A stretch of DNA of 50,490 nucleotides from Orenia metallireducens (GTDB taxonomy: Bacteria; Bacillota; Halanaerobiia; Halobacteroidales; Halobacteroidaceae). Positions 1 through 50,490 of this stretch are shown piece by piece. The notes under the pieces are model-generated. The model saw only the letters and a program-made list of their open reading frames with translations. It was not told where the DNA came from and ran no database searches. Each line of letters begins with the position of its first letter. Position 1 is the first letter of the stretch. The translations under genes were made by a program, and so were the position numbers. The stretch spans positions 411,308 through 461,797 of the forward strand of contig NZ_LWDV01000010.1 in the NCBI RefSeq assembly GCF_001693735.1. The letters run 5' to 3'.

Positions 1-181
1 CTACAATACTGATAGTAATTATCTCACTATCAGAAAGGATTGCTTTATCAATATTACGGCGTTCTTTAATATGTGTTGGGGTTACTTCTTGATAAATGTC
101 ATCAATTATAACATAAATAATAGTAATAAAGTCTCTTAAATTTTCAATTTCTATGGTATAATAGTTATTGGACTCCAGCAT
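1..181 (-). mobile_element. IS982-family transposase, N-terminal part (cut by window edge)
   Basis: About 60 codons read leftward off the window from an ATG at 179-181 with a TCCTCCT complement (AGGAGG ribosome site) at 188-194. The visible protein has the N-terminal layout of IS982-type transposases: a hydrophobic 'FITIIYVIIDD' segment and then 'LSDSEIITISIV' just before the cut. In this family these stretches precede the DDE catalytic core, which lies outside the window. The adjoining DNA holds only gene fragments, as expected beside an insertion site. Family assignment rests on motif memory, so the IS group is likely but not certain. Confidence 0.7.
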
Positions 182-302
182 ATGTTATCCTCCTATTTTA
201 AATATTGGTTGTATTTATTATAGGATAACATCTTTTGCTGGGGTTTTTCTATTTAAATTTAACTAGCACAACGCGTTATATTTTTATATTATAAAGTAAA
301 AT

Positions 303-330
303 AAAAACTGACGATTAAAATAGTCAGTTT
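303..330 (-). terminator. Rho-independent terminator
   Basis: Arms aaactgac (305-312) and gtcagttt (323-330) form a perfect 8-bp stem. On the minus strand they are followed by a T-rich run. It ends the tetR/dehydrogenase remnant transcript. Confidence 0.6.
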
Positions 331-410
331 AATAATAAAACTTTTAGCAAGTCTAATCCTAGTCCTAAACCTCCTTTAGTAATAAAGATAACCTTATCTG
401 TTAGCTTCAC
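324..410 (-). pseudogene. Short-chain dehydrogenase N-terminal stub
   Basis: A 28-codon ORF starts with GTG behind a GGAGGG site and reads MKLTDKVIFITKGGLGLGLD, then stops. This is the opening strand and Rossmann glycine-rich loop (usually TGGGSGLG) of a short-chain dehydrogenase, here with Lys for the first loop Gly. The rest of the roughly 250-residue enzyme is missing, and the stop lies inside a terminator hairpin. An internal deletion probably joined the gene start to its own terminator. It sits downstream of a broken tetR gene on the same strand, so the pair was probably a TetR-regulated dehydrogenase unit. Confidence 0.5.
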
Positions 411-533
411 AAGCCCTCCTTTTAAGAACATTATTCATTTTTGATTATAAAAAATTTATTCTTTATAGGTTATTAAATAAAGTCAATTATCTTTAATTAA
501 AAATAAACACCGTTCCTTTTTATTTATAAAAAA

Positions 534-1128
534 TTAATTATTATCTTTCTTCCACTCTATTAATCCATTCCAAACACTATAAAAAAAGGTCATCATCTCC
601 ATAGCCGCCTGCTTCAATTCTTGACCTCTAATATCATGTAATAAAATTTCCTTAATTAAATTATAAAAAACAGCTATAATATTACGAATTATGAATTTAC
701 CTAGAGAAACCATATCATTTTTTTCAATATAAGAATACCATCTATCTGTATGCCACTCAATCAGCTCTTCTCCATAATTCTCTAAAGAAGAACCATGTGC
801 TTTAAATAATAATAAATTAAGTAGTTCTCTGTTATCTTCAACAAAATCAGTAGAAACTAACATCATATTAAATGTTCCTCTAAACTCAAACTCTCTTCTG
901 GACTTTTATTAAATTCATGTTCTTGAATGAAATTCTTAGCTTTTCTAATCTTATTTAAAATAGGGCTTATTACTTCTTTAAAAATTTCATCCTTACTTCC
1001 AAAGTAATTGTAAATATTACTTGCTAAAACATCTGCCTAATAGGAGCCTGATGATAACCATGTTTAGCAAATTCATTCTTAGCTGCTTTTAAGATTGCAC
1101 CTCTGATCTCTTCTTTTTGATACTGCAT
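534..1128 (-). pseudogene. TetR-family repressor, frameshifted
   Basis: Three reading-frame pieces together spell one TetR regulator. The first, from ATG at 1128, carries the start of the helix-turn-helix (AAKNEFAKHGYHQAPIR) and hits a stop at 1024-1026. In another frame the recognition helix resumes (ASNIYNYFGSKDEIFKEV). A second shift near 890 leads into the C-terminal ligand/dimer domain, open from about 866 to 534. The first break also lacks about five residues between the helices, so it is a small deletion. The repressor cannot be made whole. An operator-like palindrome just upstream suggests it once controlled itself and the dehydrogenase stub. Confidence 0.8.
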
Positions 1129-1141
1129 TTTCTACCTACTA

Positions 1142-1154
1142 TGAACACTGTTCA
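1142..1154. promoter_or_regulatory. Palindrome upstream of tetR remnant
   Basis: tgaacactgttca is a perfect TGAAC/GTTCA palindrome lying 14 bp in front of the tetR pseudogene start. TetR proteins commonly bind such sites next to their own gene. The function here is inferred and is probably a relic. Confidence 0.35.
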
Positions 1155-1225
1155 TTGTTCATTATTGATTTTACTACTTTTTTGCTTCTTGTCAAACAAT
1201 TACAAACATAATTATATATAAGCAA

Positions 1226-1247
1226 AAACAGGCTTCTCAGCCTGTTT
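1226..1247 (-). terminator. Rho-independent terminator of the Fe-S protein gene
   Basis: Arms aaacaggc (1226-1233) and gcctgttt (1240-1247) enclose a 6-base loop. On the minus strand the stem runs into TTTTTGC, just past the stop at 1266. Confidence 0.75.
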
Positions 1248-1265
1248 AAGAATATAGTTTTTCAA

Positions 1266-2075
1266 TTATTTAAGCTCCCCATCAATTCCAATAGTTACAA
1301 TCTCAACCTCTATATCTACTCCTGATCTCTTAACTGCCTCTTCTGTAATTCTTACCATTCCACCACAGCAAGGCACTTCCATTCTAGCTACAGTAATACT
1401 ATTTAAATCATTATTAGCAATAATTGTTGCTAATTTATCTACATAAGCCTCGCCATCATCTAGCTTCGGACAGCCAATTGCTACTGCCTTTCCTTTTAAT
1501 AGCTTACGGTGATAATTTCCATAAGCAAAAGGTACACAGTCTGCTGTAATCAATAGATCCGCATTCTTGAAGTATGGTGCAAATGGTGATAATAAGCTAA
1601 TCTGTACAGGCCATTGTTGCAATGTTGATTGAACCTCTACATCAGAATCTCCATTATTATCATTCTTCTTCAAACTCTTAGCCTGACTTCCTGGACAGCC
1701 ACCACTAGGTTTTTTCATTACTCTCATTCTACTGCCTGGACATCCTCCACCATGACTATGCTTTGGAGTTTCCTCTTTAACTTCATGTATCTCTTGAGCC
1801 TTCATCATCTCTTCCACTGCCTCATCACCTCTTAAAGCTCTAACATGCTCTGCTGTTGCATCCAAGTCAAACTCCTTAGCCTCTCGCTCTTCAATTACCA
1901 ATGCTCCAGTAGGACACTCTCCAATACAGTCGCCAAATCCATCACAAAAACTCTCATTTACCAACTTAGCCTTGCCATTAACGATCTGTAAAGCCCCTTC
2001 ATGGCATCCTGTTACACATAATCCACATCCATTACATTTATCTTCATTAATCTTAATAATCTGTCTTTTAGCCAT
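1266..2075 (-). CDS. 4Fe-4S dicluster protein, hcp-associated type
   Basis: This 269-residue cytoplasmic protein is probably an electron carrier. The N-terminus holds two [4Fe-4S] sites: C14/C17/C20/C24 and a second with a CDGFGDC layout (C44, C50, C54). A linker carries two GGCPGS repeats (about 110-130). The C-terminal domain has C180, 'GCPKLDD' at C202 and a CCGG pair at 236-237, further possible metal ligands. I recognise the architecture from conserved anaerobe proteins often found near hybrid-cluster protein genes, but no enzymatic activity is established to my knowledge. The start is fixed by a GGGGGAG site before ATG. A perfect TGTGA-N6-TCACA palindrome about 125 bp upstream resembles sites in front of the ferredoxin-hcp operon at 31.5 kb, so joint control is plausible. 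Confidence 0.85.
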   Translation of the reverse strand: MAKRQIIKINEDKCNGCGLCVTGCHEGALQIVNGKAKLVNESFCDGFGDCIGECPTGALVIEEREAKEFDLDATAEHVRALRGDEAVEEMMKAQEIHEVKEETPKHSHGGGCPGSRMRVMKKPSGGCPGSQAKSLKKNDNNGDSDVEVQSTLQQWPVQISLLSPFAPYFKNADLLITADCVPFAYGNYHRKLLKGKAVAIGCPKLDDGEAYVDKLATIIANNDLNSITVARMEVPCCGGMVRITEEAVKRSGVDIEVEIVTIGIDGELK

Positions 2076-2199
2076 TTAAATCTCCCCCTTAGTATTTTTC
2101 TACTCATTATTCGTTACTGATTACTATATATAAAGACCTCAGCCATTAATCTCTAACTCTTAGCTTAATTAAATTATAATCTCTTTCCACTAGTAGTTC

Positions 2200-2215
2200 T
2201 GTGAATTGACTCACA
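2200..2215. promoter_or_regulatory. CRP/FNR-type operator (TGTGA-N6-TCACA)
   Basis: TGTGA at 2200-2204 and TCACA at 2211-2215 form a perfect 5-6-5 palindrome, the classic CRP/FNR-superfamily half-site spacing. It lies upstream of the Fe-S protein gene (start 2075). Related copies are at 31521-31536 and 32375-32390. In anaerobes a CRP/FNR-family regulator (HcpR) controls hcp and ferredoxin genes, which fits, but the regulator gene is not in this window. Confidence 0.55.
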
Positions 2216-2451
2216 TAGAAGAGAAAATTTATAAAATATCTATTTGCCAACCTTTATACTATTATATATTTCATTCTAATCTCCTCTTATTTTATAATTA
2301 TCTTTATATAGTCCTTAAACCTATCATTATTTAGAATAAAAAATATCTTTATTAAGTCCGAGTTAACCTAAGATTACAAATGATAAAAGATTATCACTAT
2401 ATATTTTTATTTTTACTATCAATGTGAAAAAAATTACTAAATAAGGAGTAA

Positions 2452-2592
2452 CATAAAAAAAGAGATAAAATAAAAGATTGCAAAGACTGTAAATCAGTAA
2501 AGACATGTTCCTACTTCAACAATATTATGACTAAGCCCTATAATTATTATCAATATTGTGAAGAATGTAACAAAGAACAAGTCGCTGTCTAA
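2452..2592 (+). pseudogene. Small Cys-rich ORF without a start codon
   Basis: An open frame ends at TAA 2590-2592 and encodes a short peptide with two cysteine pairs: DCKDCKSVKTCSYF, then YCEECNKEQ. The spacing suggests a small zinc- or iron-binding knuckle. An AAGGAG ribosome site at 2443-2448 precedes it, but no ATG, GTG or TTG lies in frame. An ATA sits where the start should be, and a one- or two-base slip separates it from the Cys frame. A terminator starts within the last codons. It is either a recently broken gene or one using a rare start. I do not recognise the family. Confidence 0.35.
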
Positions 2593-2613
2593 AATAGCAG
2601 TTACTTGTTCTTT
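2572..2613 (+). terminator. Rho-independent terminator with 11-bp stem
   Basis: Arms aaagaacaagt (2572-2582) and acttgttcttt (2603-2613) are perfectly complementary and followed by TTATTCT on the plus strand. The left arm lies inside the last codons of the small Cys-rich ORF, which supports that ORF having been a transcribed gene. Confidence 0.7.
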
Positions 2614-2733
2614 TATTCTATAAATTAATAATCTATCCTCAAGATACTTTGACTCTAAATCAGATAAATATTCAAAATTGAATACCTGCTACTAAACTTT
2701 ATATAATACTTTTAAAAATAGAATCACCTATAC

Positions 2734-3159
2734 TTATAAAGCTTCTTCTACCTTAATGATTATATCACTATCTTCTTCTTTCATATGAGCTACCAATTTA
2801 TTAATCAAATCTTCTTTTAAATTGGTTATAAACAATTTAATTAAAAAAAGATCGGAGCTATCCTGCACTAATTCCCAATACTTTCTTTTCAATTTCCCCA
2901 AATTCTCTTTTAAACGTTGATGTGCTTGCTTATGCTTACTATAATTAAAATAGTTAATTTTCTTTAAAATTTGCTCTTCTTCAATAAAATGAGTCTCTAC
3001 ATAATCAGTTAAGAAATATAATAAAGTCTCTAAATCTACCTTTAAATCTACCCCTTGATTCAGTTTTTGAAGAAATTTATTTATTGTTTTCAAAAATATC
3101 CTGTGATGATTATCTATTTTGGGATACCCAAGTTCTAACTCACTATTCCACTCGGTCAT
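2734..3159 (-). CDS. Bacteriohemerythrin
   Basis: This 141-residue four-helix protein binds O2 at a di-iron centre. It may act as an oxygen scavenger or sensor in an anaerobe. Ligands of the hemerythrin signature are visible: H18/H19 in the IDNHHRIF stretch, H57 and E61 (HFIEE), H76 and H80 (HxxxH), and H125 with D130 (HxxxxD). The family normally opens with 'W-x2-x-LELGYPxID', as here after MTEW. A longer reading to 3258 would add residues encoded by a hairpin leader, so I place the start at 3159, which has GGAGGT about 12 bases upstream. The gene stands alone, with an attenuator-like hairpin in its leader. Confidence 0.9.
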   Translation of the reverse strand: MTEWNSELELGYPKIDNHHRIFLKTINKFLQKLNQGVDLKVDLETLLYFLTDYVETHFIEEEQILKKINYFNYSKHKQAHQRLKENLGKLKRKYWELVQDSSDLFLIKLFITNLKEDLINKLVAHMKEEDSDIIIKVEEAL

Positions 3160-3209
3160 TTTATTATCCAACCTCCATCCAAAGATTAAATTATAATCAA
3201 AAATATAAA

Positions 3210-3238
3210 ACCCTATATTATAAGAAATAATATAGGGT
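3210..3238 (-). terminator. Leader terminator/attenuator in front of the hemerythrin gene
   Basis: Arms accctatattat (3210-3221) and ataatatagggt (3227-3238) form a perfect 12-bp stem with a 5-base loop, followed on the minus strand by TTTTATATTTTTG. It lies between a likely promoter (TATAAT, complement of 3472-3477) and the hemerythrin ATG at 3159, so transcripts must pass it. Upstream of it, ATAACC and GGTTAT could pair around positions 3255-3285. No known riboswitch class matched by eye. The roughly 200 bases between promoter and this region are plain AT-rich DNA. Confidence 0.55.
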
Positions 3239-3568
3239 GGTTTCACCATTAACTCCATATAACCCTTAGGTGACCAAATACAGGTTATACTTCACAGTTC
3301 CTTAATAATTTCACTTATGTAATTTTATCACTCTAATCTTACTTAGCTAAAAATTATGATAATTCCTTCTTTTTAATTAAATTTTAATCAAGCTTTAATT
3401 AATTTTTAACTAATCTTCTATCAATTTATATTAATTAGAAATTTAAATTATTAATTTCACCTCTACATATTATTATACAATTAATTAAAACCAGATAAAA
3501 GATGATAAGAGAAGTAATCTAACAAATTTGTGATTAAGAGATTAGAAAGATCGATAATTTAACTTAAG

Positions 3569-3600
3569 ATAGGATAGAGAAGAATTCTTCTCTATCCTAT
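3569..3600 (-). terminator. Palindrome after uvrB, probable terminator
   Basis: A perfect 32-base palindrome centred on GAATTC begins 19 bases after the uvrB stop. The T-run behind it is weak, so termination strength is uncertain. Confidence 0.5.
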
Positions 3601-3618
3601 TAAAACATATGGTAGGCT

Positions 3619-5598
3619 TTATAATTTAGTTCTTAACTCTTCAATCTCATCTCTAATTTGTGCTGCTAATTCAAATTCTAGATTCGCCGCTGCTTCCTCC
3701 ATCTCTTCTTCTAATTCAGCAATCTCTCTTAAGATTTCTGCCTCTGACATCTCCTCTAATTCTTCTTCATCAACCTTATACTCTTCTCTAGTCTCTGCTA
3801 TCATATCCACAGGTCGGAGTACTTCTCTAACCTCTTTTTTAATAGTCTGAGGTATGATTCCATGCTCTTGATTAAATTCCATCTGTAATTTGCGACGACG
3901 ATTGGTCTCATCAATAGCTTCCTTCATCGAATCTGTCATCTTATCAGCATACATGATTACCTTACCATTAGCATTACGAGCAGCCCGTCCAATTGTCTGG
4001 ATGAGAGAACGATTAGACCGTAAGAACCCTTCCTTATCAGCATCTAAGATAGCTACTAAGGATACCTCAGGAATGTCTAGACCTTCCCTTAATAGGTTAA
4101 TCCCTACTAGAACATCAAACTTACCTAAACGTAAATCTCTAATAATCTCTAGCCTTTCAATAGTATCTATATCAGAGTGGAGATATCTAACCTTAATCCC
4201 TGCTCGCTCCAGATAAACAGTCAAATCCTCTGCCATCTTCTTAGTCAAGGTGGTTACCAAAATCCTTTCACCATTATCAATTACCTGATGAATTTCATCT
4301 AATAAATTATCAATTTGATTCTTGATAGGTCTGACTTCAACCTCTGGGTCTATTAATCCAGTTGGACGAACAATCTGCTCTACAACCTGCTCACTATGCT
4401 CTAACTCATAATCAGCTGGTGTAGCAGAGATATAGATAGCCTGATTGATCAAACTCTCAAATTCATTAAACTGTAAGGGTCTATTATCTAAGGCAGAAGG
4501 TAACCTAAAACCATACTCTACCAGCTTTTCTTTTCTAGAACGGTCTCCTGCATACATTCCCCCAATCTGAGGTATTGTCTTATGGGATTCATCGATTACT
4601 AATAAAAAATCATCGGGGAAATAATCAATTAAGGTCTGTGGTCGACTTCCTACTGCTCTTCCTTCTAACAGACGAGAATAGTTCTCTATCCCTGAACAGA
4701 AGCCAACTTCAGCTAACATCTCCATATCATATTTAGTCCTCTCTTCTAGCCTCTGAGCCTCTAATAACTTGCCTTGACTTCTTAAATAGTCAAGCCTCTC
4801 TTCCAACTCCTCTTCAATCTCCTTTAAAGCCCGCTCTATCTTATCTTCTGGTGTAACAAAGTGGCTGGCTGGATAAATAGTTAATTCATCTAGTGTCCCC
4901 AAGATCTCCCCAGTTAAAGTATTTATCTCTTTAATCTGATCAATCTCATCGCCAAAAAGTTCAACTCGATATGCCTTATCTTCATAAGCAGGAATTATCT
5001 CGATCACATCACCATTAACTCTAAAGGTTCCCCGTGCAAAATCAATCTGATTTCTCTTATACTGAATACCTATCAGCTCTCTAATGATATCACTACGATC
5101 CTTAATCATACCTTGCTTTAGATGGCAGGTCAAATCTAAATAATCTGCTGGATTACCTAATCCATAGATACAAGATACACTAGATACAATAATCACATCT
5201 TCCCGCTCAAATAAAGCACTAGTAGCTGCTAATCTCATCTTATCAACCTCTTCATTAATAGAAGAATCCTTCTCTATGTAAGTATCGGTCTGAGGAACAT
5301 AGGCCTCTGGTTGATAATAGTCATAGTAACTAACAAAATAACCCACCTTATTCTCAGGAAAGAACTCCATAAACTCACTACATAATTGAGCAGCCAAAGT
5401 CTTATTATGGGCAATTACTAAGGTAGGCTTCTGTACCTTCTCAATTACATTTGCTATAGTAAAGGTCTTACCTGAGCCAGTTACCCCTAACAGAGTTTGC
5501 TCCTTCATACCATCTTTTATCCCTTTAGCTAATTTTTCAATCGCTGCTGGTTGGTCCCCTTTCGGAGAATATTTAGAAACTAATTTAAATTCAGACAT
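3619..5598 (-). CDS. uvrB: Excinuclease ABC subunit B
   Basis: UvrB (659 residues) is the damage-verifying helicase-like subunit of nucleotide excision repair. It is loaded by UvrA and then recruits UvrC. Visible are Walker A GVTGSGKT at 38-45, the damage-probing beta-hairpin with its tyrosine-rich stretch ([12 protein letters not shown], about residue 93), the DESHKTIPQ box, and helicase motifs V/VI ([16 protein letters not shown]). A C-terminal UVR coiled-coil domain ([18 protein letters not shown]) contacts UvrA/UvrC. The start is ATG at 5598 because GAGGTGA lies 5 bases before it; the in-frame GTG three codons earlier overlaps that site. uvrA and uvrC are not nearby; a second UV-repair gene, uvsE, is at 46.9 kb. 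Confidence 0.97.
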
Positions 5599-5684
5599 GA
5601 TATTCACCTCATCTTTTAATAATGGTCAATGTACAATAGTATTATTATATTCTTACTAGTAAATAAATTAATACTATAGATAAA

Positions 5685-6075
5685 TATTGCGACACTTTAC
5701 TTTTTAAAAAGTTAACAAAATTATTAAGATATATTTCGGGAAAGCTTATCAGCTTTTTCCCGAATAACTTTTGCCATCGCCGCAAAAGTCACTAAAAAGT
5801 CTAGGAAAAAATATCCTACGAGTCTAACCTACGGGTTTAAAAAGCAAACCCTTTGTGGTGAGAACCCGATCAAGACTCTCCGTGGCAGAGCCCACTCACT
5901 CAGCAATCAAAATACTAACCATTATCATTAATCCGGTTCTCTAATTAAAATCCAATTAAACTCTAAATTTTAGATCAATCTTTGCTTCGTTCAAACAGAA
6001 ATTTTTTCCGTTTTTAAAGACTTAACTGTCCACTGTTTACCATACACTGTCAACTGACACGAAAATGTCGCAATA
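5685..6075. repeat. MITE-like dispersed element, copy 1 (391 bp)
   Basis: The element is bounded by perfect 10-bp inverted ends, TATTGCGACA (5685-5694) and TGTCGCAATA (6066-6075). It shares long blocks in the opposite orientation with 20742-21061, for example a segment containing CTCCGTGGCAGAGCCCACTC near 5877 and one containing TTTGCTTCGTTCAAACAG near 5980. It contains a hairpin at 5735-5764 and another with arms acttttgc/gcaaaagt (5767-5774, 5782-5789). No credible ORF is present. It fills the intergenic space between the uvrB start and the deacetylase terminator. The terminal part also has the degenerate ACTGTxxA-type short repeats common in such spacers. Confidence 0.7.
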
Positions 6076-6137
6076 CCCTATTATCTATCATCACACATAT
6101 CTCAAATTATAATTAGTAGAGTAAACAATTAAAAACT

Positions 6138-6164
6138 GAAAAAGCACCCACAACAGCAGGTGCT
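6138..6164 (-). terminator. Terminator of the ctpA-deacetylase operon
   Basis: Arms agcacc (6143-6148) and ggtgct (6159-6164) are followed on the minus strand by TTTTTC. It lies 28 bases after the deacetylase stop. Confidence 0.75.
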
Positions 6165-6191
6165 CTTCTCTTCTAAAATTACAACTTATAC

Positions 6192-7364
6192 TTATTCAAC
6201 TAACTCAGAAGCATAAACCAATTTAACTCCCATTTCTTCGATAGTAGGGATTACCTCTTGAAGCGCTAAAGCAGTATTCATCCTTATATGCCCAATAATC
6301 ACTAATTCTTTCCTTTTTAAGGCTACTTTTGCTAAACGAAGTAACATCTTCTCAACAGCCTCTTTCTCATCAACATTATCTATAAAAAGATAGTTTGCTG
6401 CTGTTGGAACCCCATACTCTTGAGCAGTTTTAAAAGCAACTGACTTATGAGAGGTACTACTATCTACATAAAATAAATCTGTTTCTCTTAATACATTCAT
6501 AATCTCTGTCATTACATGGCTATCAGCTGAACCCTTAGAACCCATATGATGGTTAATACCTGATATATCAGGTAAGCTAGCTAAATTTTCTTCTAAAGTT
6601 TCTTTAATCTCTTCACTATTCATAGTAGTATAAATAGCCCCTTCACCAGGATCTACCTCTGGACTGGTCGGCTCTAATGGTTGATGTAGAGTCATCTCAA
6701 ATCCCGCTTCTTTAATCAATTTAGCATCCTTTTGAGAATAGGGTCTAAAAGGTAAAACAGCCATCGTCAAAGGTCGGTTAATACTCAACATCTCTTTAGT
6801 CCCTTTACGGTTAAAGCCCCAATCATCTAATATAATTGCCAACTTTGCCTTGGGCTTAGCTTGAACCAATTTAAGCTGATGGGTGACTATCTTCTCACCT
6901 TTAGACTGAGGTTTAAAAGCAAGTTTAATATCTAACTCTTGCTTTTCTTCCTCTACCCAATCTACCTCTACTATCGCAAATTTCTCTTCCAATCTATGAA
7001 CAATTTCATCTTTAATAGTCTCTAATAATCTGAGTTTATTCCCAAAGAGCGGGATCTCTAACTCACGGTAGTTATATGTCCAAGTAAAATGATACTCATC
7101 TACCTTTCTATCTTTCTTCTCTTCTGATGTTTGAACAATAAACTCTTCATCATTTAATTCTAATTCTTCTAAAAGACTATCTATATAATTATTATAATCA
7201 TCTATTGTATTACTATAATCTATCTCTATATTTTCAGCCACTGGATCTTGACCCATTGTTACCTTATCTTGGTTGACTACTGGCTCAGTATCTTGACTAC
7301 AAGATGTAAGTAACAATAATAGAGTCAGACTAAAAAAAACAACCAACACCTTATCTCTCATCAT
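6192..7364 (-). CDS. Divergent polysaccharide deacetylase-like lipoprotein
   Basis: This 390-residue envelope protein has a lipoprotein signal peptide with lipobox LTSC (lipidated Cys at 22). Residues about 30-165 are an acidic, poorly conserved linker region. The C-terminal half (from about 170, 'KLAIILDDWGFNRKG') is the divergent polysaccharide deacetylase (YibQ/DUF610) fold with conserved 'LPF', 'EMTLHQPLEP', 'GINHHMGS' and 'FYVDSSTS' segments. Family members are thought to act on cell-wall glycans, but catalytic activity is unproven. It follows ctpA with 14 bp between them, an arrangement common in Firmicutes, so the two are probably co-transcribed and serve wall turnover. Confidence 0.85.
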   Translation of the reverse strand: MMRDKVLVVFFSLTLLLLLTSCSQDTEPVVNQDKVTMGQDPVAENIEIDYSNTIDDYNNYIDSLLEELELNDEEFIVQTSEEKKDRKVDEYHFTWTYNYRELEIPLFGNKLRLLETIKDEIVHRLEEKFAIVEVDWVEEEKQELDIKLAFKPQSKGEKIVTHQLKLVQAKPKAKLAIILDDWGFNRKGTKEMLSINRPLTMAVLPFRPYSQKDAKLIKEAGFEMTLHQPLEPTSPEVDPGEGAIYTTMNSEEIKETLEENLASLPDISGINHHMGSKGSADSHVMTEIMNVLRETDLFYVDSSTSHKSVAFKTAQEYGVPTAANYLFIDNVDEKEAVEKMLLRLAKVALKRKELVIIGHIRMNTALALQEVIPTIEEMGVKLVYASELVE

Positions 7365-7378
7365 TAGAAAAGTCCTCT

Positions 7379-8554
7379 CTAATTTAATTTACCCTCCAAT
7401 ATCTTAATCGCTTCATCTAATTGCTCATCTGCTTCAGTATCAGGATTATACTTAACTTCGACATCAGGCTCAATTCCCTGATGATGGATAAATCTATCCT
7501 TTGGAGTATAGTATTTAGCAGTAGTCAACTTCACAGCAGAACCATCAGACAATGGTATTACACTCTGTACTACACCTTTGCCAAAGGTCTTTTCTCCCAC
7601 AATAACCCCTCGTTGATTATCCTGAATAGCTCCAGTTACAATTTCAGAAGCACTAGCACTCCCTCCATTTACAAGTATTACTAATGGATCATCTATTGCT
7701 GTAATTCGACTATAAACAGGAATAGATGTCTTCTCTCCTTGGCGTTCTTTGACATGAACGACATACCCTTTATCAATAAAGTTACTTGCTACCTTAGAAG
7801 CTTCACCCAATAATCCTCCTGGATTATTTCTTAAGTCAAGAATATAAGCTTTAGCTCCTTTTTTATGTAGCTTTTCAATCTCAGTAGCAATCTCTTCTCC
7901 TACACCATCAATAAATTGAGATAAACGAATGTAACCAATCTTGTCTGTCTTCATCTCAGATTCAACATAAGAAAGCTCTATCTCTTCTCGAACAATATCT
8001 ATATCAAACTCTTTAGTCTCATCTACAGATTCTTCCTCTGCTTTTCTCTTAATAGTTAAGGTTACCTCTGTACCAGGCTTACCCTTCATCATCCCTACAG
8101 CATCATCCATGGGCATATCCTTAGTTGATACACCATCAATAGCCATAATCATATCTCCACCTTGTAAGCCAACACGTTCTCCAGGGGTTCCTGTTATTGG
8201 AGAGACCACAGTTAATTGTTTCTCCTTCATAGTAATAACTATTCCAATCCCACCATATTTACCATCAAACTCTTCTTGCATATTCTTAAAATCACGTGGT
8301 GGTAGATAAACAGTATAAGGGTCATCTAAACTCTCCAGCATCCCATCAATAGCACCCGTTAGCAATGTATTTATATCTGTTTCTTCAACATAACTTCTTT
8401 TCACTAAATCTACTATTACAAATAATTTTTTAAACATATCCAGTTCACTTACTTGATTTGCTTGGGCTTTATGGAAGAAAAATCCCACACTTCCAGCAGT
8501 GACTAACATGAATAATATTAAAATTATTCCAAGTGTTCTATTCTTTTTAAACAT
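7379..8554 (-). CDS. ctpA: Carboxyl-terminal processing protease (S41A)
   Basis: A membrane-anchored serine protease of 391 residues that trims C-termini of envelope proteins. It has an N-terminal signal anchor (GIILILFMLVTAGSVGFFF), a PDZ domain ('GGIGIVIT...GLQGGDMIMAIDG') and then the S41 catalytic core. The Ser/Lys dyad is visible in 'NGGSASASEIVTGA' and 'GEKTFGKGVVQ'. The C-terminus 'GIEPDVEV' is typical. I start at ATG 8554, preceded by AGGAAGG; the longer TTG reading to 8620 adds a basic stretch without a ribosome site. It lies 14 bp upstream of the deacetylase-like lipoprotein. Confidence 0.93.
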   Translation of the reverse strand: MFKKNRTLGIILILFMLVTAGSVGFFFHKAQANQVSELDMFKKLFVIVDLVKRSYVEETDINTLLTGAIDGMLESLDDPYTVYLPPRDFKNMQEEFDGKYGGIGIVITMKEKQLTVVSPITGTPGERVGLQGGDMIMAIDGVSTKDMPMDDAVGMMKGKPGTEVTLTIKRKAEEESVDETKEFDIDIVREEIELSYVESEMKTDKIGYIRLSQFIDGVGEEIATEIEKLHKKGAKAYILDLRNNPGGLLGEASKVASNFIDKGYVVHVKERQGEKTSIPVYSRITAIDDPLVILVNGGSASASEIVTGAIQDNQRGVIVGEKTFGKGVVQSVIPLSDGSAVKLTTAKYYTPKDRFIHHQGIEPDVEVKYNPDTEADEQLDEAIKILEGKLN

Positions 8555-8755
8555 ATGTTTTCCTACCTTCCTACTTGGTTTATTACATTTAATTTTACCA
8601 TTTATTTTTAGCTTTCGCAAACAATCTACCTATAATAAAGCTATATATTATAGTTAATTGTGGTATGCTTTAATCTAATTGCTTAAATTACTTGCTCTTT
8701 CATTTTATTATAATAAATAATATATATTGTTAACTATCTATTCAAAATAATTTTA

Positions 8756-9850
8756 TCAGTTATCCAACCACATTAATACCGCAGCAAAAAAAGCTGTTAC
8801 TGGAATAGCAATAATTAGTCCTATACTACCAGCAAGTCCACTTACAAATTCTGTTACAATAACATCCATATTAATAATCCTAATCCAAGGCAACTCTGCC
8901 TCTAACAGAACCAATAATAAAGGTATAGATCCACCAACATAAGCCAACAATAAGGTATTAGACATCGTTCCCATAATATCTCGTCCAACATTCAATCCAG
9001 CTTGGAACATCTCAGTATATCCTAAAGATTTATTTAATTGCTTAATTTCAAATATAGCTGATGAGATAGACATGCAGACATCAGTTATTGCTCCCAAGGA
9101 ACCTATAATAATTCCCGCAAATAATAGTCCCCTAATATTTATATTATTATCCATATAAATTAATATTTTAGACTCTTCACTACTAAATCCTGTCAAATAA
9201 GAGATTTTGCCTATCCATAATGCCAAAATACCAGATGTTATTACACCAAAGCCTGTTCCTATAATTGAAGCAATAGATTTAGAGTTGAATCCACCAATAA
9301 TTAATAGAGTAGGTACAATAATCACAATAGCTGACATAACCGCTACAAAAATTGGATCCTTCCCTTGTAAAAGTAGAGGGAGCATCATCTTCACGATTAT
9401 TATTCCTGTAAATACTAGAGTAATAATCGTCTTTAACCCTTGCCCCCTACCAATTATCAATAAGAGTAATGCAAAAATCACAAGCAAATAATAAACACCA
9501 TAATCCCTTATTACATCATGTAAATAGACCTCACCTAACTCATCATCTGCTTCATTAGTTACTAAGAGAACCTTCATTCCTTCTTCTACCTTTAAATTCA
9601 TATAGGGATGATTCTCTTTATAAAGACTATTTATTTCAATCTTTCTTCCTTTATACTCTCCACTTGTTATTAGTACCTGTGATTTCTGTTCTAATGACAT
9701 TCCATCCTCACCTGAACCAAGGTTATCTACTTGAATAACCTTACCACGGAAATAAACTTCTTGATATTCTTCTCCATAAGATTTATTACTAAACAAGACT
9801 ACTACAAATATTACCAATAATATAATAGCTAAATCATACTTTAACTTCAA
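8756..9850 (-). CDS. YibE/F-family membrane protein
   Basis: A 364-residue integral membrane protein. It has an N-terminal signal sequence, an extracytoplasmic beta-rich domain (about 30-115, 'VYFRGKVIQVDN...VLLVTNEADDE') and then about eight membrane segments with the YibE/F signatures 'GRGQGLKT', 'GSLGAITDVCMSISSA' and 'GLNVGRDIMGTMSNTLLLAYVG'. The function of the family is unknown; transport has been suggested. The start codon is TTG at 9848-9850, supported by an AGGAGGG site six bases upstream. It is a single-gene unit. Confidence 0.88.
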   Translation of the reverse strand: MKLKYDLAIILLVIFVVVLFSNKSYGEEYQEVYFRGKVIQVDNLGSGEDGMSLEQKSQVLITSGEYKGRKIEINSLYKENHPYMNLKVEEGMKVLLVTNEADDELGEVYLHDVIRDYGVYYLLVIFALLLLIIGRGQGLKTIITLVFTGIIIVKMMLPLLLQGKDPIFVAVMSAIVIIVPTLLIIGGFNSKSIASIIGTGFGVITSGILALWIGKISYLTGFSSEESKILIYMDNNINIRGLLFAGIIIGSLGAITDVCMSISSAIFEIKQLNKSLGYTEMFQAGLNVGRDIMGTMSNTLLLAYVGGSIPLLLVLLEAELPWIRIINMDVIVTEFVSGLAGSIGLIIAIPVTAFFAAVLMWLDN

Positions 9851-10136
9851 TAATTTCCCTCCTAATTGCTACTAATAAATTTAAAAATAAGTAAATTAAT
9901 TCTAATATAAAAAAAACTCCTAATTTTTTATAGAAAAGTAGGATAAAAAAAGAAGGGGATAAATTTTATTTATTAATCATAGATCATGATAATTACATAT
10001 TCAAGAAAATAAGCCCCATTCCTTCTTTATTATTCTAGATTCTATCTAGCAGTTAAATACAAGGAGTAGATAATATTTAAAATCAGAATAAAAAATCCAT
10101 TGATACAAAAAATAAACTAATAAAGGAGGAGATATT

Positions 10137-10595
10137 TTGGCACTTATACTCACCCAAAAAGAAAGAACTCTTTTAGAAGACCAAAAGAGCCATGAGGAGA
10201 TTTGCATTCAAAAGTATAAAGACTATGCAAATCAAGCTCAAGACCCAGAATTAAAAGCACTATTTAGTTATTATGCAGATCAAGAACAACAACACTTTGA
10301 TCCTATTAGCCAGATATTAAATGGTACTATTTCACAGCTAAATCAGGGAAATCAACAGCAGAACAATCAACCACAGATCAGCCAAGGTCAGACTGGAAAT
10401 CCCACTGATTACAAGCTCTGTACTGACCAGTTAATGACAGAAAAATATGTATCTTCTACTTATAATACTACAATCTTTGAATTTACTAACTCTGAAGCTC
10501 GACAGGTATTAAACCATATCCAAAAGGAAGAACAAGAACATGGAGAGGGAATCTTTAACTATATGCAAAGTCGTGGTATGTACAATCCAAAATAA
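10137..10595 (+). CDS. CotF-type spore coat / ferritin-like protein
   Basis: A 152-residue protein with two helical halves around a Gln-rich linker (about 62-84). The N-terminal half has 'EEICIQKYKDYANQ...YYADQEQQHFD' and the C-terminal half has 'DQLMTEKYVSSTYNT...EEQEHGEGIFNYM'. This is the CotF coat-protein domain, a ferritin-like helical bundle. Its presence supports an endospore-forming host. The start is TTG at 10137 behind AAGGAGGAG. It converges on the ZIP gene with a 4-base gap, so transcripts from the two genes may overlap. Confidence 0.85.
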   Translation: MALILTQKERTLLEDQKSHEEICIQKYKDYANQAQDPELKALFSYYADQEQQHFDPISQILNGTISQLNQGNQQQNNQPQISQGQTGNPTDYKLCTDQLMTEKYVSSTYNTTIFEFTNSEARQVLNHIQKEEQEHGEGIFNYMQSRGMYNPK

Positions 10596-10599
10596 TGAA

Positions 10600-11409
10600 T
10601 TAAAATAATAATAAACTCAATGCCATCACTGCCATCCCCGCTACAAAGCCATAAATAACCTGATGACCTTTACCATACTTACGAGATGTAGGTAATAATT
10701 CATCTATAGAGATAAATACCATAATCCCAGCTACTACTGCAAACAAGATTCCAAAGGTTAAATCACTAAATAAAGACCTAAATACAAAATAGCCTAAAAT
10801 TGCACCCAATGGTTCTGCTACTCCTGACAAAAATGAATAGATAAACGCCTTCTTCCTATCCCCTGTAGCATGATAGACAGGAACTGAAACAGAGATTCCC
10901 TCTGGAATATTGTGTATCGCCACAGCAATAGCAATAGATATTCCCAGAGTTGGATCAGATAATGCTGAAGCAAAGGTAGCTAAACCTTCTGGAAAGTTAT
11001 GTATAGCAATTGCTAATGCTGAAAATATTCCCATTCTTAATAATTCATTCTCTTCTCCAAGATTATCTTCCTGTAAATTTTTAATATCTTCTTTATCCCT
11101 AGCAATATGGGGGTTTTCCACTTCTGGAACTAATTTATCAATTAAAGCTATAAGTAACACCCCTAAAAAGAAAGCACCTACTGTTGCCCATTCTCCTAAT
11201 TCTGCACCCAAAGCTAAAGTTAAGGACTCCCTAGCCTTTACTATTATCTCTACAAAAGAAACATAAATCATTACTCCTGCTGAAAACCCTAAAGAAGTTG
11301 CTAGAAATGATGTATTGGTTCGTTTAGTAAAGAAAGCCAATGCACTCCCAATTCCCGTTGATAACCCTGCAAATAATGTTAGTAAAAAAGCAATTAACAC
11401 ATTATCCAT
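10600..11409 (-). CDS. ZIP-family metal transporter (ZupT-like)
   Basis: A 269-residue divalent-metal permease, probably for Zn, Fe or Mn uptake. About eight membrane segments are visible. The family metal-binding signatures in helices IV and V occur as '[11 protein letters not shown]' (about residue 136) and '[15 protein letters not shown]'. The cytoplasmic loop between helices III and IV is short and acidic rather than His-rich. ATG at 11409 follows GGGGTG. A second, only distantly similar ZIP gene lies at 34.2 kb; sequence alone does not tell the metals apart. Confidence 0.9.
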
Positions 11410-11646
11410 CTTAACACCCCACTATATTATCAGTAATTATTATTAATTATATCATAAATTATAAATTTAGCAATATATTGAAAATAAGCTAAGAAGTTTT
11501 CTCATTCTCTACTTCTTATTTTGCCTTTAATCACATAAATAGTTATAATTTTATAATTATGAACCTATTAATAGTCTTAAATATATATTTCTTATAAGAA
11601 AAAAATAACAAGAATTAAATAGAAATCTTTAGATAATCATAATAAG

Positions 11647-11693
11647 GGTCAATATATAGTACTATAATAGATTCAGTACACTATATCTTGACC
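11647..11693. promoter_or_regulatory. NrdR box pair (upstream, degenerate)
   Basis: Boxes at 11647-11662 and 11678-11693 match the NrdR palindrome ACACWATATATWGTGT best in their cores (CAATATATAGT; ACACTATAT). Their starts are 31 bp apart, about three helical turns, as in known NrdR box pairs. They precede promoter P1. Confidence 0.7.
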
Positions 11694-11702
11694 TTGTTGA
11701 GT

Positions 11703-11731
11703 TTGACATATAAAAGTAGATGATATAAAAT
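11703..11731 (+). promoter_or_regulatory. Sigma-A promoter P1 (upstream copy)
   Basis: TTGACA at 11703-11708 and TAAAAT at 11726-11731 are separated by 17 bp. It may still add a long leader to nrdD, since no terminator is visible between it and nrdD. Confidence 0.7.
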
Positions 11732-12059
11732 TAGCCTTGTCGCTCTATATTACACAGGAGCCTTTAATAGTTGATAAAAAGTAAGAATAAAATTAATCTC
11801 TCACATATATAAGAAATTAATTAATAATTTTAATAAGATACTTATAGCTATTCAAAAAATTTTAAAAGTAAATTAGAAAAACTAGATTCATTCTAGTTAC
11901 TCTCCTTCGTCCTTTATCAATCCTACACAGGAGTAACTAAAATTTTAATTTTCACGTTAATCTCAAATTGACTCTCTTTTAAAATTATTAGATTCAATCT
12001 CCTTCCTAAGAAAAAAGTTCTAAGAATTAAATTGAATTTTTTAGATAATATTAATAAAG

Positions 12060-12106
12060 ACACAATATGTAGTGTGTGAGTTATTTATCGTCACTATATA
12101 TTGTTG
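12060..12106. promoter_or_regulatory. NrdR box pair of nrdD
   Basis: ACACAATATGTAGTGT at 12060-12075 matches the NrdR consensus at 15 of 16 positions. A second box, TCACTATATATTGTTG, is at 12091-12106. The 31-bp spacing is the same as in the upstream copy. NrdR represses ribonucleotide reductase genes when (d)ATP binds its ATP cone; nrdR itself is not in this window. Confidence 0.85.
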
Positions 12107-12114
12107 TTTAGAGG

Positions 12115-12143
12115 TTGACAGATAAATCTAAATAAGATAAAAT
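12115..12143 (+). promoter_or_regulatory. nrdD: Sigma-A promoter P2 of nrdD
   Basis: TTGACA (12115-12120), a 17-bp spacer and TAAAAT (12138-12143) lie directly after the NrdR boxes and 35 bp before the nrdD ATG. Confidence 0.85.
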
Positions 12144-12178
12144 TAGGATTGTCATTCAACGTTATAGGAGGTAAATTA

Positions 12179-14212
12179 ATGGTTAATAAGTACATAAAAA
12201 AACGAAATGGAAAGAATGTTCCTTTTAAGAAAGAAAAAATCAAAGAAGCGATTAGTAGAGCAGCAAAGGCAGTAGGAGTAGAATCAGATATCATTGGAGA
12301 AGAAATCAGCCAAGAGGTAGTCGATTACCTCAAGATTTTCTTTAAAGAAGATGGTATTCCAACAGTAGAGCAGGTACAAGACTTAGTAGAGAAGATTCTA
12401 ATTGAAAAAGGCTATGCCGCTATTGCTAAAGCATATATCCTTTATAGAGAACAACATGCAAAATTACGAGATACTGAAAAGTTATTTACTGATGCTCTTA
12501 AGACTATAGATAATTACTTAGACCGAAGCGATTGGAAGGTAAATGAGAATAGTAATATGGGTTATTCCTTACAAGGATTAAATAACCATATTGCTTCTGA
12601 AATTACAGCACAATATTGGTTGCAAGAAATCTATCCTAAAGAGATTAGAGATAAGCACCTGTCAGGAGACATGCATATCCATGATCTAAGCCATTTAAGT
12701 GTTTATTGTTGTGGTTGGGATTTAAAGGACTTGCTACTTAATGGATTTGGTGGAGTTTCTACTAAGGTAGAGAGTAAACCACCGAAACATTTTAGAACTG
12801 CTTTATTACAAGCAGTAAACTTCTTCTATACTTTACAGGGAGAGAGTGCTGGAGCCCAAGCTTTTTCAAGCTTTGACACATATTTAGCTCCTTTTATCAA
12901 ATATGATGATTTAACTTATGACGAAGTTAAACAAGCTATGCAGGAGTTTATCTTTAACCTTAATGTACCTACTAGAGTAGGCTTCCAAACACCTTTTACT
13001 AATATCACTATGGACTTAATCTGTCCAAGCATTATAGCTGATGAACCAGTAATTATCGGTGGAGAGGCTAAAAATAAGACCTATAAAGAGTTCCAAACAG
13101 AGATGGATATGTTAAATAAGGCCTTTGCTGAAATCATGTTAGAAGGTGACTCTAAAGGTAGAGTATTCAGCTTCCCTATCCCAACCTATAATATCACTAA
13201 AGACTTTGACTGGGACAATGAAATTCTAGAACCAGTCTGGGAGATGACTGCAAAGTATGGTATTCCATATTTCAGTAACTTCGTCAACTCCGATATGAAG
13301 CCTGATGATGTTAGAAGTATGTGTTGTCGTCTTAGACTCGACAATACTGAGCTTAGAAAACGTGGTGGAGGATTATTTGGTGCCAATCCGATGACTGGAA
13401 GTATCGGTGTTGTAACTTTAAATATGCCACGTATCGGTTATCTAGCTGAAAGTGAAGAAGATTTCATTAAACGTACTTATGATTTAATGGATTTAGCTCA
13501 AGAGAGCTTAGAGATTAAGAGAAAGATATTAGAGAGATTAACTGATAAAGGATTATATCCTTATAGCAAGTTCTACCTCCGTAATGTTAAGATGCGTTTT
13601 GATGAGTATTGGAAGAACCATTTCAATACTATCGGATTAAATGGTATGAATGAAGCTGTAATCAACTTTATGGGTAAGGATATTACTCACCCAGAAGCTA
13701 GAGAATTCTCTATTAGAGTAATGGATGCTATGCGTAATAAGCTAGTAGAGTATCAAGAGGATACTGGCAATATCTATAACTTAGAAGCTACTCCTGCTGA
13801 AGGAACCTCTTATCGTTTCGCTAACTTAGATAAAAAGAAGTTTGGTAATAATATCATCTGTGCCAATGAAGATAGAGTCAGAAATGAAGGTGCAGACCCA
13901 TACTATACCAACTCAACACAATTACCTGTAGGCTATACCGATGATATCTTTGAAAGTTTGGAGCTACAAGATGAATTACAGAAAAGATATACTGGTGGAA
14001 CAGTTGTCCATGGTTTCCTAGGTGAAAGGATGCCATCTATTCAATCTGTGAAGAAGCTCGTTAAGAATATTGCTGATAACTTTGAATTACCATACTACTC
14101 AATCACTCCAACCTTTAGTGTCTGCCCTATTCATGGGTATTTAGATGGAGAGCATGAATATTGCCCTAAATGTGATGCTGAAATGGATTTTAAAGAAGAT
14201 CAGAGTGCTTAG
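12179..14212 (+). CDS. nrdD: Anaerobic ribonucleotide reductase large chain lacking its glycyl-radical domain
   Basis: A 677-residue class III reductase that makes dNTPs from ribonucleotides without oxygen. Residues about 1-90 are an ATP-cone regulatory domain (VNKYIKKRNGKNVPFKKEKI). The ten-strand barrel follows, with active-site region 'SMCCRLRLDN' (C382/C383) and 'GANPMTGSIGVVTLNMPRIG'. The C-terminus has zinc ligands CPIHGY and CPKC. In the family the next stretch is a glycyl-radical loop with an RVxGY motif. Here the chain stops at TAG right after the zinc site, and that domain is encoded separately at 14937-15080. ATG 12179 follows AGGAGGT. It forms an operon with nrdG. Confidence 0.95.
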   Translation: MVNKYIKKRNGKNVPFKKEKIKEAISRAAKAVGVESDIIGEEISQEVVDYLKIFFKEDGIPTVEQVQDLVEKILIEKGYAAIAKAYILYREQHAKLRDTEKLFTDALKTIDNYLDRSDWKVNENSNMGYSLQGLNNHIASEITAQYWLQEIYPKEIRDKHLSGDMHIHDLSHLSVYCCGWDLKDLLLNGFGGVSTKVESKPPKHFRTALLQAVNFFYTLQGESAGAQAFSSFDTYLAPFIKYDDLTYDEVKQAMQEFIFNLNVPTRVGFQTPFTNITMDLICPSIIADEPVIIGGEAKNKTYKEFQTEMDMLNKAFAEIMLEGDSKGRVFSFPIPTYNITKDFDWDNEILEPVWEMTAKYGIPYFSNFVNSDMKPDDVRSMCCRLRLDNTELRKRGGGLFGANPMTGSIGVVTLNMPRIGYLAESEEDFIKRTYDLMDLAQESLEIKRKILERLTDKGLYPYSKFYLRNVKMRFDEYWKNHFNTIGLNGMNEAVINFMGKDITHPEAREFSIRVMDAMRNKLVEYQEDTGNIYNLEATPAEGTSYRFANLDKKKFGNNIICANEDRVRNEGADPYYTNSTQLPVGYTDDIFESLELQDELQKRYTGGTVVHGFLGERMPSIQSVKKLVKNIADNFELPYYSITPTFSVCPIHGYLDGEHEYCPKCDAEMDFKEDQSA

Positions 14213-14227
14213 AAAGGTTGTTTTAGG

Positions 14228-14920
14228 ATGAAGATAGCAGGATTGCAACGGACAAGTTTAATCGATTATCCTGAGCATATTGCTACTGTAGTATTTACTC
14301 AAGGATGTAACTATAGATGCCCTTATTGTCACAATTCATCATTGATTGATAATAGCTTTCAGGAATCTTCTTATCTAACTTTAGAAGATTTCTGGAGCTT
14401 TATAAAGAAGAGAAAGAAGTTAATCGATGGGGTCTCTATTACTGGGGGAGAACCTACTCTACAAACAGGGCTGATAGACTTTATCAGAGAGCTTAAAGCT
14501 AAAGGATTAAAGGTCAAGCTTGATACAAACGGGAGTAACCCTGATATCCTTACAGAGTTGATTGAAGAGAATCTATTAGATTATATAGCAATGGATATCA
14601 AATCATCTCTGAAAAAATACTCTAAAGTAACTGGTCAGTGTGATTTAGATAAAGTTAAGAAAAGTATCGACTTAATTAAAAATTCAAATATAGATTATGA
14701 GTTTAGAACTACAGTAGTCCCTACTCTACATACAGAGGAAGAATTTGAAGATATTGGTAAATTAATCTCTGGGGCAAAACTTTATTTTATTCAAAACTTT
14801 AGACCGATAAATACTTTGGATGAAAAATTAAAAGAGCTAAGTTCCTTCCCCCCTGATAAATTAAATAGATTTAAAGAGATAGTCTCCCCTTATGTGGCTA
14901 AAGTAGAGATCCGTAATTAA
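14228..14920 (+). CDS. nrdG: Anaerobic ribonucleotide reductase activating enzyme (radical SAM)
   Basis: A 230-residue radical-SAM enzyme that uses a [4Fe-4S] cluster and S-adenosylmethionine to create the glycyl radical of the class III reductase. The cluster motif is CNYRCPYC (about 27-34) in the order CxxxCxxC. The SAM-binding 'GGEPTLQ' and 'KLDTNGSNP' stretches follow. Length and opening 'GLQRTSLIDYPEHIATVVFTQGC' fit the longer NrdG type of anaerobes. It lies 15 bp after nrdD and 16 bp before the small glycyl-radical gene, so substrate and activator are co-translated from one transcript. Confidence 0.95.
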   Translation: MKIAGLQRTSLIDYPEHIATVVFTQGCNYRCPYCHNSSLIDNSFQESSYLTLEDFWSFIKKRKKLIDGVSITGGEPTLQTGLIDFIRELKAKGLKVKLDTNGSNPDILTELIEENLLDYIAMDIKSSLKKYSKVTGQCDLDKVKKSIDLIKNSNIDYEFRTTVVPTLHTEEEFEDIGKLISGAKLYFIQNFRPINTLDEKLKELSSFPPDKLNRFKEIVSPYVAKVEIRN

Positions 14921-14936
14921 AAGGAGGTGACAGACT

Positions 14937-15080
14937 ATGCAAAATAAAAAACGTCAAAAATGTGAGGTTTATTCTCGTGTAGTTGGATTCTTAACACCTG
15001 TAAGTCAGTGGAATAAAGGGAAGAAAGAGGAATGGGTAGACAGAAAGACCTATGACAGAGCATTAAAGGAAGCTAAGTAA
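14937..15080 (+). CDS. Stand-alone NrdD glycyl-radical domain (47 aa)
   Basis: A 47-residue basic peptide whose core 'CEVYSRVVGFLTPVSQWNKG' is the glycyl-radical loop that normally closes the NrdD chain; the predicted radical residue is G17 in RVVGF. It has the best ribosome site of the locus (AAGGAGGTGA, 6 bases before ATG) and is followed at once by a strong terminator. nrdD ends exactly before this domain and nrdG lies between the two, so neither frameshifting nor readthrough can join them. The reductase must be assembled from two chains, with this peptide docking into the barrel and being activated by NrdG. This parallels GrcA/YfiD, which supplies a spare glycyl domain to pyruvate formate-lyase. 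Confidence 0.88.
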   Translation: MQNKKRQKCEVYSRVVGFLTPVSQWNKGKKEEWVDRKTYDRALKEAK

Positions 15081-15086
15081 TATAAA

Positions 15087-15122
15087 TAAAACCAAGCGGG
15101 AATTTTCATTCCCGCTTGGTTT
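15087..15122. terminator. Bidirectional terminator (nrd operon / chemoreceptor)
   Basis: Two 16-base arms (15087-15102 and 15107-15122), GC-rich in the middle (ccaagcggg / cccgcttgg), flank a 4-base loop. A-tracts and T-tracts on both sides allow use on either strand. Confidence 0.9.
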
Positions 15123-15150
15123 TATTTATAAAGATATTAAAAACTTCTGC

Positions 15151-17025
15151 TTAAATTTGAAATTTATCAACTAATTCATGTAACTTCTGGGCCATATTAG
15201 CCAATTCTTGTGAAGAATAGGTAACCTCTGCAGACATATTACTGATATCATCAGTAATATTTATAATTTCTTCGCTATTATCTGCTAAAACCTGACTAGA
15301 AGCAGCTGTCTGTTGAAGATGATTAAATGTATTCTCACTAGAATCTTCAATCTCTTTAAACAGTTCTCCAGTGCTCTCTATAGTAGCTTGTCCATTTTTA
15401 GTTTTTAATTCAACCTGATTAATAGCTTTTAAAGCAGATTCAGACTTACCCTTTATTTCTCCTACTAAATTAGAAATGTCAGATGTTGCATTATTAGTCT
15501 CTATTGCTAACTCTCTAATCTCATCTGCTACTACTGCAAAACCTCGTCCATACTCTCCAGCTCTAGCTGCTTCAATAGATGCATTAAGTGCTAGTAAGTT
15601 AGTCTGTTCAGCTATATTATTAATTAAGTCTACAACCTTCTCAATCATCTGTGAATCATTATCTAGCTGATTAATAACCTCTACTGTATCTTCTACTACT
15701 TGATTGATTTCTTTCATACTACTTACTGTATCTCTAATATTACGACTCCCTATTTCAGTCTTGGAACTAGTTTCTTGAGAAAAAGAAGTTACCTCTTGTA
15801 CACTACTAGAAATTTGTTGTATACTTGTTGATATTTCAGATATAATTTGTCTAGTATTCTCTATAGTAGCATTACCTTCTTGACTAGAAGCAGATAATTC
15901 CTCACTAGTTGATGAAATATCACTAGCAGCCTCCAAGACATCTATCACAATCTTCTTTAAATTATAAACCATAGAATTAAATTCATTTGCTAGTTCTCCT
16001 ATTTCATCATTCCGTTCAAAATCAATACTTACTTGCAAATCTCCTTTAGCTACTTTCTTCATAACCCCAATTAACTGAGAAATAAAATCTAATAAATATC
16101 TCTTTATAAAGGTGGAAATAAATATAGCTACCAAAATTAGCACAACTATATCTACTATTAAAATTTTTCTACCAATCTTATCTTTACTTTCATAAACCTT
16201 TTCAACTAAATCCTGGGCAAATATAACTCCATCAATTACAGGTAATGACACATAAGAACCCATTACCTTTCTATCTTTAAATGAATACCCAATACTTCCT
16301 CTTTCTTTAGCCTTAACGATATTCATATCTATTATCTGCCCCACATCATAACCTTCCTCAACCATTTCTTTATTTGGGTGAGCAATAATCCTATTATCTT
16401 TGTCTATAACATAAGCATAGCTTAGACCATTTGACTTATTAGTTACCATTTCCTGAATAGAGGTTAATAACATATCTACACCTAAAACCCCTATAAAGTC
16501 ACCATTATCATTAATTACTGGAGCTACTAAAGTAATTAGTGGCTTATTTATATCTTTATCTAAATGAAGATCAGTCCACATAATATCTTTTCTATCTTTA
16601 ATCTCTTGATACCAGCCCTTATTAGAGATATTTAGTCTTTGGTCTTCAGGATAAAAATAATTTTGACCAAAGTTTGTAGCAAGGTATAACCTTACAAAAT
16701 AGGGGTAATCTTCTTTCAAATTTTTAAATAAATCTTTTACTGCCCATTCGTTTGCATATTTAACAGAGTCTTGGTGGGAGATCAACTTTATTATTTCTGC
16801 GTTTCTATTAAAGAAAGATTCTATTTGATTTTTTAATCCATCTGCTTTCTCCTCATTCTTTTCTTGAGCTAATTTAGTTAGCTCCTTTGATACAGAGTTA
16901 TTCACTATTAATCCTAGGATTAAAAATGAAGCTACTAATATAGCTACTATAATTCCTACAGCTTTGAAGGATAGATTATTCTTTAGGTTTAATTTCTTTA
17001 ATTTCTTTAATTTCTTTAATTTCAT
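15151..17025 (-). CDS. Methyl-accepting chemotaxis protein with Cache sensor
   Basis: A chemoreceptor of about 624 residues. It has a basic N-terminus with a tandem KKL repeat, membrane segment 1 (about 23-45), and an extracytoplasmic dCache-like sensor ('[19 protein letters not shown]', '[16 protein letters not shown]', '[14 protein letters not shown]'). Membrane segment 2 lies near 290, then HAMP ([13 protein letters not shown]). The long signalling coiled coil has the conserved tip '[19 protein letters not shown]' that binds CheA/CheW. The start could be TTG at 17031 or ATG at 17025, both behind AAGGAGGGAG; ATG is preferred. It is flanked by a DctP-like binding protein, which could deliver a ligand, but no direct evidence is visible. 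Confidence 0.93.
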
Positions 17026-17059
17026 GTGCAATACTCCCTCCTTCTATTACCTAAATATC

Positions 17060-17108
17060 ATATAAGAGGTTTCCTTCTAGACTAATAAGAAAAAGAAACC
17101 TCTTATAT
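17060..17108 (-). terminator. Terminator after the DctP-like gene
   Basis: Arms atataagaggtttc (17060-17073) and gaaacctcttatat (17095-17108) form a 14-bp stem between the binding-protein stop and the chemoreceptor start. It probably separates their transcripts. Confidence 0.65.
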
Positions 17109-17116
17109 ATTGATAA

Positions 17117-18187
17117 TTATTTTTTTTCTAAATCTTCTAGTAAAATTTGATATAACTCTTCTCCAATTATTTTTCTCCATTTATCCCTTACTGGCTGTGT
17201 CTTATCTTTAAATGCTTGATATTGTTCTGAAGATAAGATACTAACATTCATTCCTTTGCTTTCAATAAATTTTATAGGATCTTCAAAAGAAAATAACTTT
17301 TCTTCATTATTTTCTTTTAAATAATTTAATGCGGTACCATCATCAAGCCCCATCCTTGCTAACATCTGTTCATATTCTAAGGCTTCTTCAGCGGATTTTT
17401 CAATAATTTCTTGAGTCTTACTATCAAAACTATCCCAAACCTCTTTATTAATACCAATTACTAAGGGATCAAATAGATAATGCCATAAAGTAATATAACT
17501 ATGATAATTCCAGATCTCAACTGGAATCTCTACACCTAATAATGGGTTTTCTTGACCATCAACTACACCTTGCTTAAATCCATTAATTGCTGACCCCCAA
17601 GGCATACTTATTGGTCTTGCACCTAAAGCATTATAGGTATCAAAAAAGATAGGTGTTCCAACAACTCTAACCCTAAGTCCTTTCAAGTCATCAGGGCTTG
17701 TAATTGGTCTTTTACTATTAGTAATCTCACGAAATCCATTTTCTCCCCAACCAAACGCCTTAACACCTTTCTCTTCTAATAAATTTAAAATATATGCTCC
17801 TGTCTTACCATTATAAATAGCATCAATCTCATCATAACCTTGATACATAAAAGGCAGAGAAAAGACATTTAACTCCTTAACCTGAGAGGACCAGTTAATA
17901 GTTGATGATATAGCCATATCTATTTGTCCTTGCTGTAACATTGCAAATTCATTAGTTTGCTTTCCAGCAAATAGCTTTCCACCAAAATAAGGTTTGATCT
18001 TTACCTTCCCTGCTGTTCTATCTTCTACCAATTCAACAAATTTTTCTGCTCCAGCTCCCCAAGGAAAACCTGGACCAACAACTACACTAAGCTTATATTC
18101 ATCTTTAAATTGAGCTGCAGATACTACTGAAATATGAGCAAATAGTACCAATGCCAAAACCAATAAAATTGATAATTTTTTCTTCAA
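17117..18187 (-). CDS. TRAP-type solute-binding protein, DctP family (orphan)
   Basis: A 356-residue exported binding protein with signal peptide (about 1-24, cleaved near VVSAA). The DctP fold is marked by 'GAEKFVELVEDRTAGKVKIKPYFGGKL', 'LQQGQIDMAISS', the ligand-gating 'LKGLRVRVVGTP' with its conserved Arg, and 'GFKQGVVDGQENPL'. TRAP systems need DctQ and DctM membrane subunits; none lies nearby, so this protein must serve a distant permease or a sensor. The start is TTG at 18185-18187 behind AAGGAGGAAGG. It sits between a chemoreceptor and an acetolactate decarboxylase on the same strand. Substrate unknown. Confidence 0.9.
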   Translation of the reverse strand: MKKKLSILLVLALVLFAHISVVSAAQFKDEYKLSVVVGPGFPWGAGAEKFVELVEDRTAGKVKIKPYFGGKLFAGKQTNEFAMLQQGQIDMAISSTINWSSQVKELNVFSLPFMYQGYDEIDAIYNGKTGAYILNLLEEKGVKAFGWGENGFREITNSKRPITSPDDLKGLRVRVVGTPIFFDTYNALGARPISMPWGSAINGFKQGVVDGQENPLLGVEIPVEIWNYHSYITLWHYLFDPLVIGINKEVWDSFDSKTQEIIEKSAEEALEYEQMLARMGLDDGTALNYLKENNEEKLFSFEDPIKFIESKGMNVSILSSEQYQAFKDKTQPVRDKWRKIIGEELYQILLEDLEKK

Positions 18188-18248
18188 TTTATCCTTCCTC
18201 CTTAAAACATATTTTTTATAAAATTTAATTACATATAATTATTAAAGA

Positions 18249-18271
18249 AGCTTCCTCTAAAAGAGGAAGCT
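18249..18271 (-). terminator. Hairpin after the acetolactate decarboxylase gene
   Basis: Arms agcttcctct (18249-18258) and agaggaagct (18262-18271) give a 10-bp stem. The following T-run is weak, so some readthrough into the DctP-like gene is likely. Confidence 0.6.
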
Positions 18272-18292
18272 AATTAAATTTAAAATTGAGAT

Positions 18293-19087
18293 CTACTCTT
18301 CAACATCTCCTAAATCATTTCCAGATTGTTCATTTAACTTTATATTTCTAAATGCTTCGCTATGAGGTAAGATTAATTGGAAGCCTGATGAATAATCAAT
18401 TTGAACTTCTCCACGCTTTAACTGGCACTCAAGTACATGTCCCCCACCTGTACGGTCTTCAGTAATGAAATGTAAATGAAATTTAGGAACATTAATTCCA
18501 TTAACATAATAAGGAGACCAAAAACCAACTAATGTACCCTTGGCATTATAAAAATCAAAGGTTGGCTGTGTAGCAGCTATTTCAGCTAACTTTGGATATG
18601 GTTTGCTCTGCTTAGGAACACTACGAGTCTTTACATGTTTAAATTCTCCTTCAATTTTGACAGCATAGAATATATTCTTGCTTGGTAACAATTCTGTTAA
18701 TTCTTCTTTAAGCTCCTCAATATCCTTTATTCCCTTAAATACAGCCTTTTTATCTTCTTCAAAATATGTAGTTACAGCAAAGGGAGTTTTGACAATATCT
18801 GAAACCTCTTTTACTTCTCCAGTGGATTTTACTTGATAAGCCACACCATCTAAAATCACCATCTCTCCATCTAAAGCATGGAAAGTTCCAAGACCAAAGT
18901 TACCATGGTCTAACAATTGACCAGTAGTAATATCTCCATCATATAGTCCTTGCAATAAAGCATCGATTGTTGAAATTTGAAATAAAGTATCTTGACCCTC
19001 AATCTGAGCATAACTAGTTAAACTTAGGCCTATTACCAACAGAACACTAGCTACTAAATACAAACTGCTTTTTTTAATAATTTTCAT
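18293..19087 (-). CDS. budA: Alpha-acetolactate decarboxylase, exported
   Basis: A 264-residue zinc enzyme that turns alpha-acetolactate into acetoin. The zinc ligands are H204, H206 and H217 (HLH-x10-H, followed by VLEC). The opening domain 'LFQISTIDALLQGLYDGDITTGQLLDHGNFGLGTFHALDGEMVILDG' (quoted only as landmarks; E75 is in DGEM) is typical. Unlike most family members it starts with a signal peptide (about 1-27, ending SYA), so it should act outside the membrane, as reported for the Brevibacillus enzyme. No acetolactate synthase is nearby. A candidate c-di-GMP-I riboswitch lies in its leader. ATG 19087 follows GAGGGAG. Confidence 0.92.
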   Translation of the reverse strand: MKIIKKSSLYLVASVLLVIGLSLTSYAQIEGQDTLFQISTIDALLQGLYDGDITTGQLLDHGNFGLGTFHALDGEMVILDGVAYQVKSTGEVKEVSDIVKTPFAVTTYFEEDKKAVFKGIKDIEELKEELTELLPSKNIFYAVKIEGEFKHVKTRSVPKQSKPYPKLAEIAATQPTFDFYNAKGTLVGFWSPYYVNGINVPKFHLHFITEDRTGGGHVLECQLKRGEVQIDYSSGFQLILPHSEAFRNIKLNEQSGNDLGDVEE

Positions 19088-19151
19088 AGATATCCCATCT
19101 CCCTCTCTAAGTATAATCTCTTGAATAATTATTTAAAAATTTTATTAAATA

Positions 19152-19174
19152 TGCTGAAGATTCTTTTTTCAGCA
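19152..19174 (-). terminator. Leader hairpin just before budA
   Basis: Arms tgctgaa (19152-19158) and ttcagca (19168-19174). It lies between the riboswitch terminator and the budA start, with AT-rich sequence after it. It may be a second, weak attenuator or mRNA-stabilising stem. Confidence 0.4.
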
Positions 19175-19178
19175 TAAC

Positions 19179-19237
19179 AAAAAATAAAAGTCCTAACCCT
19201 CTTAATGAAAGGAATAGAACTGTTTACTTTTCTATTC
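19179..19237 (-). terminator. Expression platform of the budA riboswitch (terminator/antiterminator)
   Basis: Two exclusive stems can form on the minus strand. The antiterminator is GAATAGAA (complement of 19230-19237) with TTCTATTC (complement of 19212-19219), 8 perfect pairs. The terminator is AGTTCTA (complement of 19215-19221) with TAGGACT (complement of 19189-19195), followed by a T-rich tract TTTTATTTTTTG (19178-19188). They share the bases at 19215-19219, so only one can form. Which state ligand favours cannot be read from the sequence. Confidence 0.55.
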
Positions 19238-19243
19238 ACTATT

Positions 19244-19336
19244 CTTTCGATAGTCTGACGATCTTAGTACAAGATTGTACCTTAGACTCAAAAACTTTGC
19301 GACCTTATCTTTCAATAAGTGTGCCGTTTCGGGAAT
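19244..19336 (-). promoter_or_regulatory. Candidate cyclic-di-GMP-I (GEMM) riboswitch upstream of budA
   Basis: The minus strand shows the GEMM-I order: CGGCACAC; P2 arms CTTAT/ATAAG closed by a U-GAAA-G tetraloop; then CGCAAAG with the ligand-stacking adenine; then GAGTCTAAGG (tetraloop-receptor side); a GTAC/GTAC hairpin; and GTCAGACTATCG closing the domain. Departures from the usual consensus are T for A in GACGCAAAG and a P1 helix with one G-U and one C-A mismatch (CGGCA against TATCG). It lies about 160 bases before budA with a terminator in between. The match is by eye against remembered consensus, without a covariance search. Confidence 0.75.
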
Positions 19337-19589
19337 AATAGAAATATATTATATTTTTACACCATCAATAATAGATAAAACGATTAAATCAATACATATT
19401 TTATATTATATTAAAATTATACCATGTATAATATACCAAATCAAGACAATAAACTAATTTAATGGTTTAAATTTTATTTTATTAAATTTTTGTTTTTATT
19501 TTAGTTATCTGATAAAAATAAATAATTTTACTAATAATAACCTAAAAACACTAAATTTTAACGGAATATTTTTATCAAAAAATTAAATT

Positions 19590-19620
19590 AAGATGGTTTC
19601 TATATTATAGAAACCATCTT
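19590..19620 (-). terminator. Terminator of pfkA
   Basis: Perfect 15-bp inverted repeat (aagatggtttctata and its complement) around one base, followed on the minus strand by TTAATTTAATTTTTTG. The bases between it and the riboswitch (19337-19589) are AT-rich with no gene. Confidence 0.8.
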
Positions 19621-19684
19621 AAGCTTATTTAGAATTTTAATTCTCTCAAGATAAAGATATTCTACTATACTTTTTCTATCAATC

Positions 19685-20656
19685 TTAATAACAAATCATC
19701 TTAGTCAATGTATAATTCTTGTCATTAAACTTCTTCTGCTCACTATTTACAACTTCTAAGTCTACTGCTTCTACCACGTTATTTCTAACCCCTACCATCT
19801 TAGCATTTTCTCCTTTGACCAATTGATTAACCGCTTCTGCTCCTAACTTACTTGCCAACACTCTATCAAAAGCTGTTGGCCGCCCACCACGTTGCTGATG
19901 ACCTAATAAAGTTTCCCTAACTTTAAAGCCTAAGCGCATCTCTAACTCTCTGCTAATATCATCTACCTTACCTACACCTTCAGCCATCAGAATGATTCCA
20001 TAATTCTTGCCCATTTCAAACTTTCTCTTCAAATTATTAGTAATCTCATCATAATCTACCTCCTGCTCAGGAATTAATAATGCATCTACACTTCCTGCTA
20101 AAGTAGAAGTTATTGCAATCTCTCCAGAATTACGACCCATCACCTCAATTACAAAAACTCGAGGAGTATCCCCTACTAGAGATGTAGCTGTATCTAAAAT
20201 TCTATCGACTGTATTAGTTACAATATTACAAGCAGTATCAAAGCCAATAGCATAATCTGTCCCAGTAATGTCATTATCAATAGTTCCAGGAACTCCTATC
20301 ACCTTAACTCCTGCATCTACTAACTTTTGTGCTCCCTTCATCGAACCATTACCACCGATAACCACCAATCCATCTAGCTCTAAACTCTTAATATTAGCTA
20401 ATGCTTTCTTAAAACCTACCTCACTTTGAAACTCTTTAGTTCTTCCGGTCTTGATTATAGTTCCACCATAACTAACGATCTCTTCTACATCTAATATATC
20501 TAGTTTTCTAAATCTATTCTCTAGCAGACCTATATAGCCAGCCTCGATTCCTAAAACCTCTAAATTATGATATGTGCCCGCCTTCACCACAGCTCGCAAG
20601 GTAGCATTCATCCCTGGAGCATCACCACCACTTGTTAACACACCAATCTTTTTCAT
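19685..20656 (-). CDS. pfkA: 6-phosphofructokinase with Asn at the Mg-binding position
   Basis: A 323-residue enzyme that phosphorylates fructose 6-phosphate, the committing step of glycolysis. ATP site 'GVLTSGGDAPGMNA' (5-18), catalytic 'GTIDND' with D127 aligned to E. coli, 'EVMGRNSGE', and 'GHQQRGGRPTAFDR' are all present. The GGDGS motif reads GGNGS, so D103, which coordinates Mg-ATP in E. coli PfkA, is Asn (codon AAT). G104 is kept, which argues for ATP rather than pyrophosphate as donor. It could be a kinetically altered or paralogous enzyme. No pyruvate kinase gene follows, unlike many Firmicutes. ATG follows AGGAGGTG. Confidence 0.93.
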   Translation of the reverse strand: MKKIGVLTSGGDAPGMNATLRAVVKAGTYHNLEVLGIEAGYIGLLENRFRKLDILDVEEIVSYGGTIIKTGRTKEFQSEVGFKKALANIKSLELDGLVVIGGNGSMKGAQKLVDAGVKVIGVPGTIDNDITGTDYAIGFDTACNIVTNTVDRILDTATSLVGDTPRVFVIEVMGRNSGEIAITSTLAGSVDALLIPEQEVDYDEITNNLKRKFEMGKNYGIILMAEGVGKVDDISRELEMRLGFKVRETLLGHQQRGGRPTAFDRVLASKLGAEAVNQLVKGENAKMVGVRNNVVEAVDLEVVNSEQKKFNDKNYTLTKMICY

Positions 20657-20741
20657 AAGGCACCTCCTAAATTTAATTTTACCTTTATCTATTTTTTTAT
20701 GCTTAATCTCTAGAGTTTAAACTAAAGCTTAGTATAATAAA

Positions 20742-21061
20742 TATTACAATAATTTTTCTAAATTGATAGTAGATAATTAATGTTTTTAAAACCGAAAAAA
20801 ATTGCTGTTTGAACGAAGCAAATATTCTCAAGGAATAATAGTAACGGTGTAATCGTTGAAGTAGGACTCTTATATTTATTAATCTAAACAAATATTGATT
20901 GTGGAGTGAGTGGGCTTTGCCACGGAGGGTTCTAAGGATGAACCCATAGGTACATTTTTTTCTAGACCTTTTAGTTTCTTTTGGGGCAATGCCAAAAGAA
21001 ACTCGCCCTTAGACGAAACCTAAGATTTGGCTTGCTTTTCAAAAGTAAAAATATCGCAATA
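20742..21061. repeat. MITE-like dispersed element, copy 2 (320 bp, inverted relative to copy 1)
   Basis: The ends TATTACAATA (20742-20751) and TATCGCAATA (21052-21061) match the TATTGCGACA ends of copy 1 with a few changes. Shared blocks include the complement of GAACGAAGCAAAT near 20812, GAGTGAGTGGGCTTTGCCACGG near 20904 (cut here into its halves when compared) and TCTAGACCTTTTAGT near 20962. The inner hairpin has arms gtttcttttgg and ccaaaagaaac (20974-20984, 20992-21002). It holds no gene and occupies the spacer upstream of pfkA. Confidence 0.7.
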
Positions 21062-21110
21062 TACTCATATTATAAAACCTAAAACAATTTATTTATAGTC
21101 TATATCAAAA

Positions 21111-21137
21111 GAGGAAACGGTACATACCGTTCCCTCC
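21111..21137 (-). terminator. Terminator of nupC
   Basis: Imperfect stem of ggaaacggta and taccgttccc with a 2-base centre, followed on the minus strand by TCTTTTG, 16 bases after the nupC stop. Confidence 0.65.
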
Positions 21138-21152
21138 AAATAATCTATTCTA

Positions 21153-22343
21153 TTACATTAAAATCCCCGCAATTGTAGCTGTCATATACGTTGCTAAGGA
21201 ACCCGCCACTAATGATCTTACACCCAATTGTGCCAACTCTCCTCTTCTTTCTGGAGCTAAGCTTCCTAATCCACCGATTTGGATAGCGATCGATGAGAAG
21301 TTAGAAAATCCACATAATGCAAAGGTAGCAATTAATTCAGCTTTGTGGGATAATAATCCTTCTTTAATCATTTCAGCCAATTGAGTATAAGCTACAAACT
21401 CATTTAATGCCATCTTCTGTCCTAATAAGCTTCCTACTTCAGTAATTTCAGCCATAGGAACACCCATTACTAAGGATAATGGTGCAAAGATATAACCTAA
21501 GATCTGCTCTAGACTTGTACCAAGATAGCTTAATGGATAGTTAATTAAGGCAATAATTGATACAAAAGCAAGTAACATAGCAGCTACATTCAATGCTAAT
21601 TTCAAACCTTCACTTGCTCCTTCAGCAGCAGCATCAATTATGTTAGCATTATTTACTTCAATATCTACCTTCATCTCTCCAGAAGTAACTGATTCTTTTG
21701 TCTCTGGTACAACAATCTTAGCCATCATCAAAGCAGCTGGAGCTGACATGATACTAGCAGCCAATAGATATCCAGCATCAATTCCCATTCCAATATATCC
21801 TGCCATTACACCACCAGCTACAGTAGCCATACCACCTGACATTAACGCCATCAACTCAGAACGGGTCATATTTGGTACGAATCTCTTAACGACCAATGGA
21901 GCCTCTGTCTGCCCAACGAAGACATTTGCTGCTGCAGATAATGATTCTGCACCACTTAAGTTCATTACCTTCTTCATAACCTTAGCCATAAATTCTACTA
22001 CCCTTTGGATAGCTCCTAGGTAGTATAATACAGACATAAGTGATGAGAAGAAGATAATTGTAGGGATAACAGAGAGTGCAAAACTAAAACCTGTGCTCAT
22101 TAAAGAGCCAAATAAGAATTCAGCACCCTTGGTCGAAAATCCTAGAATTGTAGCAATAAAATCACTTAACTTTTGGAAAACTACCTTCCCGATAGGTAAC
22201 TTGAGAATTGTAAAAGCAAATGCCAATTGTAATAATAGACCACCAATTACTGGACGTATATCAATCTTCTTTCTATCTTCAGAAATCAGATAAGCGATCC
22301 CAATTAGAACAAACATACCAACTACACCAATTAACCTTGACAT
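21153..22343 (-). CDS. nupC: Concentrative nucleoside transporter (CNT/NupC family)
   Basis: A 396-residue permease importing nucleosides with a cation. About ten hydrophobic segments are visible. Family landmarks are 'PVIGGLLLQLAFAF' near the N-terminus, 'FVGQTEAPLVVKRF' (the QTEA motif in the nucleoside site), 'GGMATVAGGVMAGYIGMG' and 'ALCGFSNFSSIAIQIGGLG'. It follows xapX and deoC on the same strand, so the imported deoxynucleosides would feed DeoC. ATG 22343 follows AAGGAGG. The 224-base leader contains a palindrome and a long imperfect stem. Confidence 0.93.
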   Translation of the reverse strand: MSRLIGVVGMFVLIGIAYLISEDRKKIDIRPVIGGLLLQLAFAFTILKLPIGKVVFQKLSDFIATILGFSTKGAEFLFGSLMSTGFSFALSVIPTIIFFSSLMSVLYYLGAIQRVVEFMAKVMKKVMNLSGAESLSAAANVFVGQTEAPLVVKRFVPNMTRSELMALMSGGMATVAGGVMAGYIGMGIDAGYLLAASIMSAPAALMMAKIVVPETKESVTSGEMKVDIEVNNANIIDAAAEGASEGLKLALNVAAMLLAFVSIIALINYPLSYLGTSLEQILGYIFAPLSLVMGVPMAEITEVGSLLGQKMALNEFVAYTQLAEMIKEGLLSHKAELIATFALCGFSNFSSIAIQIGGLGSLAPERRGELAQLGVRSLVAGSLATYMTATIAGILM

Positions 22344-22475
22344 ATTAATAGCCTCCTTAGTTTATATTTAAATAGTAAATTAGAGGCTTATTAATAGTTA
22401 TTGATTATTAGACGCCAGCTTATAAGTCTAATCTTTAGCTAAGATGATATAGCCACTACAATAACTATTATCTTA

Positions 22476-22487
22476 TTAGACGTCTAA
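22476..22487. promoter_or_regulatory. Palindrome in the nupC leader
   Basis: ttagacgtctaa is a perfect 12-bp palindrome sharing the GACGTC/GTCTRAC core with the operators in front of xapX and deoC. It lies inside a longer imperfect inverted repeat whose arms aatagttattg and caataactatt flank about 70 bases. It could be an operator or part of an mRNA leader structure. Confidence 0.4.
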
Positions 22488-22567
22488 CCTCTTAAGCCAT
22501 ACCTTTACATCAAAGTAAAATCTCCTTAGTCTTAATCTATACTCTTATAATATTATTTTTTAATTTA

Positions 22568-22723
22568 CTAAAATAAACTTTTACTTAATACTAAACCTAA
22601 ATAGACACCTACAACACCCATAACTCCTGCTAAATTAGGCGGAGCTGGTGCAGGTAACTTTAAGAAAGAGAATAAAGCTCCTACTAACACTCCACATAAT
22701 GTAGAGATTAGAACTTGATTCAT
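22568..22723 (-). CDS. XapX-domain small membrane protein
   Basis: A 51-residue protein of two membrane helices with the XapX (DUF1427) hallmark 'GALFSFLKLPAPAPPNLAGVMG' shown in parts: a first helix ending FLKLP, the PAPAPP turn, and a Gly-rich second helix ending at 'GLVLSKSLF'. The family is named from a xanthosine-utilisation operon and usually neighbours nucleoside permeases, as here with nupC. Its role is unknown; a helper of the transporter is plausible. ATG at 22723 follows GGGAGG. A promoter with an operator over its start site lies upstream. Confidence 0.85.
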   Translation of the reverse strand: MNQVLISTLCGVLVGALFSFLKLPAPAPPNLAGVMGVVGVYLGLVLSKSLF

Positions 22724-22830
22724 TGTGTTGCCTCCCTCTTATTTGGTTTCCCTCTCCCACCCACTTACTTAAACAAGCAAGTTAAAATAAAAAACTTACC
22801 TATAACAACTTAATTATTAAAAAATGATAA

Positions 22831-22888
22831 AGGTAAGTCGTCTGACATCTTACAATATAAGTTTAATATATTCAATTAACTTTGTCAA
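22831..22888 (-). promoter_or_regulatory. xapX-nupC promoter with overlapping operator
   Basis: On the minus strand, TTGACA (complement of 22883-22888), 17 bp, then TAAACT (complement of 22860-22865). Just downstream, over the expected start site, lies the inverted repeat GTAAG-N11-CTTAC (22833-22853) with the core GTCTGAC. A site with the same core lies downstream of the deoC promoter -10, so one repressor may govern both. Confidence 0.65.
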
Positions 22889-22910
22889 GAATTTTGAAAA
22901 ATTAATAAAT

Positions 22911-22940
22911 AAAAGGTGATATCCTAGGATATCACCTTTT
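22911..22940 (-). terminator. Terminator of deoC
   Basis: A perfect 30-base palindrome (aaaaggtgatatcct and its complement), 21 bases past the deoC stop, with T-rich flank. It separates deoC from xapX-nupC. Confidence 0.8.
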
Positions 22941-22960
22941 ATTTATTATGTTATTTAATT

Positions 22961-23635
22961 TTAGTAATCACTTGTTCCTATGCTACCAGTTACAATGGCA
23001 ACTCCAGAGCTAGCTCCAATTCTAGTTGCTCCTGCTTCAATCATCTTCAAAGCATCATCTTTGCTTCTTATTCCACCAGATGCTTTAACTCCCATATCTG
23101 GACCAACAGTCTCTTTCATTAATTTGATATCTTCTACAGTTGCTCCAGCAGTTCCAAATCCAGTAGACGTCTTAACAAAATCTGCTCCTACCTCTTTAGC
23201 TATTTGACAAGCTTTGACCTTCTCTTCTTTAGTTAAATAACAAGTTTCAATAATTACTTTAACTATTGCATTTCCTTTAGCAGCCTCTACAACTGCTTTA
23301 ATATCGTCCTTGACAATATCCCATGCACCTGATTTAATCGCACCAATATTGATTACCATATCAATTTCATCAGCACCATTTTTGATTGCATTTCTAGTCT
23401 CAAAAATCTTAGTCTCTGTTGTAGTCTCACCTAATGGGAAGCCAATTACTGTACAAACCTTTACTTTACTGCCTTTTAATTCTTTATTAACTAAAGAAAC
23501 AAAAGAAGGATTAACACAAACGGAAGCAAACCCATATTCTAAAGCCTCTTGGCATCTTAATTTAACATCTTTATCTAAGGCATCAGCATTCAATATAGTA
23601 TGGTCAATCATAGCTGCTAACTCTTTATTATCCAT
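22961..23635 (-). CDS. deoC: Deoxyribose-phosphate aldolase
   Basis: A 224-residue class I aldolase splitting 2-deoxyribose 5-phosphate into acetaldehyde and glyceraldehyde 3-phosphate, the last step of deoxynucleoside breakdown. The Schiff-base lysine is K155 in 'FVKTSTGF', and the proton-relay lysine is K184 in 'GVKASGGIR'. 'DHTILNADA' opens the barrel, and length is normal. ATG at 23635 follows GGGGGAG. It has its own operator-bearing promoter. With nupC it forms a nucleoside salvage module. Confidence 0.97.
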
Positions 23636-23655
23636 TTCTTCTCCCCCTATATATA

Positions 23656-23706
23656 TTGTATGACGTCTGACAATTAAATAATATCATACTAATAGTTATT
23701 TTTCAA
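23656..23706 (-). promoter_or_regulatory. deoC promoter and operator
   Basis: On the minus strand, TTGAAA (complement of 23701-23706), 17 bp, then TATTAT (complement of 23678-23683). Immediately after it is the palindrome ttgtatgacgtctgacaa (23656-23673) with core GTCTGAC. The position after the -10 box indicates repression. The regulator is unknown; GntR/FCD-type repressors use TTGTCAGAC-like half-sites, but this is only a suggestion. Confidence 0.65.
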
Positions 23707-23718
23707 TGTATTTTATCT

Positions 23719-23745
23719 TCAATATATCCAAATTGGATATATTGA
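23719..23745. repeat. Inverted repeat upstream of the deoC promoter
   Basis: tcaatatatccaa and ttggatatattga form a perfect 13-bp inverted repeat around one base. No T-run follows it on the minus strand. It could be an operator or a weak terminator of the YitT gene. Confidence 0.4.
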
Positions 23746-23904
23746 AACTTATCATTTAATATGTATAAAACAAAACTTTTACTTTAAGACTGTCAACTAA
23801 AAAATTTCGAGCTGTCCTTCTATTAGATTAGCCTATCCACTAGCACAATAAGTAATCAGAAATAAGTTACTTGTTACTTGTCGCTCATCGCTCGTCACTA
23901 CATC

Positions 23905-24753
23905 TCACTCTCTAAAAGCATTCTCATTAAATCCTTCTCCCAACACCTCATGAACTTCAGTAATAATTACAAATGCATTCTTATCGATATTATGTACCAA
24001 TCTCTTTAAATCAGAGACCTCTGAACGGCTGATAATACAGAGTAAGACATCCTTATTATGCTCAGTAAAACCACCCTTTCCCTTTAAAATGGTAACTCCA
24101 CGGTCCATCTTCTCCAAAATATTCTTTCTAATCTCTTCTGAATAGTCTGAGATAATAAAAGTACCCTTAGAAATCTTTAATCCTTCTTGTACTATATCAA
24201 TTGCTTTACCAGTAATCATCATAGCAATAAAGGCATAAAGAGCAATTTCTGCATTAAAAACTATTCCTGCTAGCGCAATAACACAGAAGTCTATAATCAT
24301 TAAGCTTTTACCTACACTAATTCCAGTAAATTTATTGATCAATTGGGCTACTAAATCAGTTCCTCCAGTAGTCCCTTTAGACCTAAATACCAGTCCAAGA
24401 CCCAAACCACTTACTCCCCCACCATAAATGGATGCCAATAAGGGATCATGGGTTAAGACTGGTAGGTAAGGGTTCAACAAATCTATCCCAAAAGAGAGTA
24501 GAAAGATTCCATAAAGGGTTCTAATCCCAAATTTAGCCCCCATCTCCTTAACCCCTATGATAAAGAGGGGAATATTGATAGCCAAACTGACCATCCCTAC
24601 AGGCAAACCAAAGAGGTAATAGATAACTGTAGAGAGTCCACTTACCCCTCCAGCTGCAATCTTATTAGGAATTAAGAACATTACTAGCCCTGCTGCTGTA
24701 ATTATTGACCCGATTGTAATCCAAAAATAATCATATATCGTCTGTTTTCTCAT
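23905..24753 (-). CDS. YitT-family membrane protein (DUF161-DUF2179)
   Basis: A protein of about 282 residues. It has five or six membrane helices in two DUF161 repeats ('GLVMFLIPNKIAAGGVSGLSTV', 'GLGLVFRSKGTTGGTDLVAQLINK' in outline) and then a cytoplasmic DUF2179 domain (about 215-280, 'RGVTILKGKGGFTEHNKDVLLC'). Function is unknown, although the family is widespread in Firmicutes. The start is uncertain among ATG 24753, ATG 24756 and GTG 24762, all behind TAAGGG; 24753 has the best spacing. It begins 15 bases after the tagA stop, so it may be co-transcribed with the wall-polysaccharide genes. Confidence 0.9.
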   Translation of the reverse strand: MRKQTIYDYFWITIGSIITAAGLVMFLIPNKIAAGGVSGLSTVIYYLFGLPVGMVSLAINIPLFIIGVKEMGAKFGIRTLYGIFLLSFGIDLLNPYLPVLTHDPLLASIYGGGVSGLGLGLVFRSKGTTGGTDLVAQLINKFTGISVGKSLMIIDFCVIALAGIVFNAEIALYAFIAMMITGKAIDIVQEGLKISKGTFIISDYSEEIRKNILEKMDRGVTILKGKGGFTEHNKDVLLCIISRSEVSDLKRLVHNIDKNAFVIITEVHEVLGEGFNENAFRE

Positions 24754-24768
24754 CATCAACACCCTTAC

Positions 24769-25512
24769 TTACTTTAACTTATTTAATTTTTTAAGCTTCT
24801 CTTGCAATACTTCATAGATAAATTGGGGTAATGCCGACATTCTAGCCAACCTTTTAGGCTCCTGTAATAATCTATATAGCCATTCTAAGTGAAAATTCTG
24901 CATCACCTTTGGAGCACGCTTTTTTTTACCAGCTAAGATATCAAAGGTACCTCCAACTCCAATACCCACTGGAACCTTTAAATTGGCTAGATGTTTGTAC
25001 AACCACTTCTCCTGTAAAGGAACGCCCATACCTACTAAGAGTATATCCACTCTATTATTTTCTAACTCCTCTAAGACTTTAGTTTCTGATTCTCTATCTA
25101 AATAACCATGATGGGTTCTAATATTTAAGTTGGGATACTTCTCTTTAACCTTGGTTTTAGCCTCTTGAGCTACTTTTGGTGCACCACCTAAGAAGTAAAA
25201 ATTATAGCCTACTTTACTTCCAATCTCTAGTAAATCCTTTACCAAATCAATCCCAGTAACCCTTTCTGCTAAAGGGTCTCCTAATAGCTTAGAAGCCAAC
25301 ACTACCCCAGTTCCATCAGGAATAACCAAATCAGCAGAGTTGAGAATCCTTTTTAACTCTTCATCTTGGTGTGCTCTAACAATCATCTCGGCATTAGGAG
25401 TAACTATTATATGGCTATTCTGAGAATCTATAAAGGATTTGACTCTATTTAGTGCCTCCTTTTGAGCAACTCTGTCTACCAATACTCCTAAAATATCTAC
25501 TCTATCTCTCAT
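24769..25512 (-). CDS. tagA: WecG/TagA/CpsF-family glycosyltransferase
   Basis: A 247-residue membrane-associated transferase adding an N-acetylmannosamine-type sugar to a lipid-linked acceptor in wall polymer synthesis. Family motifs are 'ITVTPNAEMIV'-like (VTPNAEM, about 37-43), 'IPDGTGVV' with the catalytic Asp near residue 65, 'GITGIDL'-like VTGIDLV, 'LLVGMGVPLQEKW' and 'GVGGTFDILAGKKKRAP'. Its ATG overlaps the csaB stop by four bases, showing translational coupling. It acts beside CsaB, so the product is likely a secondary wall polymer. Confidence 0.92.
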   Translation of the reverse strand: MRDRVDILGVLVDRVAQKEALNRVKSFIDSQNSHIIVTPNAEMIVRAHQDEELKRILNSADLVIPDGTGVVLASKLLGDPLAERVTGIDLVKDLLEIGSKVGYNFYFLGGAPKVAQEAKTKVKEKYPNLNIRTHHGYLDRESETKVLEELENNRVDILLVGMGVPLQEKWLYKHLANLKVPVGIGVGGTFDILAGKKKRAPKVMQNFHLEWLYRLLQEPKRLARMSALPQFIYEVLQEKLKKLNKLK

Positions 25513-26600
25513 GAATTATCACCTAGAATCCCTAATGATAGTTCTATATTCTGTCGTGCTAGTCCTTCTAAATTATTAATTTTTTTCTTTATTACCCTCT
25601 GTAATTCTTCCTTTCTACTCCAAATTCCGATTATTTCACCTATGACTTCGGAGATATCTAAATTATCAATCTTAGCTAATGCTGATAATTCCAATCTGTT
25701 GAGAAAACTATCGATTTTAGGATCATATGAGATTCCAATAAGGGGAACTCTATTTAAAGCAGCAAAGATTAATGAATGTAACCTTACACCTAATAACATA
25801 TCAACCTCTCCTATCAGTCCTAATACCTCTTGAGGAGTATAACTATTAGTAATTATCTCTGTTTTATTCTTCATTAACTCAGCCACCCTTCTGCTAACCT
25901 CTACATCAACAGGATAATGGAAGGGAATAAACAAAATATTAATATCCAATCTCTCCTTTAATCCATCTAAAATTTCAGCCATCTGCTTTAAATAGCTATT
26001 ATCCTGCCATGGTCTTAATGAAATACCAAGTATATTCTCTTTAGCCTTAATTCCTTCTATCTTAAGGATATCTTTTACTCGCTCTTGATTTGATTTTGGA
26101 AGAGCAAAGACAGGGTCAGCTGTTAAATGTATATCTTCTCTTATCCCTATCTCCTCTAACAATTCTTTAGACTCTACATCTCGTACAGTGATTAAATTGA
26201 CTCTATTTAAAATAGCTTTAACTAAACGGCGATTGAAAATATTATTAATCGGACCAACACCTTGAGCACAGAAGAAGACTGGAACTTTAAAGATTTTAGC
26301 TAAGAGGATAACCCCTAAATAATAGGGAATGGTTTTATTACTGGTTACATCCTGCAACAAACTACCCCCACCACTAATCAATAAATCTGCACCTTTAAGA
26401 TAACGAATTAACCCTGTACTGCTTGTCCTACTGATAGCCTTAACCCCATGTACTGACCTTGTCCACTCTGGATTTGATGAAAGTACGATAATCTCGATAT
26501 CAGCTCTACTGTTCTTAAAATTATCAATTAAAGCCGCTAAAATAGCCTCATCGCCTGCATTCTTAAATCCATAATATCCAGATAAGATTATTCTTTTCAT
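25509..26600 (-). CDS. csaB: Polysaccharide pyruvyl transferase CsaB
   Basis: A 363-residue enzyme that adds pyruvate ketal groups to wall polysaccharide; such groups anchor S-layer proteins through SLH domains. Landmarks are 'LSGYYGFKNAGDEAIL' at the N-terminus, 'DLLISGGGSLLQDVTS' (about 90), 'FFCAQGVGPI' and, near the C-terminus, 'GVRLHSLIFAALNRVPLIGISYDPK' in part. ATG 26600 lies after a repeat-filled spacer. It leads the csaB-tagA pair, preceded by the DUF5693 membrane protein. Confidence 0.94.
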   Translation of the reverse strand: MKRIILSGYYGFKNAGDEAILAALIDNFKNSRADIEIIVLSSNPEWTRSVHGVKAISRTSSTGLIRYLKGADLLISGGGSLLQDVTSNKTIPYYLGVILLAKIFKVPVFFCAQGVGPINNIFNRRLVKAILNRVNLITVRDVESKELLEEIGIREDIHLTADPVFALPKSNQERVKDILKIEGIKAKENILGISLRPWQDNSYLKQMAEILDGLKERLDINILFIPFHYPVDVEVSRRVAELMKNKTEIITNSYTPQEVLGLIGEVDMLLGVRLHSLIFAALNRVPLIGISYDPKIDSFLNRLELSALAKIDNLDISEVIGEIIGIWSRKEELQRVIKKKINNLEGLARQNIELSLGILGDNS

Positions 26601-26659
26601 TGGCTCACTTCCCTTTGTGAGTTGATAGTGTATAGTTGATAGTTAAGTTCAAAACCTAA

Positions 26660-26751
26660 CACCTCATCCCCGACCCTTCTCCTAAGATTAAGAGAAGGGA
26701 GACACAGTTCCCCCTCTCATTATTAAGGAGAGGGGGCTAGGGGGTGAGGTG
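26660..26751. repeat. Cloverleaf (REP-like) intergenic repeat
   Basis: Outer arms cacctcatcccc (26660-26671) and ggggtgaggtg (26741-26751) pair with one bulge. Inside are two hairpins: cccttctc/gagaaggg (26674-26681, 26692-26699) and ccccctctc/gagaggggg (26710-26718, 26728-26736). The whole folds as a three-way junction far more GC-rich than its surroundings. It lies between DUF5693 and csaB. Similar CT-rich palindromes are dispersed in many unrelated bacteria. Confidence 0.65.
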
Positions 26752-26796
26752 TAAAAGTGTCCTACTATACTCATTAAACTATAGCTTCAAATCAAA

Positions 26797-28641
26797 CTAA
26801 AATAAAGACTTACCCCTATATCTTGAGATTAATTTGACTATGCCAATCAAACCTCCCCCAATAACTCCTCCTAATCCCACTCCAATCAATACCCTAATCA
26901 AAGAGATAATAAAAGGAGTGTGAAGGTGGGAGAAGGTATTCAAAATAGTAATCTGTCCAATCAATCCTAATAATAGCAACCATAAATATTGTTGCTCTTT
27001 AAAGGATAGATAAATGCCCAAAATCAACAAGGGGTGTCCCAGTAAAAAACTCTTAAACCTAGGTCTGATCACCAAGATATCTTCTAATAAAGCTCTAAGT
27101 TGCAACTCTAACCCAGTCACTGGGATTATTGGATTATTACCAGTTCTAATCAAGTAAATAATTCCTCCAATTATTAAGGTAGAAATTATAATTACATCCT
27201 GTATACTTATCTTTCTTGTAAGTAACTTGTTTATATCCTTCTTTAAATCCCCTAAGCTACCATATTCAAAATATAAATAATAGACTGTACTCAAAATTAA
27301 AGGAAGTAAAAAAGCCAATTTTATCCCTCTAAATTGTGAAACCTGTAATAGATACTCCCTATCTGCTAACAGCCCTTCTATCAAAACTCCTCCACACAGA
27401 GTTATTGTAATCCCCTGTATAAAGAGGTTATAGGTATTAATTAAAGTATTATTACCTTTAATTGAATTTACTAGATAAATAAAAGTAATTAGTGGAAAGA
27501 TAATTGCAGATTTTAAAGCCATCAGTTCCAAGATCAACTGAGAATTAAAAGAATAAAGTGTAACTAAAACTAATGTTCCCAAACCAAAGCAGAGATAAGC
27601 CAACTTTGGACTCCATAAAGTTAATACTAGGCTGATTATAGCTATTATAGATACTGCAACAATCAGCTTTAACCCTTCGTTATTATTCATATGTCTAAAG
27701 GGCTTTGCTGTTTCTAAGTGGTAACCAAATTTATGCAGTTTTTCTGCTAATACTTTGATAAATTTGATGGTATCTTCTCTTTCATCAAAGGGCTTTAAAT
27801 ATAGAACTCTGACATTCCTCTCATAAACTGCCTTGAAGTAACGGTCAGTAGTCTTCTCTACACCCAACTTTGCTAATTCCTCTTGCTGTAAACTGTGTAC
27901 CCTAACAGCATTTAGATTAATCCTTCTAGCCAACTGATTTGCACCTAACTGATAAGCAATAAAAGGTTCAATTACACCTAAAGTCATCCCATTCTCCTTT
28001 AAAGCTTTAGCTGTCTCTTTAATCTCTTCTGGATACCCAACTACATTATCTCCACTGAAGATTACCTTTTCAAAATCAGGCAATCTATTAATCATCTCTC
28101 GAAAATCTTTAACTGAATTATTAGCAGCTACACGAGGGACTAGATTAAATCTTAACCCCTTTAGCTTAGCCATTACTTCAGTATCAAAATAAAGGGGAGT
28201 ATCTAAATACTTATCTTCCCAATCAGAGATTACTAAAAAATCACCACTCTGCTCAACTCTACCTTCCCCTAACTTCATAACTAATAGGTCTTTAAGCCTT
28301 AATAACAGTTTATTGTCTCCCGTAATATATAAATTATCTATATCAAAATCTTTATCTTGAGATATAAATTTACTAAGAAAATTAAGCTCTCTACCTGAAT
28401 AATAGGTTATTCTATTCTTAGTATCCAAAGTCCTTAAACTTTCTTGTTCAAATGCTACTGAATTAACTCCCAACTCTTTAAGCTTGATCAATAAATCAAC
28501 CTGTTCTTTCTCTGCTAATAAGCTATAATCCATCACTAATTCTACATCTCTATTAGTACTCTCCACTTGATGCCTCTTAGTAATTAAAAATATAGCAAAA
28601 AGTAACCCAACTATGACAATTAAACTTAGGAACCTCTTCAT
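26797..28641 (-). CDS. DUF5693-family membrane protein
   Basis: A 614-residue protein with an N-terminal membrane anchor (about 4-22). A soluble extracytoplasmic domain follows (about 25-320, opening 'VELVMDYSLLAEKEQVDLLIKLKELGVNS' in outline, a TIM-barrel-like pattern). About eight to ten membrane helices occupy 330-605. Proteins of this type typically precede csaB in Firmicutes, as here, which points to a part in building or exporting the pyruvylated wall polysaccharide. Biochemical function is unknown. ATG 28641 follows GGGGGA. Confidence 0.8.
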   Translation of the reverse strand: MKRFLSLIVIVGLLFAIFLITKRHQVESTNRDVELVMDYSLLAEKEQVDLLIKLKELGVNSVAFEQESLRTLDTKNRITYYSGRELNFLSKFISQDKDFDIDNLYITGDNKLLLRLKDLLVMKLGEGRVEQSGDFLVISDWEDKYLDTPLYFDTEVMAKLKGLRFNLVPRVAANNSVKDFREMINRLPDFEKVIFSGDNVVGYPEEIKETAKALKENGMTLGVIEPFIAYQLGANQLARRINLNAVRVHSLQQEELAKLGVEKTTDRYFKAVYERNVRVLYLKPFDEREDTIKFIKVLAEKLHKFGYHLETAKPFRHMNNNEGLKLIVAVSIIAIISLVLTLWSPKLAYLCFGLGTLVLVTLYSFNSQLILELMALKSAIIFPLITFIYLVNSIKGNNTLINTYNLFIQGITITLCGGVLIEGLLADREYLLQVSQFRGIKLAFLLPLILSTVYYLYFEYGSLGDLKKDINKLLTRKISIQDVIIISTLIIGGIIYLIRTGNNPIIPVTGLELQLRALLEDILVIRPRFKSFLLGHPLLILGIYLSFKEQQYLWLLLLGLIGQITILNTFSHLHTPFIISLIRVLIGVGLGGVIGGGLIGIVKLISRYRGKSLF

Positions 28642-28670
28642 TAGAATCCCCCATTTGTGTATGATAAATA

Positions 28671-28699
28671 AAAAAACTCATCCTTATAATTAGGATGAG
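28671..28699 (-). terminator. Rho-independent terminator upstream of DUF5693
   Basis: Arms ctcatcct (28677-28684) and aggatgag (28692-28699) with a run of T on the minus strand (28671-28676). It ends transcripts arriving from the rubrerythrin gene. Confidence 0.8.
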
Positions 28700-28754
28700 A
28701 ATCTTTAAGGTTAATTATTCTAATTGAAGTTATTAAAGAATAGCTCAAATAATT

Positions 28755-28960
28755 TTTAGCCACGAATCTACATAAATCTTCATAAATAAAGAGATTAGCA
28801 ACTCTAAAAATAAATTTAAAACGCATTTTTGCCACAGATATACACGGATTTTCACAAATTAAAATCAAATGATTATCTTTTTAATTAATTTTTTACAGCC
28901 CAAGACTACTTCTTCAGTCAATAAAATAATCTCCTTTAGGGTGCCGTGGCTAATCATTTA
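28755..28960. repeat. Intergenic 'GCCACGAATCTACA'-type repetitive sequence
   Basis: The stretch contains gccacgaatctacataaat (28760-28778) with a loosely repeated unit (cgaatctac / taaatcttc / taaataa), and near 28830 the related gccacagatatacacgga. Phrases of this kind recur in intergenic DNA of many bacteria. An open frame across it (28641-28868, minus) has no ribosome site and a repeat-derived translation, so it is not called. It fills most of the gap between the rubrerythrin gene and the terminator. Confidence 0.45.
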
Positions 28961-29015
28961 ATTTTTTTCGCTTTTAAACCTTTCAACAGTATCAAAATAT
29001 ATCCAACTTTAAATC

Positions 29016-29507
29016 TTAATATTCATCTAAATGATTAAACTCTGCATCTTCAATCCAATTTAGAGGTCTCTCTAGATGCTCTACAATATTATCCATAATA
29101 ATTTCATGGCGTTTCTCTTCTTTTGCTAATTTTAAAAAGGCTTCTTTAATCTTAGAAATATCAACTTTTTCAGCTTTCTCTTTGTAGAAGTTGTAGCTGC
29201 TTCGTTCCATCTCTACAGCCTTTCTATAAAGGTTAACATCCTCTTGAACTGGCTTCTCACTATTGACAGAAATATTCTTAGCTATCTCTTTAAAGACCTC
29301 TTTAGCTTTAGGCAAGATATCAGACTCTATCTTAGCAACTTCCTCTTCTTGTTTTAATTTCTTAACAATCTCTTCATGTCTTCTCTCTTCTTTAGCCAAA
29401 TAATTAAAGATTCTCTTTAAATTGCTATCTCTTGTCTGCTCAGCACATTCTTCATAATAGTCCTTATTCTCTCTCTCAAAATCAAGGGCAAAGTCATAGA
29501 TATTCAT
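29016..29507 (-). CDS. Rubrerythrin/ferritin-like di-iron protein
   Basis: A 163-residue two-repeat four-helix protein. Carboxylate/His pairs typical of rubrerythrin di-iron sites appear as 'FERENKDYYEECAEQ' and 'EERRHEEIV' in the first half and 'EMERSSYNFYKEKAE' and 'EEKRHEIIMD' in the second. The C-terminal rubredoxin domain of full rubrerythrins is missing, so electrons would have to come from a separate carrier. Members reduce peroxide or act in iron handling. It starts 72 bases after hcp on the same strand, with a terminator between. Confidence 0.88.
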   Translation of the reverse strand: MNIYDFALDFERENKDYYEECAEQTRDSNLKRIFNYLAKEERRHEEIVKKLKQEEEVAKIESDILPKAKEVFKEIAKNISVNSEKPVQEDVNLYRKAVEMERSSYNFYKEKAEKVDISKIKEAFLKLAKEEKRHEIIMDNIVEHLERPLNWIEDAEFNHLDEY

Positions 29508-29535
29508 TAAAAAACACCTCTCTAATTATTATTAA

Positions 29536-29562
29536 GAAGCCTATCCCAAAGGAATAGGCTTC
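29536..29562 (-). terminator. Hairpin after hcp
   Basis: Arms gaagcctat (29536-29544) and ataggcttc (29554-29562) in the 71-base gap between hcp and the rubrerythrin gene. The T-run is moderate, so part of the transcripts may continue. Confidence 0.65.
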
Positions 29563-29578
29563 AGATTATTTATAGAAA

Positions 29579-31225
29579 TTAACCTTGCATGAACATTTCA
29601 ATATCTTCTGCTACTTCAGTAATTCCTCCGATACCAAAGTTCTCAACTAAGACATTGGCTACATTCTCTGATAAGAATGCTGGTAATGTCGGTCCTAAGT
29701 GGATATTCTTAACCCCTAGGTATAATAGAGCTAATAATACAATTACAGCCTTCTGTTCATACCAAGCGATATTATATGAGATAGGTAGTTCATTGATATC
29801 ATCTAGCTCAAATACCTCTTGTAGCTTCATTGCAATCACTGCTAAGGAGTAAGAGTCATTACATTGTCCTGCATCCAACACTCTAGGAATTCCTCCAATA
29901 TCACCTAAGTCAAGCTTATTATACCTATACTTAGCACAGCCTGCTGTTAGAATTATTGTATCCTCTGGTAACTCTCTAGCAAATTCAGTATAGTAATCTC
30001 TACTATTCATTCTTCCATCACAACCAGCCATTACAAAGAATCGTTTAATAGCACCAGATTTAACTGCATCTACAACCTTATCAGCTAATGCTAATACCTG
30101 ATTATGGGCAAATCCACCTACAATCTTTCCATTTTCAATCTCTTGAGGTGCATCACATTTTTTAGCTAACTCAATAATTTCAGTGAAATCTTTCTTTCCA
30201 TTCTCATCAGCTTCGATATGAGTTGCTCCATCTAGTCCAGCAGCACCTGTTGTAAAGATTTTATCTTTATAACTAGCATTACCTTTTGGTGGCACTATAC
30301 AGTTAGTTGTAAATAAAATTGGTCCATTGAAGTTCTCAAACTCTTCTTTCTGCTTCCACCATGCATTACCATAGTTACCTACAAAGTGCTCATATTTCTT
30401 AAATGCTGGATAATAGTGAGCTGGTAACATCTCAGAGTGAGTATAAACATCTACTCCAGTTCCTTCTGTCTGCTCTAGTAACTGCTCTATATCCTTTAAG
30501 TCATGACCACTAATTAGGATAGCTGGATTATTTCTAGTTCCGATATTTACTTCTGTAATTTCTGGGTTACCATAAGTCTCTGTATTAGCTTTATCTAGTT
30601 GAGCCATACCTTCTACACCAAACTTACCAGTCTCTAAAGTCAATGCTACTAAATCATCAGCTGTCAAACTATCATCAGTGATTGCAGCCAATGCCTTTTG
30701 CATAAAGTCATAAATCTCTTGGTTTTCATATCCTAGATTATAAGCATGCTCTGTATAAGCAGCCAATCCTTTAACACCATAAGTAATCAGTTCTCTTAAA
30801 GACCTTACATCTTCATTATCTGTCTGTAAGACTCCAACCTCTTTAGCCTTAGCTGAAAACTCTTCTTCTGTTCCTGTCCAAGTAGCTCCTTCATATAGGT
30901 CAGCAAACTCTGCACCTGCTGCTTCAGCTTTAGCCTTAATCTCATCTCTTAACTCTAAAGCCTCTTTAATCTGCTCTACAAAAGCATCATTATCGAAGTT
31001 GGCATTAGTAATTGTCATAAATAAGCTTTCCATTACAAAGGTATCTACCTGTGGAGTTTCAACTCCAAGTTCTTTAGCCTTTGTACTATAAACTGAAATT
31101 CCTTTAAGCAAATAGATTAACAAATCTTGTAGGTTTGCTGTAGTATCAGTCTTACCACAGACACCTCTGACTGTACAACCTTTTCCTCCTGATGCTTCTT
31201 GACATTGATAACAGAACATTGACAT
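29579..31225 (-). CDS. hcp: Hybrid-cluster protein (hydroxylamine/NO reductase)
   Basis: A 548-residue iron-sulfur protein with a hybrid 4Fe-2S-2O cluster, linked to nitric oxide reduction and nitrosative-stress defence; it also reduces hydroxylamine. The N-terminal cubane ligands C5, C8, C17 and C23 (CxxC-x8-C-x5-C) are the strict-anaerobe pattern. Hybrid-cluster segments '[13 protein letters not shown]', 'FTTNCIVPP', '[16 protein letters not shown]', '[12 protein letters not shown]' and '[14 protein letters not shown]' are all present. It is the second gene of an operon behind a small ferredoxin (29 bases apart). A CRP/FNR-type palindrome lies upstream of that pair. Confidence 0.97.
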
Positions 31226-31254
31226 TAAAAATCCCTCCTATAAGTTAATTATAT

Positions 31255-31440
31255 TTAGTCTTCCAGCTTAATACATAAAACTGGACAATTGTTCACACAA
31301 GCCTCACAAGCAATACAACTATCTGGATTAACAACATTAGATACATCTTCAACCTTAAAAACGTTAGGATCTGCAGGGCAAACCCCTTCACAGACTCCAC
31401 AAGCAATACACTCTTCTTTATCAACTACAGGATAAGACAT
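31255..31440 (-). CDS. Two-[4Fe-4S] ferredoxin, partner of Hcp
   Basis: A 61-residue ferredoxin with C11xxC14xxC17xxxC21P and a second [12 protein letters not shown] set; the extra DPNVF after the first motif sets it apart from clostridial ferredoxin. Its place directly in front of hcp marks it as the likely electron donor, like the FrdX ferredoxin of the HcpR regulon in sulfate reducers. ATG 31440 follows AAGGAGGAG. Confidence 0.92.
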
Positions 31441-31520
31441 TCTATCTCCTCCTTATGTATAAAGATAATCTAAATTCCACTCTTCTTAATCCTATTATAA
31501 CTCTATTAAATATAGACTTA

Positions 31521-31536
31521 TATGATATAACTCACA
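31521..31536. promoter_or_regulatory. CRP/FNR-type operator of the ferredoxin-hcp operon
   Basis: TATGA (31521-31525), six bases, TCACA (31532-31536): a near-palindrome 81 bp before the ferredoxin ATG. It is 14/16 identical to the site at 32375-32390 and of the same 5-6-5 form as 2200-2215. It fits an HcpR-like activator. Confidence 0.6.
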
Positions 31537-31637
31537 TTTAGCGTGATAATTTACCAAAAATAATGATTATCTGTTTACTCATCTATTAAGCTATTATATA
31601 ATTAACTTTACAGAATATATATGGGGAGGTAATTAAG

Positions 31638-32138
31638 ATTATTATAAAGAAGTCTATTCAAGAGTTCAGCCAATTACTTGCTAGTACAGAAGAGCCTATT
31701 CCAGCTGGAGGATCAACGATTGCTACTACTGCCCTATTAGGAGTATCTTTACTTCAATTAGTCTCTAAGGTCAGCAGTCTATCGATCGATTTAGAAGAAT
31801 TAGAGAAGAATCTTCTTAAAAGTATAGATGCAGATGTTCAAGCCTTTAAGCTCAATCAGCAGAAACAATTTAAAGACAAAGAGAGTTTAAAAGAGATAAT
31901 AAATACCCCTTTAGAGATAGCTAAAAATTCAGCATTAGCCCTTGAACTAGCAACTGAAATCAGAGCTAATGTCAAAAAAAGTGTCAAAGCAGACTATCAA
32001 GTTGCTATCTTCAATTTAAGAGCAAGTATTAAAGGAGCAATAGCTATTATCGAATCTAATTATCAATTCTTCACTACTGATGATTATATACAGCAGATAA
32101 AAGAAGAGATTGAAGAACTAAATAAATTGTTAAAATAA
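31638..32138 (+). CDS. Cyclodeaminase/cyclohydrolase-like protein with AUU in start position
   Basis: An uninterrupted 166-codon frame encodes an all-helical protein of the formiminotransferase-cyclodeaminase C-terminal family. It opens 'SIQEFSQLLASTEEPIPAGGST', where the family has 'PTPGGGSV', and keeps the usual 'PLEIAKNSALALELATEI' and 'FNLRASIKGAIAIIESN' helices. Related enzymes act on one-carbon units on tetrahydrofolate. No in-frame ATG, GTG or TTG exists before the last codons. GGGGAGGT stands 7 bases before ATT at 31638-31640, exactly where ATG is expected. Either AUU is used, as in infC, or the gene has just lost its start. It diverges from the ferredoxin-hcp operon. Confidence 0.65.
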   Translation: MIIKKSIQEFSQLLASTEEPIPAGGSTIATTALLGVSLLQLVSKVSSLSIDLEELEKNLLKSIDADVQAFKLNQQKQFKDKESLKEIINTPLEIAKNSALALELATEIRANVKKSVKADYQVAIFNLRASIKGAIAIIESNYQFFTTDDYIQQIKEEIEELNKLLK

Positions 32139-32167
32139 AAATAGTAGCTGAGATCAGCTACTATTTT
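32138..32167 (+). terminator. Terminator of the cyclodeaminase-like gene
   Basis: Two 14-base complementary arms (aaaatagtagctga / tcagctactatttt) run into T residues right after the stop, showing that the gene was organised as a normal transcription unit. Confidence 0.85.
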
Positions 32168-32374
32168 TAAAATATATTTAAAAACAAACAAGGGAGTCTA
32201 GAATTGCTAACTATGTTAAGTAATATCTAAAAATAGAATTTATAAACTTAAGCAATATATTCTATTACTTCTTTATTAAATAATACCTCTGATAAATTTC
32301 TAAGTAATATTATAATCACTCTATCTTGTAATTAAATCACCAAATTAATTATAATATAGATTATACAAAATTAG

Positions 32375-32390
32375 TATGATATAGGTCACA
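32375..32390. promoter_or_regulatory. CRP/FNR-type palindrome downstream of the MATE remnant
   Basis: TATGA-tatagg-TCACA, almost the same as 31521-31536. No intact gene starts next to it: the MATE remnant ends 31 bases to the right and nothing is read leftward. The 282-base spacer around it holds only this site and the terminator at 32138-32167. It may be a stranded operator left by a rearrangement. Confidence 0.4.
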
Positions 32391-32420
32391 TTAATAATTT
32401 ATACAAGGTCTTCTTACTCT

Positions 32421-33064
32421 TTATCCTACTATTGATTTCTTAGTCCACTTTCTACTATGCCATCTAGCTAACATATAGATTCCTCTAATCCATTCATCAC
32501 AGGTCATTCCAATCCAAATACCAGGAAGTCCATAGCCCAGGACTACTCCAAAAAAGTACCCACCTAAGACTGCAACTCCCCAAGTAGAGATAATTGCCAT
32601 TACTACAGGAAATATACCATCTCCTGCCCCTCTTAAACTATTAATAAGTACAACATTAAAGTTTCTTCTTGGTTCTAGAAAGGCACCTATCATCAAAACT
32701 GATATACCTAATAGTATAATTTGAGAGTTGTCTGTATAAACTCCCATGAGATATCTTCCGAAAAAGAAGATAAATATACTACTTACTTCTGTAAAGACCA
32801 TAGAAATTTTAAAATTCTTAATTCTAGTCTCATAAGCCTGCTCTATTTCATTTGCCCCAACATTTTCTGTGCTACTAGTACTGCTTCCCTGCCGAAATTA
32901 TTGCAAATATCAAATTTAGATTAGCAATTATCTGATTAGATGCAACTACAGCACCAGCAGCCCTATCATTAAATTGACTTAACATAAAGATATCTTAGCA
33001 TAAATAATAGAATTTCAACAAAAATAGGTCCTGCCAGTTGATAAAAATTTTTTCTCTTCTCCAT
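32421..33064 (-). pseudogene. MATE-family efflux transporter, deleted and frameshifted
   Basis: From ATG 33064 the frame reads MEKRKNFYQLAGPIFVEILLF and soon stops. 'MLSQFNDRAAGAVVASNQIIANLNLIFAI', the MATE helix 1-2 region (split here over frames), follows in another frame. After a further shift, 'VGANEIEQAYETRIKNF' leads into the intact C-terminal helices (about 32801-32421, 'INSLRGAGDGIFPVVMAI'). Full MATE proteins have about 450 residues; the coding remains here amount to about 215, so the middle is deleted as well. Non-functional. Confidence 0.85.
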
Positions 33065-33412
33065 ATTATCCCTTCTATCTTATAGTTTATTATCTTCTTA
33101 TAATTAATTTTTCGAAGTTACTTATATTTGTTATATTAAAATTAAAATTTCAGTAAATCTTATTAATTAGAAGTAATCTTTATCAACAAACAAATTTCAA
33201 AAGTATATTATAGAGGTTTAAGCGAAACTCTTAGTTACAAATTATATTATATAGGAATTGTTTCAAACCTTCACTCGATCGTCTATAGTAATCCAACTTT
33301 ATAATAATATTTAACTAAAGTAAAGTTGTATTACAGTAACTAGTGAACAGTTACAAGTAACTAGCATACTTCTCTTTCTCGCCACTGTTCACTTATCACC
33401 TATTCTAATCTT
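33065..33412. other. Intergenic, no gene seen
   Basis: AT-rich DNA between two minus-strand units. It has one 8-bp inverted repeat (caacttta near 33294 with taaagttg near 33321) and short degenerate ACTGTTCACT-like repeats at 33340-33400. No ORF, RNA gene or clear promoter was recognised. Confidence 0.4.
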
Positions 33413-34102
33413 CTACCTATTTTCTCCCAAAATCTTTAAGCTATCCTCCTCTAAATTGACCTGTTGAATCTCAACGGGAAAGGGTAGATCAGCAAAATCA
33501 ATCTCAAATTGTAACTTATCCTTAATCTGTTCAATCAAACTTTTAGGGATAATAATATTTTCTACTGCTAATTCATCAGAATTGAAGACAATAGTATCTT
33601 TATCTTTAACTACAAAATTACCTGCTAGTTGAATATTGACATTGGCATTAAAAAATTGTATATCCCCAGTCATCATCACTTTATTCTTTAAAAGCTCCAT
33701 CTTAAATTTATCAAATATATTCAGTTCCTCTCTACTAACAAGATATTGGTTCAACGCTTTTTCTAATACCTTCAAATTGAGATAAGTATTTTTCCCTTCT
33801 GTTACCTGCCATTGACCCTCTATCTTCTTAACCTTTAAATCCTTAAATTCCCCTTCAAATTTATTGATTGGTAATGAATCTATAATAAGATTATCTGCAC
33901 TAATCTCCAAATTATCTACTCTACCTATCAATAACTCTATAGCAGGAAAAGAATCAATATCTACCTCTAATCTATCACTCTTATCAACTTCTTCTCTTAA
34001 AGTACTACTCAATCTTTGAGAAATTGATTCTGGTAAGTAAAATTGCATAAATGCCAATATTAATAGAATAAAAATAATCAAGAGCACCTTAAAATTTCTC
34101 AT
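33413..34102 (-). CDS. DUF2993 (LmeA-like) lipid-binding protein
   Basis: A 229-residue envelope protein. It has an N-terminal membrane anchor (about 5-23) and a DUF2993 domain with the typical alternation of 'L.V..DSFPAIELLIGRVDNLEISADNL', 'INKFEGEFKDLKV' and 'FPVEIQQVNLEEDSLKI' in outline. The family folds as a tubular lipid-binding domain related to LmeA, thought to handle membrane lipids. Ligand unknown here. It stands just downstream of the ZIP gene (about 70 bases) and could share its transcript. Confidence 0.85.
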   Translation of the reverse strand: MRNFKVLLIIFILLILAFMQFYLPESISQRLSSTLREEVDKSDRLEVDIDSFPAIELLIGRVDNLEISADNLIIDSLPINKFEGEFKDLKVKKIEGQWQVTEGKNTYLNLKVLEKALNQYLVSREELNIFDKFKMELLKNKVMMTGDIQFFNANVNIQLAGNFVVKDKDTIVFNSDELAVENIIIPKSLIEQIKDKLQFEIDFADLPFPVEIQQVNLEEDSLKILGENR

Positions 34103-34170
34103 ATTTTCACCCCCAGCTGTATATTGGATTAAAAATTTCTTAATCTATAATATTATCAATATCAGTTAAT

Positions 34171-34893
34171 TTAAAATAAAAATGTCAACACCACTCCCGT
34201 CCCTAATCCTACTATTATTCCTAAAGTTGCATCTAAACCATAATCAAAATTATAAGAACTAGGTATCAATTCAAATAAGGTCAGATATAACATCCCTCCC
34301 CCTGCAAATCCTAAAGTAACCGATAAGAATTCTGGAGAGATATAACCTATCAAGGACCCACAAAAAGCACCAATTCCCATTGGTATCCCAGGTAGTAGTG
34401 TGGCTATCAAGATTCTGATAGGGCTCCACCCACCTACATTCATTGGAGTTGCCATCGATAAACCTTCAGGAAAGTTATGAAATGCCATAACTATTGCCAA
34501 CCCAAAACCCAACTCTGCTGTAGCAATATAACCTGCTCCAATAGCTAAGCCTTCTGGAAAATTATGCATAGAGATACCTAAACCCAGCAATACCCCTGTA
34601 TGAATATACTCTTCTCCTTTTATATACTTTCTAAAAAATTTACTGGTTATACTCAATAGGATAAATCCTAGTAACAATCCACTAATTGCATAGGCTAAAC
34701 TACTATGATGAATAGACTCAGGGACTAAATCAACCATTACAATAGCTAACATAATCCCCCCTGCAATTCCTAATAAGAAACTAACCGATTTATTAGTGGG
34801 CTTTCTCCAAAAAAAAGTAACAATCCCTCCCAAACCCGTTCCCAACATCCCTGCTAATAGACCAATGGCTGTTGTTATAATAATTGAACTCAC
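34171..34893 (-). CDS. ZIP-family metal transporter
   Basis: A 240-residue divalent-metal permease, shorter than the one at 10.6 kb. Signature helices '[17 protein letters not shown]' (about 108) and 'VMAFHNFPEGLSMATPM' (about 136) both keep His-Asn-Phe-Pro-Glu-Gly. The hydrophilic loop has the short metal-free 'KYIKGEEYIHTG'. The start is GTG at 34893, preceded by GAGGTGATAAG. Substrate not predictable. Confidence 0.9.
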   Translation of the reverse strand: MSSIIITTAIGLLAGMLGTGLGGIVTFFWRKPTNKSVSFLLGIAGGIMLAIVMVDLVPESIHHSSLAYAISGLLLGFILLSITSKFFRKYIKGEEYIHTGVLLGLGISMHNFPEGLAIGAGYIATAELGFGLAIVMAFHNFPEGLSMATPMNVGGWSPIRILIATLLPGIPMGIGAFCGSLIGYISPEFLSVTLGFAGGGMLYLTLFELIPSSYNFDYGLDATLGIIVGLGTGVVLTFLF

Positions 34894-35020
34894 CTTATCA
34901 CCTCACCTCAAAGAATCAATAAATATACTCGTAAACCAAATTGATAAATACTTTATATACTTTTATGTGAGATGAATAATAGTTATACTTAGCTAGCAAG
35001 CAGATTAGAGTTGATTTAAA

Positions 35021-35060
35021 AAACCCTATTTAGATGTAACGTTACATCTAAATAGGGTTT
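35021..35060. terminator. Strong bidirectional terminator
   Basis: A perfect 40-base palindrome (20-bp arms, opening aaaccctatttagatgtaac) flanked by A-tract on the left and T-tract on the right. It ends the GGDEF/HD-GYP transcript and shields the ZIP gene. Confidence 0.85.
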
Positions 35061-35068
35061 TTTTTATT

Positions 35069-36787
35069 CTATTCAGCTATCTCTTTCCATTTATCCCCTC
35101 TAACTTCTTGATTATCTTCTACCAACTCTATAAATTGACTAACAAGCTCAGGATCATACTTAATTCCTGCTCCTTCTTGTAATACTCTAATTGCTTCTTC
35201 TTTAGAGACTGCTTGCCTATAAGGCCTACCATTAATCATTATATCATAAGCATCAATAATTCTTAGAACCCTTGATAGCAATGGTATCTCCTTTCCCTTT
35301 AATCCTATCGGATACCCACTACCATCCCAATTCTCATGATGATAAAGAATCAGTTCAGAAATTGGATTTAAAATTTTAAAGTTCTTAGCTATATTATAAC
35401 CAGCTTCAATATGCTTGTCTAATTCATCTAAATCTTCTCTATTTAACTCACCTCTCTTGTGCAAAATTCCCGATGAAACTGTCAATCTACCTATATCATG
35501 AAACTCCGCTAGTAAAAATAACTTATTAGTTAAATTCTCAGATAATCCCAACTTATTAGCAAACTTAAGAGAAAGCTCTCTAACTCTAATAAGATGTTCT
35601 TCTTCCTCATATCCGTTATTTAAAAATCGTTCTATCAAGGACGCTAAAATAGGGTTATTAATATTGTTCTTCTCTTCTGATTTTCGCTTATACATCATAT
35701 TCTCAGCCTTATTAAATACATCTTCAATTTTATCTGAAAAACTATATTTAGTAGCCGTTCCTAAAGCAACATTTGGAGGAAAAGGTGCTAAATCTAATTC
35801 CAAACAGTTTCTCTGAATTCTTTCAATAATTACTTTAGCCTCTGCCTCACTAGTATTAGGAAGAAAAGCGCAGAATTCATCTCCTCCCCAACGAATAACT
35901 ATATCATGACCTCTAATAGATTCTTTTAAAATTCTAGCTGATGTCTTTAAAAGCTTATCTCCTGCTTCATGACCAAAGACATCATTGGCTAGCTTTAAAC
36001 CATTTAAATCAGCCACAATTATACTTAATGGAAAGTTCTCTTCTCTATCTAACTTAGGTAGAATGTATTCATAATATCCTCTATTATATGCCCCAGTTAA
36101 GGAATCATAATAAGTCATATTCCTAATCTTTTCTTCTGTCATCTTATGAGCTGTAATATCAGAGGCAGAACAGATAAGGTACTCTATTTTTCCTTGATTA
36201 TCTAACTTTGGAGTTCTAGTTACAGCTAATATCCTATCTTGACCATTCTTATCTTTAAATATTTCCTCTGTATAAATCTCTACCTTCTCTCTAAACACTC
36301 TCCTATTATGATTAATAGACCTCTTAGCTTCCTCTTTAGTATAAATATTATAAATATTAGAATCTTCTATTTCTTCTTTACTCTTGCCTATAAATTCTGC
36401 ATGAGCTTTATTTACTAAACCGTAAGTTTCTTTATCCTTAAAGGTCCAAACATGTATCTTTATATCCTCTAACAAAACATTTTGACCTTTTAATTTTTTA
36501 ATTAAATCTTCTTTATCTTTTGAAGTTTCTCTATAAGATTTATAAAACTTAATTAAAAATAAGGATAATACTAGATTAATCATAAACATCAAATTTATCA
36601 TAATGTTAAATAATCTCTCATTCTCTAAATAAAATCTATATATGTCACCTATTTGTGTACTTATATTATTCGAAAATAGTAGTTCTTCTATACTCTCTAC
36701 ACCCAACACAATTTCTCCAGAAAAAAAAGAGTGGTTTACCATCACAAATAAAAGAACAACTACAATCTCTATTATATATCTACTCAT
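35069..36787 (-). CDS. Membrane PAS-GGDEF-HD-GYP cyclic-di-GMP protein
   Basis: A 572-residue signalling protein. It has two membrane helices around a short external loop (about 5-80), a PAS sensor (about 105-215), GGDEF (about 225-370) with intact 'RWGGDEF' for diguanylate cyclase activity, and HD-GYP (about 390-560) with 'FHDIGRL' and 'HHENWDGSGYPIGLKG' for c-di-GMP hydrolysis. Both sites look intact, so it could make or destroy the messenger depending on its sensor. It gives a direct link to the candidate c-di-GMP riboswitch at 19.3 kb. ATG 36787 follows GAGGTGAC. Confidence 0.93.
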   Translation of the reverse strand: MSRYIIEIVVVLLFVMVNHSFFSGEIVLGVESIEELLFSNNISTQIGDIYRFYLENERLFNIMINLMFMINLVLSLFLIKFYKSYRETSKDKEDLIKKLKGQNVLLEDIKIHVWTFKDKETYGLVNKAHAEFIGKSKEEIEDSNIYNIYTKEEAKRSINHNRRVFREKVEIYTEEIFKDKNGQDRILAVTRTPKLDNQGKIEYLICSASDITAHKMTEEKIRNMTYYDSLTGAYNRGYYEYILPKLDREENFPLSIIVADLNGLKLANDVFGHEAGDKLLKTSARILKESIRGHDIVIRWGGDEFCAFLPNTSEAEAKVIIERIQRNCLELDLAPFPPNVALGTATKYSFSDKIEDVFNKAENMMYKRKSEEKNNINNPILASLIERFLNNGYEEEEHLIRVRELSLKFANKLGLSENLTNKLFLLAEFHDIGRLTVSSGILHKRGELNREDLDELDKHIEAGYNIAKNFKILNPISELILYHHENWDGSGYPIGLKGKEIPLLSRVLRIIDAYDIMINGRPYRQAVSKEEAIRVLQEGAGIKYDPELVSQFIELVEDNQEVRGDKWKEIAE

Positions 36788-36950
36788 AGGTCACCTCATT
36801 TATAGTAAAAATACTTTTATTTTATTCTACTGAATATTATATCATATATTCTCTATAAACCCTATATTAATAGGTAGTATTAATTATTAATAATAACGAT
36901 CTCTTATTAAATTGTCAATAAATTCAATAAATGTATACAAAAAATCAATA

Positions 36951-36980
36951 AAAAGCAGCCTATATATAGACTGCTTTTTT
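36951..36980. terminator. Terminator of the Spo0E-like gene
   Basis: Arms aaaagcag and ctgctttt enclose an almost self-complementary centre (one mismatch), with runs of A and T on both flanks. It begins six bases past the Spo0E-like stop. Confidence 0.8.
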
Positions 36981-36985
36981 CTCTT

Positions 36986-37144
36986 TTATTTTAACATAAA
37001 TTTTAAAATCTCTTTATATATCTTCTGACTACGACTTAGAACATCTTCATCAAGCAGGTTATTTGACTTATCCTCCACTTTCTTAATCAGCTCTCTTCTC
37101 AATCTATCTACTTTCTTTATACCATTATCATTTACAGATACCAC
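36986..37144 (-). CDS. Spo0E-like sporulation regulator, start disrupted?
   Basis: A roughly 50-residue helical hairpin with the Spo0E pattern: 'VDRLRRELIKKVE' then 'LLDEDVLSRSQKIYKEI', where the family keeps S-Q near the second helix. Such peptides dephosphorylate Spo0A~P to hold back sporulation. The natural ATG (37129-37131), nicely spaced from AAGGGTGG, is one base out of frame with the body. Inserting one G after ATG would restore M-D-N-G-I-K-K. In the frame as given, only GTG 37142-37144 is available, too close to the ribosome site. It may be a true frameshift mutation, a sequencing slip or a weakly translated gene. Confidence 0.6.
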   Translation of the reverse strand: MVSVNDNGIKKVDRLRRELIKKVEDKSNNLLDEDVLSRSQKIYKEILKFMLK

Positions 37145-37255
37145 CCTTCAAAGACAATAGTATTTATTACCAACAATAACATAGATAGAATTCTCATTCA
37201 AATTTATGTAATCAAATAGGTGTTTTTCCAGAAAGATACCTATTTAAGAAAAAGT

Positions 37256-37279
37256 AAAAAGCAGAGAAAACTCTCCGCT
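37256..37279 (-). terminator. Terminator of prfB
   Basis: Minus-strand arms AGCGGAGA and TCTCTGCT (one G-U pair) with loop GTTT and TTTT after, beginning eight bases past the prfB stop. The remaining DNA up to 37144 has a further hairpin near 37215-37243 and no gene. Confidence 0.75.
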
Positions 37280-37286
37280 TAAAATA

Positions 37287-38382
37287 TTATATCTGCTTTA
37301 AATAACCTTCAATAAATTTATCTAAATCTCCATCCATCACATCATTGATCCTACCTGTTTCTACATTAGTTCGGTGATCTTTAACCATCTGATAAGGATG
37401 GAAAACATAAGAACGAATCTGACTCCCCCAAGCAATCTCTTTATACTCGCCACGAATCTCATCTAGCTTTTCAGCTTCCTTCTCCTGCATATACTCAAAT
37501 AACTTAGATTTGAGAATCTTCATAGCACTCTCTTTATTTTTGTGCTGAGAACGTTCATTTTGACATTGAGCTACAATCCCTGTAGGAATATGGGTAATTC
37601 TTACAGCAGAATCAGTAGTATTAACATGCTGCCCCCCTGCACCACTAGCTCGATATGTATCTATCTTCAAATCACTAGGGTCAATTTCAATCTCAATCTC
37701 ATCATCAATCTCAGGCATAATATCCACAGAAGCAAAGGAAGTATGCCGCCTTCCTGAAGCATCAAAAGGAGATATTCTTACTAGACGATGAACCCCTTTT
37801 TCAGCCTTTAGATATCCATAAGCATAAGGACCTGTTATCTGTAAAGTTACACTCTTAATTCCAGCTTCATCACCAGCCATAAATTCCAAAGTCTGTACCT
37901 TGTATCCATGCTGTTCTGCCCAACGAGTATACATCCTTAGTAACATCTCAGCCCAATCTTGAGACTCAGTTCCTCCAGCTCCTGGATTGATAGATAATAA
38001 GGCATTGTTCTCATCATATTCACCAGATAATAGGGTCTTTAGTTCTAATTGTTCCCAATCCTTCTCCAACCTTTCAACCCTCTTTTGAACCTCTTTAATT
38101 ACACCTTTATCATCCTCTTCTACAGCTAACTCTAATAATAGGATTAGCTCTTCACTCTCATTATTGAGTTGATCAAATTCACCTATTTTCCCTTTAATAC
38201 CACTTAATCTCTGAGCTACCTTCTGGGCATTGTCACTATCATTCCAAAAGTTAGGGTTAGCCATCTCACCTTCTAGCTCACCTTTCTTAGCAACTAAAGC
38301 ATCATAGTCAAAGAGACTCCCTCAAATCTGCTATTTTTTCTGTAATGACTTCTAATCTAGAGTTTAATTCATTTTCCAACAT
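37287..38382 (-). CDS. prfB: Peptide chain release factor 2 (programmed +1 frameshift)
   Basis: RF2 (364 residues after frameshift) releases peptides at UGA and UAA. The first 24 codons (38382-38311, [12 protein letters not shown]...LRESL) end at an in-frame TGA. Skipping one base continues at GAC (38309) into the main frame. Motifs are the anticodon-like tripeptide SPF ('RISPFDASG') and GGQ ('GAGGQHVNT'). TGA in this position is the known autoregulation: low RF2 favours the shift. ATG 38382 follows AGGAAG. It is last in the hpf-secA-prfB order. Confidence 0.97.
38307..38323 (-). other. prfB: prfB programmed +1 frameshift site
   Basis: The minus strand reads GAGGGAG-TCT-CTT-TGA-C: an internal Shine-Dalgarno-like GAGGGAG close upstream of the slippery CTT, then the TGA stop and C. 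This is the conserved bacterial RF2 arrangement. Confidence 0.95.
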
Positions 38383-38453
38383 CAAACCACTTCCTTTTCT
38401 TATATAGTACAAGTATGAAAAACCTAAAAAATAAAGAATTTATTCGTTACTTT

Positions 38454-41012
38454 TTACTTATTTATACAACATTTCTTATACTTCTTCCCACTTCCACAAA
38501 GACAAGGATCATTTCTACCTGGTTCTTCACCTTTAACAATCGGCTTTAACTTAACCTCTCCTTCTTGTTGACCTTGACCTTGAACAGGTGGGCGCACAGT
38601 ATCATAAGCCGTTGTTAAGGGTCCATGGCCATAATTAAAGCTTCTATTATCCTCTATACTATCATTTCTTACCACTTCAATAGCAAATAAATACTTAATA
38701 ATATCCTCTCTAATCCAAGAACTCATCTGCTTAAACATCTCAAAACTTTCAAATTTATATTCAATTAAAGGATCTCTCTGTCCATAGGCTCTTAGACCAA
38801 TCCCTTGGCGTAAGTCATCTATTGCATGAAGATGATCCATCCATTTTTGGTCAATAATCTTAAGCATAACTACCTTCTCTAACTCTTCCATCCCATCATT
38901 ACCTAGCTCTGCTCTTCTTGCTTGATAAGCAGTGGTGAATTTATTGAATAACTCATCTTTAATCTCTTCTCTACTCAATCTTTCTAATTCCTCTTTAGAT
39001 AAGTCTAAACCTTTTAACTGATTAGCTAAATAATTGACCAAACCTTCTAAGTCCCATTCATCAGGATGTACTTTATCATTTATATAAATATCTAAGCTTT
39101 CATCTAACCATTGCTCTGCCATCCCAAAGATTATCTCTTCTAAGTCTTCTCCTTCTAAAACCTTTCGCCGTTGATTATAGATAACCTGTCTCTGTTTATT
39201 TAGTACATCATCATACTCTAAGATACTCTTTCTAATTTCAAAGTTACGGGATTCTACTCTATTTTGAGCATTAGCGATAGATTTGGTAATTAAATTATGC
39301 TCAATAGGTTGATCATCTTCTAACCCTAAAGTATTCATCACCCCTGCAATTCTATCAGAACCGAATAATCTCATCAAATCATCTTCTAATGATACATAAA
39401 AACGGGAAGAACCTGGGTCTCCCTGTCTTCCAGAACGCCCTCTTAACTGATTATCAATCCGTCTACTCTCATGGCGTTCTGTACCAACCACATGGAGACC
39501 TCCTAATTTATCGACACCATCACCTAAAACTATATCGGTACCACGACCAGCCATATTAGTAGCAATAGTAATTGCTCCCCGTTGACCAGCTCTTTTAACA
39601 ATCTCAGCCTCTCGCTCATGGTATTTGGCATTCAATACTTCATGGGGTACATGAGCTTGCTTTAACCTCCTACTTAGTTCTTCGGACTTCTCAATAGAGA
39701 CAGTTCCAACCAATACCGGTTGCCCCTTCTTATACCTCTCTTTAATATCTGCTACTACAGCATTAAACTTGGCATCTTCAGTCTTATAGATTACATCAGG
39801 TAAATCTTCACGGGCTACTGGTTCATTTGTTGGAATAACAACTACTTTTAAATTATAAATCTCTTCAAACTCAGTTTCTTCAGTAGCAGCAGTACCTGTC
39901 ATACCAGCTAATTTATCATACATTCTAAAATAATTCTGGAAGGTAATACTAGCAAGGGTCTGACTCTCTTTTTGAATCTGTACTCCCTCTTTGGCTTCAA
40001 TTGCTTGATGAAGACCTTCACTATAACGGCGTCCAGACATTAAGCGACCAGTAAATTCATCAACAATATGAACCTCTCCATCTTTAACGATATAATCTTT
40101 ATCCCTCTTCATCAATTCTTTTGCTCTTAAGGCTTGATTGATATGGTGTAAATAATCCATATACTGATTGTCATATAAGTTATCAATCCCCAGTACACTC
40201 TCCACCTTATCATTTCCCTCATCAGTTAAAGTAATAGAGCTGGCCTTTTCATCTACAGTATAATGCTCCTCGCTATTTAACTTTTTTGCTATTTCAGCAA
40301 ATTTATAATATAAGGATGGAGATTGTTGTGTAGGTCCAGAAATAATCAATGGGGTGCGAGCCTCATCAATTAAGATACTATCTACCTCATCCACAATACA
40401 ATAATGTAACTCTCTTTGAACTAAATGTTCATCATCAACAGCCATATTATCTCTCAAGTAATCAAAACCAAATTGATTATTTGTTCCATAGGTAATATCA
40501 GCCTGATATGCCTTCTTCCGTTCATCATAATCCATATCCTCTAATACTAGTCCAACTTCTAAACCTAAAAATTCATAAATCTGTCCCATCCACTCACTAT
40601 CACGCTCTGCCAAATAATCATTTACAGTAATAACATGAACACCTTTTCCTGTTAATGCATTAAGATAAACTGGTAATGTAGCTACCAAAGTCTTACCTTC
40701 CCCAGTCTTCATCTCAGCAATCTTTCCTTGGTGTAAAACTATACCCCCAATCAACTGTACATCATAATGGCACATACCAGTAGTTCTCTTGGATGCTTCT
40801 CTTACTACAGCAAATGCCTCAGGTAGAATCTGATCTAAAGTCTCCCCTTGTGCTAATCTATCTTTAAATTCGTCAGTCTTTTTCTTTAATTCCACATCTG
40901 TTAAAGAGCCAATCTTTCTTTCTAAATTATTAATCTCTTCTACTATCGGCTCTAGCTTTCTTAGCTCCTTCTCATTTGGGTCAGTAAATAGCTTCTTTAA
41001 AAGTTTAAACAT
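38454..41012 (-). CDS. secA: Preprotein translocase ATPase
   Basis: The 852-residue motor of the Sec pathway. It drives unfolded preproteins through SecYEG using ATP. Walker A 'MKTGEGKT' (about 101), DEAD-like '[13 protein letters not shown]', the preprotein-binding domain, 'GRGTDIVLG', and the C-terminal zinc tail '[18 protein letters not shown]' (SEC-C) for SecB or ribosome contact are all seen. Full length with ATG 41012. It is followed by prfB after about 70 bases and preceded by hpf. Confidence 0.98.
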
Positions 41013-41195
41013 ATATACGTATTCACCTCTCTAAAATAATTTACACAAATCTGAAAATTTTATTATAAGCAACATTTATATTATTTATAATTATTAAATT
41101 TAAATCTCAATTTAACTATACACCATTAACCATATACTGTCAACCAACTAAAACCTCTCTCTATTTCATAGTCGCTATTGAAGAAAATAAGAAAA

Positions 41196-41221
41196 AAGGC
41201 TAGCTATTAATAGCTAGCCTT
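41196..41221 (-). terminator. Terminator of hpf
   Basis: A perfect 26-base palindrome (aaggctagctatt and its complement), followed on the minus strand by TTTT. It partly insulates hpf from secA. Confidence 0.8.
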
Positions 41222-41243
41222 CTTAATTATATACTTATATACT

Positions 41244-41783
41244 TTAGAACGTTGGTTCAATTAAACCATAATTCCCATCATTTCTTTTATAAACTACATT
41301 AACCTCTTCTGTCTTAGCATTAGAGAATACAAAAAAGTCATGGTGTAATAAATCCATCTGCATAACTGCCTCTTCTACATACATAGGTTTGATAGCAAAC
41401 TTCTTAGTCTTAACAACCTTTACTTCATGTTCTTCCTCATCGGTATTATCTTCTTCTATATTTAAGATATCTTCTTTATTAATTCCTTTTATCTTACGGT
41501 TGATCTTTGTTTTATATTTACGGATTTGACCTTCTAATTTTGAAACTACTCCATCTATAGAAGCATACATATCATCACTCTTCTCTTCAGCTCGTAAAAT
41601 AAGACCGTCTACAAAAAGAGTTACCTCTACAATATGTCGCCCTCTTTCAACTTCTAAAGAAACTTGAGCTTCTATAACATCTTCATATTCAAAATACTTT
41701 CTAACCTTACCAATCTTATCTTCAGCATAGTCTCTCAGAGAATCTGTTATTTCTATGTTTTTACCTCTAACAATAAATTTCAT
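41244..41783 (-). CDS. hpf: Ribosome hibernation promoting factor, long form
   Basis: A 179-residue long-type HPF, which pairs 70S ribosomes into inactive 100S dimers in stationary phase. The N-terminal S30AE domain (MKFIVRGKNIEITDSLRDYAEDKI onward, shown here as landmark) binds the mRNA/tRNA channel. An acidic linker (about 105-120, EEDNTDEEEHE) leads to the C-terminal dimerisation domain 'KPMYVEEAVMQMDLLHHDFFVF'. I start at ATG 41783 (GGAAGGAG upstream) rather than at the TTG 21 bases earlier. The hpf-secA-prfB order is usual in Firmicutes. Confidence 0.95.
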   Translation of the reverse strand: MKFIVRGKNIEITDSLRDYAEDKIGKVRKYFEYEDVIEAQVSLEVERGRHIVEVTLFVDGLILRAEEKSDDMYASIDGVVSKLEGQIRKYKTKINRKIKGINKEDILNIEEDNTDEEEHEVKVVKTKKFAIKPMYVEEAVMQMDLLHHDFFVFSNAKTEEVNVVYKRNDGNYGLIEPTF

Positions 41784-42105
41784 TACTAGACCAACTCCTT
41801 CCAAGATAATCTGGATAATCTTATATTATATTAATTCTATCTTTAATTGAGATATTCCTTCTTTTTATTCTATTTATTTTTAATTTCCAACAAAAAATTT
41901 TACTCATTACCTCCAATTTATTACTATATAAACTCTAATTTAAAATTAAATAACTATATTATAAGTCTTATTTTAGATAAATCACCTTTATTACTTAATA
42001 TAATTTTCCTTTAATAAATTTACCAAGAGGTTTTAACTATCCTAATCAAGAATTTGAGCATTAAGAACAAGAAGTCTCAATAAACTTAAACAAGGAGTAG
42101 AAAAA
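41784..42105. other. Intergenic between divergent genes
   Basis: AT-rich DNA separating hpf (leftward) and the phosphatase-like gene (rightward). It must hold both promoters, but no clear -35/-10 pair, operator or ORF stood out. Confidence 0.4.
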
Positions 42106-42903
42106 TTGAGAGATTGGAAAATTATATTCATAGTACTTCTTATAATCTTTATGGAAATTATAATTATGGGAGGGTGTCAGATGAAGAAGGATTCAATAGC
42201 TAAAATCAGAGTGGCAACCTATAATATCCATCATGGCGTTAATCAAGATGATAAATATAATCTACAAGCGATAGCAGCTACACTTAAAAACTTAAATGCA
42301 GATATCATAACATTACAAGAAGTTGATCAGAAGTGGGGGATTAGAAGCAATTATGATGAACAATTAGATATATTAGCTAAGGAACTCAATATGTATTCGA
42401 CTTTTGCTCCAGCTTTAGCTAAGGGAATTGGTGGGTATGGACTAGGAGTTTTAAGTAGATTCCCTATAACTAATATAGAAGTTAAATATCTATCAGGTAA
42501 TTTAGAACAGAGAATTCTATTAGCTGTAGATATTGAAATTAATGATATAACTCTTAACATTTATAATACCCATTTAGGCTTATCAACTGAAGATCGCCAA
42601 TCTCAAATAAAGGATATCTTAGGTTATATAAATATAAAAGAAAAGGATAATCTAAGTCTTTTAATGGGTGATTTCAATGTCAATAAAGATTCTACTGAAT
42701 TGAAAGCTATAAAGCAAATCTTCTTTGAAGTTGAAGAATTAGCAAACAAAAATATTGGAGAGACCCTAATCAATGAAAATCTTAAAATTGATAATATATA
42801 CTTATTGACAAAGATGCCTATTAAAAATTTAGGTATCCTCCCTTCAGATGCTTCAGACCATTATCCTGTTTTTGCTGATATATTAATTTTAAAGGATAAT
42901 TAG
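42106..42903 (+). CDS. Endonuclease/exonuclease/phosphatase-family lipoprotein
   Basis: A 265-residue protein with a membrane/signal segment (about 6-22) ending in MGGC, a possible lipobox (Cys 24). It is followed by a complete EEP metallo-hydrolase domain: 'VATYNIHHG', 'LQEVDQ' (metal Glu), 'YNTHLGL', 'LMGDFNVN' and 'SDHYPVF' (catalytic Asp-His). Such exported enzymes hydrolyse phosphodiesters in lipids or nucleic acids; the substrate here is unknown. The start is TTG at 42106 behind AAGGAG. Single gene, convergent with the cold-shock gene. Confidence 0.88.
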   Translation: MRDWKIIFIVLLIIFMEIIIMGGCQMKKDSIAKIRVATYNIHHGVNQDDKYNLQAIAATLKNLNADIITLQEVDQKWGIRSNYDEQLDILAKELNMYSTFAPALAKGIGGYGLGVLSRFPITNIEVKYLSGNLEQRILLAVDIEINDITLNIYNTHLGLSTEDRQSQIKDILGYINIKEKDNLSLLMGDFNVNKDSTELKAIKQIFFEVEELANKNIGETLINENLKIDNIYLLTKMPIKNLGILPSDASDHYPVFADILILKDN

Positions 42904-42923
42904 ATAGTTCAAAAAATACTAAG

Positions 42924-42945
42924 AACCCCAGATTAATCTGGGGTT
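42924..42945. terminator. Hairpin between convergent genes
   Basis: aaccccagatt and aatctggggtt form a perfect 11-bp palindrome. T-rich sequence follows on the minus strand, so it mainly serves the cold-shock gene but may end both. Confidence 0.65.
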
Positions 42946-42976
42946 ACCATAATGCTCTAATTACCTATGTATAGAA

Positions 42977-43180
42977 TTAAAGCTTAACTACATTATCAGC
43001 TTGAGGTCCTCTTTCTCCCTCAACAATTTCAAATTCAACAACTTGACCTTCTTCTAAGCTTTTGAATCCTTCTGCTTGGATTGCAGAGAAGTGTACAAAT
43101 ACGTCATCTCCACCTTCTCTTTCAATAAATCCGTAACCTTTTTCATTGTCAAACCATTTTACAGTTCCTTCTAATCTCAT
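42977..43180 (-). CDS. Cold-shock protein (CspA family)
   Basis: A 67-residue single-stranded nucleic acid chaperone. RNP1 'KGYGFIER' and RNP2 'VFVHFSAI' are present, in a five-strand OB-fold of standard length. ATG 43180 follows AGGAGG. The roughly 200 bases upstream would contain the long leader usual in csp genes; no motif was identified. Confidence 0.96.
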
Positions 43181-43378
43181 TCTTGCATTCCTCCTAAAAA
43201 TTGCTTGAAAAATTCTAGTGATTTTATCACTTTCCAGCTAAAACTATAACATAATACACAAAAATTGTCAACAATATTGGGCAAAGATTTAGGTTTAGAT
43301 TGAGTTTAAGCCTAGGCTATTAGACTATATTTATCTTCTAGGCATTTTGAGTTCAAGCTTAAAGTTATACTATATTCA

Positions 43379-44107
43379 TTATAATACCTTAGCCAAAAAC
43401 TCTTTAGTTCTCTCTTCCTGAGGATTAGTAAATATCTGGTCTGGCTTTCCTTCTTCAACTACTATACCCTGATCCATAAACAACACTCTATCTCCTACCT
43501 CACGGGCAAATCCCATCTCATGGGTTACAACCACCATAGTCATACCTTCATTGGCCAAATCCTTCATAACTCCTAATACCTCTCCTACCATCTCTGGGTC
43601 CAAAGCAGAAGTAGGCTCGTCAAATAACATTACCTTTGGTTGCATTGCTAAAGCCCTAGCAATAGCAATTCTCTGCTTCTGTCCACCAGATAATTGGCTT
43701 GGATAAGCATCAGCTTTATCCTTTAGACCAACCTTCTCTAATAACTCATAAGCTATCTTTTCTGCCTCTTTTTTACTAACCCCTTTAACCTTAATAGGAG
43801 CTAAGGTTATGTTATCCAAGACTGTCTTATGAGGAAAGAGATTAAAATGCTGAAATACCATTCCTGTCTCTTGACGAATTAAATCTATATCTGCTTTGGG
43901 TGAATTGATCTGTTGACCTTCAATATAGACCTTCCCTGCTGTAATATCCTCTAAAAGGTTTAAGCATCTTAAGAAAGTACTCTTTCCAGAGCCACTAGGT
44001 CCGATAACAACAACAACTTCCCCTTGCTTTACTTCTTCATTGATACCTTTTAGAACCTCTAGTTTTCCAAAGCTCTTGTGCAAATCTTCTATCTTAATCA
44101 CTGACAC
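43379..44107 (-). CDS. glnQ: Polar amino-acid ABC transporter ATPase
   Basis: A 242-residue ATPase of the GlnQ/HisP group energising amino-acid uptake. Walker A 'GPSGSGKST' (about 36), Q-loop '[12 protein letters not shown]', signature 'LSGGQKQR', Walker B '[13 protein letters not shown]', and H-loop 'VTHEMGFA' are all present. Its start overlaps the permease end by 14 bases, so translation is coupled. It is the last gene of the binding protein-permease-ATPase operon. Confidence 0.95.
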
Positions 44108-44753
44108 TTAACCTCCTTTCAGCATAATTAACTACCCTTGTCATAATAAAGGTCATTACAAAGTATAGCACCGCTACTGCTGCAAAGATTAAAAAGGACT
44201 CATAGGTTCTACTAATAATTAGTCGCCCTTGTCTAGTTAAATCCTTAACAGCAATTACTGATACTAGAGAGGAATCCTTTAACAAAGCAATAAATTCATT
44301 ACCTAAAGGTGGAATAACTCTCTTAATAGCCTGTGGTAAGATTACATATTGCATAGCCTGAGGATAACTCATTCCTACTGAACGGGCTGCTTCCATCTGC
44401 CCTTTGTCAATAGAGTTGATCCCAGAACGCACTACCTCCCCTACATAAGCACCACTATTTAATCCTAATCCTAAAATAGCAGCCAAATAAGCACTAATAT
44501 CTATTCCTAAGTTTGGTAATCCAAAGTATAATAAGAATAATTGAACCAATAAGGGAGTCCCTCTGAAGAACTCAATATAAGCCTTAGCAATACCATTAAG
44601 TAATTTATTATGAGAAACCCTTGCTAGTCCCAGTAATGTACCTAAAATAATACCGATTACCACAGCAAATGTAGTTAACTCTATAGTCATAAAAGCCCCT
44701 TTAAGCAAAAAAGGCAATGACTCTTTTAAAATCTCTATCTTATCAGCTAGCAA
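44094..44753 (-). CDS. glnP: Polar amino-acid ABC transporter permease
   Basis: A 219-residue membrane subunit of the HisMQ/GlnP type. It has about five helices and the EAA loop '[33 protein letters not shown]' (quoted in part: [19 protein letters not shown]) that couples to the ATPase. The start is TTG at 44753 with GTAAGGA close upstream. A single permease gene implies a homodimeric pore. Confidence 0.94.
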
Positions 44754-44787
44754 TCCTTACACATCCTTTCTCTCTTATTTTCGCTCA

Positions 44788-45561
44788 TTAGTTAAACCAT
44801 TTAGCATAAATCTCATCATAAATACCTTTGTCTTTGATATTTTTTAAAGCATTATTAATCTCTTCTTCTAATTTATTATCATTCTTTCTAAAGGCAATAC
44901 CATAATACTCTTCTGTAAAGGATTCCCCAATAATCTTAACTCCTTCTCTTTCTCTTACATAGGTAGCTGTTACAGGCATATCATTAACAACTGCATCGAT
45001 TCTACCATTTTTTAAATCAATAAATGCCTGTGGAATCTTCTCATATCTAGTAACCTCTATCCCTGACATTTCACTAACCTCTAAGTCTCCAGTTGTACCT
45101 AATTGTACTCCAACCTTCTTCCCTTTTAAGTCTGCTACACCTTTAATTTCATTATTAGATGATACTACAGCAATAACTTGGCTTGCATCAAAGTATGGTG
45201 AGGAAAAAGAGACTGCTTTCTTTCTCGCTTCAGTAATTGTCATTGCAGCAATTACCATATCAAATTTACCTGTCTTTAAGCTAGGGATTAAGCCATCGAA
45301 ATCAATATCTTTAATCTCTAACTCTAAATTTAACTCTTCAGCAATTGCTTTAGCTATATCAATATCAAATCCTATTATCTCATCGTTCTCATCATGATAT
45401 TCAAAAGGTCTATAAGAAGCTTCTGTTCCTATTACTAATTTACCCCTCTCTTTCATCTGATCAAAAGTATTACTCTTCTTATTGTTCCCACATCCAACTA
45501 TTCCTAAGACTAAAGACATACTTAATAAAGTTAGTAATAATAGCATATTTACTCTTTTCAC
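44788..45561 (-). CDS. glnH: Amino-acid-binding lipoprotein (GlnH type)
   Basis: A 257-residue periplasmic-binding-protein-like lipoprotein. It has a signal sequence with lipobox IVGC (Cys 24) and a two-lobed SBP_bac_3 fold: 'GTEASYRPFEYHDENDEIIGFDIDIAKAI' in outline, 'MTITEARKKAVSFSSPY', 'GVQLGTTGDLEV' and 'GIAFRKND'. It captures a polar amino acid for GlnPQ, 34 bases downstream. The start is GTG 45559-45561 behind GGAGGAAC. A close paralogue precedes it. Confidence 0.93.
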   Translation of the reverse strand: MKRVNMLLLLTLLSMSLVLGIVGCGNNKKSNTFDQMKERGKLVIGTEASYRPFEYHDENDEIIGFDIDIAKAIAEELNLELEIKDIDFDGLIPSLKTGKFDMVIAAMTITEARKKAVSFSSPYFDASQVIAVVSSNNEIKGVADLKGKKVGVQLGTTGDLEVSEMSGIEVTRYEKIPQAFIDLKNGRIDAVVNDMPVTATYVREREGVKIIGESFTEEYYGIAFRKNDNKLEEEINNALKNIKDKGIYDEIYAKWFN

Positions 45562-45709
45562 TTGTTTGTTCCTCCTTGTTATTTTCGTTATAATTATACA
45601 TCACTCAGTTTATTTATGCAATGCTTTATTAAAATTATTATCAAGTTTGAAATTAAAGTCAAGATTAAAATATTTCTTCATTTAATTTTAAATTCAATCT
45701 CAAACTAAA

Positions 45710-45737
45710 ATAAGCAGCAGGATATCCTGCTGCTTAT
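45710..45737 (-). terminator. Attenuating terminator between the two binding-protein genes
   Basis: A perfect 28-base palindrome (ataagcagcaggat and its complement) with a modest T-run, lying directly after the stop of the upstream binding protein. It may make that protein more abundant than the permease. Confidence 0.75.
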
Positions 45738-45739
45738 TA

Positions 45740-46528
45740 TTATTCAAACCATTTAGCATAAATTTTATCATAAGTACCTTCTTGCTTTAACTTAGCTAAA
45801 GCTTCATTAACTTTCTCCATTAATTCTGTATCTGCTTTTCTAAAAGCAATACCATATTGTTCAACAGTAAGAGCTTCTCCTACTATCTTAACTTCTGGAT
45901 GCTCTTTGATATAAGCTTTAGTTACTGGTAAGTCATTAACAACTGCAGCTACTTGACCATTTTGTAAAGCAATGAAAGCCTCTGGAATTGTATCAAATCT
46001 TTTAATTTCTTTAATGCCCTCCATCTCACTAACCTCTAAATCACCAGTTGTACCTAGTTGTACAGCAATTACCTTACCTTGTAAATCATCAACACTTTTA
46101 ATATCATTACTATCTTCCATAACCGCGATTACCTGACTTGCATCAAAATATGGATCAGAAAAGTTAACCGCCTTCTTTCTATCTTCTGTAATTGTCATAG
46201 CTGACATTATTAAGTCATATTTGTTAGCTTGTAACCCTGGAATGATACCATCAAAAGATGTATTTTGTAAATCCAAATCTATACCTAATTTATCAGCAAT
46301 AGCCTTCAATACATCTACATCAAATCCAACAATCTCTCCATTTTCATCTTGGAACTCAAAAGGCTTATAAGCCGCATCCATACCAACTACTATTTTCCCT
46401 TCTTCTTCAATCTTATCCCATGTAGCTTGTTCATTACCACCAAAAATCCACCATGCTCCTGCTATAGTTGATATAGAAAAAACAAATATCAGAGCTAAAA
46501 TTAATAAATACCCTTTTTTTCTTAACAT
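45740..46528 (-). CDS. Second amino-acid-binding protein, paralogue without lipobox
   Basis: A 262-residue SBP_bac_3 protein very like the GlnH gene that follows (shared 'GFDVDVLKAIADKL', 'MTITEDRKKAVNFSDPYFDASQVIAVM' in part, 'GTTGDLEVSEM', 'GIAFRKAD'). Instead of a lipobox Cys it has a hydrophobic signal ending 'TIAGAWW', so it is either cleaved and released or held as a signal anchor. The tandem duplication probably widens ligand range. ATG 46528 follows GGAGGAG. Confidence 0.92.
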   Translation of the reverse strand: MLRKKGYLLILALIFVFSISTIAGAWWIFGGNEQATWDKIEEEGKIVVGMDAAYKPFEFQDENGEIVGFDVDVLKAIADKLGIDLDLQNTSFDGIIPGLQANKYDLIMSAMTITEDRKKAVNFSDPYFDASQVIAVMEDSNDIKSVDDLQGKVIAVQLGTTGDLEVSEMEGIKEIKRFDTIPEAFIALQNGQVAAVVNDLPVTKAYIKEHPEVKIVGEALTVEQYGIAFRKADTELMEKVNEALAKLKQEGTYDKIYAKWFE

Positions 46529-46827
46529 CAAATCTCCTCCTATGTTGTTTTATGTTATGTTTTTGTTAATTATAACCTTTTTGTTAGATCCAGTCAAGAT
46601 TATTTAAAAAATCAACACAAACCTCACATCTACTTTACATGTAAGCCAATTCATAGCAATAACTCTTTTCCAACCATCTTTTTAATAATTATACAAGATA
46701 ATTAATAAATATGCAAGAGGGATAGAAAATTTATTTATCTTAATATCTTATTTTGGTTAAATTTAATATATTCTAATTAATATTAGTATTATGAAGATTT
46801 AAAACTAAGTTATAGATAATAAATAAA

Positions 46828-46861
46828 GAATCTTGTATTGAGTTTAAATTCAATACAAGAT
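46828..46861 (-). terminator. Terminator of uvsE
   Basis: 13-bp arms (aatcttgtattga / tcaatacaagatt) with an 8-base loop, followed by TTCTTTATTTATT on the minus strand. The DNA from 46529 to 46827 is AT-rich, must include the promoter of the binding-protein genes, and shows nothing else. Confidence 0.8.
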
Positions 46862-46882
46862 TTCTATAAAGTGTGTATGCAA

Positions 46883-47812
46883 TTAAATCTTTAAATTATA
46901 AATACTTTCAAAGTCTTCTCTTAATTTCAGCAATGCTTTATCCTTATTCTTACACTCTAACATTATATCAAAATCTGTATTACTTGTACTTTTAAGTATA
47001 TCGATAAAATCTTTAAAATCCTTGGGATCGATATTATCAGCATGGCTAGCATAATCATCTTCACTCCTAGGTGTAGAGAAGTGGAACTTTGGCTTGCCAT
47101 GACCTTCCCAAGTAGCAAATACCCTTGGTAATAGCTCCTCTAACTTTTCATCCTCTGTATGATTACAATTAAAATGGTGAATATCGAAAACAATAGGTAT
47201 ACCCAAATCTTCTGCTATCTCCAATACTTCAGTAGCAGTATAAGATTTATCATCATTCTCTATAATTAGCCTGCTCTTCATATCTTCAGGTAGAGCTTTA
47301 AAATTCTTCTTAAATCGACTAATCGCCTTCTCTTTATTACCATAAACACCACCAATGTGTAAGACTACTTTAGTAGTTGTATCCAACCCCATTGCTAATA
47401 AGAAATTAGAGTGATATTCTAACTCTTCAATAGATCTCTTAACAACATCCTTTCGATTACTATTTAAGATAGTATATTGACTGGCATGCATACTGACTCT
47501 AATATCATTCTCCTTGGCATAATTACCAATCTCTAAAAACTTTTCTTTAAATTTATCAAGATAATCCCAGCCATTGCTAACTTCATGAGTAGCTAAAGGA
47601 ACAACATTAGAAGAGAAACGATAAAACTTTATATTATGAGCTTTATTAAACTTCAATATCCGTAAGGTATTCTCTAGATTCTCCTTTAATAGTGTGTTAA
47701 GCTTAATCTCTTGACCTTCAAGAGATAATTTCTTTAAATGACCTACAGTTGTTCTACGATTAGGTGTGCAATCTTTTAAATTAAGATTAATACAGGCATA
47801 ACCTAATTCCAT
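46883..47812 (-). CDS. uvsE: UV damage endonuclease
   Basis: A 309-residue TIM-barrel endonuclease that nicks 5' of UV photoproducts independently of UvrABC. Family marks are 'LGYACINLNL' at the start, 'FYRFSSNVVPLATH', 'VSMHASQYTILNS', 'VLHIGGVYGNKEKAI', 'IENDDKSYT', 'IPIVFDIHHFNCN' and 'DIMLECKNKDKAL', which carry the metal-binding His and Glu residues. A start at 47851 would run through the fur terminator; ATG 47812 with AGGGGA upstream is preferred. It lies just behind the PerR-like gene. Confidence 0.95.
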   Translation of the reverse strand: MELGYACINLNLKDCTPNRRTTVGHLKKLSLEGQEIKLNTLLKENLENTLRILKFNKAHNIKFYRFSSNVVPLATHEVSNGWDYLDKFKEKFLEIGNYAKENDIRVSMHASQYTILNSNRKDVVKRSIEELEYHSNFLLAMGLDTTTKVVLHIGGVYGNKEKAISRFKKNFKALPEDMKSRLIIENDDKSYTATEVLEIAEDLGIPIVFDIHHFNCNHTEDEKLEELLPRVFATWEGHGKPKFHFSTPRSEDDYASHADNIDPKDFKDFIDILKSTSNTDFDIMLECKNKDKALLKLREDFESIYNLKI

Positions 47813-47837
47813 CTTAATCAATCCCCTCTTTAAATAA

Positions 47838-47863
47838 TAAAAACCTCCCATTCTTATAGGAGG
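47838..47863 (-). terminator. Terminator of the PerR-like gene
   Basis: Minus-strand stem CCTCC/GGAGG with extended imperfect pairing and TTTTTATT after it, 18 bases past the stop. Confidence 0.7.
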
Positions 47864-47880
47864 CTTATCCTTTATAATTA

Positions 47881-48270
47881 TTATTTACTACATTCTGCGC
47901 AATAACCAAAAAACTCTGTCCGACGATAAGAAACTTCCCCACCAACACAATTTGCTACTTCTTCCTCCAACTTTTTGTCCATATCTAAATCAACATCCAT
48001 CACTTGACCACAATCTAAGCAAGTAAAGTGATAATGGTCATCTGAATTAGCATCATAACGACTATAACTACTCCCGTAATTTAATTCAATGATCTCTCCC
48101 ATCTCTCTTAGGACATTTAAGTTACGATAGATAGTCCCTAAACTAATATTAGGAATCTCTTGCTTTACTTTATCATAAATCCAGTCAGCAGTAGGATGAG
48201 ATCTAGTAGATTTTAAAACTTCTAATATCTTCTTTCTCTGCTTAGTCATACGCCTCTGGGGACTTTTCAT
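47881..48270 (-). CDS. perR: Fur-family repressor, PerR-like
   Basis: A 129-residue metal-dependent repressor. The winged helix is 'SHPTADWIYDKVKQEIPNISLGTIYRNLNVL' (given as a landmark; T-x-R-N recognition helix). The regulatory metal site has H in 'SHPTAD', 'RYD' Asp and 'DHYHF'. The structural zinc has CLDC and the C-terminal CAEC. 'RYD' with 'VSYRRTEFFGYCAECSK' is closest to PerR, the peroxide sensor that controls rubrerythrin- and catalase-type genes, but Zur or Fur cannot be excluded. It diverges from ldh, with a Fur-type box between. Confidence 0.9.
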   Translation of the reverse strand: MKSPQRRMTKQRKKILEVLKSTRSHPTADWIYDKVKQEIPNISLGTIYRNLNVLREMGEIIELNYGSSYSRYDANSDDHYHFTCLDCGQVMDVDLDMDKKLEEEVANCVGGEVSYRRTEFFGYCAECSK

Positions 48271-48397
48271 AAGTACTCACCCTTCTATTAAATATTATTT
48301 AATTAAATTATAGCAATTATAAAATAAAGTGTCAATGCTAATTAGTAATAATAACTATTGTTAATTTTACTTAAAAAATTCATTGCAGAAAAAGGAA

Positions 48398-48412
48398 TAA
48401 TAATTATTATCA
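48398..48412. promoter_or_regulatory. Fur/PerR-type 7-1-7 box
   Basis: taataattattatca matches the Fur-superfamily 7-1-7 palindrome TGATAATNATTATCA at all but one defined position. It lies between the divergent perR-like gene and ldh, so it suits autoregulation and possibly redox control of ldh. Confidence 0.6.
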
Positions 48413-48478
48413 ATAATTATTATTATAAGATAATTATTTTGTACATAATATTCTTATAATATAAAGGAGAGGATAAAA

Positions 48479-49444
48479 ATGAACATTAAATGCCATTCCA
48501 AGAACGACCCCAATAAAATTGCTATTATCGGTGCAGGTGGTGTTGGAGCAACTACAGCTTATGCACTGATGATTGAAGGTATTGCTTCTGAAATTACCTT
48601 AATTGATATCAATAAAGAGAGAGCCGAAGGAGAAGCAATGGACTTAAATCATGGTGCTTCCTTTGTTAAGCCAGTTGAAGTCTATGCTGGTGATTATTCT
48701 GACTGTGCAGAAGCTAATATTATCATTATTACAGCTGGTGCCAATCAACAACCTGATGAGACACGCTTAGATTTAGTTAAAAAAAATACTGAAATCTTCA
48801 AAAAGATTATACCAGAGATAACTAAGTATAATCAAGATGCTATTCTATTAGTAGTTACTAATCCAGTAGATATCTTAACTTATGTAACCCTTAAATTATC
48901 TGGTTTTCCTAAAGAGAGGGTTATTGGTTCTGGTACTGTATTAGATAGTTCCCGTTTTAGATCGTTAATCAGTAGAAATTGTGGTATTGCAGCTAGTAAT
49001 GTTCATGGTTATATTATTGGAGAACATGGTGATAGTGAAGTGCCAGTATGGAGCTTAACCAATATTGCTGGAACCAAAATAGATGAATATTGTCCAATCT
49101 GTGATACTGATTGTCCTACTAATAATCGTGATGAAATTGCTCATAAGGTTAAAGATGCAGCCTATGAAATAATTAAAAGAAAAGGATCTACCTTTTATGC
49201 TGTTGCTTTAGCTGTTGCTAGAATTGTAAGAGCTATAATTAGAGATGAAAATGCTATTTTAACAGTCTCTAGTTTAATGAAAGGACAATACGGTATCGAT
49301 GATATATGTTTAAGCCTTCCTACTATAGTCAATAACTCAGGAATTGGCAAGGTATTAGACTTACCATTGAATAATGAAGAGAAAGAGAAATTTGTAAATT
49401 CAGCAGTTACTTTAAAAGAAACTGCTAAAAGTTTGGATTTATAA
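48479..49444 (+). CDS. ldh: L-lactate dehydrogenase
   Basis: A 321-residue NAD-dependent enzyme reducing pyruvate to L-lactate to recycle NADH. NAD motif 'GAGGVGATTAYALM' (18-31), substrate-specificity loop 'AGANQQPDETRLDLV' with Gln as in LDH rather than Arg as in malate dehydrogenase, 'VTNPVDILTYV', and catalytic 'IGEHGDSEVPVW' are present. The N-terminus is extended by about eight residues. ATG 48479 follows AAAGGAGAGG. A weak palindromic stem follows at 49463-49482. Confidence 0.96.
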   Translation: MNIKCHSKNDPNKIAIIGAGGVGATTAYALMIEGIASEITLIDINKERAEGEAMDLNHGASFVKPVEVYAGDYSDCAEANIIIITAGANQQPDETRLDLVKKNTEIFKKIIPEITKYNQDAILLVVTNPVDILTYVTLKLSGFPKERVIGSGTVLDSSRFRSLISRNCGIAASNVHGYIIGEHGDSEVPVWSLTNIAGTKIDEYCPICDTDCPTNNRDEIAHKVKDAAYEIIKRKGSTFYAVALAVARIVRAIIRDENAILTVSSLMKGQYGIDDICLSLPTIVNNSGIGKVLDLPLNNEEKEKFVNSAVTLKETAKSLDL

Positions 49445-49543
49445 GAGGAATTTCAATATTCAATCTAGAAATATATCTAGATAAGTTTCATTTGGCAAGA
49501 TGAACTAATCTATACTTAAGCTTATTTTAGGAGGTGAGAAATT

Positions 49544-49765
49544 GTGAAAGAGAAAGTAAAAGAAGTTTTAGACCAAATCAGACCATCTCTACAAGCAGAT
49601 GGTGGAGATGTTAAATTAGTAGAGGTTACAGAAGACGGAGTTGTAAAACTTGAACTTCAAGGAGCTTGTGCTGGATGCCCAATGTCTCAAATGACTTTAA
49701 AAATGGGAATTGAAAAGAACCTTAAGAAGTTTATTCCTGAAGTAAAAGAAGTACAATCAGTATAG
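49544..49765 (+). CDS. NifU C-terminal-domain Fe-S scaffold protein
   Basis: A 73-residue protein equal to the NifU C-terminal domain, '[17 protein letters not shown]' and then [10 protein letters not shown], whose CxxC binds a transient [4Fe-4S] cluster for delivery to target enzymes. This fits a window rich in Fe-S proteins. The start is GTG 49544 after AGGAGGTGAG. Confidence 0.95.
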
Positions 49766-49780
49766 TATAATAAGTTAAAA

Positions 49781-49802
49781 ACCTCGGTTTACTAACCGAG
49801 GT
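49781..49802 (+). terminator. Terminator of the NifU-like gene
   Basis: acctcggtt (49781-49789) and aaccgaggt (49794-49802) with a 4-base loop, T-rich sequence following. Confidence 0.8.
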
Positions 49803-49881
49803 CTTATCCTTTTTAATATATTTATATCAGAATTAAACTCTGCAATTATATTAATCTTTAAATAGCTATATAAATCCAACC

Positions 49882-50490
49882 TTACTGATAATGTATATCT
49901 GCAAATTCAACCTTTAATTTTTCAACAATTCCTATATTATCATAATTAGTATATGAATTATTCTCTCCGATAATTGTTACATCTAGAATATATATATATA
50001 ATGAATTCACTCTCTTCACCATACGCACTCTTTACTTCAACCCTTCCTTGATGTAAATTAACAAGGAATTTTACAAGGGATAATCCAACTCCATGACCTA
50101 AGCTATTTCTTCCAGATAATATACCTTACTCTACCTGTTCAAAGCGATTAAATATCTTCCTCTGCTCAGTATCTATCATACCAATACCAGTATCTTTAAC
50201 AGAAATTATAAGCTCACTATCTTTATAGTCGCGATATTTATAGATATTTCATCATCCTTATTAGTAAATTTAATAGCATTAGAAAGCAAATTTAGGATAA
50301 TTGTTTCGATACTAAAAGGGTCGCAAGCAATCAACTTATAGTCTACTTTCCTACTAAAGTTAAAGACTCTAGTTTGATTTTATATGAATTAGAATCCATC
50401 TTAATTAAATCAACCAAGCCATTGACTAATTTCAATAATCTATAGCTATTCTGTTTAATTATCTGTGTATAAGAATTAATTTTTTTCTAA
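49882..50490 (-). pseudogene. Histidine kinase fragment with frameshifts (runs off the window)
   Basis: The minus strand encodes the end of a sensor kinase in several frames: a dimerisation-helix remnant (QNSYRLLKLVNGLVDLIKMDS), N-box 'LLSNAIKFTNKDD', G1 'VKDTGIGM', F-box-like 'IFNRFEQVE' followed by an in-frame TAA, then G2 'GHGVGLSLVKFLVNLHQG' and a shifted tail to the stop at 49882-49884. At least three disruptions lie in about 600 bases, so the kinase is dead. The upstream sensor part is outside the window. Confidence 0.8.

Follow-up and report, generated by a model that had tools for sequence, protein, structure and literature searches.

Why should a gene for an exported acetolactate decarboxylase stand behind a leader that looks like a cyclic-di-GMP riboswitch, and what does that leader control? 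The window considered here, a stretch of 50,490 nucleotides analysed as a whole, comes from Orenia, a salt-loving bacterium. The account that we favour, and consider moderately probable when taken as a whole, is that a GEMM-I termination riboswitch controls a three-gene cassette dealing with extracellular 2-acetolactate. The features of the locus, in order of transcription, are:

19416-19444, minus strand: predicted sigma-70-type promoter of the leader, TTGATT-17-TATAAT (10/12 consensus match, TG before the second hexamer)
19330-19338, minus strand: 5' strand of P1 (UUAUUC C CG), pairing with 19239-19249
19246-19335, minus strand: c-di-GMP-I (GEMM-I) aptamer, with G at position 20 and U at position 92 (from RF01051 and alignment)
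19239-19249, minus strand: 3' strand of P1, CGAAAGAAUAG, doubling as an antiterminator strand (from sequence and folds; identical in the orthologue)
19207-19244, minus strand: predicted antiterminator, GAA/AG/GAAUAGAA paired with UUCUAUUCCUUUC (-8.7 kcal/mol in both Orenia species)
19179-19221, minus strand: predicted intrinsic terminator, stem 19221-19189 and U tract to 19179 (-18.6 kcal/mol including the pairing of an A-rich 5' extension)
19150-19176, minus strand: second hairpin, AUGCUGAA...UUCAGCAU, with a weak U-rich tail (stem conserved in the orthologue)
18293-19087, minus strand: budA, acetolactate decarboxylase (ALDC) with a predicted signal peptide (PF03306, 293.4 bits; TIGR01252, 281.7 bits)
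18249-18271, minus strand: hairpin between budA and dctP, a possible partial terminator (10-bp stem, conserved in the orthologue)
17117-18187, minus strand: dctP, orphan TRAP solute-binding protein (SBP), probably for acetolactate (PF03480, 209 bits; PDB 4p8b)
15151-17031, minus strand: mcp, dCache methyl-accepting chemotaxis protein (MCP; PF02743, HAMP, MCPsignal; its orthologue follows dctP in O. metallireducens)
15083-15128, minus strand: strong terminator closing the cassette (20-bp stem, unaligned in the orthologue)

We confirmed that the budA leader holds a genuine GEMM-I (c-di-GMP-I) aptamer, as a sequence-only reading had proposed: when the whole window was searched with cmscan, RF01051 matched 19246-19335 on the minus strand over the full length of the model (1-87), with 63.7 bits against a gathering score of 35 (E = 3.1e-10). 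In the alignment the GAAA tetraloop, the receptor side UCUAAGG and the three-way junction with CGCAAAG are all present, where that reading had seen them. The aptamer fold has a predicted energy of -22.6 kcal/mol, and the fold of the leader is far more stable than those of dinucleotide shuffles (z = -4.0). Two details were revised. P1, said to carry one mismatch, pairs around a 1x3 internal loop; and the replacement of a conserved A by T, read as a possible change in affinity, does exist (GACGC to GUCGC) but is tolerated variation rather than decay, because it covaries with A to C in GGCAAAC (GGCACAC) in 19/139 aptamers of an alignment set made of 110 from relatives and about 30 (29-30) more. 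The 3.47 Mb genome contains seven GEMM-I copies, and the copy in the budA leader scores lowest among them. The promoter stretch is nearly unchanged in the O. metallireducens orthologue, whereas the DNA upstream of it diverges.

Below the aptamer, a terminator stem (about 19221-19189) is followed by UUUUAUUUUUU. The segment UUCUAUUCCUUUC is common to the terminator and the competing antiterminator, and the two are thus predicted to be mutually exclusive folds, as had been suggested; both are conserved in the orthologue, where U-A takes the place of a U-U mismatch in the terminator and the stem is predicted at -23.1 kcal/mol.

The proteins encoded downstream point to acetolactate outside the cell. 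The best PDB match of the budA product is 4bt2 (E = 5e-67), which we take to be the secreted acetolactate decarboxylase of Brevibacillus brevis; the metal-binding HLH...GGH is aligned. Its N terminus is hydrophobic and, judged by eye, resembles a signal peptide ending in SYA (MKIIKKSSLYLVASVLLVIGLSLTSYA, then Q), so that family models and N terminus agree with the exported enzyme described before. The SBP matches 4p8b best (E = 1.7e-86, 45.7% identity over nearly the full length; next match 8.6e-47), presumably the structure of a Ralstonia eutropha TRAP SBP with bound (S)-2-acetolactate. By sequence, acetolactate is probably the ligand of the Orenia SBP, and 2-acetolactate is listed in a review among newly found ligands of TRAP SBPs (PMC5812351). 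A structure model of the SBP was too poor for use (pLDDT 35), and a search of viral contigs gave no match. Relatives of the SBP in Thermus and Azospirillum adjoin genes for DctQM and a TPP-dependent E1 dehydrogenase. No linked DctQM was found beside the Orenia SBP, and the genome has only one DctM, encoded 130 kb from dctP and present also in the Orenia species that lacks the SBP; sensing is therefore favoured over transport, and the SBP may be coupled to the neighbouring chemoreceptor. The gap between dctP and mcp (17031-17117 of the window) contains a hairpin with a conserved stem (AGAGGTTTC/GAAACCTCT) and a variable loop, a possible attenuator or processing site. Two observations count against the favoured account: no acetolactate-synthase match in the genome exceeded the catabolic-family cut-off, and the hairpins in the budA/dctP and dctP/mcp gaps may split transcripts.

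Among 61 genomes (that of the window and 60 relatives), acetolactate decarboxylase was found only in the window's own genome and in one congener, Orenia metallireducens. In both, a GEMM-I element lies immediately upstream of the gene, and the order riboswitch-budA-dctP-mcp is the same. Promoter, aptamer and platform are all kept in the O. metallireducens orthologue, with identities of 85/90 in the aptamer (94%) and 75/78 in the platform (96%), compared with 725/795 in the budA codons (91%). A third Orenia genome has neither ALDC nor SBP; there nrdG adjoins pfkA, with no GEMM-I in the gap. Since cassette and switch are absent together, they are gained or lost as one unit. That only two genomes carry the cassette counts against our account, and a GEMM-I element was absent from all 16 further ALDC loci examined, so the association finds no support outside the genus.

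Which ligand does the aptamer read? We numbered positions as in Vc2, fixed from published contacts: those to the ligand in 3IRW are G14-G21, C46 and A47 (PMC7288161), G11 of Cd1 corresponds to G20 of Vc2, and C75 of the pilM aptamer is the Watson-Crick base (PMC9262584). The window aptamer has G20/U92, and its O. metallireducens orthologue (L038) has A20/C92. The U for C at 92, which the sequence-only reading did not mention, is unusual for a ligand-contact base. At positions 20/92, the 110 aptamers of relatives have G/C in 96 cases, A/C in 10, G/U in 3 and G/G in 1; with the further 29, partly chosen as variants, the 139 comprise 107 G/C, 20 A/C, 8 G/U and 4 others. If the five differences between the orthologous aptamers are drawn by chance, they include both positions in 0.02-0.3% of draws, a post hoc figure. 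A flgB leader elsewhere (L149, 1555-1650) also has G20/U92, and its three closest orthologues (L130, L132 and L144) are A20/C92 throughout, which repeats the exchange seen between the budA switches. Another GEMM-I aptamer (L238, 1814-1909, minus strand), resembling the pilB leader L143, has A20/U92, a combination with which a laboratory mutant binds c-di-AMP. We rejected an A20/U92 toggle as a general law, since Halanaerobium-type flgB and pilB leaders include G/C, A/A and A/U. Single substitutions at either position have been reported to admit a hybrid ligand: C92U lets Vc2 bind 3',3'-cGAMP (Shanahan 2011, as cited in PMC12032345), and the G20A mutant of Vc2 binds cGAMP (PMC7288161). As U92 is known from functional mutants, membership of the GEMM-I fold is still compatible with it.

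The ligand is most likely c-di-GMP. As its Gbeta would lie opposite U92, we infer that the aptamer holds it less tightly than one with C92 would. Since the base pairing one ligand guanine is U, c-di-GMP is plausible and not secure as the ligand; weakened c-di-GMP binding is the default because neither a Hypr GGDEF nor a SMODS cyclase was found. We regard it as distinctly unlikely that the natural role of the switch is to sense 3',3'-cGAMP and that the two orthologues are interchangeable solutions for one hybrid ligand, in which G20 of the window would face the ligand guanine and U92 would pair with the adenine, whereas the A20/C92 orthologue would bind the ligand flipped by 180 degrees. Each orthologue does have exactly one of the two substitutions reported to bind cGAMP, chance seldom hits both positions, and the flgB leaders provide a second case in another family. 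However, of the 12 GGDEF proteins encoded by the genome, 11 have Asp at the base-contact position, one has Asn, and none has the Ser of Hypr enzymes; a SMODS cyclase (CD-NTase) was not found in the genus. In addition, position 20 is variable among the leaders of flagellar and pilus genes, one of which, of the pilB type, has A20/U92; this suggests that the positions are relaxed or tuned. In the literature, position 20 is a selectivity factor and no hard filter (PMC9262584). The more specific proposal, that the alternation of A20/C92 and G20/U92 reflects natural compensatory evolution in the ligand pocket, with both forms reading 3',3'-cGAMP in opposite orientations, is decidedly doubtful, and no cGAMP synthase was recognised in the Orenia lineage among the Hypr GGDEF and SMODS candidates searched. 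Orenia GGDEF proteins with Asn for Asp at the base-contact position (GHPAGNEAL) occur at L074, L077 and L079, which are orthologues in three genomes, and at L248. Assignment of the window element to the GEMM-Ib (cGAMP) riboswitches was rejected: these are recognised by A20, and the window has G20.

With c-di-GMP as the preferred ligand, the direction and reach of the switch can be weighed. The best antiterminator fold uses GAA and AG of the 3' strand of P1 (19239-19249), so a stabilised P1 should favour the terminator. Most pairs of the antiterminator stem are independent of P1, and the OFF direction is therefore not forced. In C. difficile every functional class I switch is OFF, and GEMM-I switches in other species may be ON or OFF (PMC6366702). 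From the predicted folds, an OFF switch, in which ligand-bound P1 leads to termination as in class I of C. difficile, is most likely. An ON switch, in which ligand would free the antiterminator and raise cassette expression with c-di-GMP, would fit the diversity among species and the many pairs that need no P1 strand, but stabilised P1 should weaken the antiterminator that borrows from it, and we consider this unlikely. It is somewhat unlikely that the switch regulates budA alone as a metabolic gene, so that sessile cells would stop forming acetoin outside and the transcript would end at the hairpin behind budA. Such a limit would agree with budA being the first gene and with the 10-bp hairpin at 18249-18271, which is followed by a T-rich stretch and conserved in the orthologue; yet the U tract behind this hairpin is weak, gain or loss has affected the three genes jointly, and chemoreceptors lie downstream of other switches in the genome. 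That the riboswitch has decayed and lost binding at useful concentrations is very improbable and was rejected: U92 is rare and the copy has the lowest score of the genome's seven, but aptamer and platform are conserved above the coding sequence, stems and loops are intact, and the terminator pair is improved in the orthologue.

The favoured account thus has an OFF switch heading all three genes. GEMM-I switches elsewhere in the genome stand before the flgB operon and two chemoreceptor genes, one for an MCP and one for a soluble Diacid_rec-MCP, which places the budA switch in a chemotaxis and flagella regulon. In this light, the earlier suggestion that a fermentation enzyme is tied to the motile/sessile switch was too narrow, as the switch heads a budA-SBP-MCP cassette. 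We propose that when the cyclic dinucleotide is scarce, as in the motile state, the antiterminator would form and budA would be transcribed, and at least some of the transcripts would continue into the SBP and chemoreceptor genes. The exported decarboxylase would convert secreted or environmental acetolactate to acetoin, while the orphan SBP may present acetolactate to the dCache receptor. Ligand binding would stabilise P1, deprive the antiterminator of the P1 3' strand, allow the terminator to form and switch the cassette OFF, so that sensing and removal of acetolactate would be switched jointly with motility. The cassette has the appearance of a module for sensing extracellular acetolactate, embedded in the usual motility regulon. 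Elsewhere, a soluble chemoreceptor that contains a sugar-diacid recognition domain lies behind a GEMM-I element (L006, 1495-1595, minus strand), and next to it comes a membrane protein resembling gluconate-type permeases; and within the window a c-di-GMP-II riboswitch (RF01786, 62.7 bits) at 3226-3310 on the minus strand extends into the beginning of a bacteriohemerythrin-like ORF (2734-3258), whose true start is probably downstream.

If correct, this account explains why c-di-GMP should control a decarboxylase, and it adds to the GEMM regulon a self-contained module for the sensing and removal of an overflow metabolite outside the cell. A literature search, outside which most subscription journals lay, found no paper in which acetolactate decarboxylase is tied to a c-di-GMP riboswitch. 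The GEMM-I fold itself is known; within the reach of these checks, what is new is the cassette that it controls and the natural exchange at the two ligand-reading bases. Among the closest systems is the c-di-GMP-I riboswitch Cd1 before flgB of C. difficile, which shares the aptamer, the terminator/antiterminator platform and the link to motility and chemotaxis; in contrast, the budA switch controls an exported ALDC-SBP-MCP cassette and has U at ligand-contact base 92. The budA product belongs to the same exported enzyme family as the 4bt2 decarboxylase, with the metal-ligand histidines aligned, but its gene stands behind a riboswitch and next to genes for sensing. Likewise, the SBP is 46% identical to 4p8b but is an orphan beside a chemoreceptor, without DctQM. 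The O. metallireducens orthologue shares A20 with the GEMM-Ib cGAMP riboswitches of Geobacter, whereas the window aptamer has G20 with U92 in a host without a detected Hypr GGDEF synthase. Finally, the C92U and G20A laboratory mutants of Vc2 (PDB 3MUR, 3UD3/3UD4, 3MUM and 4YB1) have the identical single substitutions that are natural in the Orenia orthologues. Those mutations were engineered in one RNA, whereas in Orenia they are natural alternatives in orthologous switches, and such a pair, differing at both ligand-reading bases, makes the evolution of GEMM-I specificity testable on two short RNAs with three ligands.
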